Source: Polyangium spumosum
GTDB lineage: Bacteria > Myxococcota_A > Polyangia > Polyangiales > Polyangiaceae
NCBI RefSeq assembly: GCF_009649845.1
Contig: NZ_WJIE01000005.1
Coordinates: 186,001-250,000, forward strand
DNA: 64,000 nucleotides
Direction: 5' to 3'
The position numbers and the translations under genes were made by a program. The notes under the pieces are model-generated. The model had not been told where the DNA came from and did no database searches. It was given only the letters and a program-made list of their open reading frames with translations. Positions 1 through 64,000 of the stretch are shown here, in pieces (within the stretch, counting starts at the first letter, position 1; every line of letters begins with the position of its first letter).

Positions 1-2
1 TT

Positions 3-428
3 CACGGCGTCGCGACCTTCCAGGAGGCGCTCGACGACCACAGCGTCTTCGCGCTCGAGTGCCATTTCGTCGAGGCCCCGCACGTGCTCGTCGCGGCCCG
101 CCCGCCTTTCCGGTTCGCGCTCGACCGGAAGAAGCTCGCGGCCTCCGCGATCGGGAAGTCCACGGCGGACTGGCAGAAGGCGAAGAAACGCTTCGCCGAG
201 GAGCCGGGTCCGTCGCGGAAGAAGGCGTTTCACGCGCTCCGCGTGCCGGCCTTCGCCCTACAGATCGCGAAGGCGGGCAAGATCCACGATTTCGCGGCCG
301 CGAACCACTTCCTCGCGGCGCTCCGGGAGGGGCCCGACGACGATTTCGCGTGGTACGAGGAGAAGCTCGGACCCGCGCGGGAGGCGCTCTGCGCCGAGCT
401 CACGAAGCTCGCGGGCAAGAAAAGATAA
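3..428 (+). CDS. C-terminal part of a probable RlaP-like nucleotidyltransferase (5' truncated by window edge)
   Basis: The frame is open from the first bases of the window, so only the last ~141 residues are present; the GTG at 84 is internal. The visible part has DDHSVFALECHF, then W..AKKRF, then LRVPAFALQIAKAGKIHDF followed by an 'AAN' motif. From memory this resembles the C-terminal half of the polymerase-beta-fold nucleotidyltransferases found beside phage and bacterial RNA ligases (RlaP, RNA-ligase-associated). The catalytic GS...D-x-D region would lie upstream, outside the window, so the assignment cannot be confirmed here. The context supports it: the next two genes are an RNA ligase and an HD-Pnk end-healing enzyme. 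It is convergent with the ligase (9-bp gap). Alternative: a conserved protein of unknown function. Confidence 0.5.
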   Translation, partial: HGVATFQEALDDHSVFALECHFVEAPHVLVAARPPFRFALDRKKLAASAIGKSTADWQKAKKRFAEEPGPSRKKAFHALRVPAFALQIAKAGKIHDFAAANHFLAALREGPDDDFAWYEEKLGPAREALCAELTKLAGKKR

Positions 429-437
429 CGTCGCGGC

Positions 438-1091
438 CTAACGGGCGAGCCGCTGCGGCACGATCGCCTGGTGTTGCCAGTGCTCGTCCGTCTGGACGTG
501 GCCCTTGCGCACCCATTTCGCCACGCTCCGGCCGAACGCGCTGTCGGGGAACTGCGCGGCGACACGCACGACGACGCCCTCGCGCGGGCCCCCGAACGCG
601 GAGGGCTCCCGCGAGAGCCGATCGGTGAGCGCGTGGAGCTCGTCCACCGAGGCGACGGCGCCGCGGAAGAGCACGGGCGCCGTGGGCAGGCCGAGGTCGG
701 CGGCCTGCGCCGTCACCATGTCCCAATCCCACCAGATACCGGCCACGTCGTCGCGCACCCCGAAGACCAGCGAATAATCGGGGAGCTTTTCGTACGTGAT
801 CGAATGCACGGCATAACAGTACTCGCAGAAGACCGAGATCCCGTCGGAGAGCAGGTGGGCGATCCGGGCGTGCGTGGCCTTGGCGAGGTCGAAGCTCGGG
901 TGCGCGGGCGGGCCCGCGTGCGAGCGCGAAAAGACGCTCCTGCGCGTGTACGTCAGGTTCGAGCCGTCGGCTTTTTCGGTAGCGACGATCTCGGCGCCGA
1001 CGAGCGCCGACACGTCCGACATGCGCTTGTCGTCGGACGTCCCGCCCGGCGACCACGGGAAGTGAAATGTCCTCGGGTACTTTGCAGACAC
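438..1091 (-). CDS. RNA ligase (T4 Rnl-like nucleotidyltransferase superfamily)
   Basis: Predicted ATP-dependent RNA ligase of 217 aa that would seal 3'-OH/5'-phosphate RNA ends. Visible motifs with a GTG start at 1091: an N-terminal KYPRTFHFPWSPG block (4-16); motif I EKADGSN (39-45) with K40 as the adenylated lysine; a CEYCYAVHSI segment (89-98) where motif III lies; LVFGV (108-112); motif IV EGVVVR (171-176); motif V KWVRK (192-196). An ATG at 1154 would add 21 poorly conserved residues and leave only 11 bp to the divergent gene at 1166. The GTG at 1091 leaves 74 bp, enough for a promoter, so it is preferred. Neither start has a good Shine-Dalgarno site. Divergent from the HD-Pnk gene, with which it would form a healing-and-sealing pair. 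Confidence 0.82.
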   Translation of the reverse strand: MSAKYPRTFHFPWSPGGTSDDKRMSDVSALVGAEIVATEKADGSNLTYTRRSVFSRSHAGPPAHPSFDLAKATHARIAHLLSDGISVFCEYCYAVHSITYEKLPDYSLVFGVRDDVAGIWWDWDMVTAQAADLGLPTAPVLFRGAVASVDELHALTDRLSREPSAFGGPREGVVVRVAAQFPDSAFGRSVAKWVRKGHVQTDEHWQHQAIVPQRLAR

Positions 1092-1165
1092 GGCGAAGAG
1101 CAGGCTAGCACAGCCCGCCCGGGCCGTGTTATCCTCGTGTCCCTCCTCTCGCACGAGCCCTCGCC

Positions 1166-2287
1166 ATGTCGATCTCCCTCCTCATCGAGCCGCCCCGGCC
1201 GCCCGCTTACCGTGTGCCGTGGGACGAGCTGCAGACCTTCGAATGGGTCCGCGCGCTCGAACCCTGCCCGCAGGATCCCATTCACCACGCCGAGGGCAAC
1301 GTCTGGATTCACACGCGTTTGGTGCTGGAGACGCTCGTGGCGATGCCCGCGTGGCGCGCGCTCTGCGCCGAGGATCAGGCGGCCGTATGGCTCGCTTGCC
1401 TGCTCCACGACGTGGCCAAGCCCTTCACCACGCGAGAAGAGCCGGACGGGCGCATCACGGCGAAGGGGCATTCACGCGCCGGCGAGATGCTCGCGCGCCG
1501 GCTGCTCTGGGAGCAAGGCGCGCCATTTGCGCTTCGCGAGATGGTCGCGGGCCTCATCCGCCACCACCAGATCCCCTTTTACCTCATCGAGCGGGACGAC
1601 GCGCAGCGGCTCGCGGCGGAGATCTCCCTCGTCTGCCGCGCCGATCTGCTCGCCCTCGTCGCCGAGGCCGACATCCGCGGCCGCGTCTGCCAGGACATGC
1701 AGCGGATCGTCGACAACATCGAGCTCTTCCGCGCGTTCTGCGCCGAGGAGGGCTGTTTCGACAAACCCCGCCCGTTCCCCTCCGATCACACGCGCGTCGT
1801 GTATTTCCGCTCCGAGGGGCGCTCGCCCGACGTGCCCGTCCACGACGACACGCGGGGCGAGATGATCATGATGTGTGGCCTCCCCGGCGCGGGGAAGGAC
1901 ACCTGCGTGCGGGACCGATTCCCGGATCTGCCGGTGGTGTCGCTCGACGAGCTGCGCAGCGAGCTCGACGTCGACCCCGACGAGAACCAGGGCGCCGTGG
2001 TGCAGGCGGGCAAGGAGCGCGTCCGGGAGCACCTCCGACGCGGCGAGCCTTTCGTCTACAATGCGACGAACCTGAACCGGCAGCGGCGCGGCCCCTTGCT
2101 CTCCCTCGCGGCCGATTACGGCGCGCGGGTACGGATCGTCTACGTCGAGGCGCCGCGCGGCGCGCTCCTCGCAGGCAACCGCGCCCGCGCCGCCCGCGTG
2201 CCCGAGGCCGTCATTCGCCGCATGAGCGAGCGTTGGGAAGTCCCCACCTTGCTCGAGGCGCACGCGCTCGACGTGGTGCTCCGCTAG
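1166..2287 (+). CDS. HD-Pnk: HD-domain phosphoesterase fused to 5'-OH polynucleotide kinase
   Basis: Bifunctional RNA/DNA end-healing enzyme, 373 aa. Residues ~30-200 form an HD domain: H40-H41, LLHDVAKP with H81-D82, H101 in KGHS and H133-H134 supply likely metal ligands. Residues ~232-373 form a P-loop kinase with Walker A GLPGAGKDT (238-246) and a downstream YNATNLN motif. The architecture matches the HD-Pnk family characterised from Runella slithyformis, where the HD module removes 2',3'-cyclic or 2'-phosphates and the kinase phosphorylates 5'-OH ends (established for the family, inferred here). It lies back-to-back with the RNA ligase and close to the RlaP-like gene, which fits a dedicated RNA-repair cassette. 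No unusual features were seen. Confidence 0.88.
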   Translation: MSISLLIEPPRPPAYRVPWDELQTFEWVRALEPCPQDPIHHAEGNVWIHTRLVLETLVAMPAWRALCAEDQAAVWLACLLHDVAKPFTTREEPDGRITAKGHSRAGEMLARRLLWEQGAPFALREMVAGLIRHHQIPFYLIERDDAQRLAAEISLVCRADLLALVAEADIRGRVCQDMQRIVDNIELFRAFCAEEGCFDKPRPFPSDHTRVVYFRSEGRSPDVPVHDDTRGEMIMMCGLPGAGKDTCVRDRFPDLPVVSLDELRSELDVDPDENQGAVVQAGKERVREHLRRGEPFVYNATNLNRQRRGPLLSLAADYGARVRIVYVEAPRGALLAGNRARAARVPEAVIRRMSERWEVPTLLEAHALDVVLR

Positions 2288-2303
2288 CGAGCCTCGCGTG
2301 GCT

Positions 2304-2477
2304 TCATCCGTGCCGCAGGAGCTGTAATTTCAGGGAGGCGAACGCGACGCCGGCGATCACGACGGCGCCGATGAGCACGTCGACGCCGATCCCCCAGAAG
2401 GCGAGCGGCGCGCTCCGCTTCGGTGATCGTTCCGCCGACCTCGATGAACCCAACGTGATGCCATGGTTCGCGTGCAC
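2304..2477 (-). CDS. possible small membrane protein or remnant of one
   Basis: A short frame of 57 codons, GTG at 2477 to TGA at 2304. Its end is clearly hydrophobic: PLAFWGIGVDVLIGAVVIAG followed by a basic tail ending LLRHG, one predicted membrane helix. The first ~25 residues look random and there is no clear ribosome-binding site, so this may be the eroded 3' end of a larger membrane-protein gene rather than an intact one. It fills most of the otherwise empty 267-bp gap between the HD-Pnk gene and the collar-like proteins. No family is recognised. Confidence 0.3.
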   Translation of the reverse strand: MHANHGITLGSSRSAERSPKRSAPLAFWGIGVDVLIGAVVIAGVAFASLKLQLLRHG

Positions 2478-2554
2478 GATTCCCTCCCCGGGAACGACTC
2501 ATCTCACGAAGCGCGCTGCCCTGGCTATCCGGGGATTCCCTGATTTGTCGGTCG

Positions 2555-3382
2555 TCACTCCTTCTCGCATTGCAGGAGGACGAGCATCGGCATGTCCACC
2601 TCGGACGGCTCCGTCTCTGCCGCAAACTCGTACGTGCCCTTCCTGGCGTATCCGTCCCCGCAGCATCCGCCCGCGAGCCCGATTCCGTGCGAGGGCGTCT
2701 CCAGCGTCGATGTAAATGCGTGCCCGTGGGCGCGGAGCGCGGGGCTCGTGAAGGGCTCGCCGCCGAAGGGGCGGTCGGCGGGCGCATATTGAGGCAATCC
2801 CACGAGCAGCCTGCCCGCCGTGCCTTCGGCCGGCTTCCAGCCGGCGGGGCACGATTCGAGCTCGAAAAACATGAGCAAGCGCGGCGGCAGAGGCGTGACG
2901 CGCGGGACGGGCTCCGCGTTTTTTTTGCAAGCGAGGAGCTGGACGTACGGGACCTCGGCGGACGCAGGCTCCGAAGCCGCGACGAAGGTGACGGCCCCGG
3001 CCTTCCCCACGCCTGCGTTTCCGCCGCCGGGCGCGCCGACATAGGAGACCGACGGGACGTCGACGCTCGCCGAGAGCGCATGCGAATGCGTCCGTTCTTC
3101 CTGGCTCGCGAGCGGCTCGCCGAGGGTTTGTCCGCTCGGGAGCGCTTCACTCGCGGCGACGATCGTGCGCCCCGCGGCGGACTCGTAGGGCTTCCATCCC
3201 TCGGGGCAAGCGAGCTTCTTGAAAAACGAGACGGCGCCGGTCGGGAGGGCGTCGCCGCGCAGCGGCTCGGCCTCCGGATCGGGCGTGGCAATGGGGGGAG
3301 CCCCGGTGCCCGTGCCGTGGCTGTCGAGGCAACCCGCGAGGGGAAAAAGCAGCAAAGAGGCGAGCGCGAATCGAGCTTTCAT
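2555..3382 (-). CDS. lipoprotein with two tail-collar-like domains
   Basis: 275-aa secreted lipoprotein. It starts at the ATG at 3382, with signal MKARFALASLLLFPLAGC ending in a lipobox, then a Gly/Thr/Pro linker. Two copies of the same ~105-residue module follow. Each opens with a short beta segment and C-P-x-G-W-K-P (CPEGWKP, CPAGWKP), then AGR..V, a His-rich TH/AH.H.. segment, and a closing VQLLACKK or VLLQCEK strand. This layout is that of phage-tail-collar-like domains common in myxobacterial surface proteins (recognised by pattern, function unknown). Its ATG overlaps the stop of the upstream gene by 4 bp (ATGA), so the two are translationally coupled. Confidence 0.7.
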   Translation of the reverse strand: MKARFALASLLLFPLAGCLDSHGTGTGAPPIATPDPEAEPLRGDALPTGAVSFFKKLACPEGWKPYESAAGRTIVAASEALPSGQTLGEPLASQEERTHSHALSASVDVPSVSYVGAPGGGNAGVGKAGAVTFVAASEPASAEVPYVQLLACKKNAEPVPRVTPLPPRLLMFFELESCPAGWKPAEGTAGRLLVGLPQYAPADRPFGGEPFTSPALRAHGHAFTSTLETPSHGIGLAGGCCGDGYARKGTYEFAAETEPSEVDMPMLVLLQCEKE

Positions 3383-3828
3383 GGCTTCACGCACCCCGCG
3401 ACCTGCAGGAAGGGCAGCCCCGACGTGGCCTCTTTCGTGGTGCCCGCGAGGGGATACGTCGCGGCGGCGGCGCCGCTCTGGTTGCCGCCGTTCGCCGCGG
3501 CGATGTTCTTCGCGACCAGCGTCACCTCGCCCGAATACGCGTGCTCGTGCAGCCGCTCCTCGCGGTCCGCGAACGGCGTGCCGACCTCGAGGCCCACGTC
3601 CTCCGGGTAGATCGCGCCGACGACGACGCGCCCTTCGACGTCGTATACCGTGACCCACCCTTCTGGACAAACCCCGCCCGCGACGAACGCGACCAGGCCC
3701 GAGGGCGCGCCGTCGTCGGGCGGCGTCTCCCCGGACGCCCGACGCGCCTTCACGAAACCAAACGAAAGGACGAGCGCAGCGATCGCCGCTGCTGCCCATC
3801 TCTGCCGAAACGACCTTCGCTTCCTCAT
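3379..3828 (-). CDS. membrane-anchored protein with one tail-collar-like domain
   Basis: 149 aa. The start is set at the ATG at 3828 because MRKRRSFRQRWAAAAIAALV forms a basic plus hydrophobic signal/anchor; a longer frame to 3897 adds only unstructured sequence. The mature part carries one module like the two in the following gene: CPEGWVTVYDVEGRVVVGA, then EERLHEHAYSG, then a NGG...GAAAATYPL loop and a closing LPFLQVAGC strand. Without a cysteine at the end of the hydrophobic stretch it is not an obvious lipoprotein. First gene of a two-gene operon (ATGA overlap). Duplication of one module into three copies across both genes suggests a surface assembly, but no function is established. Confidence 0.65.
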   Translation of the reverse strand: MRKRRSFRQRWAAAAIAALVLSFGFVKARRASGETPPDDGAPSGLVAFVAGGVCPEGWVTVYDVEGRVVVGAIYPEDVGLEVGTPFADREERLHEHAYSGEVTLVAKNIAAANGGNQSGAAAATYPLAGTTKEATSGLPFLQVAGCVKP

Positions 3829-3868
3829 GCCCGGGACGCTCGCAAGGCCCGGGGCCCGTGTCAATCCG

Positions 3869-4552
3869 TCATTTCTTCGCGGCGAAGAGCCCTGCATCCG
3901 AGAGGAGCGACGTGATCTGCTCGCGCGTCGGCGCGAGCATGGGAGACGCGAGCAGCGGCGCGAGATTGCAGACGAGGTCGAGCGAGCCGTCCACGAGCGC
4001 GCGGGTCTTCCCGAGGTCCTCGGACGTGTCGTTCACGAAGTAAAGGAGCAAGCCGAGGTGCAGGGTCCAGAGCATCTGCGCGAGCAGAGGCCTCGCGTCC
4101 TCGGGGATGCTCTCGTCCGCCTTGATCGTTTCGAGGAAAATGTCGATGCTCTGGCGGCGCACGGCGGACGTCTCCTCGCTGAAGACCGAGATCGGCTCGT
4201 CCGCGCCGAGCGTGCTCCGCAGAATGGCCCGGAGGAGCTTCCGGTCGTCCTTCAGCATGTCGATCTTCGCGTGCATCACGGCCCCGAGCCTCGATCGCAG
4301 ATCGGGCAGGCTCGCGAGGGCGGCCCTCGACGCCTCCGCGTGCGTGTCCTGCTGGCGCGCGTAATACGCGAGCACGAGGGCCTCCTTCGAGGGGAACCAG
4401 TAATAGGCGGCGCCGAGCGAGAGGCCGGCGGTGGCGGCGATGTCGCGCATCGTCGTCCCGTCGAAGCCCTTCTCGCGAAAGAGCCGAAGCGCCGTTTCGA
4501 GGATGTGCTCGCGGCTCGCCTCGCCGCTCGGACGGCGCTTGCGTTCTTTCAT
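3869..4552 (-). CDS. TetR/AcrR-family transcriptional regulator
   Basis: 227-aa repressor. Residues ~10-60 are a TetR helix-turn-helix: REHILETALRLFREKGFDG, then TTMRDIAATAGLS and GAAYYWFPSKEAL. The rest is a helical ligand-binding domain that I cannot assign to a ligand. The ATG at 4552 overlaps the stop of the preceding thiol-protein gene by 4 bp (ATGA), which fixes the start. Last gene of a three-gene operon (5416 to 3869). The promoter of that operon is flanked by two matching palindromes (5464-5536), so autoregulation through those sites is likely but inferred. Confidence 0.88.
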   Translation of the reverse strand: MKERKRRPSGEASREHILETALRLFREKGFDGTTMRDIAATAGLSLGAAYYWFPSKEALVLAYYARQQDTHAEASRAALASLPDLRSRLGAVMHAKIDMLKDDRKLLRAILRSTLGADEPISVFSEETSAVRRQSIDIFLETIKADESIPEDARPLLAQMLWTLHLGLLLYFVNDTSEDLGKTRALVDGSLDLVCNLAPLLASPMLAPTREQITSLLSDAGLFAAKK

Positions 4553-4956
4553 CGATAATGCCCTCCCGCGTACCCTACCCGGCAGCTCCCGCCGGGGCAA
4601 TCGTCCGGCGTGATCCACGCGGCGATCGTGCGGCGCTTGCTGGAGAGCGCGTGGAAGAACCGCTCGGCGAGCGGGGCGAACGTCGGGCCGGAGAGGCGGT
4701 ACGACCAGGGCCGCCATTCCACGAGCGCCCAGAGGCAAAGCAGGAACGCGGCCGCGCCCGCCCAGACGTCGCCCTCGTCGCTCACCACGACGAGCTCCTC
4801 GCCGAGCCACGGCACGCCTGCATACCGGCGTTTTGCCTCCTCGCTGCCGCAGGCGAGCAGCTCGAGCTCGACATACGCTTCCTGGCCGAGGAGCCAATCG
4901 CGGCAGCGCACGCAGAGCGCGCAGGTTTCGTCATAAAGGACCGTGAGCCGCTTCAT
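4549..4956 (-). CDS. DCC-family (DUF393) thiol-disulfide oxidoreductase-like protein
   Basis: 135 aa with the family hallmark near the N-terminus: VLYDETCALCVRCRDWL, in which the D-x-x-C-x-x-C core gives the DCC family its name (C13 and C16 here). The middle contains a hydrophobic run AGAAAFLLCLWALVEW and the C-terminus a Cys pair in CPGGSC. DCC proteins have a thioredoxin-like fold; redox function is assumed from the CxxC. The stop overlaps the start of the TetR gene and the upstream membrane-protein gene ends 34 bp away, so it is the middle gene of the operon. Normal length for the family. Confidence 0.8.
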   Translation of the reverse strand: MKRLTVLYDETCALCVRCRDWLLGQEAYVELELLACGSEEAKRRYAGVPWLGEELVVVSDEGDVWAGAAAFLLCLWALVEWRPWSYRLSGPTFAPLAERFFHALSSKRRTIAAWITPDDCPGGSCRVGYAGGHYR

Positions 4957-4990
4957 GGGAGGCCTCCTCCTCGCTTCGAGGAAAACGTGA

Positions 4991-5416
4991 TCACCCGGCG
5001 TGAGCGTGGACCATTTTGAGCTGGGGGACGACCGGCGGCGGCAGCACGGCCATCTGCGCGCGACGGCGCATGCGGTGGAAGAGGTAGACGTTACCGAAAT
5101 GGATCACGCCGAGCGACAGGAGCAAGAGGCCGAGCTTGGCGGCGAGGATCTCGATGGCCGAGATGACGTCCGTCGCTCGATCCGCCTTCATGATGAGGCA
5201 GGCATACCCGAAATTGAGCAGGTAGAAGCCGACGACGAGCAGCCGGTTCACGGCCTCGGCCATCTGGGGGTTGTCCTTGAAGACGTCCGCGAGGAACACC
5301 GCGCCGCTGCGGAACAACGTCCGCGCGAGCCCCACGGTCAGCCCCACGCTCGTCAACGCATACGCCGCATACACCGGAACCAGATACGACGCCGCATCCA
5401 TCATCGTGTTCTCCAT
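4991..5416 (-). CDS. small integral membrane protein, first gene of the TetR operon
   Basis: 141 aa. The start at 5416 is chosen because a GGAGAGG Shine-Dalgarno lies 4-6 bases upstream; a longer frame to 5503 runs through the operator. Three to four hydrophobic segments are visible: YLVPVYAAYALTSVGLTVGL (11-30), RLLVVGFYLLNFGYACLIM (~57-75) and a third around LAAKLGLLLLSLGVIHFG. The tail is basic and Pro-rich. Function is unknown and no family is recognised. Co-transcription with a DCC thiol protein and a TetR regulator suggests a small membrane stress or detoxification module. Confidence 0.7.
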   Translation of the reverse strand: MENTMMDAASYLVPVYAAYALTSVGLTVGLARTLFRSGAVFLADVFKDNPQMAEAVNRLLVVGFYLLNFGYACLIMKADRATDVISAIEILAAKLGLLLLSLGVIHFGNVYLFHRMRRRAQMAVLPPPVVPQLKMVHAHAG

Positions 5417-5463
5417 TGCATCCTCTCCTACACAACGGCCCACCGGAGCCCGCCGGCGCGACC

Positions 5464-5536
5464 AAGTTTGAACATGTTCAGATGATGGATGCAGACACGA
5501 CACCCGTCAAGACAAAATCTGAACACGTTCAAACTT
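5464..5536 (-). promoter_or_regulatory. twin palindromic operators flanking a sigma-70-type promoter
   Basis: Site 1 (5464-5483) reads AAGTTTGAACATGTTCAGAT. Site 2 (5517-5536) is its inverted copy, differing at one of 20 bases, and each contains the palindrome TGAAC(A/G)TGTTCA. Between them on the minus strand lie TTGACG (5505-5510) and, 17 bases on, CATCAT (5482-5487), a plausible -35/-10 pair whose -10 touches site 1. The first ATG of the membrane-DCC-TetR operon is 47 bases downstream of site 1. The arrangement suggests repression by the operon's own TetR protein. Confidence 0.75.
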
Positions 5537-5627
5537 GCTCGTAACCACCCGAAACTTCTATGTTTTGGTGGCAAGCGGGTGCGGGGATGTAGGCGTCGTA
5601 TTTACATGAGCGACGCGCGGCGGCGGC

Positions 5628-6131
5628 TCAGCGGGCGCGGGCCGAGCGGATCACGACGGGCTCGAGCGGCGCGTCCTTGGAGAACGGGCCTTGCGCGCCC
5701 GTCTTCTGGGAGACGATCCGGTCGACGACGTCCATGCCCGCGGTCACGTCGCCGAACACGGCATACCCCCAGCCGGCGCCGGTCTTCGACGTGTGGTCGA
5801 GGAACGCGTTATCGGCGACGTTGACGAAGAACTGCGCCGTCGCCGAGTGTGGCTCGCTCGTGCGCGCCATGGCGACGGTGCCGCGCGTGTTCTTCCGACC
5901 GTTGTCGGCCTCGTTCTTGACGGGCTCGTGCGTGGGCTTCTTTTCGTACGACGCCTCGTATCCCCCGCCCTGCACCATGAAGTTCGGAATGACGCGGTGG
6001 AAGATGGTCCCCTCGTAGTGCCCCTCGTCGACGTAACGAAGGAAATTGGCGACGGTCTCGGGAGCGCTCTTCGGGTCGAGGGTGATCTCGAAGGAGCCGT
6101 GGTTGGTCTCGAAAACAACGACAGTGGACAT
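5628..6131 (-). CDS. peptidyl-prolyl cis-trans isomerase, cyclophilin type
   Basis: 167-aa cytoplasmic cyclophilin catalysing proline isomerisation during protein folding. It starts at the ATG at 6131 ([19 protein letters not shown]); a longer frame to 6326 has no cyclophilin similarity and would run into the divergent desaturase gene. Conserved active-site segments are present: [13 protein letters not shown] with the catalytic Arg, then [17 protein letters not shown] and WGYAVFGDV. No signal peptide. Length is typical of bacterial PpiB. It is divergent from the desaturase gene with 130 bp between the starts and forms no operon. Confidence 0.93.
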
Positions 6132-6261
6132 GCCGCCGACCCTACCACGGCCTCCGCGCCCGCCGAAAGCCCGAGCACGCTTCTCCGGTTCACCCCCGCG
6201 CGAGCTCACCGGCGCTTTCCGTCCAGGGGGAAGAGTGCTAGAGCGAGCCGCCCGAACGACC

Positions 6262-7401
6262 ATGCACACGACGCCTCCTTTCGACCTCTCCACCATCGAC
6301 CTCGAAGCATTCCACGCGGACATCAAGGCCTTACGGCGCGAGATCGACGACTCGCTCGGGGAGGACGATCTGCGGCACCTCTACAAGCTCGAGCGCTGGG
6401 GGCGCGCTTGCACCGCGCTCGGCATGCTCAGCGCGGGCCTCGCGCCGAACCCCGCGAGCGCATTGCTGCTCGGCGTCGGCCGATCGACGCGGTGGATCCT
6501 CATGCACCACATCGGTCATCGTGGTTACGACAAGGTGCCGGGCGTCCCCGCGCGGTACACGAGCAAGGTCTTCGCCCGCGGGAAGCGTCGATTCCTGGAT
6601 TGGTGTGATTGGATTCTGCCGGAGGCGTGGATTTACGAGCACAACGTCCTGCACCACTCCTACACGGGGGAGCTCGACGACCGGGACCTCATCGAGCGCA
6701 ACACGGAGGAGCTGCGCGAGCATTCGATGCCGGTCCGGTACGGGCTCATGGGGCTGCTCGCGCTCACGTGGCGGGCCTCGTATTATGCGCCGAGCACGCT
6801 GGAGGTGTATCGCGAGCGCCACGCGGAGCGGGACGGCAAGGCCCCGTCGAAAGAGGGCCAGGACCGCGAGCTCTGGCTCCGGTGTTATCTGCCCTATGCG
6901 GCGATCCATTTCGGGCTCCTGCCGCTCTGTCATCTCCCGCTCGGCCCCTGGGGCGTCTTCAGCGCGTTCTGCAACTCGCTGATGGCCGAGGTGATCACGA
7001 ACGTGCACACGTTCTGCGTCATCGGCCCGAACCACACGGGCGACGACCTCTACCGTTTCGACGACCGCCCCGCCTCGCGCGCGGAGTTCTTCGTGCGGCA
7101 GGTGATCGGCTCGGTGAATTACAGGACCGGCGGCGACCTCGTCGATTTCGCGCACCTCTGGCTCAATTACCAGATCGAGCACCACCTCTTCCCGGACATC
7201 CCGATGCGCAAATACCAGGAGGTGCAGCCGAAGGTGAAGGCGCTCTGCGAGAAGTACGGGATCCCCTACGTGCAGGAGAGCGTGTTCTCGCGGGTGAAGA
7301 AGATGGTCGACGTCGCGGTGGGCAAGACGTCGATGCGGCGCGGGGTGCGGCGGGCCGAGCCGAAGAAGGCCGCCCCCCAGGCAGCCGCGCTCAGCGTTTG
7401 A
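6262..7401 (+). CDS. membrane fatty-acid desaturase
   Basis: 379-aa membrane-bound di-iron desaturase. The three histidine boxes are present: HHIGH (82-86), H127-x3-HH (131-132) in EHNVLHHSY, and QIEHHLFP with H307-H308. The QIEHH form of box 3 is typical of acyl-lipid desaturases, although those with a fused cytochrome b5 carry one that is absent here. Hydrophobic segments lie around [10 protein letters not shown] and [15 protein letters not shown]. The start at 6262 precedes [17 protein letters not shown]; the 5' extension to 6046 overlaps the cyclophilin gene and is not credible. Its 3' end overlaps the convergent transglycosylase gene by 11 bp. Regiospecificity cannot be told from sequence. 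Confidence 0.88.
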
Positions 7402-8110
7402 GCGGCCGCGTCGCGTGCGCCTTGCGGGCCTTCGCGCGCGCCACCTTCTTCGTCCCTTCGTTTTTTTTCGTCGCCTGCGCCTTCGCGCCGCGCGCCGGGC
7501 TCTTCGTCGGCAGATTACGCGAGGGCTCCGCGCCGTGGTCCGGCGGCATCCTGGGCCTGGGCTTGGCCTTGGCTTTGGGCGCGGGCTTCGGCGGGGGCGC
7601 GAGCTTCGCGACGAGCTCCTTGTAATAATCGAGCACGATTCGCGTCTTCTCGCCCGGCTCGCAGAACCGCCCGCGCGCGGGGTCGCCATAACCCTGGTAA
7701 CCCGACAGCCAGCGCTCGACCTTCGCGCTGCCCGTCTTCTCCTTGCAGAATTGCATGTTGGCCGCGATGATCCCGCCCATGCGCCGGAGGTTCGTGGCGC
7801 CGTCGAGCAGCGAGTCCTTCACGCGCTGGCACGCTTCGCTTGGCGCGTTCACCGGGTCCGCGTCGTCGCGGCAGGCGCCCGCGTACCGGGCGCGCACCTG
7901 CCCGAGGCCGTGATCCTCGCCGTCGGCCGAGACGAGCGACGGACGCCATTGCGTCTCGAAATGCACGATCGCCACGGCGACGAGCGGGTCGAAGCCCCGC
8001 GCCGCCGCGACCTCGGCGAGGACCTTGGCATAACGATGCGCCTCGTCCTTCGGCATCCCCGGCCTCGAGAGGAGCATGCCCGCGACGAGGACGGCGATGG
8101 GTCGTATCAA
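7391..8110 (-). CDS. lytic transglycosylase (SLT-like) with N-terminal export signal
   Basis: 239 aa. I set the start at the TTG at 8110: it follows a GGAGAGG Shine-Dalgarno and begins [15 protein letters not shown], a short signal/anchor. The open frame to 8410 runs across the divergent gene's start. The Goose-type SLT core is visible: [11 protein letters not shown] with the catalytic Glu, then [16 protein letters not shown], and WLSGYQGYG near the end of the domain. Tyr-Lys and Pro/Lys-rich tail (last ~60 residues, [13 protein letters not shown]) probably binds the cell wall or DNA nonspecifically. Role: cleavage of peptidoglycan glycan strands. It lies divergent from the PD40 lipoprotein gene. 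Confidence 0.8.
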
Positions 8111-8228
8111 GGCAGCACCTCTCCGCTCGGGTGAATTTCCGGTGTGAGTGGCACGGGCCCGCGGAGAGGGCCAAGAATCTCGCGGCGAATCCCCCGCGCG
8201 CCGCGGGAGAAGCGTGTATCCTCGCAGC

Positions 8229-10181
8229 ATGCGACCTCGCCAAAGACACGCCTTCCTCTTCGCCCTCGGCCTCGCCGTCCTCGGCGCGGCCGCCTCTGCC
8301 TGCACGGATACGCAGGGCACCGGCACCTCCGGCAGCTCGAACGGTGACGCCGGCACGGATGCGCCCGCGTCCGTCTCGCTCCGCATCGATCCGCCGGAGA
8401 CCTCGATCACGCTCGACCTCTCGGGCGCGGCGCCCGCGATTCCGCATCGCGCTTATGCCAAGCGCGAGGGTGAGCCCGAGATCGACGTCACGAGCGAGGT
8501 GGAATGGTTCGTGGGAAACCCCGCGCTCGCGGACGTCGTCGGCGGCAGCGTCTCGGTGAAGGGGCTCGGCGGGAAATCGAAGGTCTTCGCGACGTACGAC
8601 GGCGTGACGGCCGAGGCGTCGCTCACGCTGACGCTCCGCGGCGACGTCTTCCTCCCGGGCACGGACGCCTCGACGAAGGACGCCTTCGACGCGGCCGGCG
8701 CCGATCCCGACCCCGCGAATGCCCCGGCCCTCGAGTACCCCGAGGACGGCGTGGTGCTGCCGGCGAACCTGCCGCCCATCGAGGCGCAATGGACGCCGGG
8801 CGGCGACAGCAACCTCTATCGCGTGCGCATCACGAGCCCCGACATCCTCGACGTCACGCTCTTCACGACGGGGCGGGAGCTGCTCTTCCCGCCCGAGGTG
8901 TGGGCGAAGGTCGCCCAGTCGAGCCCGGACGAAGCCGTGAGCCTCTCGGTCGACGGCCTCGGGCCGAATGCGGTGGTGCGCGCCGGCAGCCCCCGCTCGC
9001 TCACGGTCGCCTCCGACGGGATCGACGAGAGCGCGATTTACGTGTGGCAATCGTCGACGGGCAGCTTCCGCGTGCTCGACATCATCAAGGGCACGGACGT
9101 GCCGCTGCCGACGAACAGCCCCGCGCTCGCGCCCGGACAACCCTGCTCCGGCTGTCACCGCATCTCGCGCGACGGCAAGCGCTTCGCCTACAGCTTCAAC
9201 GGCGGCAATTTCAATTTCGGCGCGCTCGCCTACGACGGCGCACAGAAGCTCTACGCCTCGACCATCACGCCGAGCCCCGCCGTGCGCGGCACGTACGCCG
9301 CGTTCAACCCGCTCGAGGACACGACGCGGCCCGCGATGATCTACACCTCGCCCGACAACGTCCCGCAAAACACGGCGGGCACGGTGCGGCTCCTGCTCGT
9401 CGATCCCGACACGAACCAGCCGATCACGAACAACCTCGCCGAGGCGATCGGGGAGCTGCCGACCGCCGTGGGCCACGCGACGTTGATGCCGGACTGGTCG
9501 CCGGGCGGGGATTTCGTCGTTTTCACCACGTACGACAGCGACGCGAATTACGTGCGGCTGCTCGGCGACGACACGGTGCTCGGGTCGGTCGTCGAGATGC
9601 CGGTGCAATACATGCCCGACGGCTCGTTCCAGTTCGGCACGCCGAAGGTGCTCGTCGCCGCGCCCGAGGCCGCGGGGGCGAACCCGGATACGGGCGAGAA
9701 CAACGTGCTGCCGAGCATCTCGCCGGACGGCTCGGTCGTGTCGTTCACGCGGGCGAACGGGTGGTGGTCGATCAAGACGCAACAATCGCTGATCAACCTC
9801 TCGGGCCGGATCGCGATCGTGCGCAGGAGCGACGGGGCCGTGATCGAGCTCGGCCGCGGCGCCTCGAACGGGCCGGACGGGGTCTGGAGCAGCACGTGGT
9901 CGCAATGGGCGCCGACGCTCGGGAAGAGATGGGTGTGGCTCGCGTATGCGTCGGAGCGGCCGTACGGGCACAAGCTGACGCCGGCGAACAGCGCCGCCTG
10001 TGGCCTCGTGCAGGGGCAGAAGCAATGCAAGCAGCTCTGGATCACCGCGCTCGACCGGGAGAAGCTCGCGGCGGGGACGGCGGATCCGAGCCAGCCGGCG
10101 TTCTGGATCCCGGGCCAGAACATCGCGGCGCAATACGTGAGCCCGCAGTGGACCGTGGCGGTGCTCGAATCTCCGAAGTGA
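8229..10181 (+). CDS. PD40/TolB-like beta-propeller lipoprotein with a CxxCH motif
   Basis: 650 aa. The ATG at 8229 gives signal MRPRQRHAFLFALGLAVLGA and a cysteine at the end of SAC, consistent with a lipoprotein. The N-terminal part (residues ~50-140) resembles a bacterial Ig-like fold (SLRIDPPETSITLDLSG). Then come propeller-type repeats with MPDWSPGGDFVVF and LPSISPDGSVVSFTR, typical of PD40 blades. A CSGCH motif occurs near residue 305 (PCSGCHRISRDGKRFAYSF), the c-type heme-binding signature or a Cys/His metal site. Proteins of this kind are frequent in Polyangiaceae; the substrate is unknown. Probably outer-membrane or periplasm anchored. Confidence 0.75.
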   Translation: MRPRQRHAFLFALGLAVLGAAASACTDTQGTGTSGSSNGDAGTDAPASVSLRIDPPETSITLDLSGAAPAIPHRAYAKREGEPEIDVTSEVEWFVGNPALADVVGGSVSVKGLGGKSKVFATYDGVTAEASLTLTLRGDVFLPGTDASTKDAFDAAGADPDPANAPALEYPEDGVVLPANLPPIEAQWTPGGDSNLYRVRITSPDILDVTLFTTGRELLFPPEVWAKVAQSSPDEAVSLSVDGLGPNAVVRAGSPRSLTVASDGIDESAIYVWQSSTGSFRVLDIIKGTDVPLPTNSPALAPGQPCSGCHRISRDGKRFAYSFNGGNFNFGALAYDGAQKLYASTITPSPAVRGTYAAFNPLEDTTRPAMIYTSPDNVPQNTAGTVRLLLVDPDTNQPITNNLAEAIGELPTAVGHATLMPDWSPGGDFVVFTTYDSDANYVRLLGDDTVLGSVVEMPVQYMPDGSFQFGTPKVLVAAPEAAGANPDTGENNVLPSISPDGSVVSFTRANGWWSIKTQQSLINLSGRIAIVRRSDGAVIELGRGASNGPDGVWSSTWSQWAPTLGKRWVWLAYASERPYGHKLTPANSAACGLVQGQKQCKQLWITALDREKLAAGTADPSQPAFWIPGQNIAAQYVSPQWTVAVLESPK

Positions 10182-10184
10182 ACG

Positions 10185-11441
10185 TCAGGCGGCCGGGCCG
10201 AGCCGCGGCGGGGGATCGGGCGCGGGCAAGACCATGGGCGCGTCGATCCCGATCCCCTGCGCGATCCCGCACATACTGCGCACCATCAAGCGGCGCAGGG
10301 GAGGCAGGGCCGCGGCGATCGGGAAGCCGAGATCGCGGAGCCAGCCGAGCGGCGTGAGGTCGCTCTGGAAAAACGGGGTCAGCCAGCGCGTGGCGAACTG
10401 GTAATAATCGAGGTGGGAGCGGCGGGCGCGTGAATACGCGTCGAGCGCGATCGGCACGGAGGCGTGGCCCGCGAGCGCCTCGGCGAGGACCATCGCGTCC
10501 CAGAGCGCGAGGTTCGCCCCCTGGCCGAGCTGCGGGCTCATCGCGTGCGCCGCGTCGCCGAGGTACACGACGCGCTCGTCGTTCCACGGATACATCGAGA
10601 CGTCGTGATATCGCGCGAAGAGCACCTGCTCGGCCGATTCGATCTGATCGAGCACCGGCTCGGCGGACGGCGCGATCGCGCGCACCTCGCGCTTCCACGC
10701 GTCGAGCCCCGCTTCGCGCCAGGCGTCGAGCCCGGCGGCGGGCAGGCTGTAAAAGAGGCTGACCTTGTCCGCAGCCGGCCCGTCGCCCGGACCGAGCCCC
10801 GTCGGCAAGAGGCCCACCATGCGCTGCGTGCCGCGCACGACCTGCGCGAGCTCGCCTCGAAAGGCCCCCGCGGGATCTTCTCCGACAAACCACAACGCGC
10901 CCCATGGATAGGGGCGAATGCTCTTCCGGATCGAGGTATCGTCCCGGAGCTGCGAGCGCGCGCCGTCGGCGACGATACACGCGGCGTGGGGCCCGAGGCG
11001 CTCGCCCTCGGGCGTGAGGAAATACAACCCTCGTCCATTGCCTGCGTTTTCGAGGTTCTCGACCGTCACGCCGAGGCGCAAGCGCACGTCGGCCGCCTTC
11101 ACGGCGCGAAAGAGGTGCTCGAAGAGCACGCCGCGGTGCAGGCCGTACCCGACGTGATCGCCGGGGATGTCACCATAACGAAGGTCGAAGAGCTCCCGTC
11201 CGCCCGCCGTGTGGCACGTCATGCGGGTGATGGGCGCGCAGCGGGCGAGCACGGCCTCGCGCAGGCCGAGCAGCGACAAAACCGCCTGCCCCGTGGGCTG
11301 GAGCATGACGCCCGCGCCGACGGGGCCCGGATCGGCGACGCGCTCGTAGACCGTGACCCGATGCCCCGCCCGCGAGAGGAAGAGGGCCGCGGCGCTCCCC
11401 GCGGTGCCGCAGCCGATGATGCCGATGTCGATGCTCTTCAT
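10185..11441 (-). CDS. FAD-dependent monooxygenase (salicylate-hydroxylase-like)
   Basis: 418-aa group A flavin monooxygenase. The Rossmann start IDIGIIGCGTAGSAAALFL carries GxGxxG (residues ~9-15). The DG segment VADGARSQLRDD is in mid-protein, and the second FAD motif GDAAHAMSPQLGQGANLA is about 120 residues before the end. Start at 11441 because the FAD motif follows directly; an ATG at 11471 would add 10 residues and neither has a strong ribosome site. The substrate is unknown (an aromatic ring or related compound, by family). It is convergent with the PD40 gene (3-bp gap) and divergent from the LEA2 gene. Confidence 0.85.
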   Translation of the reverse strand: MKSIDIGIIGCGTAGSAAALFLSRAGHRVTVYERVADPGPVGAGVMLQPTGQAVLSLLGLREAVLARCAPITRMTCHTAGGRELFDLRYGDIPGDHVGYGLHRGVLFEHLFRAVKAADVRLRLGVTVENLENAGNGRGLYFLTPEGERLGPHAACIVADGARSQLRDDTSIRKSIRPYPWGALWFVGEDPAGAFRGELAQVVRGTQRMVGLLPTGLGPGDGPAADKVSLFYSLPAAGLDAWREAGLDAWKREVRAIAPSAEPVLDQIESAEQVLFARYHDVSMYPWNDERVVYLGDAAHAMSPQLGQGANLALWDAMVLAEALAGHASVPIALDAYSRARRSHLDYYQFATRWLTPFFQSDLTPLGWLRDLGFPIAAALPPLRRLMVRSMCGIAQGIGIDAPMVLPAPDPPPRLGPAA

Positions 11442-11589
11442 GCGCCCGCGCAACGCGGAAGAGGAGGCCATGCCGCGGCGCCTGTCAAGCGTGTTCTTTT
11501 CCGCGATCGAGGACGTACGTGGCGACGCGCGGCGCGCTCGAATTGGTTCCCATCGTGGAGAACCTGATCTACCCTCGTCCCGGCAAGCG

Positions 11590-12081
11590 ATGACGAAGCT
11601 CCTCCCCCACCTGCTCCTCGTCACGGCCCTCGGCCTTTGCGCGGCCGGCTGCGCCGCCGAAAAACCCACCCTGCGCCTGCACCACGCCGAGCTTCGCTCC
11701 GCGTCGCTGCGGGGAATCGGGCTCGACGTGTATCTGACCGTCGACAACCCGAACTCGTTCGACATCGAGATCCGGAACGTGCGGGTGACGGTGGCGTTCG
11801 CGGAGAAGTACACGCTGCCGCCGATCGATTACAGCCCGAACCAGTGGCTCGCCGCGGGCCAATCGACGGTCGTGCGCGTGCCGGTGGCGATACCGTTCAC
11901 GCTCGTGCCGGGCGTGGTCGACGAGGCGCGGCGGTCGCCGACGCTGAAGTACACGGTGAAAGGGAGCGCGGACGTGACGGCCATTCGCGCGCTCGGCGTC
12001 GAGAAGGACAACCATCCGATCGACGAGACGGGGACGCTCGTGCGGGACGATCTGCTCGCGGCGGCGGGCGTCTCGTTCTGA
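11590..12081 (+). CDS. LEA type 2 (WHy-domain) lipoprotein
   Basis: 163 aa. Signal MTKLLPHLLLVTALGLCAAG is followed by CAAEKP, a lipoprotein processing site. The mature part is a single late-embryogenesis-abundant type 2 domain: LDVYLTVDNPNSFDIEIRN, with the family's V-x-N-P-N core, then AAGQSTVVRVPVAIPF and a final VEKDNHPIDETG stretch. Family members are stress-linked beta-sandwich proteins; bacterial forms are usually envelope lipoproteins. It stands alone, with its stop 1 bp from the end of the convergent HExxH gene. Confidence 0.82.
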   Translation: MTKLLPHLLLVTALGLCAAGCAAEKPTLRLHHAELRSASLRGIGLDVYLTVDNPNSFDIEIRNVRVTVAFAEKYTLPPIDYSPNQWLAAGQSTVVRVPVAIPFTLVPGVVDEARRSPTLKYTVKGSADVTAIRALGVEKDNHPIDETGTLVRDDLLAAAGVSF

Positions 12082-12082
12082 A

Positions 12083-13996
12083 TCACCGCATCCGGAACGC
12101 ATCCGCCAGCGTCCGCGCGTCGAGCCGCCCCTCGGCCTCGATGTACGCGAGCTGCTTGCGGAGCAGATCCAGCGATGGATCCGGATTGCGCCGCGTCGCC
12201 TCCACGAGCGGCGCGACCACCTCGAAGCCCGCGGGGCGCGGAGCGTGGAGGCCGAGCACGTTACGCGCGTGGTAATCGAGCATCGCCGCCTCCCAGGCCA
12301 CGCCGAGGCCCGCGGCGCGCGCCTCCTCGCGCAGGGCGGCGAGCGTCTCGCCGACCTCGCGTTGCCCCTCCCAGAGGCGAAACGCGACGCCGCGGAAGAC
12401 ACGATACGCCCGGACGAACCGTGACACGGCCGGAGAAGCGCCCGGCGGCTCTTCGAGGTCGTAATTCGTGGCCCAGGGGCGGAGGTGATCGTGGGCGTGG
12501 AAGACCTCGTGCATCACGTCGACCTGGTCGCGGATCGATAACGACGCCGTCGCCTCGATGGCGCGCGCGCGGGTCTCGGGGAAAAGCACGAGCGCCCCGA
12601 GCGCATTCACGCGCCCCCAGCTCTCCCGCGAGGAGCGCAGCGTGAGGTCGAGGACCACGTCGCCGCCGCCCTTCAAGAAGAGCAGGATCCAGGCCCGGCC
12701 TGCATAATCGGTCTCGAGCCTCCGGGCGATACGCGCGCCGTCCTCGCTCGACCAGCGAATCGCGGCGAGGGCCTCCTCCCCCGCCTCGCGGGCCGCTTTT
12801 CCGGTGGCCACGGCGGAGAGCGCCAGGCGGCGCTCGCCCGCGAGGGTGAAATCGGTGCCGGCGACCTCCCCGAGCGCGGTGAGGCAAGCATAACTCATGA
12901 GCCGGTCCGCCTCGTCGGCCTCGGGGCTCTTCGCGAGGTCCTGGGCCACGCGCAGGAGGAATGCCTCGCGCTCGAGGCGCTGCGGCCTCGGCGTGGGGTG
13001 AGGTTCGAGCACGACGCCTCGCTCGACGTCGATCGTCGGCGGGCTGAGCGAGGCCATCCGGAGGAAATAGGCGCAATGGCGCGCGCCCTCGGCGGCGAAG
13101 CTCGGATCGTCGAGGACCTCGCCCCCCTCGAGCGGATGTTTGACCGCGCGCACGGAATAAAGCGGCAGGGCGCCGGGGTAGACGTCGGCATTCGGCGGAA
13201 AGCCGGCGGAGAGGGAGGGACGCGAGGCCGTCGTCGTCGCCGCCGCCGCCGCCGCGGATCCGCCTTGCTCGCCCCCGCCGGGAGAAGCGGCGATCGGCGG
13301 GGCGAGGCCGTGCACGCGGGCATAGACCTCGACGAGCTCGTCGGGCGCGAGGCGGCTGCCGCCCGGGGCGGCGGGTGCTCCCGACATGAGGTCGTGCTCG
13401 GCATGGCCCCGAATCGCAATGGGCGCGAGGTGCGTGACGCCGTCGGCCATGGGTTTTCCGTAAAATCGCAATGCGACCTCGGCAGGCTTTCCCGCGTCGA
13501 ACACGGCCGCGACGACGAGCTGGGCGATCTGCTCGCAGGACCCGCCCCCGTCGAGCAGCGCATCCGCCATACGCCCGCCGGGCTGGCCGTGATACGTCAT
13601 ATCCTCGAAGGCGAAGGGCACGGCGAGCGTGACGGGGTCGCCGTCGCGGAGGGCTTCCCGCAGCCGCGCGAGTCGATCCTCGTACCGGGCTCGTGCCTCG
13701 GCCATATCGAGGTCCTCGCCGGCCTCCTCGGCGTCGATACGATTTGCTTCGAGGAGGAAATTGCCGAGCGCGAGGCGGCCCTCCCGGCGCTCGAGGCGCG
13801 CGGCCTCGACGAGCCTTCGCCGGGCCTCGCGAGCGCGCTCTCTCCGCGCGAGGGCGTCGGCGGAGGCGGTGATGGGCGAGGTCGCCGCGTGGTCGAGCGT
13901 CCGGGGCAGCTCGCGGGCGCGCGGGGCGCCGACGTAGAGGAAAAGGGCGTGCCCGAGGACCGAGAGGATCACGGTGCAGAGGGCGCGGCGGGACAT
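12083..13996 (-). CDS. membrane-anchored protein with HExxH and a possible transglutaminase-like segment
   Basis: 637 aa, no family recognised with certainty. The start is set at 13996 because MSRRALCTVILSVLGHALFL forms one N-terminal membrane segment; the frame is open to 14143 but that part is repeat DNA. An Arg/Glu-rich coiled stretch follows (residues ~45-110). A GGGSCEQIAQLVVAAVF motif with a later VTHLAPIAI looks like the Cys and His regions of transglutaminase-like folds. A low-complexity Ala/Thr linker is at ~250-275. In the last third HEVFH (496-500) within DVMHEVFHAHDHLR fits a zinc-metalloprotease motif. Either catalytic assignment is only inference. Divergent from the 14541 gene across a repeat-rich spacer. 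Confidence 0.6.
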   Translation of the reverse strand: MSRRALCTVILSVLGHALFLYVGAPRARELPRTLDHAATSPITASADALARRERAREARRRLVEAARLERREGRLALGNFLLEANRIDAEEAGEDLDMAEARARYEDRLARLREALRDGDPVTLAVPFAFEDMTYHGQPGGRMADALLDGGGSCEQIAQLVVAAVFDAGKPAEVALRFYGKPMADGVTHLAPIAIRGHAEHDLMSGAPAAPGGSRLAPDELVEVYARVHGLAPPIAASPGGGEQGGSAAAAAATTTASRPSLSAGFPPNADVYPGALPLYSVRAVKHPLEGGEVLDDPSFAAEGARHCAYFLRMASLSPPTIDVERGVVLEPHPTPRPQRLEREAFLLRVAQDLAKSPEADEADRLMSYACLTALGEVAGTDFTLAGERRLALSAVATGKAAREAGEEALAAIRWSSEDGARIARRLETDYAGRAWILLFLKGGGDVVLDLTLRSSRESWGRVNALGALVLFPETRARAIEATASLSIRDQVDVMHEVFHAHDHLRPWATNYDLEEPPGASPAVSRFVRAYRVFRGVAFRLWEGQREVGETLAALREEARAAGLGVAWEAAMLDYHARNVLGLHAPRPAGFEVVAPLVEATRRNPDPSLDLLRKQLAYIEAEGRLDARTLADAFRMR

Positions 13997-14540
13997 CCGA
14001 GGGGGAGAGTAGCCGGTCGGGGGGGAGATGTTCCCGGGGATGTGGAGGGTCCCGACCCTCCTCCAACAGGGTCGCACCCCTCCCGGAGACGGTCGCACCC
14101 GTCCTCCGGACATGTCCGGACAAATCTGGACAAATCCGGACATCTCTCGGAACTTGTCCGGTCCCCGGGCGCGCCCGGTCTCGACCCTGCCTCCGAGGGT
14201 ACGTACCCTCCCAGAGGTGGGTCCGAGCCCCCGCGGAGACCCTTCGAGCCCTCCTCGAATCCACTTCGATCCTACCCGCCATACCCTCGAAATCGTTCAC
14301 GAAGACAGCCTCGTCCCCCCGCGCACACCGTGCCCACGGGAGCCCGGAACGGTCCCGACCCTCGCCCTCCAACACGCACCCGTCGTGGAGATAGAAACGA
14401 CCCCTCTTCGTGAGGGTCGCTACCCTCTCACGGGCTGGCATTAGCTTTGCTTTTATGGGTCTCGACCGCGGCGCAATCGGCGTCGAGGCCACGTTCGAGA
14501 GACCCTCACCCTTCCTGCGAGGAAGAGGAGACCCATTGCC
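13997..14540. other. 544-bp divergent intergenic region rich in GGGTC/GACCC palindromes
   Basis: No gene is evident on either strand. Besides the TCCGGACA repeats, it holds many copies of GAGGGT/ACCCTC and GACCCT: a perfect 16-bp palindrome GAGGGTACGTACCCTC (14195-14210), a hairpin GAGGGT-cgct-ACCCTC (14412-14427), and two copies of GGTCGCACCC near 14070 and 14091. An A/T-richer stretch near 14440-14460 (ttagctttgcttttatggg) is the likeliest promoter area for the rightward gene. The density of related palindromes suggests a protein-binding or structured region. Confidence 0.5.
14105..14161. repeat. four TCCGGACA direct repeats at 10-bp spacing plus one inverted copy
   Basis: TCCGGACA occurs at 14105-14112, 14115-14122 and 14135-14142, with TCTGGACA at 14125-14132: a strict 10-bp period, so all four lie on one face of the helix. 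An inverted partner TTGTCCGG follows at 14154-14161. The block is 109 bp upstream of the 13996 gene start and ~380 bp before the divergent 14541 gene. This looks like a cooperative regulator-binding array. Confidence 0.65.
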
Positions 14541-15038
14541 ATGAGTAACCCCCAGCATCCCAAGCCCGGCGACCTCGTCATGGACCTCAGCGATATCGAG
14601 GTCGTGGACATCACGCCCGAGCACGTCGCCCGGCTCAGCAAGCTCCGCGAAGGGCACGCGCTGGCCATTCTGGCCGTGCTCCTGGCAGAGCCGGCGGCGC
14701 GGCAACGCGCGGGGCTCAGCGAGGTCGAGGTCGCGGAGCTCGCGACGCTCTCGCAAAACCTCCAGCGGGTCGAGGAGGTGCTGCCCGCCGTGGAGAAGCT
14801 CCGGGAGCTGCTCCACGAGACCCGCCTCGTGTGGTCGCACGAGATCGCCTATCGCCTCGGCGAGATGGCCCATCAGGTGCGGCGCCGGGCCGAGCGGGCC
14901 GTGAATGGCGTAGAGGTGGCCGCGCCATTCGAGGCGCTGATCGATTATCACTTCGAGACCGGGCAGAAGTCGGCCGCGGCGCGCGAGAAAAACAAGACGG
15001 AGGCCGAGGCGCCGGCGTCGTCGAGCTCGCCGGCCTGA
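14541..15038 (+). CDS. conserved-looking helical protein of unknown function
   Basis: 165 aa; I do not recognise a family. The ATG at 14541 follows a purine-rich GGAAGAGGAG about 12 bases upstream. After a short beginning MSNPQHPKPGDLVMDLSDIE the protein is almost entirely alpha-helical and charged, with GHALAILAVLLAEPAARQRAG, then ELATLSQNLQRVEEVLPAVE, suggestive of helical bundle or coiled coil. The C-terminus is a Glu/Lys/Ser-rich tail. No signal peptide, no membrane helix. Codon usage is normal for the window. It is convergent with hrpA (15-bp gap) and preceded by the repeat-rich spacer, which may regulate it. Confidence 0.6.
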   Translation: MSNPQHPKPGDLVMDLSDIEVVDITPEHVARLSKLREGHALAILAVLLAEPAARQRAGLSEVEVAELATLSQNLQRVEEVLPAVEKLRELLHETRLVWSHEIAYRLGEMAHQVRRRAERAVNGVEVAAPFEALIDYHFETGQKSAAAREKNKTEAEAPASSSSPA

Positions 15039-15053
15039 TCCCGAGAGCCCCCC

Positions 15054-18000
15054 TCACCCCGATAACACCCGCCAGAACTCGCCGAGCCGCTGCGGCGACA
15101 CCGTGACCGCCGTCTTCAGCTCCGGCGCGAAGAGCGAGACCCGGAGCTCCTCGATGAGCCACCGGAACGTGTCGAGGTCCTCCGCAGGCACCCCCCGCCC
15201 GCGGAGGCCCTCGTGGTGGTCGAGGTAGTTCTTCCAGAAGGGCGCGACCTGCTCGGCCTTCGATTGATCCTTCTGCGGGCCGTTCGGCATTCGCTCGAGC
15301 CGGATCTGCACGGCCCGCAGATATCGCGGCAGGTGCGCGAGGCGCTCCACGCGCTCGCGAAGGAACATGCCCGGCGGGATCAAATGGTCGAGCTGCACCC
15401 GGATCTCCTGCAAAGAGGCGCGAGGGGCGCCGGGTTTGCCCGCGAGCGCGCGCAGCGATTGCTCGGCCCGCGCGAGCTCGGCCCCGATCTCCTGCGCGAG
15501 CTTGCCGAGGCGGCTGATGCTCGCGGCGAGATCGACCTTGCCCTTGTCGAGGCGCGCGAGGAAATCCTTGCGCGTGCGCGGGAAGCGGAGAGGGTCGTTC
15601 AAGCCAAAGGCGTCGTCGAGCGCCCGGAGCACGATTTGCCGGCGCAAAGGCGTGCCGCCCGCGCCCGCGCGCTCGGCCAGGGCGCCCGTGGCGACGGCTG
15701 CCGAGACCTGGTGCTCCATCTTGTTCATCGGCATGCTCATTTGCAGCAAGATGAGCCGCCGCAGGCCGCCGCGGGTCGCCTCGTCGGCCGCCTCGCGCGA
15801 GGCGAGCACGCGCAATGCCACGGACATCTCGGTGTCGACGAGCGCCGGATACCCGGCGAGCTTGCGCCCGGCGACCTCGATACGCACCTCCTCCGGTAAC
15901 GTCTCGAAATTCCAGGACGTGAGGCCCTCGCGCTCGAGCGTCGCTTTCGACGCGCCCGCCCAGGCGTCACGCGCGCGCTTCGCGAATCGCTCCTTCAGCG
16001 CCGCGAGGTCCCGCCCCTCGCCCACGACGCGGCCGTCCTCGTCGAGGACGCGGAAATAAAATCGCAAAAAGGGCGGCAGCTCGTCCGGGCGGAGCGCGTC
16101 CATCGGCACGCGCGCGCCCGTGCGCTCCTGGATCGAGCGGGCCAGCGACTCCAGCATCGGGCCCTCGAAGGGGCGATGGCGCCGCGCGAGCTCGGCCGAG
16201 AGCTCCTTGATGGCCCCGACCGATTTGCGGACGGCCTTCGGCATCGCGTCGAGCAGCCATTCGATCTTCTCGGCGTGCCAGCCCGGGATCGTCCATTCGA
16301 GCACGGCCGGCTCCGCCTGCGGGAGGAGCGCGAGGGGCAAGGAGATCGTGACGCCGTCGTCGTCCTCGCCGGGATCGAACCGGTAGGTGAGCGGCAATCG
16401 GGTGCCATAGAGCGAGAGGGTGTCCGGGAATCGCTCGGGCGTGAGCTCGTCGGCCTCGCCTTGCAATACGTCCGCGAGCGAGAGCTCGAGCAGGTGCGGG
16501 TCCTTCGCCTCGGCTTCCTTGCGCCAGGCCTCGAAGGTCTTGCCGCTGTAGACGCCCTCGGGGATACGCTCCTCGAAGAAGAGGGAGAGGGCGTGGTCGT
16601 CGGCGAGCATGTCGCTCTTGCGCGCCTTGTCCCGCAGGCGCTTGACCTCCTCGAAGAGCTTTCGGTTGTGCTCCATGAAGCGCGCCTTCGTCGCATACTC
16701 CTGCCGGACGAGGGCGTGCGTGATGAAGATCGTCCGCGAGGCCGCAGGGTCGATCGGGCCGTAATGGATCTTCCGGTCCCGCACGATCGGCAAGCCATAG
16801 AGCGATATCTGCTCGCGGGCCATGACCTGCGCGGGTTTCTCCTCCCAGTGCGGATCGCTGTGGTGCTTGCGGCAGAGCGATCCGCCGAACTCCTCGAGCC
16901 AGGCAGGATCGACCCGCGACGCGGTGCGGGCGAAGAGCTGCGAGGTCTCGACGAGCTCCGCCGCCATGATCCAGGCGGGAGCTTTCCTCGCGAGGCCACT
17001 CGACGGGTGGAGCTGGAAACGGGTTTGGCGGGCGCCGACATACGCCTTCGCCTCCGCGCTCCACATGCCGATCTTGCTGAGCAGCGCGGGCACGATGGCG
17101 CGGTGCACGCCGTCGCCGCCGTCGCCTTGCGTGGCCTCGACCCGGAAGCCCATCTCCCGCACGATTTGCGAGATCTGCTGGTGGACGTCGCTCCACTCGC
17201 GCATGCGGAGGTGGGAGAGGAAGTTGTCGCGGCACCACTTGCGGAGCTGGTTCTTCGAGAGGCGCGCCTCGGCCTGCTTGTAGGCGTGCCAGAGCTTGAC
17301 GAGCCCGGCGAAATCACTCGCCTCGTCGCGGAACCTGCGGTGCGCCTCGTCGGCCTGCTTCTGCGCCGCGAGCGGGCGCTCGCGCGGGTCCTGGATGCCG
17401 AGCGCCGAGGCGACGACGAGGACGTCGCGCAATGCGCCCTCCTGCTCGCCGCCGAGGACCATGCGGCCGAGCCGCGGATCGAGGGGGAGCCGCGCGAGTT
17501 TTTTGCCGATGTCCGTGAGCTCGCCCGCGTCGTCGATGGCGCCGATCTCCTCGAGGACACGGTATCCCTCGTCCACGGCGCGGCGCGGGGGCGGGTCGAG
17601 GAAAGAGAAATCGCGGATGTCGCCGATCCCGAGCGATTTCATCTGCAAGATGGCGCCCGCGAGGCCCACGCGCAGGACCTCCGGATCGGTGTACGCCGGG
17701 CGCAGCTCGAAATCACGCTCTTCGTAGAGGCGGAAGCAGACGCCGCTCCGGATGCGGCCCGCGCGGCCCTTGCGTTGCTCGGCGCTGGCGCGTGAAATGG
17801 GCTCGATTTGCAGGGCCGTGACCCCGGAGCGCGCGTGGTATCGATTGACGCGGGCGAGGCCGGCGTCGATGACGTACACGATGCCGGGGATCGTGAGCGA
17901 TGTCTCGGCCACGTTCGTGGCGAGCACGACGCGGCGCTGCGGCAAGGGCGAGAAGACGCGCTGCTGCTCGGATTGCGGGAGCCGGCCGTAGAGCGGCAAG

Positions 18001-18755
18001 ACGACGGTGTGCGGCAGGCCGTGTGAATGCAGCTCGTCCATCACCTCGTGGATCTCGCGCTCGCCAGGCAAAAAGACGAGGATGTCCTCGCGCGGGTCGA
18101 GCTCGGTGATCTCCTCGATCGTATTGGCGATCGTCTCGGCGAGCTCGGTCTCCTCCTTGCGCGCAGGCCGATAGATGGTCTCGACCGGGTGCGTGCGGCC
18201 CGAGACCTGGATGACGGGCGCGCCGTCGAAGAACGCCGAGAATCGCTCGGTCTCCAGGGTCGCGGAGCTGACCACGACGCGCAGGTCCTTTCGCCGGGGC
18301 AGGATACGCTTCAGATAACCGAGGAGGAAATCGATGTTGAGGGTGCGCTCGTGGGCCTCGTCCACGATGAGCGTGTCGTAGGCGCGCAGGAGCGGATCAC
18401 CCTGGATCTCGGCGAGCAAGATGCCGTCGGTCATGAACCGGACGTACGTCGAAGGGCTCGTCCGGTCGGCGAAACGAATCTTGTAGCCGACCTCCTTGCC
18501 GAGGTCGACGCCGAGCTCCTTGGCGACACGCGCCGCGACGCTCGTGGCGGCGATACGGCGCGGCTGGGTGACGCCGATCCGCGCCTTCAAGCCGCGCCCC
18601 ATGGCGAGCGCGATCTTCGGGAGCTGCGTGGTCTTTCCGGAGCCGGTCTCGCCCGCGATGATCACGACCTGATGGTCGTACATGGCCTGCGCGATGTCGC
18701 GCACGCGCGCCGAAATGGGCAGCTCTTCGGGAAAGGAGACGGACTCTTGGCTCAC
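15054..18755 (-). CDS. hrpA: ATP-dependent RNA helicase HrpA (DEAH box)
   Basis: 1233-aa DEAH-box helicase, close to the ~1300 residues usual for HrpA, which rescues stalled ribosomes and remodels mRNA in bacteria. Motifs: I GETGSGKTT (35-43), Ia TQPRRIAA, II DEAH (132-135), III SATLE, V TNVAETSLTIPG and VI QRKGRAGR. After the helicase core come the winged-helix/ratchet region and the long HrpA-specific C-terminal half. Cytoplasmic. The start at 18755 gives MSQESVSFPEELPIS. It follows the cysteine-cluster gene on the same strand with a 12-bp gap and may be co-transcribed with it. Confidence 0.93.
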   Translation of the reverse strand: MSQESVSFPEELPISARVRDIAQAMYDHQVVIIAGETGSGKTTQLPKIALAMGRGLKARIGVTQPRRIAATSVAARVAKELGVDLGKEVGYKIRFADRTSPSTYVRFMTDGILLAEIQGDPLLRAYDTLIVDEAHERTLNIDFLLGYLKRILPRRKDLRVVVSSATLETERFSAFFDGAPVIQVSGRTHPVETIYRPARKEETELAETIANTIEEITELDPREDILVFLPGEREIHEVMDELHSHGLPHTVVLPLYGRLPQSEQQRVFSPLPQRRVVLATNVAETSLTIPGIVYVIDAGLARVNRYHARSGVTALQIEPISRASAEQRKGRAGRIRSGVCFRLYEERDFELRPAYTDPEVLRVGLAGAILQMKSLGIGDIRDFSFLDPPPRRAVDEGYRVLEEIGAIDDAGELTDIGKKLARLPLDPRLGRMVLGGEQEGALRDVLVVASALGIQDPRERPLAAQKQADEAHRRFRDEASDFAGLVKLWHAYKQAEARLSKNQLRKWCRDNFLSHLRMREWSDVHQQISQIVREMGFRVEATQGDGGDGVHRAIVPALLSKIGMWSAEAKAYVGARQTRFQLHPSSGLARKAPAWIMAAELVETSQLFARTASRVDPAWLEEFGGSLCRKHHSDPHWEEKPAQVMAREQISLYGLPIVRDRKIHYGPIDPAASRTIFITHALVRQEYATKARFMEHNRKLFEEVKRLRDKARKSDMLADDHALSLFFEERIPEGVYSGKTFEAWRKEAEAKDPHLLELSLADVLQGEADELTPERFPDTLSLYGTRLPLTYRFDPGEDDDGVTISLPLALLPQAEPAVLEWTIPGWHAEKIEWLLDAMPKAVRKSVGAIKELSAELARRHRPFEGPMLESLARSIQERTGARVPMDALRPDELPPFLRFYFRVLDEDGRVVGEGRDLAALKERFAKRARDAWAGASKATLEREGLTSWNFETLPEEVRIEVAGRKLAGYPALVDTEMSVALRVLASREAADEATRGGLRRLILLQMSMPMNKMEHQVSAAVATGALAERAGAGGTPLRRQIVLRALDDAFGLNDPLRFPRTRKDFLARLDKGKVDLAASISRLGKLAQEIGAELARAEQSLRALAGKPGAPRASLQEIRVQLDHLIPPGMFLRERVERLAHLPRYLRAVQIRLERMPNGPQKDQSKAEQVAPFWKNYLDHHEGLRGRGVPAEDLDTFRWLIEELRVSLFAPELKTAVTVSPQRLGEFWRVLSG

Positions 18756-18767
18756 GGCGCCCGAGGG

Positions 18768-19316
18768 TTAGCACCTCGGAGGCAAGCGCGCCCCCCGAAC
18801 GAGCAAAGCGAGCTCGGCGCCGAGCCAGCCGAGGAATTCGCCGTCCCAGGGCGGGCCCTCCGGATATCGCTCGCGGATCCTGTCGGCGAGCTCGATGTCC
18901 CAGCGGCCGAAGTGCGCCGTGAGGTCGTCGCGTATCGCGCGGCCCAGCCGGACACCAGGATCCCCCGCGGCCGCGGCCACGCCGAAGGCCTCCTCGCAAA
19001 GGTAATAATTGCAGGTGGCGCTCCTCCGATCGGGCGGGAGGACGCAGCCCGACGGGCCGAGGTAGACGCAACGCTCGGGCAAGGGCTCGCTCGGCGGGAC
19101 ACGTCGAATGGAAAGGCCCCGCCGCTGCGGGGCGAGGCGGCCTTCGCGGATCTCGGCGAGCAAAAAATCACGCCCGCCGAGGAGCACGATACGCCCGACG
19201 TCGGCCCAGGCCACGGCCGGCGGGGCCTCGCAGCAGCCCGCTCGCCCATGAGGACATCGCGCGCAGAGCGGCGAAAGGACGAGCGAGTGAACACCAGCGA
19301 GCGCGAGCCGGACCAT
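18768..19316 (-). CDS. YkgJ-family cysteine-cluster (zinc/iron-chelating) protein
   Basis: 182 aa. The YkgJ-type cysteine pattern is visible: CARCPHGRAGCCEAPP near the N-terminus, C.YLGPSGCVLPP in the middle and RSATCNYYLCEEA near residue 100, giving eight or more cysteines that could bind a metal or an Fe-S cluster. The start is set at 19316 (MVRLALAGVHSLVLS), just before the first Cys cluster; upstream frame to 19547 overlaps the divergent rnz promoter and lacks similarity. It sits 12 bp upstream of hrpA and back-to-back with rnz. Biochemical role of the family is unclear. Confidence 0.75.
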   Translation of the reverse strand: MVRLALAGVHSLVLSPLCARCPHGRAGCCEAPPAVAWADVGRIVLLGGRDFLLAEIREGRLAPQRRGLSIRRVPPSEPLPERCVYLGPSGCVLPPDRRSATCNYYLCEEAFGVAAAAGDPGVRLGRAIRDDLTAHFGRWDIELADRIRERYPEGPPWDGEFLGWLGAELALLVRGARLPPRC

Positions 19317-19422
19317 GCGCCGCGGGATACCAGGCGAAGCGCGGCGCGTCCATCCTCGCCATGAAAAGCAGGGATCCTGGTGGCAAGGCCCGGCGCGCGT
19401 GGTACGTTCGGCCGGCCGGTCC

Positions 19423-20355
19423 ATGTCGAGCCTACGCCTGACCTTCCTGGGCACGTCCGCCGCGGCGCCGACCGCGCACCGGAACCTGTCCGGCCTCTTC
19501 GTCAAGCGCGAAGGCCAGAGCTTCCTCTTCGACTGCGGCGAGGGCACACAAAGGCAGATGATCCGCTACGGCACGGGGTTCGCCCTCGACGCCGTGTTCT
19601 TCACGCATTTCCACGCGGACCATTACCTCGGCATCATCGGCTTTTTACGCACGCTCGGCATGCTCGGCCGCGCCGAGCCGCTCACGCTCATCGGCCCGCG
19701 CACGGCCGCGACGTTCCTGCCGAAGGTGATCCGCCTCGGCGCCGAGGACATCCGCCTGCCCGTGACGATCGCCGAGGCCGAGCCCGGCGACGTGGTCTTC
19801 CGCGGTGACGGCTATCGCATCGAGGCGTTCGAAACGGACCACCGCATTGCATCCGTGGGGTATGCCCTCATCGAGGATACACGGCCGGGCCGGTTCGACG
19901 CGGCCGCGGCGCGGGCCGCCGGCGTGCCCGAAGGTCCCCTCTTTGGCAAACTCCAGCGCGGCGAGGTGGTGCGGCTGCCGGACGGGCGAAGTATCTCGCC
20001 AAGCGAGGTGATGGGCCCGCCGCGGCCCGGTCGGCGGATCGTGGTGTCGGGTGATACACGTCCCTGCGAAGGGACGACGCGGGCCGCAGAAGGGGCCGAC
20101 GTGCTGGTGCACGAGGCGACGTTCGGCGATCACGAGCAGGCGCGCGCGCGGGAGACGCGGCACGCGACCGCGCGGGAGGCGGCGATCGTGGCGCGCGACG
20201 CGGGCGCGCGGCGGCTCGTCCTCACGCACCTGTCGACCCGATACGATCGGGATCCGGACACGCTGCTCGGCCAGGCGCGCGAGGAGCTCGAGGACCGGAC
20301 GCCGGTGATGGTGGCCGAGGACGGCGACACGATCGATCTGCCGCTCCACGATTGA
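19423..20355 (+). CDS. rnz: ribonuclease Z (tRNA 3'-end processing endonuclease)
   Basis: 310-aa metallo-beta-lactamase-fold nuclease that removes the 3' trailer of tRNA precursors. Evidence: N-terminal [19 protein letters not shown], the zinc-binding HFHADH (62-67) in [12 protein letters not shown], later [25 protein letters not shown] and LTHLSTRY, all typical of RNase Z. Length agrees with the short bacterial form (~300-320). Start at the ATG at 19423, directly before the conserved strand. It is divergent from the cysteine-cluster/hrpA pair, so RNA-processing genes are gathered here. Confidence 0.92.
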
Positions 20356-20447
20356 CGTTTGCCGGGCGCGGGCCGGCCGCGCTTGACGTTGTGGAAAATA
20401 AAGCCGAACATCGAGGCGTCTTTGCTGGATCTTGCCCGGGAGATGCC

Positions 20448-21539
20448 ATGATCGCCTTGCGCCACGCTGGGATTTGCCTTGCCCTCACGCTCGCCGCCGC
20501 CTGTTCCCTCGTCAACGCGCCCGATCCCGTGAAGGGGGAGGTCGACGGCGAGGGAGGCTCGGGCGGATCGGGCGGCGGCGGCCCCCCGTCGCCCTGCGGG
20601 AACGGCGTGTTCCAGACTGGCGAGGAATGCGACGACGGCAACGACGTCGAGACCGACGGTTGCCTCTCGAACTGCAAGAAGGCCACATGCGGGGACGGAT
20701 ACGTCTGGGAGGGCGTCGAGGGCTGCGACGACGGCAACATGGTGAATGACGACGGCTGCACGAATACCTGCAAGCTCGGGACGTGCGGCGACGGCACGAT
20801 CCAGGAGGGCGAGGATTGCGACGACGGCAACGAGGACGACACCGACGACTGCACGTCGGCCTGCAAGGTCGCGTCGTGCGGGGATGGATTCGTGCACGCG
20901 GGCATCGAGGCCTGCGATGACGGGAACGCCGAAAACACGGATGCCTGTCTGCAAGGCTGTGTGCTCGCGACGTGCGGCGACGGGTTCGTCCAGGTGGGCG
21001 TCGAGGAATGCGACGACATGAACCAGGCGAACGACGACGCCTGCGTGGGGAGCTGCAAGAACGCGGTCTGCGGCGATGGATTCGTGCGGGCCGGCGTGGA
21101 GCAGTGCGACGACGGCAACCTCGTCGGCGGCGACGGCTGCGGTCCAGGCTGCACGCCCGACATCAGCCTGCCGCAGTGCATGGATTACATCATCCTCGAC
21201 ACGGCCGATCGAAACATCGCGCACGTCGACCCGAACGTCCGGGAATGCGACCAGTCGGTCACGAACGGGAGCTGGTATCGCTTCATGGGCGCCGCGGGCA
21301 CGAGGATGGCCACGTCACCGCCGCCGGTCAACGTCTGCGCGACGCACGCGCCCGGCTGGGTCCAGGGATCCTACCCGGCGAACGAGGGCGAGGTGGTGAA
21401 CGCGACGGCGTGCTTCAACTGGGGCGGCAACCCCTGCAACTGGTCGTCCGCGATCCAGATCGCCAATTGCGGAAAATATTACGTCTTCCAGCTCCCGGCG
21501 CCGGACGTCTGCCAGCTCCGGTATTGCGGGACGAACTGA
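20448..21539 (+). CDS. lipoprotein with six cysteine-rich CGDG..CDDGN repeats (DUF4215 type)
   Basis: 363 aa. ATG at 20448 with GGGAG upstream; signal [20 protein letters not shown] with a lipobox, then a Gly/Ser-rich linker. Six tandem repeats of ~28 residues follow, each C-G-(N/D)-G...G-x-E-x-C-D-D-(G/M)-N...(D)-x-C...C, from [16 protein letters not shown] to [17 protein letters not shown]. These are the Myxococcus cysteine-rich repeats, known mainly from secreted myxobacterial proteins. The remaining ~115 residues contain eight more cysteines and [13 protein letters not shown], resembling extracellular UMOD-like modules of animal proteins. A strong inverted repeat lies just after the stop. 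Role is probably surface or adhesion, inferred. Confidence 0.82.
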
Positions 21540-21555
21540 GCGATTCCCTCAGCCC

Positions 21556-21585
21556 GAGCCCCTCGCCCGCGCGGGAGAGGGGCTC
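21556..21585. terminator. strong hairpin between convergent genes (bidirectional terminator or REP-like element)
   Basis: GAGCCCCTC (21556-21564) pairs with GAGGGGCTC (21577-21585), and the interior CCCGCGCGGG (21566-21575) is self-complementary, so almost all 30 bases can pair. No T-run follows. It sits between the convergent stops at 21539 and 21598 and resembles REP-like extragenic palindromes of other GC-rich genomes. Confidence 0.7.
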
Positions 21586-21597
21586 CATGGCCACGGG

Positions 21598-21837
21598 CTA
21601 ATCCTGCGCCGAGATTTCCTTCTCGAGCGTGTCGAGCTCCGACTTGTAGTTCGCCGAGGTGATGTCCTTCTCGGCCTGGTCGTCGTAATCGGCCGCGGTC
21701 GGGATGTCCTTGTCGTCGAGGACCACCGGGGCCGCCGCCGTCCCGCCCGTCGTCGTGCCCGCCGCGGGCTTCTGCTCTTCACAGGCCACGACGAGCGCCG
21801 AAATCGCGAGCAGCACGAGCATCATCGAGCGCTTCAT
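21598..21837 (-). CDS. small lipoprotein of unknown function
   Basis: 79 aa. Signal MKRSMMLVLLAISALVVAC ends at the lipobox cysteine. The mature part is a short Thr/Ala-rich linker and an acidic helical tail with VLDDKDIPTAADYDDQAEKD and ELDTLEKEIS. The ATG at 21837 overlaps the stop of the upstream Lys-rich gene (ATGA), so the two are coupled. No family recognised; probably an envelope partner of the gene before it. Confidence 0.65.
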   Translation of the reverse strand: MKRSMMLVLLAISALVVACEEQKPAAGTTTGGTAAAPVVLDDKDIPTAADYDDQAEKDITSANYKSELDTLEKEISAQD

Positions 21838-22436
21838 TTCGCACCTCCCTTGCCTTCCGGCTTCGCGCCCGTCGCCTTCGCGTCGTAACCCGACATCCAC
21901 TTCTCGTGGCGCGCGTTCTCCTTGTCGATGAGCTTCTGCGCGCGCTCGGTCGTCTCGGTGTCCTTCGCCTCCTCGGCGAGGTCCTTCACGCGCTCGAGGC
22001 GCGCGAGCCTGCGCGCGTGCCGCTCGAGCTCCTGCTTCATGGCCTGCGCCATGGGCTGGCCCTTCAGCGCGGCCGAGACCTTCTTCTTGAGCGCCTCGCG
22101 CTCCTCCTTGGACTTCTTCTTGCGCGCTTCCTTCTTGGCCTTGCGCTTCTCCTCGTTGGCCTTCTGCTCCGCCTCGGTCGGGGCCGCGGCCGCGTCGGCG
22201 CCGGCATCCGCGTCGGCGCCCGCTGCCTCGGGCTTGCCCTTGTCCTCGGGCTTGCCCTTGTCGTCGGGCTTGCCCTTGTCCTCGGGCTTTTGCGCCGCGG
22301 CGGCAGCCTTCTCCGGGCCCTTGCCCTTGTCCTGGGCCACGGCGGGCCGCGGCAGGTCCGCGGACGCCACGCCCGTCACGCCGAGCAGCGCGCCCAGCAC
22401 GAGGGCCACGGCGCCCTTCTTCCACAATCCGTTCAT
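21834..22436 (-). CDS. exported Lys/Glu-rich helical protein with tandem DKGKPE repeats
   Basis: 200 aa. ATG at 22436; signal MNGLWKKGAVALVLGALLG with a cut after SA in VASADL. Next is a low-complexity stretch of four KGKP-type units (KGKPDDKGKPEDKGKPE), then an Ala-rich segment and a long charged helix (EEKRKAKKEARKKKSKEERE), ending with a Gln/His-containing helical region and RHEKWMSGYDAKATG. I do not recognise a family. Coupled to the following 79-aa lipoprotein by a 4-bp overlap. The repeats suggest an extended spacer reaching across the periplasm, which is inference. Confidence 0.65.
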   Translation of the reverse strand: MNGLWKKGAVALVLGALLGVTGVASADLPRPAVAQDKGKGPEKAAAAAQKPEDKGKPDDKGKPEDKGKPEAAGADADAGADAAAAPTEAEQKANEEKRKAKKEARKKKSKEEREALKKKVSAALKGQPMAQAMKQELERHARRLARLERVKDLAEEAKDTETTERAQKLIDKENARHEKWMSGYDAKATGAKPEGKGGAK

Positions 22437-22546
22437 TCTGGTTCTCCCTTCGCGCGCGGCCCCCCACCGAAGGAACCACGGCGCTCGTCGAGCTTCTCGA
22501 AGCGAGGCGGACTTTATACCGACCGACGCCGCAGGGGCAAATACAA

Positions 22547-23887
22547 TCACGAATTCGTGGAGCCACGCCCACGTGTACCGCGGAGCGACAAGGATCCGGG
22601 CGCACCTTCGATCGCGTATTGCTCTTCGAGGAGCTGCGCCGTCTCGTCGTCGATACGCACGGGCGGCTCGTTCACGTCGGCCCGAGGGCGCTCGAGCGCG
22701 CGCGTGCCACGCTCGATCACCGACGCCGAGAGCCCCACCCCCGACGGCAAAGCCCCGCCCGTCACGAGCGACAATCGAACGCCGGTCACTTGTTTTACCA
22801 GGTCGAGCGCGGCGTCGGCGGCGCGCAACAACCCGTCGGCGCATTCCCCCTCGAACACGGCGGCCACGCCACGACCGAGCAGTGGAATGACCACCCCCCC
22901 ATGATGTTCGGCGATACGCTGGAAGACGCCGCGCGTGCGGCCCACGTTGCTCGACAGGGGCAAACGGCCGAAGATCACGCCCACGAGGTGGTCGTCGCTC
23001 GGGAGGAGGGCAGGCGGGCGCGAAAAACCCTCCGCGAGGGGCGCGCCGAAGGGGCCCGCGAGCTCGATCGCCGCGAGGGCGTCGGCCATCTCGCGGGCCG
23101 AGGAGAACCGCGCCTCGGGGTCACGCGCGAGCGCCCGCGCGACGAGGGCGTCGAGCGCGGGAGGCGCGTCCGGCCAGGCGTCGGACAAACGCGGCGGCGC
23201 CTGGAGGACGATCTTCGCGAGGACGGAGAATGCGTCGTCGCCCACGAAAGGTTTTTTCCCGGAGAGGAGCTCGAAGAGGAGCACGCCGAGGGAGAAGAGG
23301 TCCGAGCGAATGCCAATCTCGGCGTCGCCACGCGCCTGCTCGGGGGACATGTAAAACGGCGTGCCGAGCGCGACGCCGTCGATGTTCTCCGAGGTGTTGT
23401 CGTGCGCGACGCCGAGGTCGAGGAGCTTCACGGCGAAGGGCGCGTCGCCGCCTTGCTCGGCCAGGAAGAGGTTGCCCGGCTTGACGTCGCGGTGGACGAT
23501 GCCCGCCTCGTGCAGCGCGAAGAGCCCGAGCGAGGCCTGGCGCGCGATCGTGAGGGCCTCGGCCGTGCCGAGGCGCGCGTGCGAGGCGCGCATGCGGTGC
23601 GCGAGGTCCTCGCCTTCGAGCCACTCGAGCACGAGGTAGGGGCGGTCGTCGGCGTCGATCCCGGCGTCGACGAAACCAACGACGTGCTCACTCTTGATAC
23701 GCGCCGAGAGCCGGGCCTCGCGTTCGAATCGATCCCGGGTCATCGGGTCGACCGCGAGGTGCTCGTGCAGGCGCTTGATCGCCACGGGGACGCGGCGCTC
23801 GAGGTCGAAGCCCCGGATGACCTCGGCCGTCGCGCCGATCCCGACGCGCTCGGCGAGCGTGAATCGATCCGCGCCTCCCCCGCTCAT
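22547..23887 (-). CDS. serine/threonine protein kinase with a degenerate cyclase-like C-terminal domain
   Basis: 446-aa Hanks-type kinase. The Gly-rich loop is GIGATAEVIRG; catalytic Lys K38 in VAIKRL; HRDVKPGN with HRD at 132-134; DLG in LLDLGVAH in place of DFG; APE-equivalent SPEQARG. Catalysis should be intact. Residues ~300-440 resemble the class III nucleotide-cyclase fold (VGVIFGRLPLSSN, then HHGGVVIPLLGRGVAAVFEG and VRLSLVTGGALPSG) but the first strand lacks the two metal-binding aspartates, so it is probably a sensory pseudo-cyclase. No membrane helix is visible. It follows the 91-aa Cys/His protein by 9 bp. Confidence 0.85.
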   Translation of the reverse strand: MSGGGADRFTLAERVGIGATAEVIRGFDLERRVPVAIKRLHEHLAVDPMTRDRFEREARLSARIKSEHVVGFVDAGIDADDRPYLVLEWLEGEDLAHRMRASHARLGTAEALTIARQASLGLFALHEAGIVHRDVKPGNLFLAEQGGDAPFAVKLLDLGVAHDNTSENIDGVALGTPFYMSPEQARGDAEIGIRSDLFSLGVLLFELLSGKKPFVGDDAFSVLAKIVLQAPPRLSDAWPDAPPALDALVARALARDPEARFSSAREMADALAAIELAGPFGAPLAEGFSRPPALLPSDDHLVGVIFGRLPLSSNVGRTRGVFQRIAEHHGGVVIPLLGRGVAAVFEGECADGLLRAADAALDLVKQVTGVRLSLVTGGALPSGVGLSASVIERGTRALERPRADVNEPPVRIDDETAQLLEEQYAIEGAPGSLSLRGTRGRGSTNS

Positions 23888-23896
23888 GGCTCGCCT

Positions 23897-24172
23897 TCAG
23901 TGCCAGGCCGACGCCGTCCGGACCGCCTGGCCCGTCCGGTCGTGCTCGGCCAATAACTCGATCGAGCGCGAGCGACACCCGCTGCACGAGGGGAACGTCG
24001 AGCCGTGCTGGCAACGCAGCATCAAGGCCTCCCCCGTCTGCATCTCCTCGGGCTCGAGGTGACGCCCGCACGCAATACAATGGATGTGATGGACATGCGC
24101 CGGGGCGGCGGCGGGGCGCGGCGGCGCGAGGGCCTTGCGCTCGCGCTTCGTCAATCGCTTTTCTCGCTTCAT
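23897..24172 (-). CDS. small Cys/His-rich (zinc-ribbon-like) protein upstream of a kinase
   Basis: 91 aa. Start at 24172: MKREKRLTKRERKALAPP is a basic tail. The centre holds paired cysteines that could bind zinc: HCIACGRHLEPEEM, then LRCQHGSTFPSCSGC. The C-terminus is polar. No family is recognised, but CxxC/CxxC arrangement suggests a zinc ribbon. Its stop lies 9 bp before the kinase start on the same strand, so it is likely co-transcribed and could be a partner or regulator of the kinase. Confidence 0.55.
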   Translation of the reverse strand: MKREKRLTKRERKALAPPRPAAAPAHVHHIHCIACGRHLEPEEMQTGEALMLRCQHGSTFPSCSGCRSRSIELLAEHDRTGQAVRTASAWH

Positions 24173-24268
24173 GCTCTCGTTTCCACCTGGTCGGGCCGAT
24201 GCGGCGAGGGCCCTCGCCGGGTCATACGAGGTTCGGCGCACGCGGGCAAGAGCTTGTTTTCGTGTACG

Positions 24269-25114
24269 CTAGGGCGCGCCCGTGGGGCCGTGGCTGCCCC
24301 ACTCTTCGTGGAGCGAGCCGAACGTCCGCCGCACGCCGCTCGCAGGCCCACGCTCGTCGTCGTCCTTGGCCCAGCGCGCCTTCGAGCCGCCCCGGGCGAT
24401 CGGAACCACGGCCGCGCCCCGCCGCCCCCGCGTGTTCCGCCCCGAGCGCCCCGAGCGCCGCGAAGGGCGGAGGCGCCGGCTGGCCGCGACGAACCCGAGG
24501 TAGACGCCGAGGAAGGTGGCCCCGGCCCAGGCCGCGAGCACGCCGAACGCGACGCCCGCCGTCTTCACGCCGCCTCCGTCGCTGCGCGCGAAGCTCGCCA
24601 TGGTTTCCATGCTGCTCCGCAGCCCGGCGACGTCCTCCATCGGCCCGCGCAGCGCCGCGACCTTGCCCATCGGCGCGTCGAGCTGCGCCACCTTGCCCAT
24701 CACCTCGTCGAGCGCCGCGACCTCTTTCATGGGCGCGTGGAGCGCGGCCACGTCTTCCATGGGCTTCTCCAGCCGCGCGAGGCCCTTTTCCATCTGGCCC
24801 ATCTGCGCCTCGAGGCGCGCCATCCCCGCGCCGAGCCGCGCCATCACGGGCCCGAGCGAGGCGAGGTCCTTCATCGGCGCCTCGAGCCCGGAGAGCTGCT
24901 TCATGGGCGGGCCGAGCGCGTCGAGCTCGGCGGCCATTCTCTCCATGTTGGAATTCGACCGTCCGAGCACGCCGGCGGTCTCGTTCATGGTCTTCGTGGT
25001 CTCCTGGATGGCGCGTGTATTCGTCTCGACCATCGACGCCATGCCGCAACCCGCGATCGCAGGCGCAAGCAGGGTGACCAGGACGACGAGCGCTCTCCTT
25101 CCCGACGAGCTCAT
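24269..25114 (-). CDS. lipoprotein with a decapeptide coiled-coil repeat and one membrane helix
   Basis: 281 aa. Signal MSSSGRRALVVLVTLLAPAIAGCGM with lipobox. Residues ~68-170 consist of roughly ten successive ~10-residue units with the pattern x-P-M-x-x-(V/L)-A-x-L-x, for example APMKDLASLG, KPMEDVAALH, APMKEVAALD, APMGKVAALR. This is followed by a membrane segment (TAGVAFGVLAAWAGATFLGV) and a basic Arg/Ser-rich cytoplasmic tail. So it may be anchored in both membranes or topologically unusual. No enzyme signature. A 17-bp palindrome lies 55 bp upstream of the start. Confidence 0.6.
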   Translation of the reverse strand: MSSSGRRALVVLVTLLAPAIAGCGMASMVETNTRAIQETTKTMNETAGVLGRSNSNMERMAAELDALGPPMKQLSGLEAPMKDLASLGPVMARLGAGMARLEAQMGQMEKGLARLEKPMEDVAALHAPMKEVAALDEVMGKVAQLDAPMGKVAALRGPMEDVAGLRSSMETMASFARSDGGGVKTAGVAFGVLAAWAGATFLGVYLGFVAASRRLRPSRRSGRSGRNTRGRRGAAVVPIARGGSKARWAKDDDERGPASGVRRTFGSLHEEWGSHGPTGAP

Positions 25115-25168
25115 GCGTGGAGCATCAATCGGGAGACGCCCTGCGTCAATGCACGTGCGCGCTGCGCA

Positions 25169-25185
25169 AGGACATAATATGTCCT
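25169..25185. promoter_or_regulatory. 17-bp 8-1-8 palindrome, candidate operator
   Basis: AGGACATA-a-TATGTCCT is a perfect 8-1-8 inverted repeat in an otherwise GC-rich 245-bp spacer. It lies 55 bp upstream of the 25114 lipoprotein start and 184 bp beyond the end of ahpD. No regulator gene lies next to it, so the binding protein is unknown. Confidence 0.55.
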
Positions 25186-25359
25186 ATGTTCGCGACGCCG
25201 GAATTTTGCGCGGGAGGACGGCGGAGTCGATTTCGCTTGCGCTCCGTTTTCCAGGCTCGCGAGCCCGATCCGTCGAGAGGGTTTGTCCGCGGGGCACGGC
25301 GCCCCGCCGCGCGGGGGGGTAGACGCGCGGCGAGGCGCCGTGGCCGAGGAGGGGGGAGG

Positions 25360-25902
25360 TTAAACCGCCCCGGCGGTGATCGAAAGCGCGACCGTCGCCG
25401 CCTGGAGGGTCGCGGCGATACGCACCGCGTCGTGCACCTGGTCCTCGCCGAGGCCCCCGGCGAGGACCGCCTTTTCATGCGACTTCACGCAAGCCTCGCA
25501 GCCGTTCAGGGTGCTGACGGCGAGGCACATGAGCTCGAAATCGACCTTCGAGGTCTTCGTCTGGGCGATCCGATTCATGCGGAGCTTCGGCGAGCGCTGC
25601 GAATACGACTCCTTTCCGACCTGGTAGCGGAACCGGTAGTAGACGTTGCTCATCGCCATCAGCGTCGCCGCCGCGTAGGCGTCGTCGATGACGGCGTCGG
25701 CGTTCTCGAGCTCCGCCCGCGCGATCTCGACGATCGCCTCGCGCAGCTCGGCGCTCCGCGCGTTCGCCGCGCAGGCGAGGGCGATCCCGAGCCGCTGCGC
25801 CCGGCTGAGCGAGGATTCGCCCTCGAGAACGCCCTGCAGGTTGAGCTTCGTGTCCCGCGCGGCGTCGGGCAACTTCGCGCGGATGGCCTCGAGCGCGCTC
25901 AT
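25360..25902 (-). CDS. ahpD: alkyl hydroperoxide reductase AhpD-like peroxidase
   Basis: 180 aa carboxymuconolactone-decarboxylase-fold protein. The C-x-x-C-x3-H active site is present as CEACVKSHEK (C135, C138, H142), with NGCEAC typical of AhpD. In mycobacteria AhpD recycles the peroxiredoxin AhpC; the same pairing is inferred here. It lies 4 bp after the ahpC stop on the same strand and surely forms an operon with it. Length matches the ~175-aa family. The start at 25902 gives MSALEAIRAKLPDAAR. Confidence 0.9.
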   Translation of the reverse strand: MSALEAIRAKLPDAARDTKLNLQGVLEGESSLSRAQRLGIALACAANARSAELREAIVEIARAELENADAVIDDAYAAATLMAMSNVYYRFRYQVGKESYSQRSPKLRMNRIAQTKTSKVDFELMCLAVSTLNGCEACVKSHEKAVLAGGLGEDQVHDAVRIAATLQAATVALSITAGAV

Positions 25903-25906
25903 GGCT

Positions 25907-35064: not shown

Positions 35065-36585
35065 ATGCAAGCGGAGACCATCGTGGTGGGTGCCGGCTCG
35101 TCCGGCGCGGTGATCGCGGCCCGCGCGACCGAGCGCTCGGATCGTGAGGTGCTGCTCGTCGAGGCCGGGCCCGACTATCCCCCGAGCGTGACGCTCCCGT
35201 CGGATCTCGTGGACGGCACGAAGAACTCGATGACCGAACACGACTGGGGGTTCTCCTACCTGCCCATGCCCGGGCACGACGCCTGGGTGTACCCGCGCGG
35301 CAAGGTCGTCGGAGGCTCCTCGGCGGTCAACACCTGCATCGCCCTCCGCGGCCAGCCCTACGATTACGACGAATGGGCCGCGCTCGGCCTGCCCGAATGG
35401 AGCTTCGAGGCCTGCCTGCCCGCGCTCAAGCGCCTCGAAGACGATCACGACATCCACAACCGATGGCACGGAGAGGGCGGCCCCATCCCGATCCGGCGCC
35501 ACCCGCCCGAGGAGCTCACCGCGTTCCAGGCTGCGTTCGTCGAGGCCTGCCGCGCCCTCGGTTTCCCGGCCTGCCCCGATCAAAACGACCCCGACCCGTT
35601 CGGCGTCGGCCCGCAGCCGATGAACAAGGTCGGCGGCGTCCGCATGAGCGCCGCGCGTTGTTATCTCGACGAGGACGTCCGCCGCCGCGACAACCTCCGG
35701 ATCCGCCCGCGCACCTGCGTCCGGCGCGTCCTCTTCCACAATGGCAAGGTCACGGGCCTCGAGGTCGAGACCGAGGGGAAGGTGGAGGTCGTCTCCACGA
35801 ACCGTGTCGTCCTCGCGGCCGGCGCCATTTCCACGCCGGGGATCCTCCTTCGCTCGGGGATCGGCCCGAGGGACCTCGTCGAGCGGCTCGGCGTCGAGCT
35901 CGTCTCCGACGTGCCGGCCGTGGGCGCGCGCCTGCTCGACCACCCGGGCTCGCTCGCGATCTTCATCCCGAAAAACCACGGATTCGCCAGCGTCCGGCAT
36001 CCGCTCATTCAAACCGTCTTGCGTTACACCTCGGAGGGCAGCCCCTTCCCGAGCGACATGCAGCTCCAGCCGTTCTCGTTCTTCGCCTGGCCCGGCAATC
36101 ACATGCCGCTCGTCGGCATCTCCTGCTGCGTGGGCAAACCTCGGGGCCACGGCCGCATCACCTGGACGAGCGCCGATCCTTCGGCCAAACCCCTCATCGA
36201 GCTCGAGACGGTCAGCCACCCCGACGACCGCGCCTGCGCCGCCGAGGCCATGGAGCTCGCCGGCCACGTCGCGCGGACGAGACCCTTGCGCGACCTCGTC
36301 GTCCCCTTCTGGCCGAACGACCACGTCCTCCGCAGCCGCGCGGAGATCTCGCGCTGGATCGAGTTCAGCTCCGGCTCGGGGTATCACCCCTCCGGCACCG
36401 TCCCGATGGGGCCGGAGGGGGATCCCGCGGCGGCCGTCGACGGCCGCGGCCACGTGCGTGGCGTCTCCGGCCTCATCGTGGCGGACGCGAGCATCATGCC
36501 GACGATCGTCAGTACGAACACGAACGTCACGGCGTTGATGATGGGCGAGCGGTTCGGGGAGTGGTTGCGGGACGGGGGGCTCTGA
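35065..36585 (+). CDS. GMC-family FAD-dependent oxidoreductase
   Basis: 506 aa glucose-methanol-choline-type oxidoreductase. The N-terminal dinucleotide fold IVVGAGSSGAVIAAR, the GMC signature GGSSAVNTCIALRGQPYDYD, and the C-terminal motif GSGYHPSGTVPMGPEGDP (His active-site candidate) with VADASIMPTIVSTNTNVTA are all present. This fits choline-dehydrogenase/alcohol-oxidase relatives; the substrate alcohol is unknown. The start at 35065 is fixed by the FAD motif. It ends exactly where the convergent lipoprotein gene ends (36585/36586). Confidence 0.88.
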   Translation: MQAETIVVGAGSSGAVIAARATERSDREVLLVEAGPDYPPSVTLPSDLVDGTKNSMTEHDWGFSYLPMPGHDAWVYPRGKVVGGSSAVNTCIALRGQPYDYDEWAALGLPEWSFEACLPALKRLEDDHDIHNRWHGEGGPIPIRRHPPEELTAFQAAFVEACRALGFPACPDQNDPDPFGVGPQPMNKVGGVRMSAARCYLDEDVRRRDNLRIRPRTCVRRVLFHNGKVTGLEVETEGKVEVVSTNRVVLAAGAISTPGILLRSGIGPRDLVERLGVELVSDVPAVGARLLDHPGSLAIFIPKNHGFASVRHPLIQTVLRYTSEGSPFPSDMQLQPFSFFAWPGNHMPLVGISCCVGKPRGHGRITWTSADPSAKPLIELETVSHPDDRACAAEAMELAGHVARTRPLRDLVVPFWPNDHVLRSRAEISRWIEFSSGSGYHPSGTVPMGPEGDPAAAVDGRGHVRGVSGLIVADASIMPTIVSTNTNVTALMMGERFGEWLRDGGL

Positions 36586-37608
36586 TCAGGGCATCGGTGC
36601 CTGATCGTAGACGCTCGGGCCGCACGTGCCGAAGGTGGCATTGCAGCTCGTGAACCCGAGCGACTTGCAGTCGATCTTCTCGATCTTGCCGGCGTTGCAG
36701 ATCACGACCGAGTCACCCTCGCACGTGGTGTCGTTCCCGGGCGTCGGATCACACTCGTTCGCGAGCCCGCAGAAATTCGCGACGCCCATCGTTTGGCAGG
36801 TAAACCCCGTCACGAGCGTGCCGCACTCGATCGCGTGCTCGCCGCCGTTCACGCACGCGCGCAGGGCCGTCCCGTCGCACGCGAGCCCCTTGTCGTAGTT
36901 GATCTCGAGCGGGCCGACCAGGTCCGTCTGGCACGTGGCGCCCGTCCCGAGGCACGCCACGCCGCCGAAGGGCGCGTCCTTGCACGTGAGCCCGTAATCG
37001 GCGCAGACCGGGCCGCTGACCTCGCTCCCGTTGCAGACGCGGGGCGCGCCGTCCTGGCAGGACGCCTGGAACGAGCCGGGATCGCAGGTCGGCCCCGGCA
37101 TCGCCGCCCCGACGCAGTTGCCCTCGGCCTCGGAGCACGTGGTGCCGACCTTGCTGCAATCCACGGTGAACGCGAGCTGGTCGTCGCAGACCTTCAGCAC
37201 GTCCCCCGTGCACGTGGGCATACACGGGCCCGACAGGTCGATCTTGACGCCGAGGCATTCCTCGACCGCCTGGCAGCCGTTCGCCTTCTCCGCGAAGCAT
37301 TGCGTGTAATTCGTCAGGGCGAGCTCGTCGGGCGTCCCCCGCTCCGTGTGGAAGCGGTTCAGGACCCGCTGGATGCCGTCGTCCGGCACGCAGCTCCCGA
37401 CGAAGATCGCGGCCTTCAGCGCGGCGCCCGGATCCTTCGGCCCGGCAGGATCCGGCGTCGTGCCGGAGCCGCCGGACCCGCCCGCGCCGCCCGCGCCGCC
37501 GGTGCCACCCGCGCCGCCCGCGCCCGTGGTGTTGCTGGCCTCCGGTCCACACGCCAGCACAAACCCGGCGAGGACGGAGGCCATCACGACCGTCTTCCGA
37601 TGCAGCAT
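36586..37608 (-). CDS. secreted cysteine-rich lipoprotein
   Basis: 340 aa. Signal MLHRKTVVMASVLAGFVLAC with the lipobox C, then a Gly/Ser/Thr/Ala linker (AGGTGGAGGAGGSGGSG). The remaining ~270 residues contain more than 20 cysteines in loosely repeated segments (CMPTCTGDVLKVCDDQLAF, CQTMGVANFCGLANECDP, CNAGKIEKIDCKSLGFTSC), a pattern common in myxobacterial surface lipoproteins. Probably disulfide-stabilised and surface-exposed, function unknown. Follows the VWA gene on the same strand (16-bp gap) and is likely co-transcribed with it. Confidence 0.75.
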   Translation of the reverse strand: MLHRKTVVMASVLAGFVLACGPEASNTTGAGGAGGTGGAGGAGGSGGSGTTPDPAGPKDPGAALKAAIFVGSCVPDDGIQRVLNRFHTERGTPDELALTNYTQCFAEKANGCQAVEECLGVKIDLSGPCMPTCTGDVLKVCDDQLAFTVDCSKVGTTCSEAEGNCVGAAMPGPTCDPGSFQASCQDGAPRVCNGSEVSGPVCADYGLTCKDAPFGGVACLGTGATCQTDLVGPLEINYDKGLACDGTALRACVNGGEHAIECGTLVTGFTCQTMGVANFCGLANECDPTPGNDTTCEGDSVVICNAGKIEKIDCKSLGFTSCNATFGTCGPSVYDQAPMP

Positions 37609-37624
37609 GTTCCTTCTCGTCCGC

Positions 37625-38944
37625 TCAGTTGGCGCCGCCTGGATCACAGGCGAAGAGCACGGCGACCTTGGCTCCCTCGTCGTTCTTGACCACGCCGCAC
37701 GTGTCCGGGCAGAGGTGGATCTGGTTCGCGTCCTTGTCGATGTAGAACGACTCCGCCGCGCAAGACGCGAGGTCGGCGACCTGCTTGAACTGCTGGTTCG
37801 GCGACATGTCGCCCGGCGCGTAATCGACGACCACGCTGTTCAGATCGACCGTCGTCCCCTCCGGCGGATCGGGGATCGCGAAGCTGCAGGCGACCTGCGC
37901 GCCCGCCACGACGCCCTCCGCGATCGCCTGGAAGACGGCATCGTAGGAGGTCGTGTCGCAGAGCGGGAACTTCAGCCCGCCCGTGAGGTTGCTCAGGCCC
38001 TGGTACCCCGTGCCCGGATCGGCGGCGGTCGGGCACTCGCCCGTGATGATCGGATCGGTGGGATCGTAGGGCTTGGTCGCCGGGTTGTTGTAGGCCATCG
38101 CGACGATGCTGTAGAAGCGATAGTTGCGATTGGCGGCGGTGCCGAAGTTGTCCGGCGACATCGCGAGCAGCGCCGCGTCCCAGTTGTTCGCGGACGTCGT
38201 CCCGCCGGCCACGGAGTTGCCGTCCGAGTAGGTGGTCCCGCCGTAGCTGCACGAGACGCCGTCGTCCGTGAGCTCGATGAAGGTCTTGAACGAGTCCGGC
38301 CGCAGCCATTCCTGCCAGCCCATCGAGGCGGCGCCGCTGAGGTCGGGGGTGGTGAACGTCGAGAGGACCTTGCAGAGCGAGTCGTGGCTGCCGATCTCGA
38401 CGTTGTAATGGTAGAACTTGCCGGGGTTGTTCACGGGCTGGGCCGGCGGGCTCGCGCAGCCGCCCGCGGGGATGCCGGAGAGCGGGGCCTCGATGCACAC
38501 CGACTGCGCGCTCGACGCGCTGCCGTGCCTGGCGATCATGATCACGCGGTAATCGATGCCGCTCTGCTCGATGATCTGGGCGAAGTTCTGGTTGATGTTG
38601 TTCTGAACGCCGATGATCTCGGCGCTCATGCTGCCCGAGTTGTCGATCACGATGATGACGTCGACGGGCTTCTTGACGAGCGTCGCCTCCGAGCTCTGGC
38701 TCACGCACGCGCTGTCCTCGGAGAGCGCGCCGTCGTTCGAGCCGGCGTCGAAGAAGCTGATGTCGCCGCCTTCGCCGCCCGTGCCATTGCCCCCGCCGCC
38801 CTGCGACGAGCCGGACGAGTTGCCACCGGTGTTGCCCGCTCCCGAGCCCGTGTTGTCCCCGCCCGAGCAGCCCACGCCGAGCGCCGCGCTGCCGAAAGAG
38901 AAGGCCGCGAGCGCGCCAAGGAAGATCATTCGATTCGTGCGCAT
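37625..38944 (-). CDS. VWA-domain lipoprotein
   Basis: 439 aa. ATG at 38944 with a strong GGAGGAA ribosome site. Signal MRTNRMIFLGALAAFSFGSA with a C in GVGCSGG, and a Gly/Ser/Asn linker. The von Willebrand A domain starts at VDVIIVIDNSGSMSAEI with the MIDAS motif D-x-S-x-S, followed by QNNINQNFAQIIEQSGIDYR. MIDAS Thr/Asp partners are expected later (ELTDDGVSC). A cysteine-containing region completes the C-terminus. It is the upstream member of a two-gene operon with the Cys-rich lipoprotein. Likely envelope protein-binding role, metal-dependent by family. Confidence 0.85.
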   Translation of the reverse strand: MRTNRMIFLGALAAFSFGSAALGVGCSGGDNTGSGAGNTGGNSSGSSQGGGGNGTGGEGGDISFFDAGSNDGALSEDSACVSQSSEATLVKKPVDVIIVIDNSGSMSAEIIGVQNNINQNFAQIIEQSGIDYRVIMIARHGSASSAQSVCIEAPLSGIPAGGCASPPAQPVNNPGKFYHYNVEIGSHDSLCKVLSTFTTPDLSGAASMGWQEWLRPDSFKTFIELTDDGVSCSYGGTTYSDGNSVAGGTTSANNWDAALLAMSPDNFGTAANRNYRFYSIVAMAYNNPATKPYDPTDPIITGECPTAADPGTGYQGLSNLTGGLKFPLCDTTSYDAVFQAIAEGVVAGAQVACSFAIPDPPEGTTVDLNSVVVDYAPGDMSPNQQFKQVADLASCAAESFYIDKDANQIHLCPDTCGVVKNDEGAKVAVLFACDPGGAN

Positions 38945-39148
38945 GTTAATTCCTCCGGGCGCAAGCATCGGCCAGGCCGCCGCGGGATGCAAGCACTCGA
39001 AGCCGGGAGCAGGGGCTCACCGCCCGCGGACGGGTCCGTCCACCTGGCCGCGGGTCCTGTCTCGGACCAGGGACCGCTCCCCCGGGTCCCCGCTCCCGTT
39101 CCTCGCGAAGCCCTGACGCGCGTGGCCGAGGTGGTTAGGCTCCCCCGC

Positions 39149-39595
39149 ATGGCCAGAACCGAGAGCAAGGGTCGTATCGTCACGGACAGCCGCCGCATCG
39201 AGGAGATCGCACGCAATGCCAGGCGGGTCGCCGTGCTCGGCATCAAGACCGAAGCGCAGGCGGGCCAGCCCGCCCATTACGTGCCCGCGTATCTCCAGGG
39301 CGCGGGCGTCGAGATCGTCCCCGTCCCCGTCTATTACCCCGACGTGACGAAGATCCTCGGCCAGCCCGTCTATCGGCGCCTCGCCGACGTGCCGGGCGAG
39401 ATCGACATCCTCGACGTCTTCCGGCGCCCGAGCGACATCCCGCCGCACGTGGACGACATCCTCGCGTTGCGCCCGAAGGTCGTCTGGTTCCAGTCGGGCA
39501 TTCGTAACGACGAAGTGGCCGAGCGCCTCGCGCGCGAAGGAATCGAGGTCGTTCAAGACCGCTGCTTGATGGTCGAACACCGCCACGCGCGCTGA
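39149..39595 (+). CDS. CoA-binding-domain protein (YccU-like)
   Basis: 148 aa single CoA-binding (Rossmann-like) domain: ARRVAVLGIKTEAQAGQPAH, then YLQGAGVEIVPVPVYYPDV, ILGQPVYRRLADVPGEIDI, LALRPKVVWFQSGIRNDEV and a final VVQDRCLMVEHRH. These match the short YccU/YneT type of CoA-binding proteins. ATG at 39149. No neighbours on the same strand until 40071, so it is monocistronic. Function is unassigned in the family. Confidence 0.82.
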   Translation: MARTESKGRIVTDSRRIEEIARNARRVAVLGIKTEAQAGQPAHYVPAYLQGAGVEIVPVPVYYPDVTKILGQPVYRRLADVPGEIDILDVFRRPSDIPPHVDDILALRPKVVWFQSGIRNDEVAERLAREGIEVVQDRCLMVEHRHAR

Positions 39596-40070
39596 ATGGA
39601 CGGGGCGCTCTTTCCGGAACACCGGAACGACCTTGGTCGTCGGAGGACGGGGGCTGTTCGGGCGCGGGACGAGCGGAGGCGTGATCGGCCGGGGGCCGTT
39701 CCCCGCCCGGACGAGACCGGCGCGTGGCCCTCGGCGCGCCCGGCGAAAAACAGCCGCGGGCCCCTCGCGCGGCCGGGGGCCGTTTCGCGAAACCAGGGCT
39801 GGCTCGCCACGGGGACCGAGGTTGTTCGGGCCCCGAACCCCCCTCGGCCCGATCGCGCGGCGCCTGTCTCGCGGCGGCGCCGGAGGAGGACGACCACGAC
39901 GAGCCCGGTTCTCGCCGGAGACCGAGGCAGCGCGAGCGCGCGGAACCTCGACGGGGCGAGACCGGGGGTGGCGGGCGCCGGAGACACGAGCGGTCCGGGG
40001 GCGAAACAGGCGCGGGGCGCTCCGCGCGGCGGTTGTTTCGCGGTTCCGGAGGCCCGCGAGCTCGTGCAGA
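39596..40070. other. 475-bp GC-rich spacer with degenerate GTTTCG/GAAAC repeats, no convincing gene
   Basis: Open frames exist only because of extreme GC content. The region holds recurrent short units, e.g. GGGGGCCGTT (twice), a perfect GTTTCGCGAAAC palindrome and its relatives GAAACCAGGGC, GAAACAGGC and GAAAAACAGCC, and GAGGTTGTTCGGGCC. This is similar in style to the repeat-rich spacer at 14.0-14.5 kb. The kinase reading frame continues through it to 39633 but the residues have no similarity to a kinase N-terminus. A promoter for the kinase operon should lie near its 3' end but I cannot pick one. Confidence 0.5.
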
Positions 40071-42683
40071 ATGCGCCGATCCCGCCTGATGCTCGCCGAG
40101 AACACGATCTTCGCCGGACGTTACCGGCTCGTACGTCGCATCGCGGCGGGCGGCATGGGCGAGGTCTACGAGGCGCGGCACCTCGAGACCGAGAGGCCCG
40201 CGGCGCTCAAGGTGATGCTCCCGCACGTCGCCGAGAGCGCCGCGCTCCGCGAGAGGTTCCGCCTCGAAGCGCGCGCCGCCGCGCTCGTCGAGAGCGCCCA
40301 CGTCGTCGAGGTGCTCGACGCAGGCGTCGACGAGGCCACCGAGAGCCCGTTCCTCGTGATGGAGCTCCTGCGCGGCGAGGACCTCGGCAAGCGGAGCGCG
40401 CGGCTCGGGCCGCTGCCGCCGGAGGAGGTCGCGACGTGGATCCTGCAGACGGCGCGCGGGCTCGACGCGCTGCACGCCGCGTCGATCGTGCATCGGGACC
40501 TGAAGCCGTCGAACCTGTTCCTCGCCGAGCGCGCCGGCGAAGCGCCGCGCATCAAGCTGCTCGATCTCGGCGTCGTGAAGCGCGTGGCCGAGACGGCGGG
40601 CACGACCTCGGCCGTGGGGACGCCGCTCTACATGGCGCCCGAGCAGCTCCGGAACGGCAAGGTCGGGCCGCAGACGGACGTGTATGCGCTCGGGATGGTG
40701 GCGTATTCGCTGCTCGTCGGGCGCGCGTACTGGGCCGCGGAAGCGGAGGACGCGGAGAACACGCTCGCGTTCGCGCTGACCACGCTCGACGGTCCGCCGG
40801 AGCCTCCGAGCACACGCGCCGCGAGGGCCGGGGTCACGCTGCCCGTCACGTTCGACGTGTGGTTCGGGCTGGCGACCGCGAAAGAAGCCCAGGACCGCTT
40901 CCCGAGCGCGGGCGCCGCGGCCGAGGAGCTCGCGATCGCGCTCGGCGTGAAGGGCGAGGGCGCGACACGCACGCTCTCGCTCGACGGCGAACGACGGATT
41001 GCCCTGCCAAACGAGGCGCCCGCCGCCACGAAGACCCGCGACATGCGGCGGACGATCGCGGCGGCGATCGGGATCGTGGCGCTCGCCGGGGGCGCATGGT
41101 TCTTGTTGCAACGAAGGACGGAGGCGCCTCCGCCGTCGCCCGCGCCACGCGCGACCGTCGCGTCGATCGAGTGCACGGCCGCGAAGATCACGGGGCCGGG
41201 CGCGACGGACAAACTCGCCGACGCGCTCGGGAAAGGTGCCTGCGCGCGCCTCGCGATCGAGCTCGGCGTGGTCTGGAACAACGAACCCGGCGCGCGGCTC
41301 GACGTCACGGCCGAGCTCGGCGAGGGGAACACGAAGGTCACGCTCGCCATCGCCGGCGAGAAGGCCGAAGGCGAGGGCGCGACGCCGATCGTCGCGACGA
41401 ACGCCGCGATCCAGGCGCTCCTGCCGGCCCTCACCAAGCCGGCGCCGTCGAAAGAATACCTCGTGGACTGGGGCGTCGGAGACGTGACGAGCGCCTACCG
41501 GATCGAGCGCGTGGTGCGGCGTCGCGCGTTCGACTTCGCGCCGCGCGACGGGGTCGAGGCGGAGGCGCTCGCTCGGACGAACCCCGACTCGGCCGTGCCG
41601 CACGTGCTGCTCGCGTGTGATCGGCGTCGAGAGGGCGATCCGGCGAGCGCCGTGGTGGCCAAGGAGGCCGCGCTCGTCCGCCTCTCCTCGTTGCCGAAGC
41701 GTCGCGCGAACGTGCTCGAAGGCCTGCTCCGTACGTACGTGCGGCCCGCGAACGACGACGAGATGGCGCGGGGCGTGGCGCTCCTGGTCCAGTCGTACGG
41801 CGAGCTCGCGGAGGACCCGGATTTCGCGGCGCTCTACACGTCGTGCGGGTGCATCGTGACGGAACAGACGCTGCCGATGACGGACTGGCTCGCCAAACGC
41901 TGGCCTACGATGGCGCTGCCGATCCTGCGCTGCGCGTTCCCCGCGGCGAGCAAGGACGACGCGCGGCTCACGCGTTTCCTCGGCTGGATGGACGCGACGC
42001 TTCCGGAGTGGAAGGGCCTCTGGGTCGAGACGCTGCTCGAAGCAGGCCGGATCGAGGAAGCGCGGGAAGCCGAGCTGATCCGGCGCGAGCTCGGCGCGGA
42101 GACGGCCACGCGCGCCGAGCTCGCGCGGGATCGTGCGCTCATCGCGTTCGCCTCGCTCGACGGGAAGGCGGCGCGCGCGGCTGCCGAGGAGATGCTCGGC
42201 GAGCCCGATCCCGAGGCGAACCACGAGGGCGCGGAGCTGCGCATCGGCGCGATGCTGCTCGCGGGAAAGGTCGACGACGCGCTCGCGTCGTTCGGCTACG
42301 AGGTCGGCCGTCAAAAGGCCCTCGGGCGCGCGAAGCAGGCCGGCGAGCTCGCCGAGGAAGAGCAGCGGATCCGACGCTTGCTCGGGCGCACGTCGAAGGG
42401 CGAGGTGGTCGCGGCCGCGGCGGAGGAAGATCGCTCCGACTTCGAAAAGGGCCTCGCTCTCGAGGCGCGCGGCAAGCGGAGAGAGGCAGAGGCCGCCTAC
42501 CGAGCCTGCCTCGTGCGGCCGTGGCAGAGGCCCTTCGACACGATCGCGGCGCGTGTCCGGCTCGCCGAGCTCGTGCGCGCCGCGGGCAAGGCGGACGAGG
42601 CGCGCGCGCTCGACGCCGCCGTGAACGAGGCCTGGGCCGGGGCGGATCCGGGCCTAGGCGACTTCGTTCGCCGCATGAAGTAA
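40071..42683 (+). CDS. membrane-spanning serine/threonine protein kinase with a TPR-like sensor region
   Basis: 870 aa. Start at 40071 (MRRSRLMLAENTIFAGRYRL); M at 40089 is an alternative. Kinase core: Gly loop AAGGMGEVY, Lys K47 in AALKVML, HRDLKPSN (HRD 141-143), DLG in LLDLGVVKR, and APEQLRNG. All catalytic residues are present. One membrane helix at ~327-346 (AIGIVALAGGAWFLL) separates it from ~520 residues of periplasmic, mostly helical sequence that looks TPR-like (e.g. RANVLEGLLRTYV, AEAAYRACLV). Followed after 12 bp by the FHA enhancer-binding protein gene, so the kinase probably phosphorylates or recruits that regulator. Confidence 0.85.
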   Translation: MRRSRLMLAENTIFAGRYRLVRRIAAGGMGEVYEARHLETERPAALKVMLPHVAESAALRERFRLEARAAALVESAHVVEVLDAGVDEATESPFLVMELLRGEDLGKRSARLGPLPPEEVATWILQTARGLDALHAASIVHRDLKPSNLFLAERAGEAPRIKLLDLGVVKRVAETAGTTSAVGTPLYMAPEQLRNGKVGPQTDVYALGMVAYSLLVGRAYWAAEAEDAENTLAFALTTLDGPPEPPSTRAARAGVTLPVTFDVWFGLATAKEAQDRFPSAGAAAEELAIALGVKGEGATRTLSLDGERRIALPNEAPAATKTRDMRRTIAAAIGIVALAGGAWFLLQRRTEAPPPSPAPRATVASIECTAAKITGPGATDKLADALGKGACARLAIELGVVWNNEPGARLDVTAELGEGNTKVTLAIAGEKAEGEGATPIVATNAAIQALLPALTKPAPSKEYLVDWGVGDVTSAYRIERVVRRRAFDFAPRDGVEAEALARTNPDSAVPHVLLACDRRREGDPASAVVAKEAALVRLSSLPKRRANVLEGLLRTYVRPANDDEMARGVALLVQSYGELAEDPDFAALYTSCGCIVTEQTLPMTDWLAKRWPTMALPILRCAFPAASKDDARLTRFLGWMDATLPEWKGLWVETLLEAGRIEEAREAELIRRELGAETATRAELARDRALIAFASLDGKAARAAAEEMLGEPDPEANHEGAELRIGAMLLAGKVDDALASFGYEVGRQKALGRAKQAGELAEEEQRIRRLLGRTSKGEVVAAAAEEDRSDFEKGLALEARGKRREAEAAYRACLVRPWQRPFDTIAARVRLAELVRAAGKADEARALDAAVNEAWAGADPGLGDFVRRMK

Positions 42684-42695
42684 AACGGTCCGCGC

Positions 42696-44090
42696 ATGAC
42701 GAGCGGCGACACGAAGACGCTCTCGCCGACGAGGGACGCGGGCTCCGATCGCGCGGCCGTCCGCGCGCCTTTGCTCTTCCTCTGCCTCGAGAGCCACCGC
42801 CCCTTCGCCCCCGCCGCGCGCCTCTCGCTCGCGGGGATCGACGAGGTCACCTTCGGCCGCGGCGCGCCGCGCTCGTTCGAACGCCCGTCGCCGCGGCGGC
42901 TCGCCGTGCGCGTCGACGACGCCTGGATGAGCACGAACCACGCCCGGATCGGCAAGGTCCTCGGCCGCTTCACGATCGAGGACCTCGGCTCGAAGAACGG
43001 CACGCGCGTCAACGGCGAGGCCGTCACGCGCGCCGCGCTCGCGGACGGCGACCTCCTCGAGCTCGGCCGCACGTTTTTCGTCTTCCGCGAGGGCCTCGTG
43101 GTCTCACCGGATGAACCTCCGATCGTCGAGGTCTCCGCGGACGGGGCGAAGGCGCCCGGCCTCGCGACGCTCCTGCCCTCGCTCGGCCGCGCGTACGAGA
43201 CGCTCGCCGTGATCTCGCGGGCGACCTTGCCGATCCTCGTGACGGGCGAGACGGGCACGGGCAAGGAGGTGACGGCGCGCGCGATCCACGCGCTCTCGGG
43301 GCGTCCGGGGGCGTACGTCGCTCTGAACTGCGGCGCGCTTCCCGAGTCGCTCGTCGAGGCGGAGCTCTTCGGCCATCGGCGCGGCGCGTTCTCCGATGCG
43401 AAGGAGGATCGACCCGGCCTCGTGCGCGCCGCCGATCGTGGCACCTTGTTCCTCGACGAGATCGGCGAGCTCCGGCCGCCTGCGCAGGCGGCGCTCCTGC
43501 GCGTGCTCGAGGAGCGCGAGGTGCGGCCGATCGGCGCGACGTCGCCGGTGAAGGTCGACGTTCGCTTCGTCTCGGCCACGAACCGTGGCCTCGAAAAGAT
43601 GGTCTCTGCCGGCGCGTTCCGCGCGGACCTCTTCCATCGGCTCGCGGGCCATCACATCGAGCTCTCGCCTCTGCGGGAGCGCCGCGAGGATCTCTTCCTC
43701 GTCGCGGCCTCGCTCATCGAGCGTCACGCGGGGGCCGAGGCCTCGCGGGTGCGTTTTCACCCGTCGGCGGCGCGCGTGATGTTCGAGTATGGTTTTCCCG
43801 GGAACGCGCGGGAGCTGGAGAAGGTGCTCGGCGCGGCGCTCGCGCTCGCGGGCGGGGGCGAGGTCGGGCTCGAACACCTCCCGCCCTGGGCGCGCGGCGA
43901 GGCCGCGGACGAGCCAGCGGCGGCGGTGAAGGAGGGCGAGGGCGAACCGCTGCGCGAGGAGCTCGTACGCCTCTTCCGCGAGCACAAGGGCAACGTCTCG
44001 GCCGTGGCGCGCGTGATGGGCAAGGCGCGGATGCAGGTGCAGCGGTGGATGAAGCGGTACGGGATCGATCCCGAGGCGTTCAAGAAATAG
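42696..44090 (+). CDS. FHA-domain sigma-54 enhancer-binding protein
   Basis: 464 aa. N-terminal FHA domain (~45-130) with VTFGRG, MSTNHARI and SKNGTRVNG (99-107), which binds phosphothreonine. AAA+ domain: Walker A GETGTGKE (184-191), Walker B LFLDEIGE (251-258), SATNRG, FRADLFHRL as R-finger region. The sigma-54-contacting loop, normally GAFTGA, reads GAFSDA (230-235). The C-terminus has a Fis-type helix-turn-helix (EHKGNVSAVARVMGKARMQV). It follows the kinase by 12 bp; FHA plus kinase indicates phosphorylation-triggered control. A -24/-12 promoter and phased TGCAAC repeats follow immediately (44105-44235). Confidence 0.88.
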   Translation: MTSGDTKTLSPTRDAGSDRAAVRAPLLFLCLESHRPFAPAARLSLAGIDEVTFGRGAPRSFERPSPRRLAVRVDDAWMSTNHARIGKVLGRFTIEDLGSKNGTRVNGEAVTRAALADGDLLELGRTFFVFREGLVVSPDEPPIVEVSADGAKAPGLATLLPSLGRAYETLAVISRATLPILVTGETGTGKEVTARAIHALSGRPGAYVALNCGALPESLVEAELFGHRRGAFSDAKEDRPGLVRAADRGTLFLDEIGELRPPAQAALLRVLEEREVRPIGATSPVKVDVRFVSATNRGLEKMVSAGAFRADLFHRLAGHHIELSPLRERREDLFLVAASLIERHAGAEASRVRFHPSAARVMFEYGFPGNARELEKVLGAALALAGGGEVGLEHLPPWARGEAADEPAAAVKEGEGEPLREELVRLFREHKGNVSAVARVMGKARMQVQRWMKRYGIDPEAFKK

Positions 44091-44104
44091 GGGGGTCGAG
44101 CTGG

Positions 44105-44162
44105 TGCAACACCTGCAACAGGGGGGTGCAACCGGTGCAACCGCCACGATCGGCCCTGCAAC
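44105..44162. repeat. five helically phased TGCAAC repeats, probable enhancer-binding site
   Basis: TGCAAC occurs at 44105, 44114, 44127, 44136 and 44157 (start positions). The first four form two pairs with 9-bp internal spacing that repeat at 22 bp, and the fifth is 21 bp beyond the fourth: two helical turns. The array lies about 84-141 bp upstream of the predicted start of the sigma-54 promoter at 44220-44235, the usual distance for enhancer-binding-protein sites. Confidence 0.7.
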
Positions 44163-44219
44163 AGCCGCATTTCGGAGAGCCAACCCACGAATTGCCGCCC
44201 TCGCGGCCTCCTTTCGACC

Positions 44220-44235
44220 TGGCACGCCCGCTGCA
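44220..44235 (+). promoter_or_regulatory. sigma-54 (-24/-12) promoter
   Basis: TGGCACGCCCGCTGCA matches the consensus TGGCACG-N4-TTGCW at all but one position (C for the first T of TTGC). The invariant GG (44221-44222) and GC (44233-44234) are separated by exactly 10 bases. The start would be near 44246, about 44 bp upstream of the 44290 ATG. Confidence 0.8.
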
Positions 44236-44289
44236 ATGCCTCCTCGACGAAGCCGACGACAACCCCGGCAGAAATGAATGGAGGTTCCC

Positions 44290-44835
44290 ATGACGACGCT
44301 CAAGCACTCGTTCCTCTCGCTCGCGATTGGCCTCTTCTCGGCGATGTTCATCGGTGGCTGCGCGGCCGAGGCGGCGAGCGTGGAGGACGAAACGACGGCC
44401 GAGGCGGCCTCGGAGGCGGGCCACGCAAAGAAGGGTGATTACGGGTATGAAATGCAGGATCTCCGCCTCGTCTCGGGCGAGGCCGCGCCCGCGGCCGACG
44501 CGGTGACGCCGGACGGGCGTATCGCTCCCGAGGAGGTCCTGCGCCAGGCGACGGCGAAGATCCCGGCGCTCCGGGCCTGTTATGCGGAGGCGCTGAAGAA
44601 GGACCCGGGCCTCGGCGGCAAGGTGATCGTCCGGATGCACGTCGAGGCGGACGGCAAGGTGAGCTCGTCGCGCGTCACCGGCGGCTCGATCGGCGACGCC
44701 GCGCTCGGGAAGTGCCTGGCCCAGGAGCTCGGCTCGATGACGCTGCCGGCCGCTCCCAAGGGCGCGCTCGAGGTCGTCTATCCGATCGAGCTCTCGCCCG
44801 ACGATCTCGCGAAGAGCGCGCCCTCCGGCGCCTGA
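44290..44835 (+). CDS. AgmX/PglI C-terminal-domain lipoprotein
   Basis: 181 aa. ATG at 44290 follows GGAGGT with proper spacing; the in-frame ATG at 44278 is part of that ribosome site. Signal MTTLKHSFLSLAIGLFSAMFIGGC with lipobox. After a Glu/Ala-rich linker comes a ~95-residue domain typical of AgmX/PglI: IPALRACYAEALKKDPGLGG, VIVRMHVEADGKVSSSRVTG and an ending LPAAPKGALEVVYPI, including the paired cysteines (C in RACY, C in GKCLA). In myxobacteria AgmX/PglI are linked to gliding. It is the first gene behind a sigma-54 promoter (44220) and enhancer sites, adjoining the gene of the likely activator. Confidence 0.82.
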   Translation: MTTLKHSFLSLAIGLFSAMFIGGCAAEAASVEDETTAEAASEAGHAKKGDYGYEMQDLRLVSGEAAPAADAVTPDGRIAPEEVLRQATAKIPALRACYAEALKKDPGLGGKVIVRMHVEADGKVSSSRVTGGSIGDAALGKCLAQELGSMTLPAAPKGALEVVYPIELSPDDLAKSAPSGA

Positions 44836-44883
44836 TCCCTGGACGCTCGACACCGAGGCGCGTGCCGGCCTACCCTGCCCGGC

Positions 44884-46713
44884 ATGCGCCTTCGACTTTC
44901 TGCTTCGCTCGTCTTTTTTTCCCTCACGAGCGTCCCCTTCACCGCGGCCGCCGCGCCGCTCTTCGTCGAAAAAACGGAGAACCTCGGCTCGCCCCAGCCC
45001 TGCGCGGCCTCGAACGAGGGCTGCTATTCGCATTACGTGCTCCTCGTCGACCTCGACCGCGACGGCGACCTCGACGCCGTCTTCGCGAATGGCGGCGGTT
45101 ATTACACGCCCGCCACGACCGCTCCCCTCGCGGCCTACCTCAATGACGGCGCGGGCAACTTCGTGGAGATCGGCCCGACCTCGTTCGGCGGTTTCTCCGG
45201 GCGGGTGCGGCAGATCGCGGCGGCCGACGTGGACGCCGACGGCGACCTCGACCTCTACGCGCCGGACGCGTATGGCATGCAGCCAGACGCGCTCTTCATG
45301 AACGACGGACAAACCCCGCCCGGGTTCACGGACGAGGGGCCGGCGCGGATCGGCGTCTCGTCGCGCTCGGCGGGCGCGCGGTTCGGCGACCTCGACGGCG
45401 ACGGCGACCTCGACCTCGTCTCGACCGACTGGGGTGCGTCCCCGCCAAACTCGGCCGGCACGGCGCGGGTGTACCTGAACGACGGGGCCGGGTTTTTCCA
45501 GGAGAAGCTCGAGGCCGTCCCGCAGGGCACGCAGGCGATCGGCACGGGGCCCATCGACGCGGACCTCGTCGACGTGGACGGCGATTTCGATCTCGACCTG
45601 CTCCTCGCCAGCCGCAAGGGAGAGTCGCTCCTCTTCCGGAACGACGGCGCGGGCGCGTTCGTCGACGCGAACGGGGACCTGCCGGACCAACCGGGCCCCT
45701 ACGTGTACGGCCCCGACGCGTGTGACGTCGACGGCGACGGCGACCTCGACCTGTGGCTCGACAATGGCGCGGCGGACCTGCGCGAGCAGCTCGTCATCAA
45801 CGACGGGAAGGGCGTCTTCTCGGACGAGACGGCGGCGCGGGTCGTGGGCAACCCCGGCGCGGACGACAACGAAGTGCAATGCGCGGACGTCGACGGAGAC
45901 GGCGATTTCGACGCGGTGATCGCGTCGCTCTCGGGGAACGAGCGGATCCTCCTGAACGACGGCGCGGGGCATTTCACGTTCCCCCCGGAGCCCACGTTCC
46001 CCACGGTGAACGATTTCACGCTCGGCCTCGACCTCGGCGACGTGAACGGCGACGGGATCCTCGACGTGATCACGGCGCAGGGGGAGGGCGGAGACTTCTC
46101 GAACCGGCTCTATTTCGGCGTGGCGCCGCTCCCCAAGGACACGCGCCCGCCGGTCATCCGGGCGGTCGAGGCGCTGCCGAGCGGAATGCCGGGCGGAGAG
46201 CGGATCGTGCGTTTCGCGGTGAGCGACGAATCGACGACGGACGCGGGTCCGAGGCTCGCGAGGGCGTTCGTCGAGATCGAGGCCGCGGGCGGCGTCGCGG
46301 ACGCAAAATTCATCGGGGGAGACCTGTTCCGAGCGACGTTCGTGGCCCCGCCGGACGCGACGGTCGTGTATCGAGCTTGCGCAGAAGATCGGCAAGGAAA
46401 CAAAGCTTGTAGCGCACCCTTGAGTTTTGCGAGCGGGAGCGGAAGCGGCAGCGGCGGCGCAGGCGGCAGCGGCGGCGCAGGCAGCACCAGCAGCAGCAGC
46501 GGCGGCGCGGGCGGAAACGGCGGAATGGGCGGCGCGGGCGCGGGTGGCAATCCCGGGCCCGTGCTCGACGACGAGGCGGGCTGTGGCTGCCGGATCCCGG
46601 CCGCGCGAGGGCACGGCGGCGGCGGCATCGGGCTCGTCGCGCTCGTCCTCGGATGGCTCCTGCGACGTGGGCTGTCCCGTGACCACCGGGCGACGCCGCC
46701 GCGAAAACGTTGA
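44884..46713 (+). CDS. secreted FG-GAP/VCBS repeat protein with MYXO-CTERM-like tail
   Basis: 609 aa. Signal MRLRLSASLVFFSLTSVPFTAAA. At least seven FG-GAP/VCBS calcium-binding repeats follow, each with a D-x-D-x-D-G-D-x-D core (LVDLDRDGDLDAVF, AADVDADGDLDLYA, FGDLDGDGDLDLVS, DVDGDFDLDLLLA, CDVDGDGDLDLWLD, CADVDGDGDFDAVI, GDVNGDGILDVIT), predicting a beta-propeller. A Gly/Ser-rich linker leads to CGCRIPA, a hydrophobic helix (GGIGLVALVLGWLL) and Arg residues, a MYXO-CTERM-like sorting signal. Predicted surface attachment. It follows the AgmX-like gene by 48 bp and may share its sigma-54 promoter. Confidence 0.87.
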   Translation: MRLRLSASLVFFSLTSVPFTAAAAPLFVEKTENLGSPQPCAASNEGCYSHYVLLVDLDRDGDLDAVFANGGGYYTPATTAPLAAYLNDGAGNFVEIGPTSFGGFSGRVRQIAAADVDADGDLDLYAPDAYGMQPDALFMNDGQTPPGFTDEGPARIGVSSRSAGARFGDLDGDGDLDLVSTDWGASPPNSAGTARVYLNDGAGFFQEKLEAVPQGTQAIGTGPIDADLVDVDGDFDLDLLLASRKGESLLFRNDGAGAFVDANGDLPDQPGPYVYGPDACDVDGDGDLDLWLDNGAADLREQLVINDGKGVFSDETAARVVGNPGADDNEVQCADVDGDGDFDAVIASLSGNERILLNDGAGHFTFPPEPTFPTVNDFTLGLDLGDVNGDGILDVITAQGEGGDFSNRLYFGVAPLPKDTRPPVIRAVEALPSGMPGGERIVRFAVSDESTTDAGPRLARAFVEIEAAGGVADAKFIGGDLFRATFVAPPDATVVYRACAEDRQGNKACSAPLSFASGSGSGSGGAGGSGGAGSTSSSSGGAGGNGGMGGAGAGGNPGPVLDDEAGCGCRIPAARGHGGGGIGLVALVLGWLLRRGLSRDHRATPPRKR

Positions 46714-46763
46714 AATCGAGCGCCGGGTCGCGCGCCCCGGGTCCTTCGTGGTAGCATCGGACC

Positions 46764-47078
46764 ATGAAGAACTTGCTCCTTTCCTCGGCCCGCTCGCTCC
46801 TCCTGCTCGGCCTCCTCACCGCGGGCCTGCCCGCGTGCAGCACCGACGCCGAGGCCGTCTGCGAAGCCAAGTGCGATTGCGAGGGTTGCAGCCGCTCGCA
46901 GCTCGACGACTGCTATTTTCACGCCGAGCGTGAAGAGATCGACGCCGACCGCGCGAGATGCCTCGACCTCTGGGATGAGCTCCAGGCCTGCGAATGGGAC
47001 ACCGGGCGCTGCCGGGGCTCGGATTGGGACACGAGCTGCGGCCCCGAGCGTGATCGCTGGAACAAGTGCCGCAACTGA
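46764..47078 (+). CDS. small cysteine-rich lipoprotein
   Basis: 104 aa. Signal MKNLLLSSARSLLLLGLLTA with lipobox LPAC. The mature ~80 residues contain eleven cysteines, among them CEAKCDCEGC and later WELQACEW and CRGSDWDTSCGPE, so the fold is probably disulfide-stabilised. The function is unknown. It is a single gene between the FG-GAP protein and ftsH; similar short Cys-rich lipoproteins are common in Polyangiaceae. Confidence 0.65.
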   Translation: MKNLLLSSARSLLLLGLLTAGLPACSTDAEAVCEAKCDCEGCSRSQLDDCYFHAEREEIDADRARCLDLWDELQACEWDTGRCRGSDWDTSCGPERDRWNKCRN

Positions 47079-47188
47079 GGCCACGCGCGCGCCCGTTTCG
47101 CTCGTCCGCCCGCTCCCCGGTGCGCGCGTGAAAACGCCATGCGCAACCGGTTGCTGGGACACCGCGTCGTCTCCATGGCCCCCTCGGA

Positions 47189-49069
47189 ATGCCCGAGACA
47201 AGCCAGAAACAACGCGGGTGGGGCTGGGTTTTCTATCTGTTCCTGATCCTCGCCGCGCTCTCGTTTTCGGGCGTCTTCGGGGCCACGAGCGCGCGCTCGA
47301 TCCCCTACGACGAGGCGGTGCGGCTGGTCCAGGCAGGGCGCGTCGCGTCCGCCTCCATCACGGCCGAAGACGTCGTCCTCCACTTGAAGACGGAGGGCGC
47401 GCCTCCCGCGGAGACCACGAAAAAACCGCCGAGCTTCCTGCCCGCGCCGCCACCCGCGAAAGGCGAGGAGGTGCGCACCGGCCGCATCCCGGGCGTCGAG
47501 AAGGAGCCGCTCGTCGAGGCGCTGCTCTCGAAGGGCGTCACCGTCGAGGCCCGGCCCTCGCGCACGCCCTTCTGGGTCATGGCGCTCTGGTGGATCATCC
47601 CCCTCATCGCCATCAACCTCCTGTTCTTCGCGGCCTTCCGCAGGTCGACCGGCGGAGGCGTGGGCGGCCCGCTCGGGCTCACCCGCTCGCGCACGCGCCT
47701 CTACGATCGCACGGGGCGTGACCCGGTCCGCTTCGCCGACGTCGCCGGCGTCGACGAGGCGAAGGACGAGCTCGTCGAGGTCGTCGACTTCCTCAAACGC
47801 CCGGCCCGCTACCGCTCGCTCGGCGGCAAGATCCCGCGCGGCATCCTGCTCGTCGGCCCGCCGGGGACCGGAAAAACCCTGCTCGCCCGCGCCGTGGCCG
47901 GCGAGGCCGAGGTGCCGTTTTTTTCGCTCAACGCGAGCGAGTTCGTCGAGATGTTCGTCGGCCTCGGCGCCGCCCGCGTCCGCGACCTCTTCACCGAGGC
48001 CCGGAAAAACGCCCCCTGCATCGTGTTCATCGACGAGATCGACGCGGTCGGCCGCAGCCGCGGCGGCCTCGGCGCCCTCGCCACGCACGACGAGCGCGAG
48101 CAGACCCTCCAGCAGCTCCTCGCCGAGCTCGACGGCTTCGACCCCCGCGCCACCGTCATCCTCATGGCCGCCACGAACCGGCCCGAGGTCCTCGACCCCG
48201 CGCTGCTCCGGCCCGGCCGCTTCGATCGGCAGGTGATCGTCGATCGGCCGGACCTCGCCGGCCGCGAGGCGATCCTCGCGGTGCACGCGCGGCGCTTGCC
48301 GCTCGGGTCCGACGTCGACCTTGGCGCCGTCGCGCGCAGGACGCCCGGCATGGCCGGCGCCGACCTCGCCAACATCGTCAACGAGGCCGCGCTCGCCGCC
48401 GCGCGCCGCAGCGGCCTCGACATCACGCAGGCCGACTTCGACGACGCGCTCGACCGCGTGCAGCTCGGCCTGCGCCGCCGCGGCCTCATGATGACGCCCG
48501 CCGAGCGGCGCCGCGTCGCCGTGCACGAGTCCGGTCACGCCCTCGTCGCGCTCGCCTTGCCCGAGGCCGATCCCGTCGAGCGCGTATCGATCGTCGCGCG
48601 CGCGGTCTCGCTCGGCGTGACCATCCAGGTCCCGCGCGACGAGCGGCACGTGCTCACCGAGTCCGAGCTCGAGACGCGCGTGATGGTGCTGCTCGGCGGG
48701 CGCGCGGCGGAGGAGCTCTGCCATGGCTCGCCCTCGACGGGCGCGCATGACGACCTCGGCCGCGCGACCGCGCTCATGCGGGAGATGATCACGCGCTTCG
48801 GCATGAGCCGGCGGCTCGGCCTGCCTGCGCTGACGCGTAACGTGGGCGCGCCGCTGCTCGGCGTGACGCAGGAGGAGCGGATGTGCAGCGACGAGACGGC
48901 GCGCGAGATCGACGAGGAGGTGCGCGACCGGCTCGCCGAGCTCTTCGGGCGCGCCAAATCCCTGCTCGAAGGCCGGCGCGCGGGCTTGCTCGCCGCGGCG
49001 GAGGCGCTCATCGCGCGCGAGACGTTGACCGGCGCCGAGATCAAGCGGATCGCGGACGAGGCGGCCTGA
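47189..49069 (+). CDS. ftsH: ATP-dependent zinc metalloprotease FtsH
   Basis: 626-aa membrane AAA+ protease that degrades membrane and regulatory proteins. Two membrane helices (~12-30 and ~128-149) enclose a periplasmic segment that is interrupted by a Pro-rich stretch ([17 protein letters not shown]). AAA core: Walker A GPPGTGKT (223-230), Walker [12 protein letters not shown], second region of homology [26 protein letters not shown] (seen as ATNRPEVLD and RPGRFDR). Zinc site HESGH (446-450) within [12 protein letters not shown]. The length is a little short of the ~640-650 of Escherichia coli FtsH. Start at 47189 gives [13 protein letters not shown]. Confidence 0.93.
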
Positions 49070-49075
49070 GCGTCT

Positions 49076-49510
49076 TCAGTGAGCGGGGGCCTCCGCGGCC
49101 CTCCGCGGGGTCTCCACGCGGTGCTTGGGGGGAGTGGAAGGGGTCGCGTGGATCGCCCCGCGGAGGGCCGGCAGAAGTCCTACGAGGCCGATCGCGAGCA
49201 GCGGATAACCGGCGAGGATGAAGGCCAGGTCGCCGATGGCGAAGCCGACGAAGAGCATCATCAGCACGATGCACACGGACACTTGCGCTTTTTCGCGGTA
49301 CGAGAGGCGCCGATCGACCGCCGCGAGCCCGACGGCCGCGACGCTCGCGCCCACGGAGCCGATGGAGCCGGCGATCATGACGCCGAGCCCGCCGCGGCCG
49401 ATGATCACGGCGGCGAGGCCCACGGCCGTGAAGAAGCTCGCCAGGACGAGGTCCTTTCGGGACGAGTCGTCTGCCGCTCGCCCTTCGCGTGCCGATTCCG
49501 TGCGCTCCAT
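49076..49510 (-). CDS. small four-helix membrane protein of unknown function
   Basis: 144 aa. Start at 49510 (MERTESAREGRAADD). Hydrophobic segments: LVLASFFTAVGLAAVIIG, VMIAGSIGSVGASVAAVGLA, VSVCIVLMMLFVGFAIGDLA and AFILAGYPLLAIGLVGLLPA, predicting four membrane helices, with a Pro/Arg-rich C-terminus. No family recognised. Convergent with ftsH (6-bp gap) and divergent from the methyltransferase gene at 49704. A partner role with FtsH is conceivable but unsupported. Confidence 0.6.
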   Translation of the reverse strand: MERTESAREGRAADDSSRKDLVLASFFTAVGLAAVIIGRGGLGVMIAGSIGSVGASVAAVGLAAVDRRLSYREKAQVSVCIVLMMLFVGFAIGDLAFILAGYPLLAIGLVGLLPALRGAIHATPSTPPKHRVETPRRAAEAPAH

Positions 49511-49703
49511 GAACGTCCGCGCGGTTGCACCCCGCGTGCCCGCCGAATTCACCGGTAAAACCGGGCCAAACGCGGCACGAATCGAAGAAACCTGACGCTA
49601 CGGAAGGCGCGCGGATTGCGCGTCACGCGCATGTTTTGCGTTTCGAATGGGCCGCGACGACGTGTATCGTTACGCAACGAAAGTCCGATCGAGGGAGCTT
49701 GCA

Positions 49704-50465
49704 ATGTCGATGCCCGATCATGTCGCGAAGAACCGGGAGTACTGGAACCGTATCGCCTCCGAGTACCAGAAGGAGCACGAAACGCAGCTCGGCATCGTCG
49801 AGCCGACCTGGGGCGTGTGGGCCATCCCGGAGCGCGAGCTCGGCCTGCTCGGGGACGTCGCGGGCAAGGACGTGCTCGAATTCGGCTGCGGCGGGGCGCA
49901 GTGGTCGGTGGCCCTCGCGCGCCGCGGGGCGCGGATGACGGGGCTCGACCTCTCCGACGAGCAGCTCCGCCACGCGCGGGAGCTCACCACGCGCGAGGGC
50001 GTCTCGGTGACGCTCCTGCAAGGCAGCGCCGAAGCGGTGCCCCTGCCGGACGCGAGCTTCGACCTGGTGTTCTGCGATCACGGGGCGATGACGTTCGCCG
50101 ACCCGTACAAGACCGTACCCGAAGCGGCGCGGCTCCTGCGCCCGGGCGGGCTCTTCGTGTTCAACATGGCGACGCCGTGGCTCTACGTCGCCATCGACAA
50201 GGCGACGGATCGTGTGGTGCCCCAGCTCCTCAACGATTACTTCAGCCTGCATCGCGTGGAGGAGGACGACGGCTCCACGTCGTTCAACCTCCCGTACGGC
50301 GAGTGGATCCGCCTCTTCCGGCGCTCGGGGCTCGTGGTCGAGGACCTCGTCGAGCTCCGGCCGCCCGAGGGCGCCACGACGACCTACGAGGGATATGCGC
50401 CCCTCGAATGGGCGCGCAAATACCCCGCCGAGCACGTCTGGAAGGTGCGGCGCGAGGCGCGCTGA
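49704..50465 (+). CDS. class I SAM-dependent methyltransferase
   Basis: 253 aa. Start at 49704 (MSMPDHVAKNREYW) because GGGAG lies 7 bases upstream; the frame extends 57 bases further but without a ribosome site. Motif I VLEFGCGGAQWSVALA (SAM-binding G-x-G-x-G), then GLDLSDEQL (motif II acidic), LLQGSAEAVPLPDASFDLVF and LLRPGGLFVF (post I / motif III), all of the UbiE/Methyltransf_11 type. Substrate unknown. It lies between the membrane protein and the chemosensory operon; a short hairpin follows its stop. Confidence 0.87.
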   Translation: MSMPDHVAKNREYWNRIASEYQKEHETQLGIVEPTWGVWAIPERELGLLGDVAGKDVLEFGCGGAQWSVALARRGARMTGLDLSDEQLRHARELTTREGVSVTLLQGSAEAVPLPDASFDLVFCDHGAMTFADPYKTVPEAARLLRPGGLFVFNMATPWLYVAIDKATDRVVPQLLNDYFSLHRVEEDDGSTSFNLPYGEWIRLFRRSGLVVEDLVELRPPEGATTTYEGYAPLEWARKYPAEHVWKVRREAR

Positions 50466-50486
50466 CGCGCAACCCTCGACGCCTCG

Positions 50487-50508
50487 CCGGCAAATCGTGT
50501 TTTGCCGG
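50487..50508. terminator. hairpin after the methyltransferase gene
   Basis: CCGGCAAA (50487-50494) is exactly complementary to TTTGCCGG (50501-50508) around a 6-base loop. There is no following T-run, so it is either a weak terminator or an operator/attenuator in front of the chemosensory operon (first ATG 50591). Confidence 0.5.
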
Positions 50509-50590
50509 TGAAGAGACCGCTGTCCGCGCAGGGCAGCGCCGGGATACGCTTTACAAGCGCCGTCCGCGCGTGCGATGGACGAGGGTGGCC

Positions 50591-51055
50591 ATGGGAGACC
50601 CCACGGTTCGACGCACCTTTTTGCTCGTGCGGGCGCGCTCCTGGATCTGCGCGTTGCCCGCATCCTCGGTCGTCGAGACGATGCGCCCCCTGCCGATCGA
50701 TCCCGTCGCGGACGCGCCGCGCTTCGTCGCGGGCCTCTCGGTGGTGCGGGGCGAGGTGATCCCCGTGCTATCGATATCGAAGGTCCTCGGCGGAGCCGAG
50801 GCGAAGGAGGCGCGGCGGCTCGTGCTCGTGCGGGCGGGCGAGCGGCGGATCGGGCTCCTCGTCGAGGACGTCGTGGGCATCGAGGAGCTCGACGAGGCGC
50901 GCCTCGAGGCCGCGCCGCCGCTCCTCGGCGAGGCGCTGCCGCGGGAGGTCGAGCGCCTCGGATCCCTCGACGGGCAGGCGCTCGTGGTGCTCGACGCCGC
51001 GCGCCTGCTCCCGGCCTCCGCCTTCGACGCGCTCGCCGGTGCCGGAGCCCGATGA
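50591..51055 (+). CDS. CheW-like adaptor, first gene of Wsp-like chemosensory operon
   Basis: 154-aa CheW domain: RTFLLVRARSWICALPASSV, then VAGLSVVRGEVIPVLSISKV, VLVRAGERRIGLLVEDVVG and LDGQALVVLDAARLL, the usual two lobes. CheW proteins couple receptors to the kinase CheA. ATG at 50591 follows GAGGGTGGCC. The stop overlaps the cheR start (ATGA). Its position directly upstream of cheR corresponds to WspB in the wsp layout. Confidence 0.85.
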   Translation: MGDPTVRRTFLLVRARSWICALPASSVVETMRPLPIDPVADAPRFVAGLSVVRGEVIPVLSISKVLGGAEAKEARRLVLVRAGERRIGLLVEDVVGIEELDEARLEAAPPLLGEALPREVERLGSLDGQALVVLDAARLLPASAFDALAGAGAR

Positions 51056-52551
51056 GCGCGCCCCGCGACGCCAAGGGAATCGAGGACCTCGTCGAGGCCC
51101 GCTTCGGCCTCGCGCCCTCGGGCTTTCAGCGGGACCGCATCGAGGTGCTCCTCGGGGAAAACCCGCCGCGAGGTGGGCCCATCCCGCTCGAGCGCCTGGT
51201 CGAGGCGGTGACGGTCGGCGAGACCTATTTCTTCCGCGAGCCCATGCAAATCGAGGCGCTCGTGCGGCGCGTGCTCCCCGAGCGCGCGCTCGTGGGGCCG
51301 CGGGGTCGAAAGGTGCGGATCCTCTCGGCCGGCTGCTCCTCCGGCGAGGAGCCTTATACGATGGCCATCGCGGCCGAGGTGAGCGCGCCGGAGCTCGCGC
51401 CGCTCCTCTCGATCACGGGGCTCGATCTGAATGGGTCCGCCATCGAGAAGGCCCGGCGGGCGCGGTATTCGTCGTGGGCCGTGCGCGGGGCCTCGCAGGA
51501 GATCCGCGAGCGGTTTTTCCAGAGAGACGGCGACGCGTTCGTCCTCGATCCGCGCATCCAGCGCCGCGTGGGCTTCGAGGAGGGCAACCTGCTCGAGGTG
51601 CTCGCGCGCTCGCCGGAGGCGAGCTACGACGTCGTCTTCTGTCGCAACGTATTGATCTATTTCTCGGAGCGCGCGCTCCGCCGGGTGCTCTCGGGTTTCT
51701 CCCGGGCGCTCGCGCCGGGCGGGTATCTCTTCCTCGGGCACAGCGAGTCGCTCCGCGGGGTCACGGACGAATTCGAGCTCGTGCACGAGCACGACGCATT
51801 TTATTATCGCTCGAAGGGCCCGGGCCCGTCCTCGACGACGGCGGCGCCGCTCCCCCCGCCCCCGCGCCGCGCGTCCGAGCCGACGATACCCGCGGTTCCG
51901 GCCACGCCGGAGGAAGCGGCGCCCTCCTGGGCGGAGGAGATCCAGCGCTCGACCGCGCGGATCGCCCGGATCGCAGAGACCCGCGAGGCCGAAGGCGCGG
52001 CGAGCGCGAGCCCCGCGCCGCCGGTGGCGGGCGCGCCCTCCGCGCTCGCGCGCGTGCTCGATCTGCTCGAAGCGGAGCGGCACGACGACGCGCTCTCCGT
52101 GGTGGCGGCGGCGGGGCCCTCTGCGCCGCCGGAGCTCGAGCTCTGCCGGGCGGCGATTTACGGAGAAAAGGGCCGCTCGCGGGACGCGGAGCGCACCCTC
52201 GGCGCCCTGCTCGCGCGGGGGCAATGCGAGACAGGGGCCCATTACCTGCTCGGGCTCTTGCGTGAGAACGAGCGCGACGTCGAGCGGGCCGCGTGGCATT
52301 ACCGCGAGGCGAAGCGGAGGGATCCGCGGTTCTCGCTGCCGCACCTGCGGCTCGGCATGGTGCTCCGGCGCGAGGGCGAGCGCGCTTCTGCCCGCGCGGA
52401 GCTCGAGAGGGCCCTCGAGCTGCTCCGGACCGAGGAGCGCGCGAGGATCGTGATGTTCGGCGGGGGCTTTCGAAGAGAAGTATTGCTCGAGCTGTGCAGG
52501 GCGCAGCTCGGCGCGCTGGGCGTCCAGACACCGGAGCCGACGCCCATTTGA
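51052..52551 (+). CDS. CheR-type receptor methyltransferase with C-terminal TPR region (WspC-like)
   Basis: 499 aa. The N-terminal CheR helical region and SAM domain are clear: AVTVGETYFFREPMQIEAL, SAGCSSGEEPYTMAIA (motif I), FCRNVLIYF and GYLFLGHSESL. After a Pro/Ala-rich linker (SSTTAAPLPPPPRRA) a TPR-type helical tail (~350-495) follows with ELELCRAAIYGEKGRSRDAE and YLLGLLRENERDVERAAWHY. CheR with C-terminal TPRs is typical of WspC. Methylates the receptor encoded next. ATG overlaps the preceding CheW stop by 4 bp. Confidence 0.88.
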   Translation: MSAPRDAKGIEDLVEARFGLAPSGFQRDRIEVLLGENPPRGGPIPLERLVEAVTVGETYFFREPMQIEALVRRVLPERALVGPRGRKVRILSAGCSSGEEPYTMAIAAEVSAPELAPLLSITGLDLNGSAIEKARRARYSSWAVRGASQEIRERFFQRDGDAFVLDPRIQRRVGFEEGNLLEVLARSPEASYDVVFCRNVLIYFSERALRRVLSGFSRALAPGGYLFLGHSESLRGVTDEFELVHEHDAFYYRSKGPGPSSTTAAPLPPPPRRASEPTIPAVPATPEEAAPSWAEEIQRSTARIARIAETREAEGAASASPAPPVAGAPSALARVLDLLEAERHDDALSVVAAAGPSAPPELELCRAAIYGEKGRSRDAERTLGALLARGQCETGAHYLLGLLRENERDVERAAWHYREAKRRDPRFSLPHLRLGMVLRREGERASARAELERALELLRTEERARIVMFGGGFRREVLLELCRAQLGALGVQTPEPTPI

Positions 52552-52578
52552 TCGACAAGGACGAGGGAGGCGGGCTTC

Positions 52579-54054
52579 GTGGGAAAATCATGGACCGTGG
52601 GGCAACAGATCGCGGCGGGCTTCTTGCTCCCGCTGCTCATCCTCATCACGCTGGGCTCGTTCTCCTACCGGTCGAGCCAGCGGCTCCTCGCGACGAGCGA
52701 GGCGGTCACGCAGGCGCACGAGGAGCTCACGGGGTTATCGAACTTCCTCGCGTCGCTCGACGAGACCGAGACGGGCAAACGTGGCTACGTGATCACGGGC
52801 CGCGACGATTTCCTGAAGCCCTATTACTCGGGTAAAAAAGGCGTCGCGACCGAGCTCCGGCAGCTCGAGGAGCTCTTCGGCGACGACCCCATCCAGAAAG
52901 AGCGCATCGGCGAGCTCCGCCCCCTCGTGGAGGAGCGCCTGCGCGAGATCGACGAGACGATCGAGGCACGCAGGGAGAGCGGGTTCGACGCGGCGCTGAA
53001 GATCGTCCTCGAAGGCACCGGCGCGCGGGTGATGGAGAACATCCGGCGCATCGTCGCCGAGATGAAGGCGCACGAGCACAAGCTCCTCACCGAGCGGAAC
53101 ACCGAGGCGAAGCAAGCCGCCGCGTGGCTCAGCCAGATCCTGATCTTCGGCACGCTCGTGGCCGTGCTGATCGTCGCGGCCGTGGGCCTCGTCGTGACCC
53201 GCGGCCTCGGGGCGCGTATCGGCGCGGCCGTGCAGCACATCCGCAGCGCCGCGGCCGAGCTCGAGGCGGCCGCGACCCAGCAGGTCAAGGGCGCGAAGGG
53301 GCAGGTCTCGGCGGCGACCGAGGTGAGCACGACGGTGCGCGAGCTCGTCACGACGTCGCGCCAGATCTCGGAGAGCGCGCAGCGGGTGACGCTCGTCGCG
53401 AGCGAGACGGCGCAGGCGGCCCGCGGCGGCAACCAGACCGTCGAGGGCGCGCAGGAGGCGATCGAGACCGTCCGGCGGCAGGTCGACCAGATCGTCGAGC
53501 ACATGCTCGATCTCGGCCGCAAATCCCAGGAGATCGGCGGGATCCTCGACATCGTCTCGGAGCTCGCCGAGCAGACGAACATCCTCGCGATCAACGCGAC
53601 GATCGAGGCCGTCGGCGCCGGGGAGTCGGGGCGGCGCTTCGGCGTCGTGGCGAGCGAGATCCGCAAGCTCGCCGATCGCGTGGGCGGGTCGGCCAAGGAG
53701 ATCCGCCGGCTCATCGAGGAGATCCGGACCGCGGCGAACACCACGGTGATGGCCACCGAGGACGGGGCGAAGGCGGTGGAGGCCGGGACGCGCCGGTTCG
53801 GCGAGGTGGCGCAGAGCTTCAAGCGGATCGTCGACTACGTGGGCTCGACGGCCGAGGCCTCCCGCGAGATCGAGCTCAGCACGAAGCAACAATCGAGCGC
53901 GATGGAGCAGGTCGCCTCCGCCATCGCGGACGTGGCCCAGACGGCGCGCGAGAGCGAGGCCGGATCGTCGCAGACCCTGAACACCGCGTCGCAACTCGCT
54001 GGTTTGTCCGGGGACCTCGTGCGCCTCATCCGGCGCGAGGAGTCGTCGGCTTGA
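52579..54054 (+). CDS. methyl-accepting chemoreceptor with CHASE3-like sensor domain (WspA-like)
   Basis: 491 aa, GTG start at 52579 with GGGAGG upstream. TM1 at ~8-27 (IAAGFLLPLLILITLGSF), a CHASE3-like helical domain (~35-180; LDETETGKRGYVITGRDDFL is its typical core), TM2 at ~182-205 (LVAVLIVAAVGLVV). No clear HAMP domain follows; the helices go straight into the signalling domain. The kinase-control tip reads EQTNILAINATIEAVGAGESGRRFGVVASEIRKLA, split here as EQTNILAINATIEAV and GAGESGRRFGVVASE: atypical for INATIEAVGAGE instead of LNAAIEAARAGE. Signals to CheA through the CheW proteins. Confidence 0.87.
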   Translation: MGKSWTVGQQIAAGFLLPLLILITLGSFSYRSSQRLLATSEAVTQAHEELTGLSNFLASLDETETGKRGYVITGRDDFLKPYYSGKKGVATELRQLEELFGDDPIQKERIGELRPLVEERLREIDETIEARRESGFDAALKIVLEGTGARVMENIRRIVAEMKAHEHKLLTERNTEAKQAAAWLSQILIFGTLVAVLIVAAVGLVVTRGLGARIGAAVQHIRSAAAELEAAATQQVKGAKGQVSAATEVSTTVRELVTTSRQISESAQRVTLVASETAQAARGGNQTVEGAQEAIETVRRQVDQIVEHMLDLGRKSQEIGGILDIVSELAEQTNILAINATIEAVGAGESGRRFGVVASEIRKLADRVGGSAKEIRRLIEEIRTAANTTVMATEDGAKAVEAGTRRFGEVAQSFKRIVDYVGSTAEASREIELSTKQQSSAMEQVASAIADVAQTARESEAGSSQTLNTASQLAGLSGDLVRLIRREESSA

Positions 54055-54566
54055 GCGCGCACGCGCTCGCGCTGCGCCGCGCCTTCGACGCCTCGTTCGC
54101 CGCGCCGTCCCGCGACGCCGAGCAGGCGGGGGCGCTCGTCCTCGCCATTCGAGCGGGCAGCCAGAGCTACGCGGTCCGGCTCTCCGACATCGACGGCGTC
54201 CACGAATGCCGCAAGATCGTGCCCCTTCCCGGGAGCCCCCCGGGCCTGCGTGGCATCACCGGGATCCGCGGCCGCCTCTTCGCCGTACACGCGCTCGCCT
54301 CGCTCCTCGGCCTGCCCGAGCCTCGCGAGAGGCCGCGCTGGCTCCTCCTCGCGGGCGGCGACGCGCCCATCGCCCTGAGCGTCACGGCCATCGAAGCCTG
54401 CCTCGAGGTGAGCCCGGCCGATCTCGTGCCCGCCGAGGGGGACGGCGAGGGCTTCGTCCGCGAGCTCGTCACGATCGCCGGGCAGACGCGCGGCGTGCTC
54501 GTCCTCGAACCCCTCGTCGAGCTGGCCAAAACGCGGGCCGGCGAGCGCCACGAGGGGGCGCCATGA
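54051..54566 (+). CDS. second CheW-like adaptor (WspD-like)
   Basis: 171 aa. The start is a TTG at 54051 that overlaps the receptor stop (TTGA), the only plausible initiator because there is no ATG or GTG nearby and coupling fits the operon. CheW fold: LVLAIRAGSQSYAVRLSDID, then GLRGITGIRGRLFAVHALA, ALSVTAIEACLEVSP and TRGVLVLEPLVELA. Second coupling protein between receptor and CheA; two CheW genes around cheR and mcp are characteristic of Wsp clusters. Its stop overlaps a 9-codon mini-ORF before cheA. Confidence 0.82.
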   Translation: MSAHALALRRAFDASFAAPSRDAEQAGALVLAIRAGSQSYAVRLSDIDGVHECRKIVPLPGSPPGLRGITGIRGRLFAVHALASLLGLPEPRERPRWLLLAGGDAPIALSVTAIEACLEVSPADLVPAEGDGEGFVRELVTIAGQTRGVLVLEPLVELAKTRAGERHEGAP

Positions 54567-54592
54567 GCGAGCGCCGGGAGGGTCGGCGATGA
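54563..54592 (+). other. 9-codon mini-ORF linking cheW and cheA
   Basis: ATG at 54563 overlaps the cheW stop (ATGA) and reads MSERREGRR to a TGA that overlaps the cheA ATG (54589). A ribosome could pass from cheW to cheA by two coupled restarts. It also contains GGGAGGG, a possible ribosome site for cheA, which is the simpler explanation. Confidence 0.4.
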
Positions 54593-56661
54593 AGGAGCTC
54601 GAGGATTATTTCCGGGACGAGGCGCACGAGATCGTCGAGGGCCTCACGCGGGACCTGCTCGTCCTGGAGAAGAACCCGACGGACACGGGGATCCTCGCCC
54701 GCTGCATGCGCCTCGCGCACACGCTGAAGGGGGCGGCGCGTGTGGTGCGGAAGAACCGCATCGGCGAGATGGCCCATACCATCGAGGACGCGCTGGCCCC
54801 GTTCCGGGACGGCGAGGAGCCGATCACCCGCGATTACGTGAGCGACCTCTTGCGGATCCTCGACCGGATCCGCGAGGAGACGACGAAGCTCGGGGCCGCG
54901 CCGTCGGAAATGGACGAGGCGCAGGGGCCCGCCGCGCTCACTTCGCCGCCGGAGGGCGACCGGCTGGAGACGGTGCGCGTCGACATCACCGAGATGGACG
55001 CCCTGCGCGAAGGTTTGTCGGAGGCGGCCATCCAGATCGGCCCGCTGAACGGGGGCCTCGGCGCGCTGCAGCACGCGCTCCGGCTCGTGGTCCTCTTGCG
55101 GAGCGAGCTCGCAGCCGGGGCAGGCGCGGGCGAGCGCGGGCGAGGCGCGAGGCTCGGCGCGGCGATACACGAGATCACGCAGAGCCTCCTCTCGGCCGAG
55201 CGAGACATCGGGTCGGCGGTCGGGCGGATCGAGCGCGAGCTCGGCGAGGTGCAGGAGCGCGCGTCGACGTTGCGGCTCCTGCCGGTGGGCGCGATCCTCG
55301 GCACGCTGGAGCTCACGGCGCGCGACGCGGCCGAGGCGCTCGGCAAGGACGTGAGCTTCTCGGCGCGTGGCGGCGACGTGCGCCTCGAAGGGCACGTGCT
55401 CTCCGCGGTGCGCGAGGCCTTGCTGCACGTGATCCGCAACGCGGTCGATCACGGCATCGAGCCTGTCGACGAGCGCATCGGCTGGGGCAAGCCCGAGGTC
55501 GGCCGCATCCACCTCGAGATCGAGCGGCGCGGCCGGATGGTCGTGTTCCGCGCGAGCGACGACGGGCGCGGGATCGACGTCGCGGCCGTGCGGCGAGCCG
55601 CCGCGGCGCGTGGCCTCGCCTCGGGGAGCGAGGCGCTCGGCGAGCAGGAGGCGCGCGACCTGGTCTTCCGCCCGGGGCTCTCGACGGCCCCGCAGGTCAC
55701 GGAGATCTCGGGGCGAGGCGTGGGGCTCGACGTCGTGCGCGAGGTGGCCGATCGCCTGCGGGGATCGGTCCGGCTCGAGAGCAAGCTCGGCGAGGGCACG
55801 ACGGTCGAGATCGAGGTGCCCGTGTCGCTCTCGTCGATCCCGGTGCTCTCGGTGATGTTCGGCGGATCGACGGCGCTCGTGCCGCTCGACGCGGTGCGGG
55901 GCACGCGGCGCGTGACGTCGAATGAGCGGCTCGCCGATCCCGAAGGCGAGCGGATCCTCTTTGGTGATCGGGCCGTGCCCTTCCTGCCGCTCGGCGTGGT
56001 GCTCGCGCCCGAGGGCGAGGCGCGCGAGTTGCCCGAGGTCTGCTCGGCGGTGATCATGCAGTCGGGCGAGGCGTGGATCGCGCTCGGCGTGGATCGTCTT
56101 CTCGGCACGATGGATGTCGTGCTCCGGCCGCTGCCGCCGGGCGCGGGGGCCCCGGCGGGCGTGGCGGGTGCGGCGTTCGACGCGCAGGGCGATCCGATGC
56201 TCGTGCTCGATCCCCCGACGCTGTCGAGGGTGAACACGCGCGAGATGACGACGGGCGCGCCGGCGACGCGGCGCCCGGCGCCGAAGCGTCTCCCGATCCT
56301 GGTCATCGACGACTCGCTCACGACGCGTATGCTCGAGCAGAGCATCCTCGAGTCGGCGGGTTACGAGGTGGACCTCAGCGCGTCGGCCGAGGAGGGGCTA
56401 CGCAAGGCGAAGGCGCGCAGGTACGGCCTGTTCATCGTGGATGTCGAGATGCCGGGCATGAACGGCTTCGAGTTCACGAAGGCGACGCGCGCCGATCCTG
56501 CGCTGCGCGACGTGCCCGTCATCATCGTCACCTCGCTCGCGACGACGAAGGATCGCGAGCGAGGCGCCGAGGCCGGAGCGTCGGCGTACATCGTGAAGGG
56601 CGAGTTCGACCAGAAGCTCTTCGTTCGCATGGTCGCGGAGCTCCTCGGGACGGCCTCATGA
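54589..56661 (+). CDS. CheA-type histidine kinase fused to a receiver domain (WspE-like)
   Basis: 690 aa hybrid sensor kinase. Hpt domain at 1-110 with the phosphorylated His H44 in RLAHTLKGAARVV; then a dimerisation region (~130-250); HATPase ~260-400 with N-box VIRNAVDHGIEPVDER and G-boxes ASDDGRGID and ISGRGVGLDVV; CheW-like P5 ~410-540; receiver ~563-688 with ILVIDDSLTTRML and LFIVDVEMPGMNGFEF (phospho-acceptor Asp). No P2 domain, as in WspE/FrzE types. The intramolecular receiver is typical of non-flagellar systems. Start at 54589, preceded by GGGAGGG. Confidence 0.9.
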   Translation: MKELEDYFRDEAHEIVEGLTRDLLVLEKNPTDTGILARCMRLAHTLKGAARVVRKNRIGEMAHTIEDALAPFRDGEEPITRDYVSDLLRILDRIREETTKLGAAPSEMDEAQGPAALTSPPEGDRLETVRVDITEMDALREGLSEAAIQIGPLNGGLGALQHALRLVVLLRSELAAGAGAGERGRGARLGAAIHEITQSLLSAERDIGSAVGRIERELGEVQERASTLRLLPVGAILGTLELTARDAAEALGKDVSFSARGGDVRLEGHVLSAVREALLHVIRNAVDHGIEPVDERIGWGKPEVGRIHLEIERRGRMVVFRASDDGRGIDVAAVRRAAAARGLASGSEALGEQEARDLVFRPGLSTAPQVTEISGRGVGLDVVREVADRLRGSVRLESKLGEGTTVEIEVPVSLSSIPVLSVMFGGSTALVPLDAVRGTRRVTSNERLADPEGERILFGDRAVPFLPLGVVLAPEGEARELPEVCSAVIMQSGEAWIALGVDRLLGTMDVVLRPLPPGAGAPAGVAGAAFDAQGDPMLVLDPPTLSRVNTREMTTGAPATRRPAPKRLPILVIDDSLTTRMLEQSILESAGYEVDLSASAEEGLRKAKARRYGLFIVDVEMPGMNGFEFTKATRADPALRDVPVIIVTSLATTKDRERGAEAGASAYIVKGEFDQKLFVRMVAELLGTAS

Positions 56662-57752
56662 GCAAGACACGTGTCCTCGTCATCGAAGACTCCCTCACCG
56701 TGCGCCGCCGTCTCGTGCTCGCGCTCGCGGCCGATCCTGGCTGCGAGGTCGTGGGCGAGGCCGGGGACGGCGAGCGAGGCATCACGCTCTGCGAGTCGCT
56801 CCGGCCCGACGTGGTCACGCTGGATCTGATCCTCGAGCGGGGCACCGGCATCGAGGTCACCGAGCACATCATGGCGTTTTGCCCGACGCCGATCGTGATC
56901 GTGTCGGCCGCGTCGAACCGTGGCGACATGACCAAGACCTACGACGCGCTCCGGGCCGGCGCGCTCGAGGTGATCGAGAAGCCGACGGGCGACGCGCCCG
57001 ACGAGGAGTGGTCGCGGCGCTTCGTGGAGACGGTCAAGCTCGCCGCGAAGATCCGGGTGATCACGCACCCGCGCGGCAAGCTGAAGGCGAACCCGAGCGC
57101 GCCGCCCGTCCTCGCGCCTGCCCCGCTCCCGGCGCGGCCGGTGTCGCTCGTGGAGCCGCCCTCGAGCCACGGGCTCGTCGCGATCGGCGCCTCCACCGGC
57201 GGCCCTGGCGCGCTCGTGCAGATCCTGCGCCAGTTGCCCGCGACGTTCCCGCTGCCGGTGCTGCTCGTGATCCACATCGGCCTGCCGTTTGGCCGTGCGT
57301 TCGCCGAGTGGCTGGACGGCATGGTGCCGCTCTCGGTGGTGGAGGCGAAGCACGGCGATCTGTTGCCTCCGCCGGGCGCGGGGCGTGTCCTGATGGCGCC
57401 TCCCGACCGGCACCTCGTCGTGCGAGGCGGCAGGCTCTGGCTCGACGACGGTCCGGAGCGCCACTCGTGCAAGCCCTCGGTCGACGTCCTCTTCGAATCG
57501 GTCGCCGAGGAGTTTGGTCGTGCGGCGATCGGCTGCTTGCTGACGGGCATGGGCAAGGACGGCGCGCTCGGCCTGCTCGCGATGAAGCGCGCGGGCGCGA
57601 TGACGCTCGTGCAGGACGAGTCCACGTCGGTCGTCTTCGGGATGCCACGCGAGGCGATCCGGCTCGGCGCGGCGAGCCGCATCCTGCCGGTCGGCGAGTT
57701 CGGTCGGACGTTGCTGATGCTCGGTCGCGCGGGGCGAGGGGGGAATGTGTAA
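56658..57752 (+). CDS. CheB-type protein-glutamate methylesterase (WspF-like)
   Basis: 364 aa. Receiver domain (1-~125) with D56 in VVTLDLILERGTG; methylesterase domain (~170-355) with the catalytic Ser in GASTGGPGALVQIL, His in VIHIGLPFG and Asp in LLTGMGKDGALG. Removes methyl groups from the receptor and is activated by phosphorylation, opposing the CheR encoded upstream. ATG overlaps the cheA stop (ATGA). It is the last intact gene of the operon; only a fragment of a response-regulator gene follows. Confidence 0.9.
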   Translation: MSKTRVLVIEDSLTVRRRLVLALAADPGCEVVGEAGDGERGITLCESLRPDVVTLDLILERGTGIEVTEHIMAFCPTPIVIVSAASNRGDMTKTYDALRAGALEVIEKPTGDAPDEEWSRRFVETVKLAAKIRVITHPRGKLKANPSAPPVLAPAPLPARPVSLVEPPSSHGLVAIGASTGGPGALVQILRQLPATFPLPVLLVIHIGLPFGRAFAEWLDGMVPLSVVEAKHGDLLPPPGAGRVLMAPPDRHLVVRGGRLWLDDGPERHSCKPSVDVLFESVAEEFGRAAIGCLLTGMGKDGALGLLAMKRAGAMTLVQDESTSVVFGMPREAIRLGAASRILPVGEFGRTLLMLGRAGRGGNV

Positions 57753-57776
57753 AAGGAAAGGTCGGGGCAGAGGAAG

Positions 57777-57845
57777 CCACATATCCTCGTGGTCGACGAC
57801 AACCTCACCGTGAGGGGCCGCGCGGCTCGTCTGCACGACGGGGCC
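57777..57845 (+). pseudogene. truncated response-regulator receiver (remnant of a wspR-like gene?)
   Basis: In frame, 18-24 bp after cheB, the DNA codes for RKPHILVVDDNLTVRGRAAR, which is the start of a receiver domain (beta-1 with VVDD and the N-L-T-V-R helix). The conserved sequence then ends abruptly within ~25 codons and passes into the unrelated 3' end of the minus-strand DUF6968-like gene. There is no start codon in the expected place. In Wsp clusters a GGDEF response regulator (wspR) follows cheB at this position, so this is most likely what remains of the output regulator. An alternative is chance similarity, unlikely given the position and motif. Confidence 0.6.
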
Positions 57846-57862
57846 GGGTGCCTCCACGAGCG

Positions 57863-58339
57863 TCATTCCGTCTTCGGCTTCGCCCGCGCCTTGCGGCGGG
57901 CTTCGCGACGCTCGTGGCGCTCGCGAATGGGGCGGACGAGCTCCTCGATCTCCCCTTGGATCATTTTTTCCATACGCTGTTCAAATGCGAGGCCAAATCC
58001 CGAAGGCATGACCATGTGAAAACCAGTGTCATTTTCCGCGTCTTCTGGGAATCCCTCCCATCGAAGCGGAATGCCGCTCTGCACGAGCTTGCTGCGGATA
58101 CCTATGAGGGCATTTTGGAGCGCCGCCATCGAATCAATGCTTTTGCCGAATTGCATCGAGTCGTCCCCCAACCCCAGGATGACGAAGGGGCATCTCCACA
58201 CATCGTCCCCAGGGGGTAATTCAGGAGAACCGACGCGGACCACGACGATGCCGCCAACGGCATCACGTCGCTCGAGGCGGCGCTCGGCGATCCAGCGTGT
58301 TCGTTTGGTTTTCGAGGTGGTCTTTTTAGGCTTGGACAT
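57863..58339 (-). CDS. DUF6968-like protein
   Basis: 158 aa, start at 58339 (MSKPKKTTSKTKRTRW). The core IAERRLERRDAVGGIVVVRV, DDVWRCPFVILGLGDDSMQF and IDSMAALQNALIGIRSKL agrees from memory with the DUF6968 family of small proteins. The C-terminus is a charged helix (RPIRERHERREARRKARAKP). Two bases after the upstream lipoprotein's stop, so these form an operon, and the pairing invites comparison with a secreted effector and a protective partner. That idea has no direct evidence. Convergent with the remnant receiver frame. Confidence 0.6.
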   Translation of the reverse strand: MSKPKKTTSKTKRTRWIAERRLERRDAVGGIVVVRVGSPELPPGDDVWRCPFVILGLGDDSMQFGKSIDSMAALQNALIGIRSKLVQSGIPLRWEGFPEDAENDTGFHMVMPSGFGLAFEQRMEKMIQGEIEELVRPIRERHERREARRKARAKPKTE

Positions 58340-58341
58340 TA

Positions 58342-59052
58342 TCATTTCCCAAAATTTCTGTGGCAATAGCCGCGCTTCTCCTGTTCGGTCAGCAGGGTCT
58401 TTTCCCAGCACCTCGCACGGTCGTCACGCCTGCGAATCGCGTTGCAAAAGTTCTCCCACATCACGCCGCCGGCCGCGGCCGCGTCGAGGCAACGGTTCAG
58501 GTTCGGCGGGGGCTGCTTCGGTTTCCGAGCCACCTCCGCAATCTCCCCCGTGGCCTCCACCGCCGCGGCAATCGCGACGGCGACGGGGGCCGCATCGATG
58601 ACGATCTCCGCGAGAGCGACCACCACCAGCACAAACGCCGCGGCGTTCCCGACGAGCGCACGCTCGGCCGCCGTTTGCCCGTTCGCAGGCGCGGGCGACG
58701 CGGACACGCGCAGCTTGCCGAGCAGCTCCTCCGACACCGTCATCCCTCGCAGCGCGATCCGCATGCAGATCGCGAGCTCCGGATGCGGCACGCCTCTTCC
58801 CTCGACCTCCACGACGCGGCCCTCTTCGTCGACCTTCACCGTCGCATCGAACGTGTAGTACCCCCCTCCGAGCTCGCCACCGAGCTCGTCGACACACGCC
58901 CGCAATCGCTCCGCGGTGGCGGCGGGGAGGCGCGGGCGATCGTCCGGGTGGTGGCGGATCGTGGCCGAGGAGCAGCCAAACGGCACGAGCGCCACCGTCG
59001 CGAGGCCGAGCAGCCCGAAGGAAACGAAGGTTCGCATCCGCTGAAGCCGCAT
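58342..59052 (-). CDS. lipoprotein with a Cys/Trp-containing C-terminal domain
   Basis: 236 aa. Start at 59052 (MRLQRMRTFVSFG) or the ATG at 59037; both give the signal FGLLGLATVALVPFGC with lipobox. The first domain (~40-130) resembles the AgmX/TonB C-terminal type (FDATVKVDEEGRVVEVEGRG, then LAICMRIALRGMTV). A strongly hydrophobic Ala/Val segment follows (VVVALAEIVIDAAPVAVAIA). The last ~55 residues are a compact Cys/Trp module (LNRCLDAAA, MWENFCNAIRRRDDRARCW, KRGYCHRNF), like C-terminal domains carried by exported polymorphic proteins. It precedes the DUF6968-like gene by 2 bp. Confidence 0.6.
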   Translation of the reverse strand: MRLQRMRTFVSFGLLGLATVALVPFGCSSATIRHHPDDRPRLPAATAERLRACVDELGGELGGGYYTFDATVKVDEEGRVVEVEGRGVPHPELAICMRIALRGMTVSEELLGKLRVSASPAPANGQTAAERALVGNAAAFVLVVVALAEIVIDAAPVAVAIAAAVEATGEIAEVARKPKQPPPNLNRCLDAAAAGGVMWENFCNAIRRRDDRARCWEKTLLTEQEKRGYCHRNFGK

Positions 59053-59116
59053 GACCAAGATGCGACCAGACGTCTCGAGCTCCGTCAACCTGACCAGTAC
59101 GCACCATCACCAAACG

Positions 59117-59373
59117 ACGCGTCTCGAAGTCTCGCGCGGCCGTCTCGAAGTCTCGTGCGCGAACCCCGAAGGTCTCGCCCACGCGTCTCCAGGTCTCGCC
59201 CACGCGTCTCAAAGTCTCGTGCGACCGTCCCGAAGGTGAGCGAACGAACCCCGAAGGTCTCGCCCACGCGTCTCCAGGTCTCGCGCACGCGTCTCAAAGT
59301 CTCGTGCGCCCGCCTCGAAGGTGAGCGAACGAACCCCGAAGGTCTCGCCCACGCGTCTCCAGGTCTCGCCCAC
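59117..59373. repeat. 85-bp tandem repeat array, left part (interrupted by a transposon)
   Basis: Units start at GAACCCCGAAGGTCTCGCCC (59161, 59246, 59331), exactly 85 bp apart and nearly identical. Each unit contains smaller ~21-bp elements of the form (A/G)GTCTCGCCCACGCGTCTC. Degenerate copies extend left to ~59117. The third unit stops at base 43 where the transposon begins, and continues at 62510. Noncoding; the frames are open on several phases but encode only low-complexity sequence. Confidence 0.88.
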
Positions 59374-59420
59374 GGGTGGTGCGGTAATTACCGCAGTCGC
59401 GCGTCAATTGACCGCAGTTT
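59374..59420. repeat. left transposon end with transposase-binding-like motifs
   Basis: After the terminal inverted repeat lies a perfect 16-bp palindrome TGCGGTAATTACCGCA (59380-59395) and a related AATTGACCGCAGTTT (59406-59420) that overlaps the transposase stop codon. The recurring AAT(T/-)GACCGCAGT core is also at the right end. Confidence 0.75.
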
Positions 59421-60546
59421 ACTCCCCTCCTTTCGGGTCATCGAACCCAGGGAACAGGGAGAGTTGGCCGATCGGCGGAGCCTTCGGGCGCCACGCGAAG
59501 AGGTCAAGCTGCCCGGTCGGATCGGCAACCGGCTCGACGGGGATCGCAACGGGCACCGGGGCGACCGGAGGCGGTTCATGGTGACGCTCTCCCGATGCCT
59601 TCCCGCCCCCCACGACGCGGAGGAAGCCGCGCCCGTTCGGAAGCTCCCGCGCCGTTGTCTCGGGGACGCGGGCCGCAAGCGGCTGACGTTCCGGGGGCTC
59701 GCACGGGCCCGCGGTGAGCAGGGCGGCCTGGAACTCTTCGATCGTCCACACGTGGTCGGTCAAGCCGAGCTGCATCGCCGGGGTCACGCGGAGCGTCTTC
59801 ACGACCGTTCCCAGGTTGTACCAGGCGTAGTTCAGCGCGACGGCGGCCTTGTGCCTGTCGATGCGCTTGCTGAACGCGAGGCAAAGCCGACGCATGCGCC
59901 CGATGTGGTGACGCATCGTCGCGTTGTTCCGCTCGACGTAGGCCGTGCTCGCCGCGTCCAAATCCGGGGCGCCGAAGATCGCCCGCTTCGTGATGAACGG
60001 ATCCCGGGGGGGCTCGTACCGATGATCGGCCGAACCCTCGCGCCGCCCGCGCTTCGTGTAGTTCTTCACGGTCTGCGCGTAATCGACGCCGGGACCGAAC
60101 GCGGAGCCGATCGCAGAGACGTAGGGCGCGAACCCGTCCGAGGTCATGGCTGGCATCACGACCAGGCGGGCGCGAAGGTCGGTCATGAAGGCGTCCGTCG
60201 ATGCCTGGTCGCGCTTGCCCACGTACCAGGCGATGACGAAGCGGCTCGACGCGTCCAGGGCGACGAAGGTGTACGCCTCGCCGACGTCCGGCCCGTCCTC
60301 TGGGGTCACGCGGGCCTGCTTCTTCCCGACGTAGCTCCAAATCTCATCGACGGTCACGAGGCTGCAATGCAGGCCCCGCGCGAGCCGGTTGTGAAGGTTC
60401 ACCGCGCCCTCGCCAAGGGAGAGCGCGAACCGTCCGATCGTCTTCTGTTGGACGCCGGTCATACGCTCGACGGCGCGCTCGCTATTGCCCTCTACCAGGG
60501 CCGCAAGGACGCGGAGACGCTTCTCTTCGGAAAGGAAGTTCGCCAT
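59419..60546 (-). CDS. IS1-like DDE transposase
   Basis: 375 aa. An N-terminal helix-turn-helix segment (residues 5-45, LVEGNSERAVERMTG) precedes an RNase H-fold core whose acidic triad can be read as D67 (VTVDEIWSYVGKK), D137 (MTSDGFAPYV) and E205 (AYVERNNATMRHH), followed by the IS1 hallmark LCLAFSKRIDRHKAA. The last ~95 residues are an unusual Pro-rich tail ending PIGQLSLFPGFDDPKGGE. The stop codon lies inside the left end of the element. It has no frameshift, unlike classical IS1. Start at 60546 (MANFLSEEKRLRV). Confidence 0.85.
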   Translation of the reverse strand: MANFLSEEKRLRVLAALVEGNSERAVERMTGVQQKTIGRFALSLGEGAVNLHNRLARGLHCSLVTVDEIWSYVGKKQARVTPEDGPDVGEAYTFVALDASSRFVIAWYVGKRDQASTDAFMTDLRARLVVMPAMTSDGFAPYVSAIGSAFGPGVDYAQTVKNYTKRGRREGSADHRYEPPRDPFITKRAIFGAPDLDAASTAYVERNNATMRHHIGRMRRLCLAFSKRIDRHKAAVALNYAWYNLGTVVKTLRVTPAMQLGLTDHVWTIEEFQAALLTAGPCEPPERQPLAARVPETTARELPNGRGFLRVVGGGKASGERHHEPPPVAPVPVAIPVEPVADPTGQLDLFAWRPKAPPIGQLSLFPGFDDPKGGE

Positions 60547-60708
60547 CGGGCACCAGCCCCGGCGACGGTCTATCGGGCGCCCCTCTGCGCCCTCGCCGCG
60601 TCGCCGTTGACGAACTTAAAGTACCACGAAACGCGCCGACAACGCGGAGAATCGGCGCGCAGGTCGGACACGGAATGTCCTAGCGATGTGGTGGGCCCGA
60701 AGTGCCGG

Positions 60709-61323
60709 TCAGTGCTTCGTCGCGATCCAATCGACGATCATCTTGATGATCGGTCCCATGGTCACAAGAAGCGAGACGAGGGTCTTGCCATAGCTCTCCA
60801 CACGCCCCTTGCGAGGCTTGTCCAGCTTGGCTTCTTCCTCAAGTCCCTCGACCATTTCGATCGCTGTACTGCGCTTGTCCTCGGGCAGCCTCTGGGCCGC
60901 TTCGCGAAGCGCGGCGAAGTGCCCGATAATCTCGGCTGGCGCATTGATCTGCTGTGCCACGCTCATCGTATTGTGCGAGCCGGTCTGGACGCCACCCACC
61001 GTCCCGTGGAAGTGGTTGACTTGATGAATCACGGCCGCTGGAAAATGGTCCGTGTCTTCGTCCGGTGCTTCGCGAGACTGTTCGATCTCTACAACGCCTT
61101 GGTGTTTGATCATTAACAGGCTGCCGTGAAACTTGGCTAGCCCTTCGTCTGCAAGCCACCGGAACGCCGATTCGGCGTCACTGGGGGAGATACCCTCCTT
61201 GGTGAACCCATCGAAGAACTGATCGCCAATTACGTATGCATGTGTATCGCCGTCGGTCTCGTCGTAAAGGCGATTTAGAACGCACAGTCTGTGCTGCTTC
61301 TTTTGTTCAATTCGAGCAATCAC
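60709..61323 (-). CDS. transposon passenger: winged-helix protein with C-terminal membrane helix
   Basis: 204 aa, GTG start at 61323 preceded by GGAG. Residues ~1-75 look like a winged helix (KKQHRLCVLNRLYDETDG, AESAFRWLADEGLAKF). A middle segment has a striking HQVNHFHGTVGGVQTGSHNT run followed by MSVAQQ. The end is a hydrophobic helix (TLVSLLVTMGPIIKMIVDW). I do not recognise the family, although GVQxGSxNT motifs are found in several poorly known bacterial conflict-type proteins. It lies between the transposase and a divergent 62-aa gene with only 28 bp separating the starts. Its membrane tail and HTH suggest a membrane-tethered sensor or effector, which is inference. Confidence 0.6.
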   Translation of the reverse strand: MIARIEQKKQHRLCVLNRLYDETDGDTHAYVIGDQFFDGFTKEGISPSDAESAFRWLADEGLAKFHGSLLMIKHQGVVEIEQSREAPDEDTDHFPAAVIHQVNHFHGTVGGVQTGSHNTMSVAQQINAPAEIIGHFAALREAAQRLPEDKRSTAIEMVEGLEEEAKLDKPRKGRVESYGKTLVSLLVTMGPIIKMIVDWIATKH

Positions 61324-61351
61324 ACGAACTCCGTTCTCGTAGAGGTACTAC

Positions 61352-61540
61352 ATGAGTGACAGACAAGAGCAGGCCAATGGCACAACGTTGACGAACGCGC
61401 AGATCGCCACGATCATTGAAGCGGCGAATGAGGTGCGCATCGCTCGGAAGGTGCTGAGCCATAAGCTCATTCACCTTGATGACGTGCTCGAAGATGTTGG
61501 TTTGGGGAAACGGCGCGAGCAGGTGCAGGAGCACGGCTAA
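61352..61540 (+). CDS. transposon passenger: 62-aa helical protein
   Basis: 62 aa. ATG at 61352 with AGAGGT seven bases upstream. The sequence is helical and polar (NAQIATIIEAANEVRIARKV, then LSHKLIHLDDVLEDVG), with no cysteines or membrane helix. No family recognised. It is the only plus-strand gene inside the element and is divergent from the winged-helix gene with a 28-bp gap, so it may regulate or be regulated with that gene. Confidence 0.55.
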   Translation: MSDRQEQANGTTLTNAQIATIIEAANEVRIARKVLSHKLIHLDDVLEDVGLGKRREQVQEHG

Positions 61541-61747
61541 CTCGTGAGGTACGCGATCCCCTTGACCTGGAATCGCCGCCCTGCCATGGTCGGCCGCATC
61601 CCTGGCAGGATGTTGGGCGAGCATGACGGGGCGCAAGCCTCACGGCTCGCCCTTCTACTTGGTGGACCCGACGAGCCCGACATGGGCGCGCCGACCGGAC
61701 GGCGAACCGCCCGGCGCGTGCATGGATGGTCGGTTACAGACGGGGCG

Positions 61748-62005
61748 TCAAGAGGCGGGAGAGGTGGCGGGCGCGGCGGTGTCGATCCGGGCTTCCAACT
61801 CCCGGATGCCGCGGAGCAGTTCCCGACGCAGGTAGGCGCGGGCGTGGACGCGTTGCGACGGCGCCGCCGTGGCATCTTCGGCGAGGGCCCGAAGGTTCGC
61901 GACGACGGGGCGCAGCTCGCCCGCGTAGGCCGCCAGCGCGGCCGGGTCGGTCGTCTCGACGGGCGCCCGAAGCCGGGCCCGATCCCGAACACGCGATCGG
62001 CTCAT
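61748..62005 (-). CDS. transposon passenger: small Arg/Ala-rich protein
   Basis: 85 aa. ATG at 62005 overlaps the stop of the helix-turn-helix gene (ATGA). Charged helical sequence: VRDRARLRAPVETTDPAALA, then GELRPVVANLRALAEDATAA and LRRELLRGIRELEARID. No signal peptide, no recognisable family. Translationally coupled to the upstream regulator-like gene; a possible partner of it. About 200 bp without a gene lie downstream, to the 62-aa gene's stop. Confidence 0.5.
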   Translation of the reverse strand: MSRSRVRDRARLRAPVETTDPAALAAYAGELRPVVANLRALAEDATAAPSQRVHARAYLRRELLRGIRELEARIDTAAPATSPAS

Positions 62006-62355
62006 GCTGCCCTCCCGATGACCGGCGTGGTCACGACGAGCTTGCCGCCGAGAAGCACCTCGACCGCGACGCCCGCGGCGGCGGCGATGCGGATGGCGAG
62101 CGTGCCCGTGGGGGAGCTCTTCGGGTTCGCGGCGCGGCGGAGCGTGCTCGCCGGGATCCCGGTCATGGCGGAGAGCGCGCGGAAGCTCCCGAACGCGCGG
62201 CGGAGCTTGCGGATCGCGACGCGCACGTGGCGCGCTTCGTCCTCGGAGAGCATGAGCGCGCCCGACTTGCGGCGGCGCGGCGTCTCGGGTTCGGTGGGCG
62301 GGCAGGGCGGATCGTTCTCTTGGCCGTATGAACCGGGCCATGACAGATCGTGCAT
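62002..62355 (-). CDS. transposon passenger: HTH (XRE-like) regulator
   Basis: 117 aa. Start at 62355 (MHDLSWPGSYGQEND); a longer frame to 62442 has no ribosome site. The segment HVRVAIRKLRRAFGSFRALS, then AMTGIPASTLRRAANPKS and TLAIRIAAAAGVAVEVLLGG is the four-to-five-helix pattern of an XRE/Cro DNA-binding domain. Cytoplasmic. It ends by coupling to the 85-aa gene and could control the element's genes. Its promoter would lie in the right end, where the AATGACCGCAGT motifs are. Confidence 0.6.
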   Translation of the reverse strand: MHDLSWPGSYGQENDPPCPPTEPETPRRRKSGALMLSEDEARHVRVAIRKLRRAFGSFRALSAMTGIPASTLRRAANPKSSPTGTLAIRIAAAAGVAVEVLLGGKLVVTTPVIGRAA

Positions 62356-62473
62356 GGGCGTGACCTCGTGCAAGCGTGGTTGCGTCAAGTCCGCCTCGGA
62401 GGTCGGTAGCCCTCCGGGGCGGGCGTCTTTCGGACGACGCACATCCTACGCGTTTCCGATCACGATTCGGCCG

Positions 62474-62509
62474 AATGACCGCAGTTTCAGCCAAATGACT
62501 GCACTACCC
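62474..62509. repeat. right transposon end with two AATGAC motifs
   Basis: AATGACCGCAGTTT (62474-62487) and AATGACTGCACTACCC (62494-62509) are direct repeats 20 bp apart; the outer one is the terminal inverted repeat. The same core appears twice at the left end. Confidence 0.75.
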
Positions 62510-62556
62510 GCCCACGCGTCTCGAAGTCTCGTGCGACCGCCTCGAAGTCACGCGCG
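62510..62556. repeat. 85-bp repeat remainder, right of the transposon
   Basis: GCCCACGCGTCTC-gaag-tctcgtgcgacc continues the third unit exactly where the left copy is cut at 59373, including the duplicated GCCCAC. Sequence similarity ends at about 62556. Confidence 0.8.
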
Positions 62557-62725
62557 GGCGCCCCCCACCTGCGCCCCTTCGAACCCAGCCGACACGAAGA
62601 CGACCCCCTGAGCCCCCGCGCCCGCACACTTCTCGCTTGACTTCCACGCCCGCTCTCCCCCTGCCCCCGCCTCCCCATCCGCCCCTCTCCTCTTGCCCGG
62701 CGCGTGCTATCCGTTCGAGGCCGCC

Positions 62726-63259
62726 ATGCCTCTTCCTCCCGTTCAGAGACTGTCGAGCGCCATCATCGGACGGCACGGCATCTTCGACATCGTGCGCCAC
62801 GAGATCGAGGGCACCGACGGTCCGCGTGTCTACTTCACGCTCCAGATGCCCGACTGGGTGTCCATCGCGGCCGTGACCACCGACGGGCGTATCGTGCTCG
62901 TGCAGCAGTACCGACACGGCATCAACGAGGTCACGCTGGAGACCGCGGGCGGCATCGTGGACGAGGGCGAGACGCCCGAGCTCGCCGCGCGGCGCGAGCT
63001 CCGCGAAGAGACGGGCTTCGCGTCGAAGGACCTCGAGCCCCTCGGATGGGTGCACCCGAACCCCGCCGTGCAGAACAACCGCTGCCACCTCTTCCTCGCT
63101 CGCCGCGCCGAGGCCGCCGGCGCGCCCGCGCCGGACGAGGACGAGCACATCGAGCCCGTCGTGCTCTCCGTCGGCGAGGTGCAGAAGGCGCTCGACGAGG
63201 GCACGATCGGCCACGCGCTCGCCGTCGTCACGCTCGAGCGCGCGCTCCGACGCCTGTAG
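62726..63259 (+). CDS. Nudix hydrolase (ADP-ribose pyrophosphatase-like)
   Basis: 177 aa. Nudix box at 75-97 (GGIVDEGETPEL, then AARRELREETGF), which agrees with GX5EX7REUXEEXGU. Around it, VSIAAVTTDGRIVLVQQYRH and PLGWVHPNPAVQNNRCHLF are typical of ADP-ribose/NDP-sugar pyrophosphatases. It hydrolyses nucleoside-diphosphate-linked substrates with Mg2+, and the exact substrate is unknown. ATG at 62726. First intact chromosomal gene to the right of the repeat/transposon region; the next gene begins 16 bp after its stop. Confidence 0.88.
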   Translation: MPLPPVQRLSSAIIGRHGIFDIVRHEIEGTDGPRVYFTLQMPDWVSIAAVTTDGRIVLVQQYRHGINEVTLETAGGIVDEGETPELAARRELREETGFASKDLEPLGWVHPNPAVQNNRCHLFLARRAEAAGAPAPDEDEHIEPVVLSVGEVQKALDEGTIGHALAVVTLERALRRL

Positions 63260-63275
63260 CGCTACGCTCCCGCGC

Positions 63276-63608
63276 ATGAACGGCGCGCCGGACACGAAGC
63301 AGCTCTTCGATCGGATCCTCGGCCTCGTGGAGGCGATGGAGGAGAACCAGAAGCAGAAGGTCCTCGACCTGGCGCGCCGCCTCTTGCCCCACCTCACGCC
63401 GGAGGACATCCGCAATCCCCACGATTTCCCGGACCTCGACGACCCCGACTGGCACTTCGAAGACGGGCAATTGACGGGAATTCAGTCCGTGCGGTTTGCG
63501 CTGCGGGCGCTCTCGGGCGAAGTTCTCTCTCATGGCGACCAAGGCGCGAGCCGGGCGGACGAGCTCCAAGAAGACGCAGAAAAAGCCGAACAAACAGGCG
63601 GCCGATAG
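63276..63608 (+). CDS. small acidic protein upstream of an Smr gene
   Basis: 110 aa: MNGAPDTKQLFDRILGLVEA, then helical EENQKQKVLDLARRLLPHLT and PEDIRNPHDFPDLDDPDWHF. No known family and no signal peptide. The frame's 3' part overlaps the following Smr gene start by 77 bp, and the C-terminal residues there look unstructured (GDQGASRADELQEDAEKAEQ), so the functional protein may be shorter or the Smr start later. It lies 16 bp after the Nudix gene. Confidence 0.55.
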   Translation: MNGAPDTKQLFDRILGLVEAMEENQKQKVLDLARRLLPHLTPEDIRNPHDFPDLDDPDWHFEDGQLTGIQSVRFALRALSGEVLSHGDQGASRADELQEDAEKAEQTGGR

Positions 63609-64000
63609 CCCGTTCTTCCGCCCGTTCGCCAAGCTCGCCGCGAAAAAAAGCAAGAAGGCCGAGAAGCCAGAGAAGGCCGAGAAGCCCGAGAAGTCTGCGT
63701 CCTCGACGAAGCAGGAGGGCAGCGCGAAGAGACAAGCCGCGCAACGTGTACCTGTACAGCCAACGGCCGAGCAGGCCGAGCCGCAGACGGGGCCGAGCGA
63801 GGCCGAGACGTTCGCGATGTACATGGCAGGCGTGCGCGCGCTCGAGGATCGCAAGGCACGCGTCCCGCGCTCCTCGACGCCGATCGAGCCGAAATCCAAG
63901 GCGCCACGCGTGACCCAGGACCTCGACGAGGGCGCTCGTCACATGCTGCACTCGCTCGTCGCCGAGGGCGTCCGCTTCGAGGTCACCGACGACGGCGAGC
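63532..64000 (+). CDS. Smr/MutS2-domain endonuclease-like protein (3' end beyond window)
   Basis: Runs off the right edge; 156 residues visible. It begins MATKARAGRTSSKKTQKKPN, a long basic stretch with Lys/Glu/Pro repeats (EKPEKAEKPEKS), then FFRPFAKLA early and SEAETFAMYMAGVRALEDRK, with DLDEGARHMLHSLVAEGVRF and EVTDDGE at the edge. This agrees with the N-terminal part of Smr-domain proteins (E-x-x-x-F-x-x-x-M-x-x-V-R-x-L); the Smr domain itself (LDLHG, GRG) should lie beyond 64000. The start at 63532 is the first ATG and overlaps the previous gene. Confidence 0.65.
   Translation, partial: MATKARAGRTSSKKTQKKPNKQAADSPFFRPFAKLAAKKSKKAEKPEKAEKPEKSASSTKQEGSAKRQAAQRVPVQPTAEQAEPQTGPSEAETFAMYMAGVRALEDRKARVPRSSTPIEPKSKAPRVTQDLDEGARHMLHSLVAEGVRFEVTDDGE

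What the first reader, a model, noticed from the sequence alone, without database searches (positions are those of the whole stretch)
59374..62509. A 3.1-kb transposon with unknown passenger genes, defined to the base by its insertion in a repeat array
Terminal inverted repeats (13 of 16 bases), a 6-bp direct duplication GCCCAC and perfect restoration of an 85-bp repeat unit on removal fix both ends. Besides an IS1-like transposase with an unusual Pro-rich tail, it carries a winged-helix/membrane protein, a divergent 62-aa protein, an XRE-like regulator and an 85-aa partner, none of a known cargo type. The 6-bp duplication is shorter than the 8-9 bp usual for IS1. It may be a new element class carrying a small regulatory or defence module.
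Basis: partly seen in the sequence, partly recalled or inferred. Interest (0 to 1): 0.85.

Follow-up and report, generated by a model that had tools for sequence, protein, structure and literature searches.

The report
Cargo-swapping transposon parked in repeats
This is a complete 3.1-kb jumping element, related to the simple insertion sequence IS1, that sits inside a DNA repeat array; most relatives found in its own and one related genus also sit in repeat arrays and carry different genes in the same slot, some of them likely anti-phage genes, and its transposase ends in motifs predicted to bind the replication clamp, which would steer it to such sites.

Summary
The element is real; its ends and duplication need correcting. 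It spans 59375-62508 (3134 bp) with IS1-like ends and a perfect 8-bp duplication, CGCCCACG; the 6-bp anomaly was a misparse. The genome holds 17 such elements counting this one (2.7-5.1 kb). I delimited 48 in the bacterial family.

New findings. (1) By Tandem Repeats Finder, 25 of 34 genus and 10 of 14 other family insertions (9 of 10 in one genus, 1 of 4 in four others) split a tandem array, mostly of period 21 or 43 bp; control 4 of 220. Nineteen sites written out share one register. (2) The Pro-rich tail ends in QLDLF and QLSLF, the published beta-clamp consensus; 34 of 34 genus transposases carry such a motif, 0 of 12 distant ones. (3) XRE and 85-aa genes are backbone. The cargo slot is 60700-61542 (204-aa winged-helix plus 62-aa gene); relatives with 83-94% identical arms carry unrelated cargo, and at least 6 of 48 elements have known or candidate defence genes.

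Verdict: an IS1-type transporter IS that favours arrays, a new variant of a known kind. Clamp guidance and a defence role for this cargo are inferred.

The parts
59375..62508 (.). whole element, 3134 bp
   Evidence: IS1-like ends, perfect 8-bp duplication; same kind of ends in relatives
59367..59374 (.). target duplication copy CGCCCACG, left
62509..62516 (.). target duplication copy CGCCCACG, right
59117..59374 (.). left part of the host tandem array, period 21/85 bp
   Evidence: TRF on window
62509..62558 (.). right part of the host tandem array (right limit by eye)
59375..59421 (+). left end with subterminal repeats of the word CTGCGGT/ACCGCAG (by eye)
   Evidence: sequence
62467..62508 (-). 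right end with the same subterminal words (by eye)
   Evidence: sequence
59419..60546 (-). IS1-type transposase, 375 aa, single frame, Pro-rich C-terminal tail
   Evidence: PF03400 35 bits over cut-off 24.1; NF033558 IS1 59.7 bits, under its cut-off 100
59497..59511 (-). QLDLF, predicted beta-clamp-binding motif (residues 346-350)
   Evidence: consensus QLxLF from PMC4549789
59452..59466 (-). QLSLF, second predicted beta-clamp-binding motif (residues 361-365)
60700..61542 (.). variable cargo slot (largely not shared with 4 or more of the other 47 elements)
   Evidence: E0-F1 and E0-F2 comparison
60709..61323 (-). cargo gene, 204 aa: N-terminal winged helix, then a G-T-V-G-G-V-Q-T-G block and helices
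   Evidence: relative in element E9
61352..61540 (+). cargo gene, 62 aa, divergent from the 204-aa gene; co-occurs with it in E9
61554..61770 (.). conserved mostly non-coding block at the edge of the cargo slot, shared in whole or part with F2, E8, E9, E13, F7, F3
61748..62005 (-). backbone gene, 85 aa, in 14 of 48 elements (this one included) plus a partial match in F11
62002..62352 (-). backbone XRE-like regulator, 116 aa
   Evidence: HTH_3 E 0.0018, below Pfam cut-off; 27 genus matches, 24 inside delimited elements

Best explanation
The window holds a complete 3,134-bp IS1-type transporter element (59375-62508, 8-bp duplication CGCCCACG) whose transposase likely uses a C-terminal beta-clamp-binding tail to help it insert into tandem-repeat arrays, and whose central slot carries a likely exchangeable two-gene module that is predicted to act in phage defence or a similar accessory role. 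Shown: the ends, the duplication, the common insertion register in related arrays, conserved arms with different cargo in relatives, and the tail motifs as sequence. Inferred: that the motifs bind the host clamp, that clamp binding at paused or gapped replication in repeats and hairpins explains site choice (with a target preference around ACG|CG setting the exact register), that the XRE-like and 85-aa backbone genes regulate transposition, that cargo is exchanged by recombination between conserved arms, and that the 204-aa/62-aa pair is a defence or stress module.
For: Ends and duplication. Seventeen transposase copies in the genome, this one included, all delimited with perfect 8-bp duplications. 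Array insertion by TRF: 25 of 34 genus, 10 of 14 other family elements, 0 of 8 distant, control 4 of 220. By 20-mer recurrence: 24 of 34 and 10 of 14; controls 54/1500, 42/1000, 55/1135 and 12/538. Common register in 19 sites written out. Of 10 arrays of the window's type, 5 hold 6 elements and 5 have no match to this transposase (read). Clamp-type motif in the last 45 residues: 34 of 34 genus (exact QL[SD]LF in 22), 11 of 14 family (exact in 7), 0 of 8 distant; shuffled tails 30 of 10200; none in 12 distant transposases. QLxLF is an experimentally tested clamp motif in another transposase (PMC4549789). Six of 13 non-array sites have a perfect stem of 9 bp or more, control 8 of 209; array sites 5 of 35 and, by my count from the printed list, distant sites 1 of 8. 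Cargo difference: E0 vs F1, arms 86.8% and 87.9%, no match between; E7 vs E8, arms 94.5% and 91.2%, no match between. Defence-type cargo in relatives: PDC-S42, PDC-S13, PD-T4-10 B, PD-T4-10 A, PDC-M32A, HEC-01 A/B type and PDC-M14B.
Against: No experiment. Array insertion outside the own genus rests on one other genus (9 of 10 elements); in four further genera it is 1 of 4 (handles, sites). The motif/array association is confounded with ancestry: the distant elements lack both. Thirteen elements with a motif are not in arrays, among them both motif-bearing ones of the four further genera (K5, K9); two without it are (K14, and K2 whose frame ends early). Clamp binding alone cannot set a fixed register, so a sequence or structure preference is needed as well. 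The window's own cargo has no significant defence hit, most cargo ORFs have no family hit, F17's PDC-S13 protein also matches a type I specificity-subunit model, and I ran no background rate for defence hits in ordinary genes. The model of the 204-aa protein is poor beyond about residue 100.
Confidence: 0.5

Rival explanations
1. The transposase recognises the repeat sequence itself (core around ACG|CG with flanking boxes about 21 bp apart) or its bent, helically phased shape; clamp binding only raises activity, as in another insertion sequence.
For: Nineteen sites share one register, and E0, E4, E5 and E14 use the same word CGCCCACG, read on one strand or the other. Array periods are mostly 21-22, 41-44, 64 and 85 bp. 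A stronger clamp motif raised transposition of another IS (section title and passages of PMC4549789).
Against: Arrays used in the other genus have different unit sequences. Several non-array sites are hairpins instead.
Confidence: 0.33
2. No targeting: insertion is random and only copies in neutral intergenic arrays survive.
For: The window's array lies between predicted genes and probably tolerates insertions.
Against: 42 of 1000 noncoding-like window positions are repeat-like, against 15 of 17 insertions in this genome by the same test. The common register is not explained. Distant relatives persist outside arrays, 0 of 8 in arrays.
Confidence: 0.12
3. The 204-aa and 62-aa genes are accessory transposition or maintenance genes (for example a toxin-antitoxin-like stabiliser) rather than defence cargo.
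For: The two are divergent neighbours and co-occur in E0 and E9; the 204-aa protein starts with a winged helix.
Against: Found in 2 of 48 elements, so not needed for transposition.
Confidence: 0.3
4. One reading: a new element class with a 6-bp duplication.
For: GCCCAC is repeated at both sides, and 13 of 16 bases match if one flanking base is added at each end.
Against: The 8-bp parse with IS1-like ends fits this element and 30 of 34 genus elements exactly.
Confidence: 0.02

Closest known systems
IS1 family insertion sequences
   Same: DDE_Tnp_IS1 domain, GGT..TG-type inverted ends, 8 (once 9) bp duplication
   Different: 3.1 kb with passenger genes, a single reading frame, Pro-rich tail with clamp motifs, XRE and 85-aa backbone genes; below NCBI's IS1 equivalog cut-off. 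The ends, size and two-frame layout of classical IS1 are recalled, not from a call.
Transporter IS (tIS)
   Same: an IS with passenger genes unrelated to transposition (definition seen in passages of PMC3129680 and PMC9330008)
   Different: each of the 48 elements compared has an unshared slot between conserved parts, and most of them sit in repeat arrays
REP-targeting insertion sequences (ISPsy8, ISPa11, ISPpu9, ISPpu10, ISRm22, ISRm19)
   Same: copies insert at the same position of a repeated extragenic sequence (passages of PMC1525189)
   Different: those six belong to the IS3, IS110 and IS4 families and target REP palindromes; here an IS1 type lies in tandem arrays of several unit sequences. 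IS1 itself appears in that paper's table, in the passage I saw, as 6 of 101 copies near REPs in one Shigella genome.
Clamp-binding transposases (IS1634 and others; Tn7)
   Same: C-terminal QLxLF motif, sometimes two (PMC4549789, passages and part 1 of the Results)
   Different: in what I saw, the motif is tied to clamp binding and transposition rate; a link to tandem-array insertion was not in it
Candidate defence family PDC-M14B (PADLOC)
   Same: C-terminal part of the 204-aa family, E 3.4e-7 for the E9 relative
   Different: window protein only E 0.0043; the N-terminal part is not covered by the match

Membership tests
IS1 family | IS1-type DDE transposase | tested here: met
   PF03400 35 bits, cut-off 24.1
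IS1 family | NCBI equivalog IS1 transposase | tested here: not met
   NF033558 59.7 bits, cut-off 100; so IS1-type in the broad sense only
IS1 family | 8-9 bp target duplication and GGT..TG-like inverted ends (recalled) | tested here: met
   30 of 34 genus elements perfect 8 bp, one perfect 9 bp, one 7/8, two without. The end choice used the duplication in its score.
IS1 family | short element with transposase only (recalled) | tested here: not met
   3134 bp; shortest of 56 delimited elements 2651 bp
IS1 family | two overlapping frames joined by frameshift (recalled; classical IS1) | tested here: not met
   single 375-aa frame
Transporter IS | passenger genes not needed for transposition inside IS ends | tested here: met
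   cargo differs between relatives with 83-94% identical arms
[quoted passage not shown]
   target is a tandem array, not REP; same-register insertion does hold for the 19 sites written out
Clamp-binding transposases | C-terminal QLxLF motif | tested here: met
Clamp-binding transposases | physical binding to DnaN | not testable with these tools
   needs a binding assay
Anti-phage defence system | sequence match to a defence family | tested here: inconclusive
   window cargo E 0.0043 to PDC-M14B; E9 relative 3.4e-7
Anti-phage defence system | protection against phage | not testable with these tools
   needs plaque assays

The most novel reading that the evidence does not exclude
A lineage of IS1-type transposons has acquired a clamp-binding tail that homes it to tandem repeats and hairpins, where replication pauses. 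This turns host repeat arrays into docking islands that collect different transposons side by side, each a vehicle for a swappable, often anti-phage, gene cassette.
Probability: 0.3. Interest if true: 0.85.

Novelty: new variant of a known kind. Interest (0 to 1): 0.7.

Why it matters
It would give bacterial tandem arrays a role as landing pads and provide a natural test of whether the replication clamp chooses where a transposon lands. It also points to a compact source of uncharacterised accessory and defence genes: each element carries a small cassette marked off by conserved arms, so new systems can be found by reading the slot.

Tried and rejected
Rejected: the 6-bp duplication; XRE and 85 aa as cargo; 'arrays are only what intergenic DNA looks like'. 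Tried without result: an orthologous empty site. Part of the downstream gene (173 bp) has 71-72% matches in all five other genus genomes, but TRF at those loci shows no comparable array; arrays elsewhere in the same genome without this transposase serve instead. Relatives of the 204-aa protein: 4 others found in a word-based search of 5.8 billion proteins, 1 weak hit in a Pseudanabaena contig, none in viral contigs, none in the other 97 family genomes searched. Fold search of the model gave no match at E<=0.001; the listed weak ones are winged-helix regulators and unrelated proteins. Other IS families as control were too few to judge: 7 DDE_Tnp_1 and 5 rve matches outside this family, several at contig ends; TRF found arrays of period 15 or more in 2 of the 11 loci scanned. 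Literature searches for IS1-type cargo elements, repeat or tandem-array targets, or transposase and clamp listed nothing whose title or abstract start describes this; only open-licence papers are held and each list shows at most 20. One search (names of defence families) listed unrelated papers.

Dropped before counts: 4 genus transposases without two ends (L032, L033, L035, L044) and two fragments in G005:C110; 6 of 20 family loci (L057-L060, L066, L070); 4 of 12 distant loci (L078, L080, L085, and L086 with only a false-looking pair). Further family and phylum rows were not fetched. For family and distant sets a perfect 8- or 9-bp duplication was a condition of being delimited.
Full report
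Element and ends. The window sequence shows an array of 21-bp units interrupted at 59374/62509. Scoring of inverted ends plus duplications gave one clear solution: 59375-62508, ends GGTGGTGCGGTAATT and GGTAGTGCAGTCATT, flanked by CGCCCACG on both sides. TRF finds the window array at 59117-59374 with periods 21 and 85.

Relatives. The transposase has 17 matches in its own 10.76-Mb genome, itself included, and 40 match rows in the 6 genomes of the genus. I delimited 34 elements (17 in this genome, 2.73-5.13 kb, and 17 in the others); 30 have a perfect 8-bp duplication, one a perfect 9-bp, one 7 of 8, and two none. The end score used the duplication, so its perfection is not an independent test; the shared end words are. 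In the bacterial family 22 of 98 genomes, 11 of 48 genera, have a match at E<=1e-40; of 20 loci fetched from other genera, 14 were delimited. Ten of these 14 come from one genus (g19), four from four others. In the phylum sample 16 of 235 genomes match, this one included; of 12 distant loci fetched, 8 were delimited, 2.65-4.22 kb long. None of the 56 is as short as a bare insertion sequence would be (shortest 2651 bp).

Insertion into arrays. With flanks rejoined, the 20-mer at the site recurs within 400 bp in 24 of 34 genus and 10 of 14 family sites; controls are 54 of 1500 random window points, 42 of 1000 noncoding-like window points, 55 of 1135 points in the loci and 12 of 538. TRF independently places the junction inside an array in 25 of 34, 10 of 14 and 0 of 8 distant elements, against 4 of 220 random points. 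Split by genus, the 10 of 14 are 9 of 10 in g19 and 1 of 4 in the others, so the habit is well shown in two genera only. Periods are mostly 21-22, 41-44, 64 and 85 bp. I wrote out 19 sites from related 21/22-bp arrays, each turned to one array orientation; they can be set in one common register, and the transposase gene points either way. The choice of these 19 and of their orientation was mine. In this genome, matches with at most 1 mismatch to the window's unit form 10 clusters of two or more; 5 of them hold 6 elements (E0, E14, E11, E7, E4+E5) and 5 have no match to this transposase (my reading; one search lists its 2-mismatch matches only in part). Three different elements lie in one array on contig C15 (118722-128030). 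Of the 13 sites outside arrays by TRF, 6 have a perfect stem of 9 bp or more within 60 bp, including one element at the centre of a palindrome (E16), against 8 of 209 controls; array sites have it in 5 of 35 and distant sites in 1 of 8 (the last count is mine from its list).

Tail motifs. The 'unusual Pro-rich tail' ends ...QLDLF...QLSLF (residues 346-350 and 361-365). A motif of this kind (Q, L or M, any, L, F/L/W, or Q-L/M-x-F-F) lies in the last 45 residues in 34 of 34 genus transposases and 11 of 14 family ones, exact QL[SD]LF in 22 and 7; shuffled tails give 30 of 10200. Twelve distant transposases, 270-299 aa as read, lack the tail and the motif. PMC4549789 (2015; I saw passages and part 1 of the Results) gives Q-L-x-L-F at the C-terminus as the beta sliding clamp-binding motif of transposases, tested by binding and mutation for an IS1634 element. 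Motif and array insertion go together (32 both, 13 motif only, 2 array only, 9 neither; Fisher p 0.002), but the distant elements lack both, so shared ancestry explains part or all of this; in the four further genera the two elements with a motif (K5, K9) are not in arrays, and of the two without it one is (K14) and one is not (K13).

Backbone and cargo slot. Comparison of 48 elements shows conserved parts and at least one unshared stretch of 150 bp or more in each. In the window it is about 60700-61542, the 204-aa and 62-aa genes. F1 (genome G002) shares arms of 86.8% and 87.9% with E0, F2 83.4% and 85.3%, with no match between; E7 and E8 share arms of 94.5% and 91.2% with no match between. 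So cargo differs within nearly constant arms; how it is exchanged is inferred. The XRE-like gene has 27 matches at E<=1e-8 in the genus. Twenty-four lie in delimited elements, one beside the transposase of an element with only one end found (L044), one at a contig end beside a canonical element end (L074), and one is unresolved (L075). The 85-aa gene is in 14 of 48 elements, this one included, with a partial match in F11. Other subgroups carry instead a protein of which one copy has a weak sigma-70 region 2 match (E 1.7e-4, below cut-off) and another none.

What the cargo does. A composition rule proposed 134 cargo ORFs in 47 of the 48 elements (F12 gave none). I scanned 128: 72 for the genus set (70 of 75 proposed, with two hand-chosen substitutes) and 56 of 59 for the family set. 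Named or candidate defence matches fall in at least 6 of 48 elements: E4 PDC-S42 (4.2e-95), F17 PDC-S13 (5.2e-62, with a type I specificity-subunit match at 1.5e-31) and F16 PD-T4-10 B (9.2e-31), with one cargo ORF matching PD-T4-10 A (1e-22, member not named by the tool, presumably F16's second gene); K1 PDC-M32A; K7 HEC-01 A-type ATPase with a HEC-01 B-type partner; E9 PDC-M14B (3.4e-7). One search shows 25 of 99 families, so further matches may be hidden; seven other large family-set proteins scanned alone gave none. I did not count one RmrA match (7.8e-6) and generic regulator matches. Others are DUF4747 (E7) with a neighbouring protein that looks like a membrane protein by eye, and P63C (F4). 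Most cargo ORFs have no match. The window's 204-aa protein has 4 other relatives found among 5.8 billion proteins plus the E9 copy at 32%. Its model is confident only in the N-terminal part with the winged helix (residues about 10-100; mean pLDDT 65.7). Relatives of the 62-aa and the 204-aa gene are found together, divergent, in E0 and E9 and, at phmmer E<=0.01, in no other of the 48; a weak pairwise match of the 62-aa protein to an 86-aa cargo protein of E2 (3e-4 for that single comparison) did not reappear there. The two are probably one module. PDC-M14B similarity of E9's copy, and the company of other defence-type cargo, make a defence role the leading guess, at about 0.35.

Mechanism proposed. 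Transposase binds its own subterminal words, its tail contacts the clamp on newly replicated or repaired DNA, and a preference for ACG|CG-type sites within repeats or hairpins fixes the point of insertion. Arrays would collect several elements without harm to genes. Backbone regulators would keep transposition low, which would fit 17 elements of which no two are alike (best arm identity among them 94.5%). All of these steps are inferred from sequence.

Known or new. It is IS1-type in the broad sense (PF03400 met; NCBI IS1 equivalog not met) and a transporter IS by definition. Fixed-position insertion into repeats is known for IS3, IS110 and IS4 elements in REP sequences; IS1 is not among the five families named there and its table lists 6 of 101 IS1 copies near REPs in one Shigella genome (PMC1525189 passages). 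The union of IS1-type transposase, clamp tail, tandem-array insertion and an exchangeable cargo slot was not seen in the listings of my searches.

Noticed in passing
window 61554-61770: A block at the edge of the cargo slot is conserved in whole or part in otherwise different elements (F2, E8, E9, E13, F7, F3). By eye it holds a TTGAC...CATGGT promoter-like pair, inverted repeats and a short ORF starting MTGRK.
   Followed up: partly
L014 (G000:C15:118722-128030): Three different elements of this family lie side by side in one 21-bp array, each with the same duplication CTACGACG.
   Followed up: partly
G000 arrays; flanks of the elements: Spacings between repeats at several sites follow 21, 43, 64, 85 bp rather than exact multiples of 21, as if helical phase (about 10.6 bp) were kept; other arrays keep 21, 42, 63.
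   Followed up: no
L041 (F16) and similar elements: Subgroups without the 85-aa gene carry a core protein that in F16 has a weak sigma-70 region 2 match; a sigma-like gene as a transposon backbone part would be unusual.
   Followed up: partly
L023 (G000:C2:217373-221106): Element E16 sits at the centre of a palindrome (CCCCCGCA|TGCGGGGG within a longer inverted repeat) and carries a 269-aa protein that looks like an Ntn-hydrolase by eye, with no Pfam match at E<=0.01.
   Followed up: partly
L027, L029, L041: Elements F3, F5 (genome G003) and F16 (G004) use one shared non-array target beside a 13-14 bp perfect hairpin.
   Followed up: partly
window 62510-62570 and G000:C5:660939-660999: The DNA right of this element is 95% identical over 61 bp to the DNA right of element E14, so two different elements hit the same position of two near-identical arrays.
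   Followed up: partly
L073: A Pseudanabaena contig encodes a 26% relative of part of the 204-aa protein (residues 44-199, E 9e-7 among candidates), so the cargo family may reach outside the phylum.
   Followed up: no
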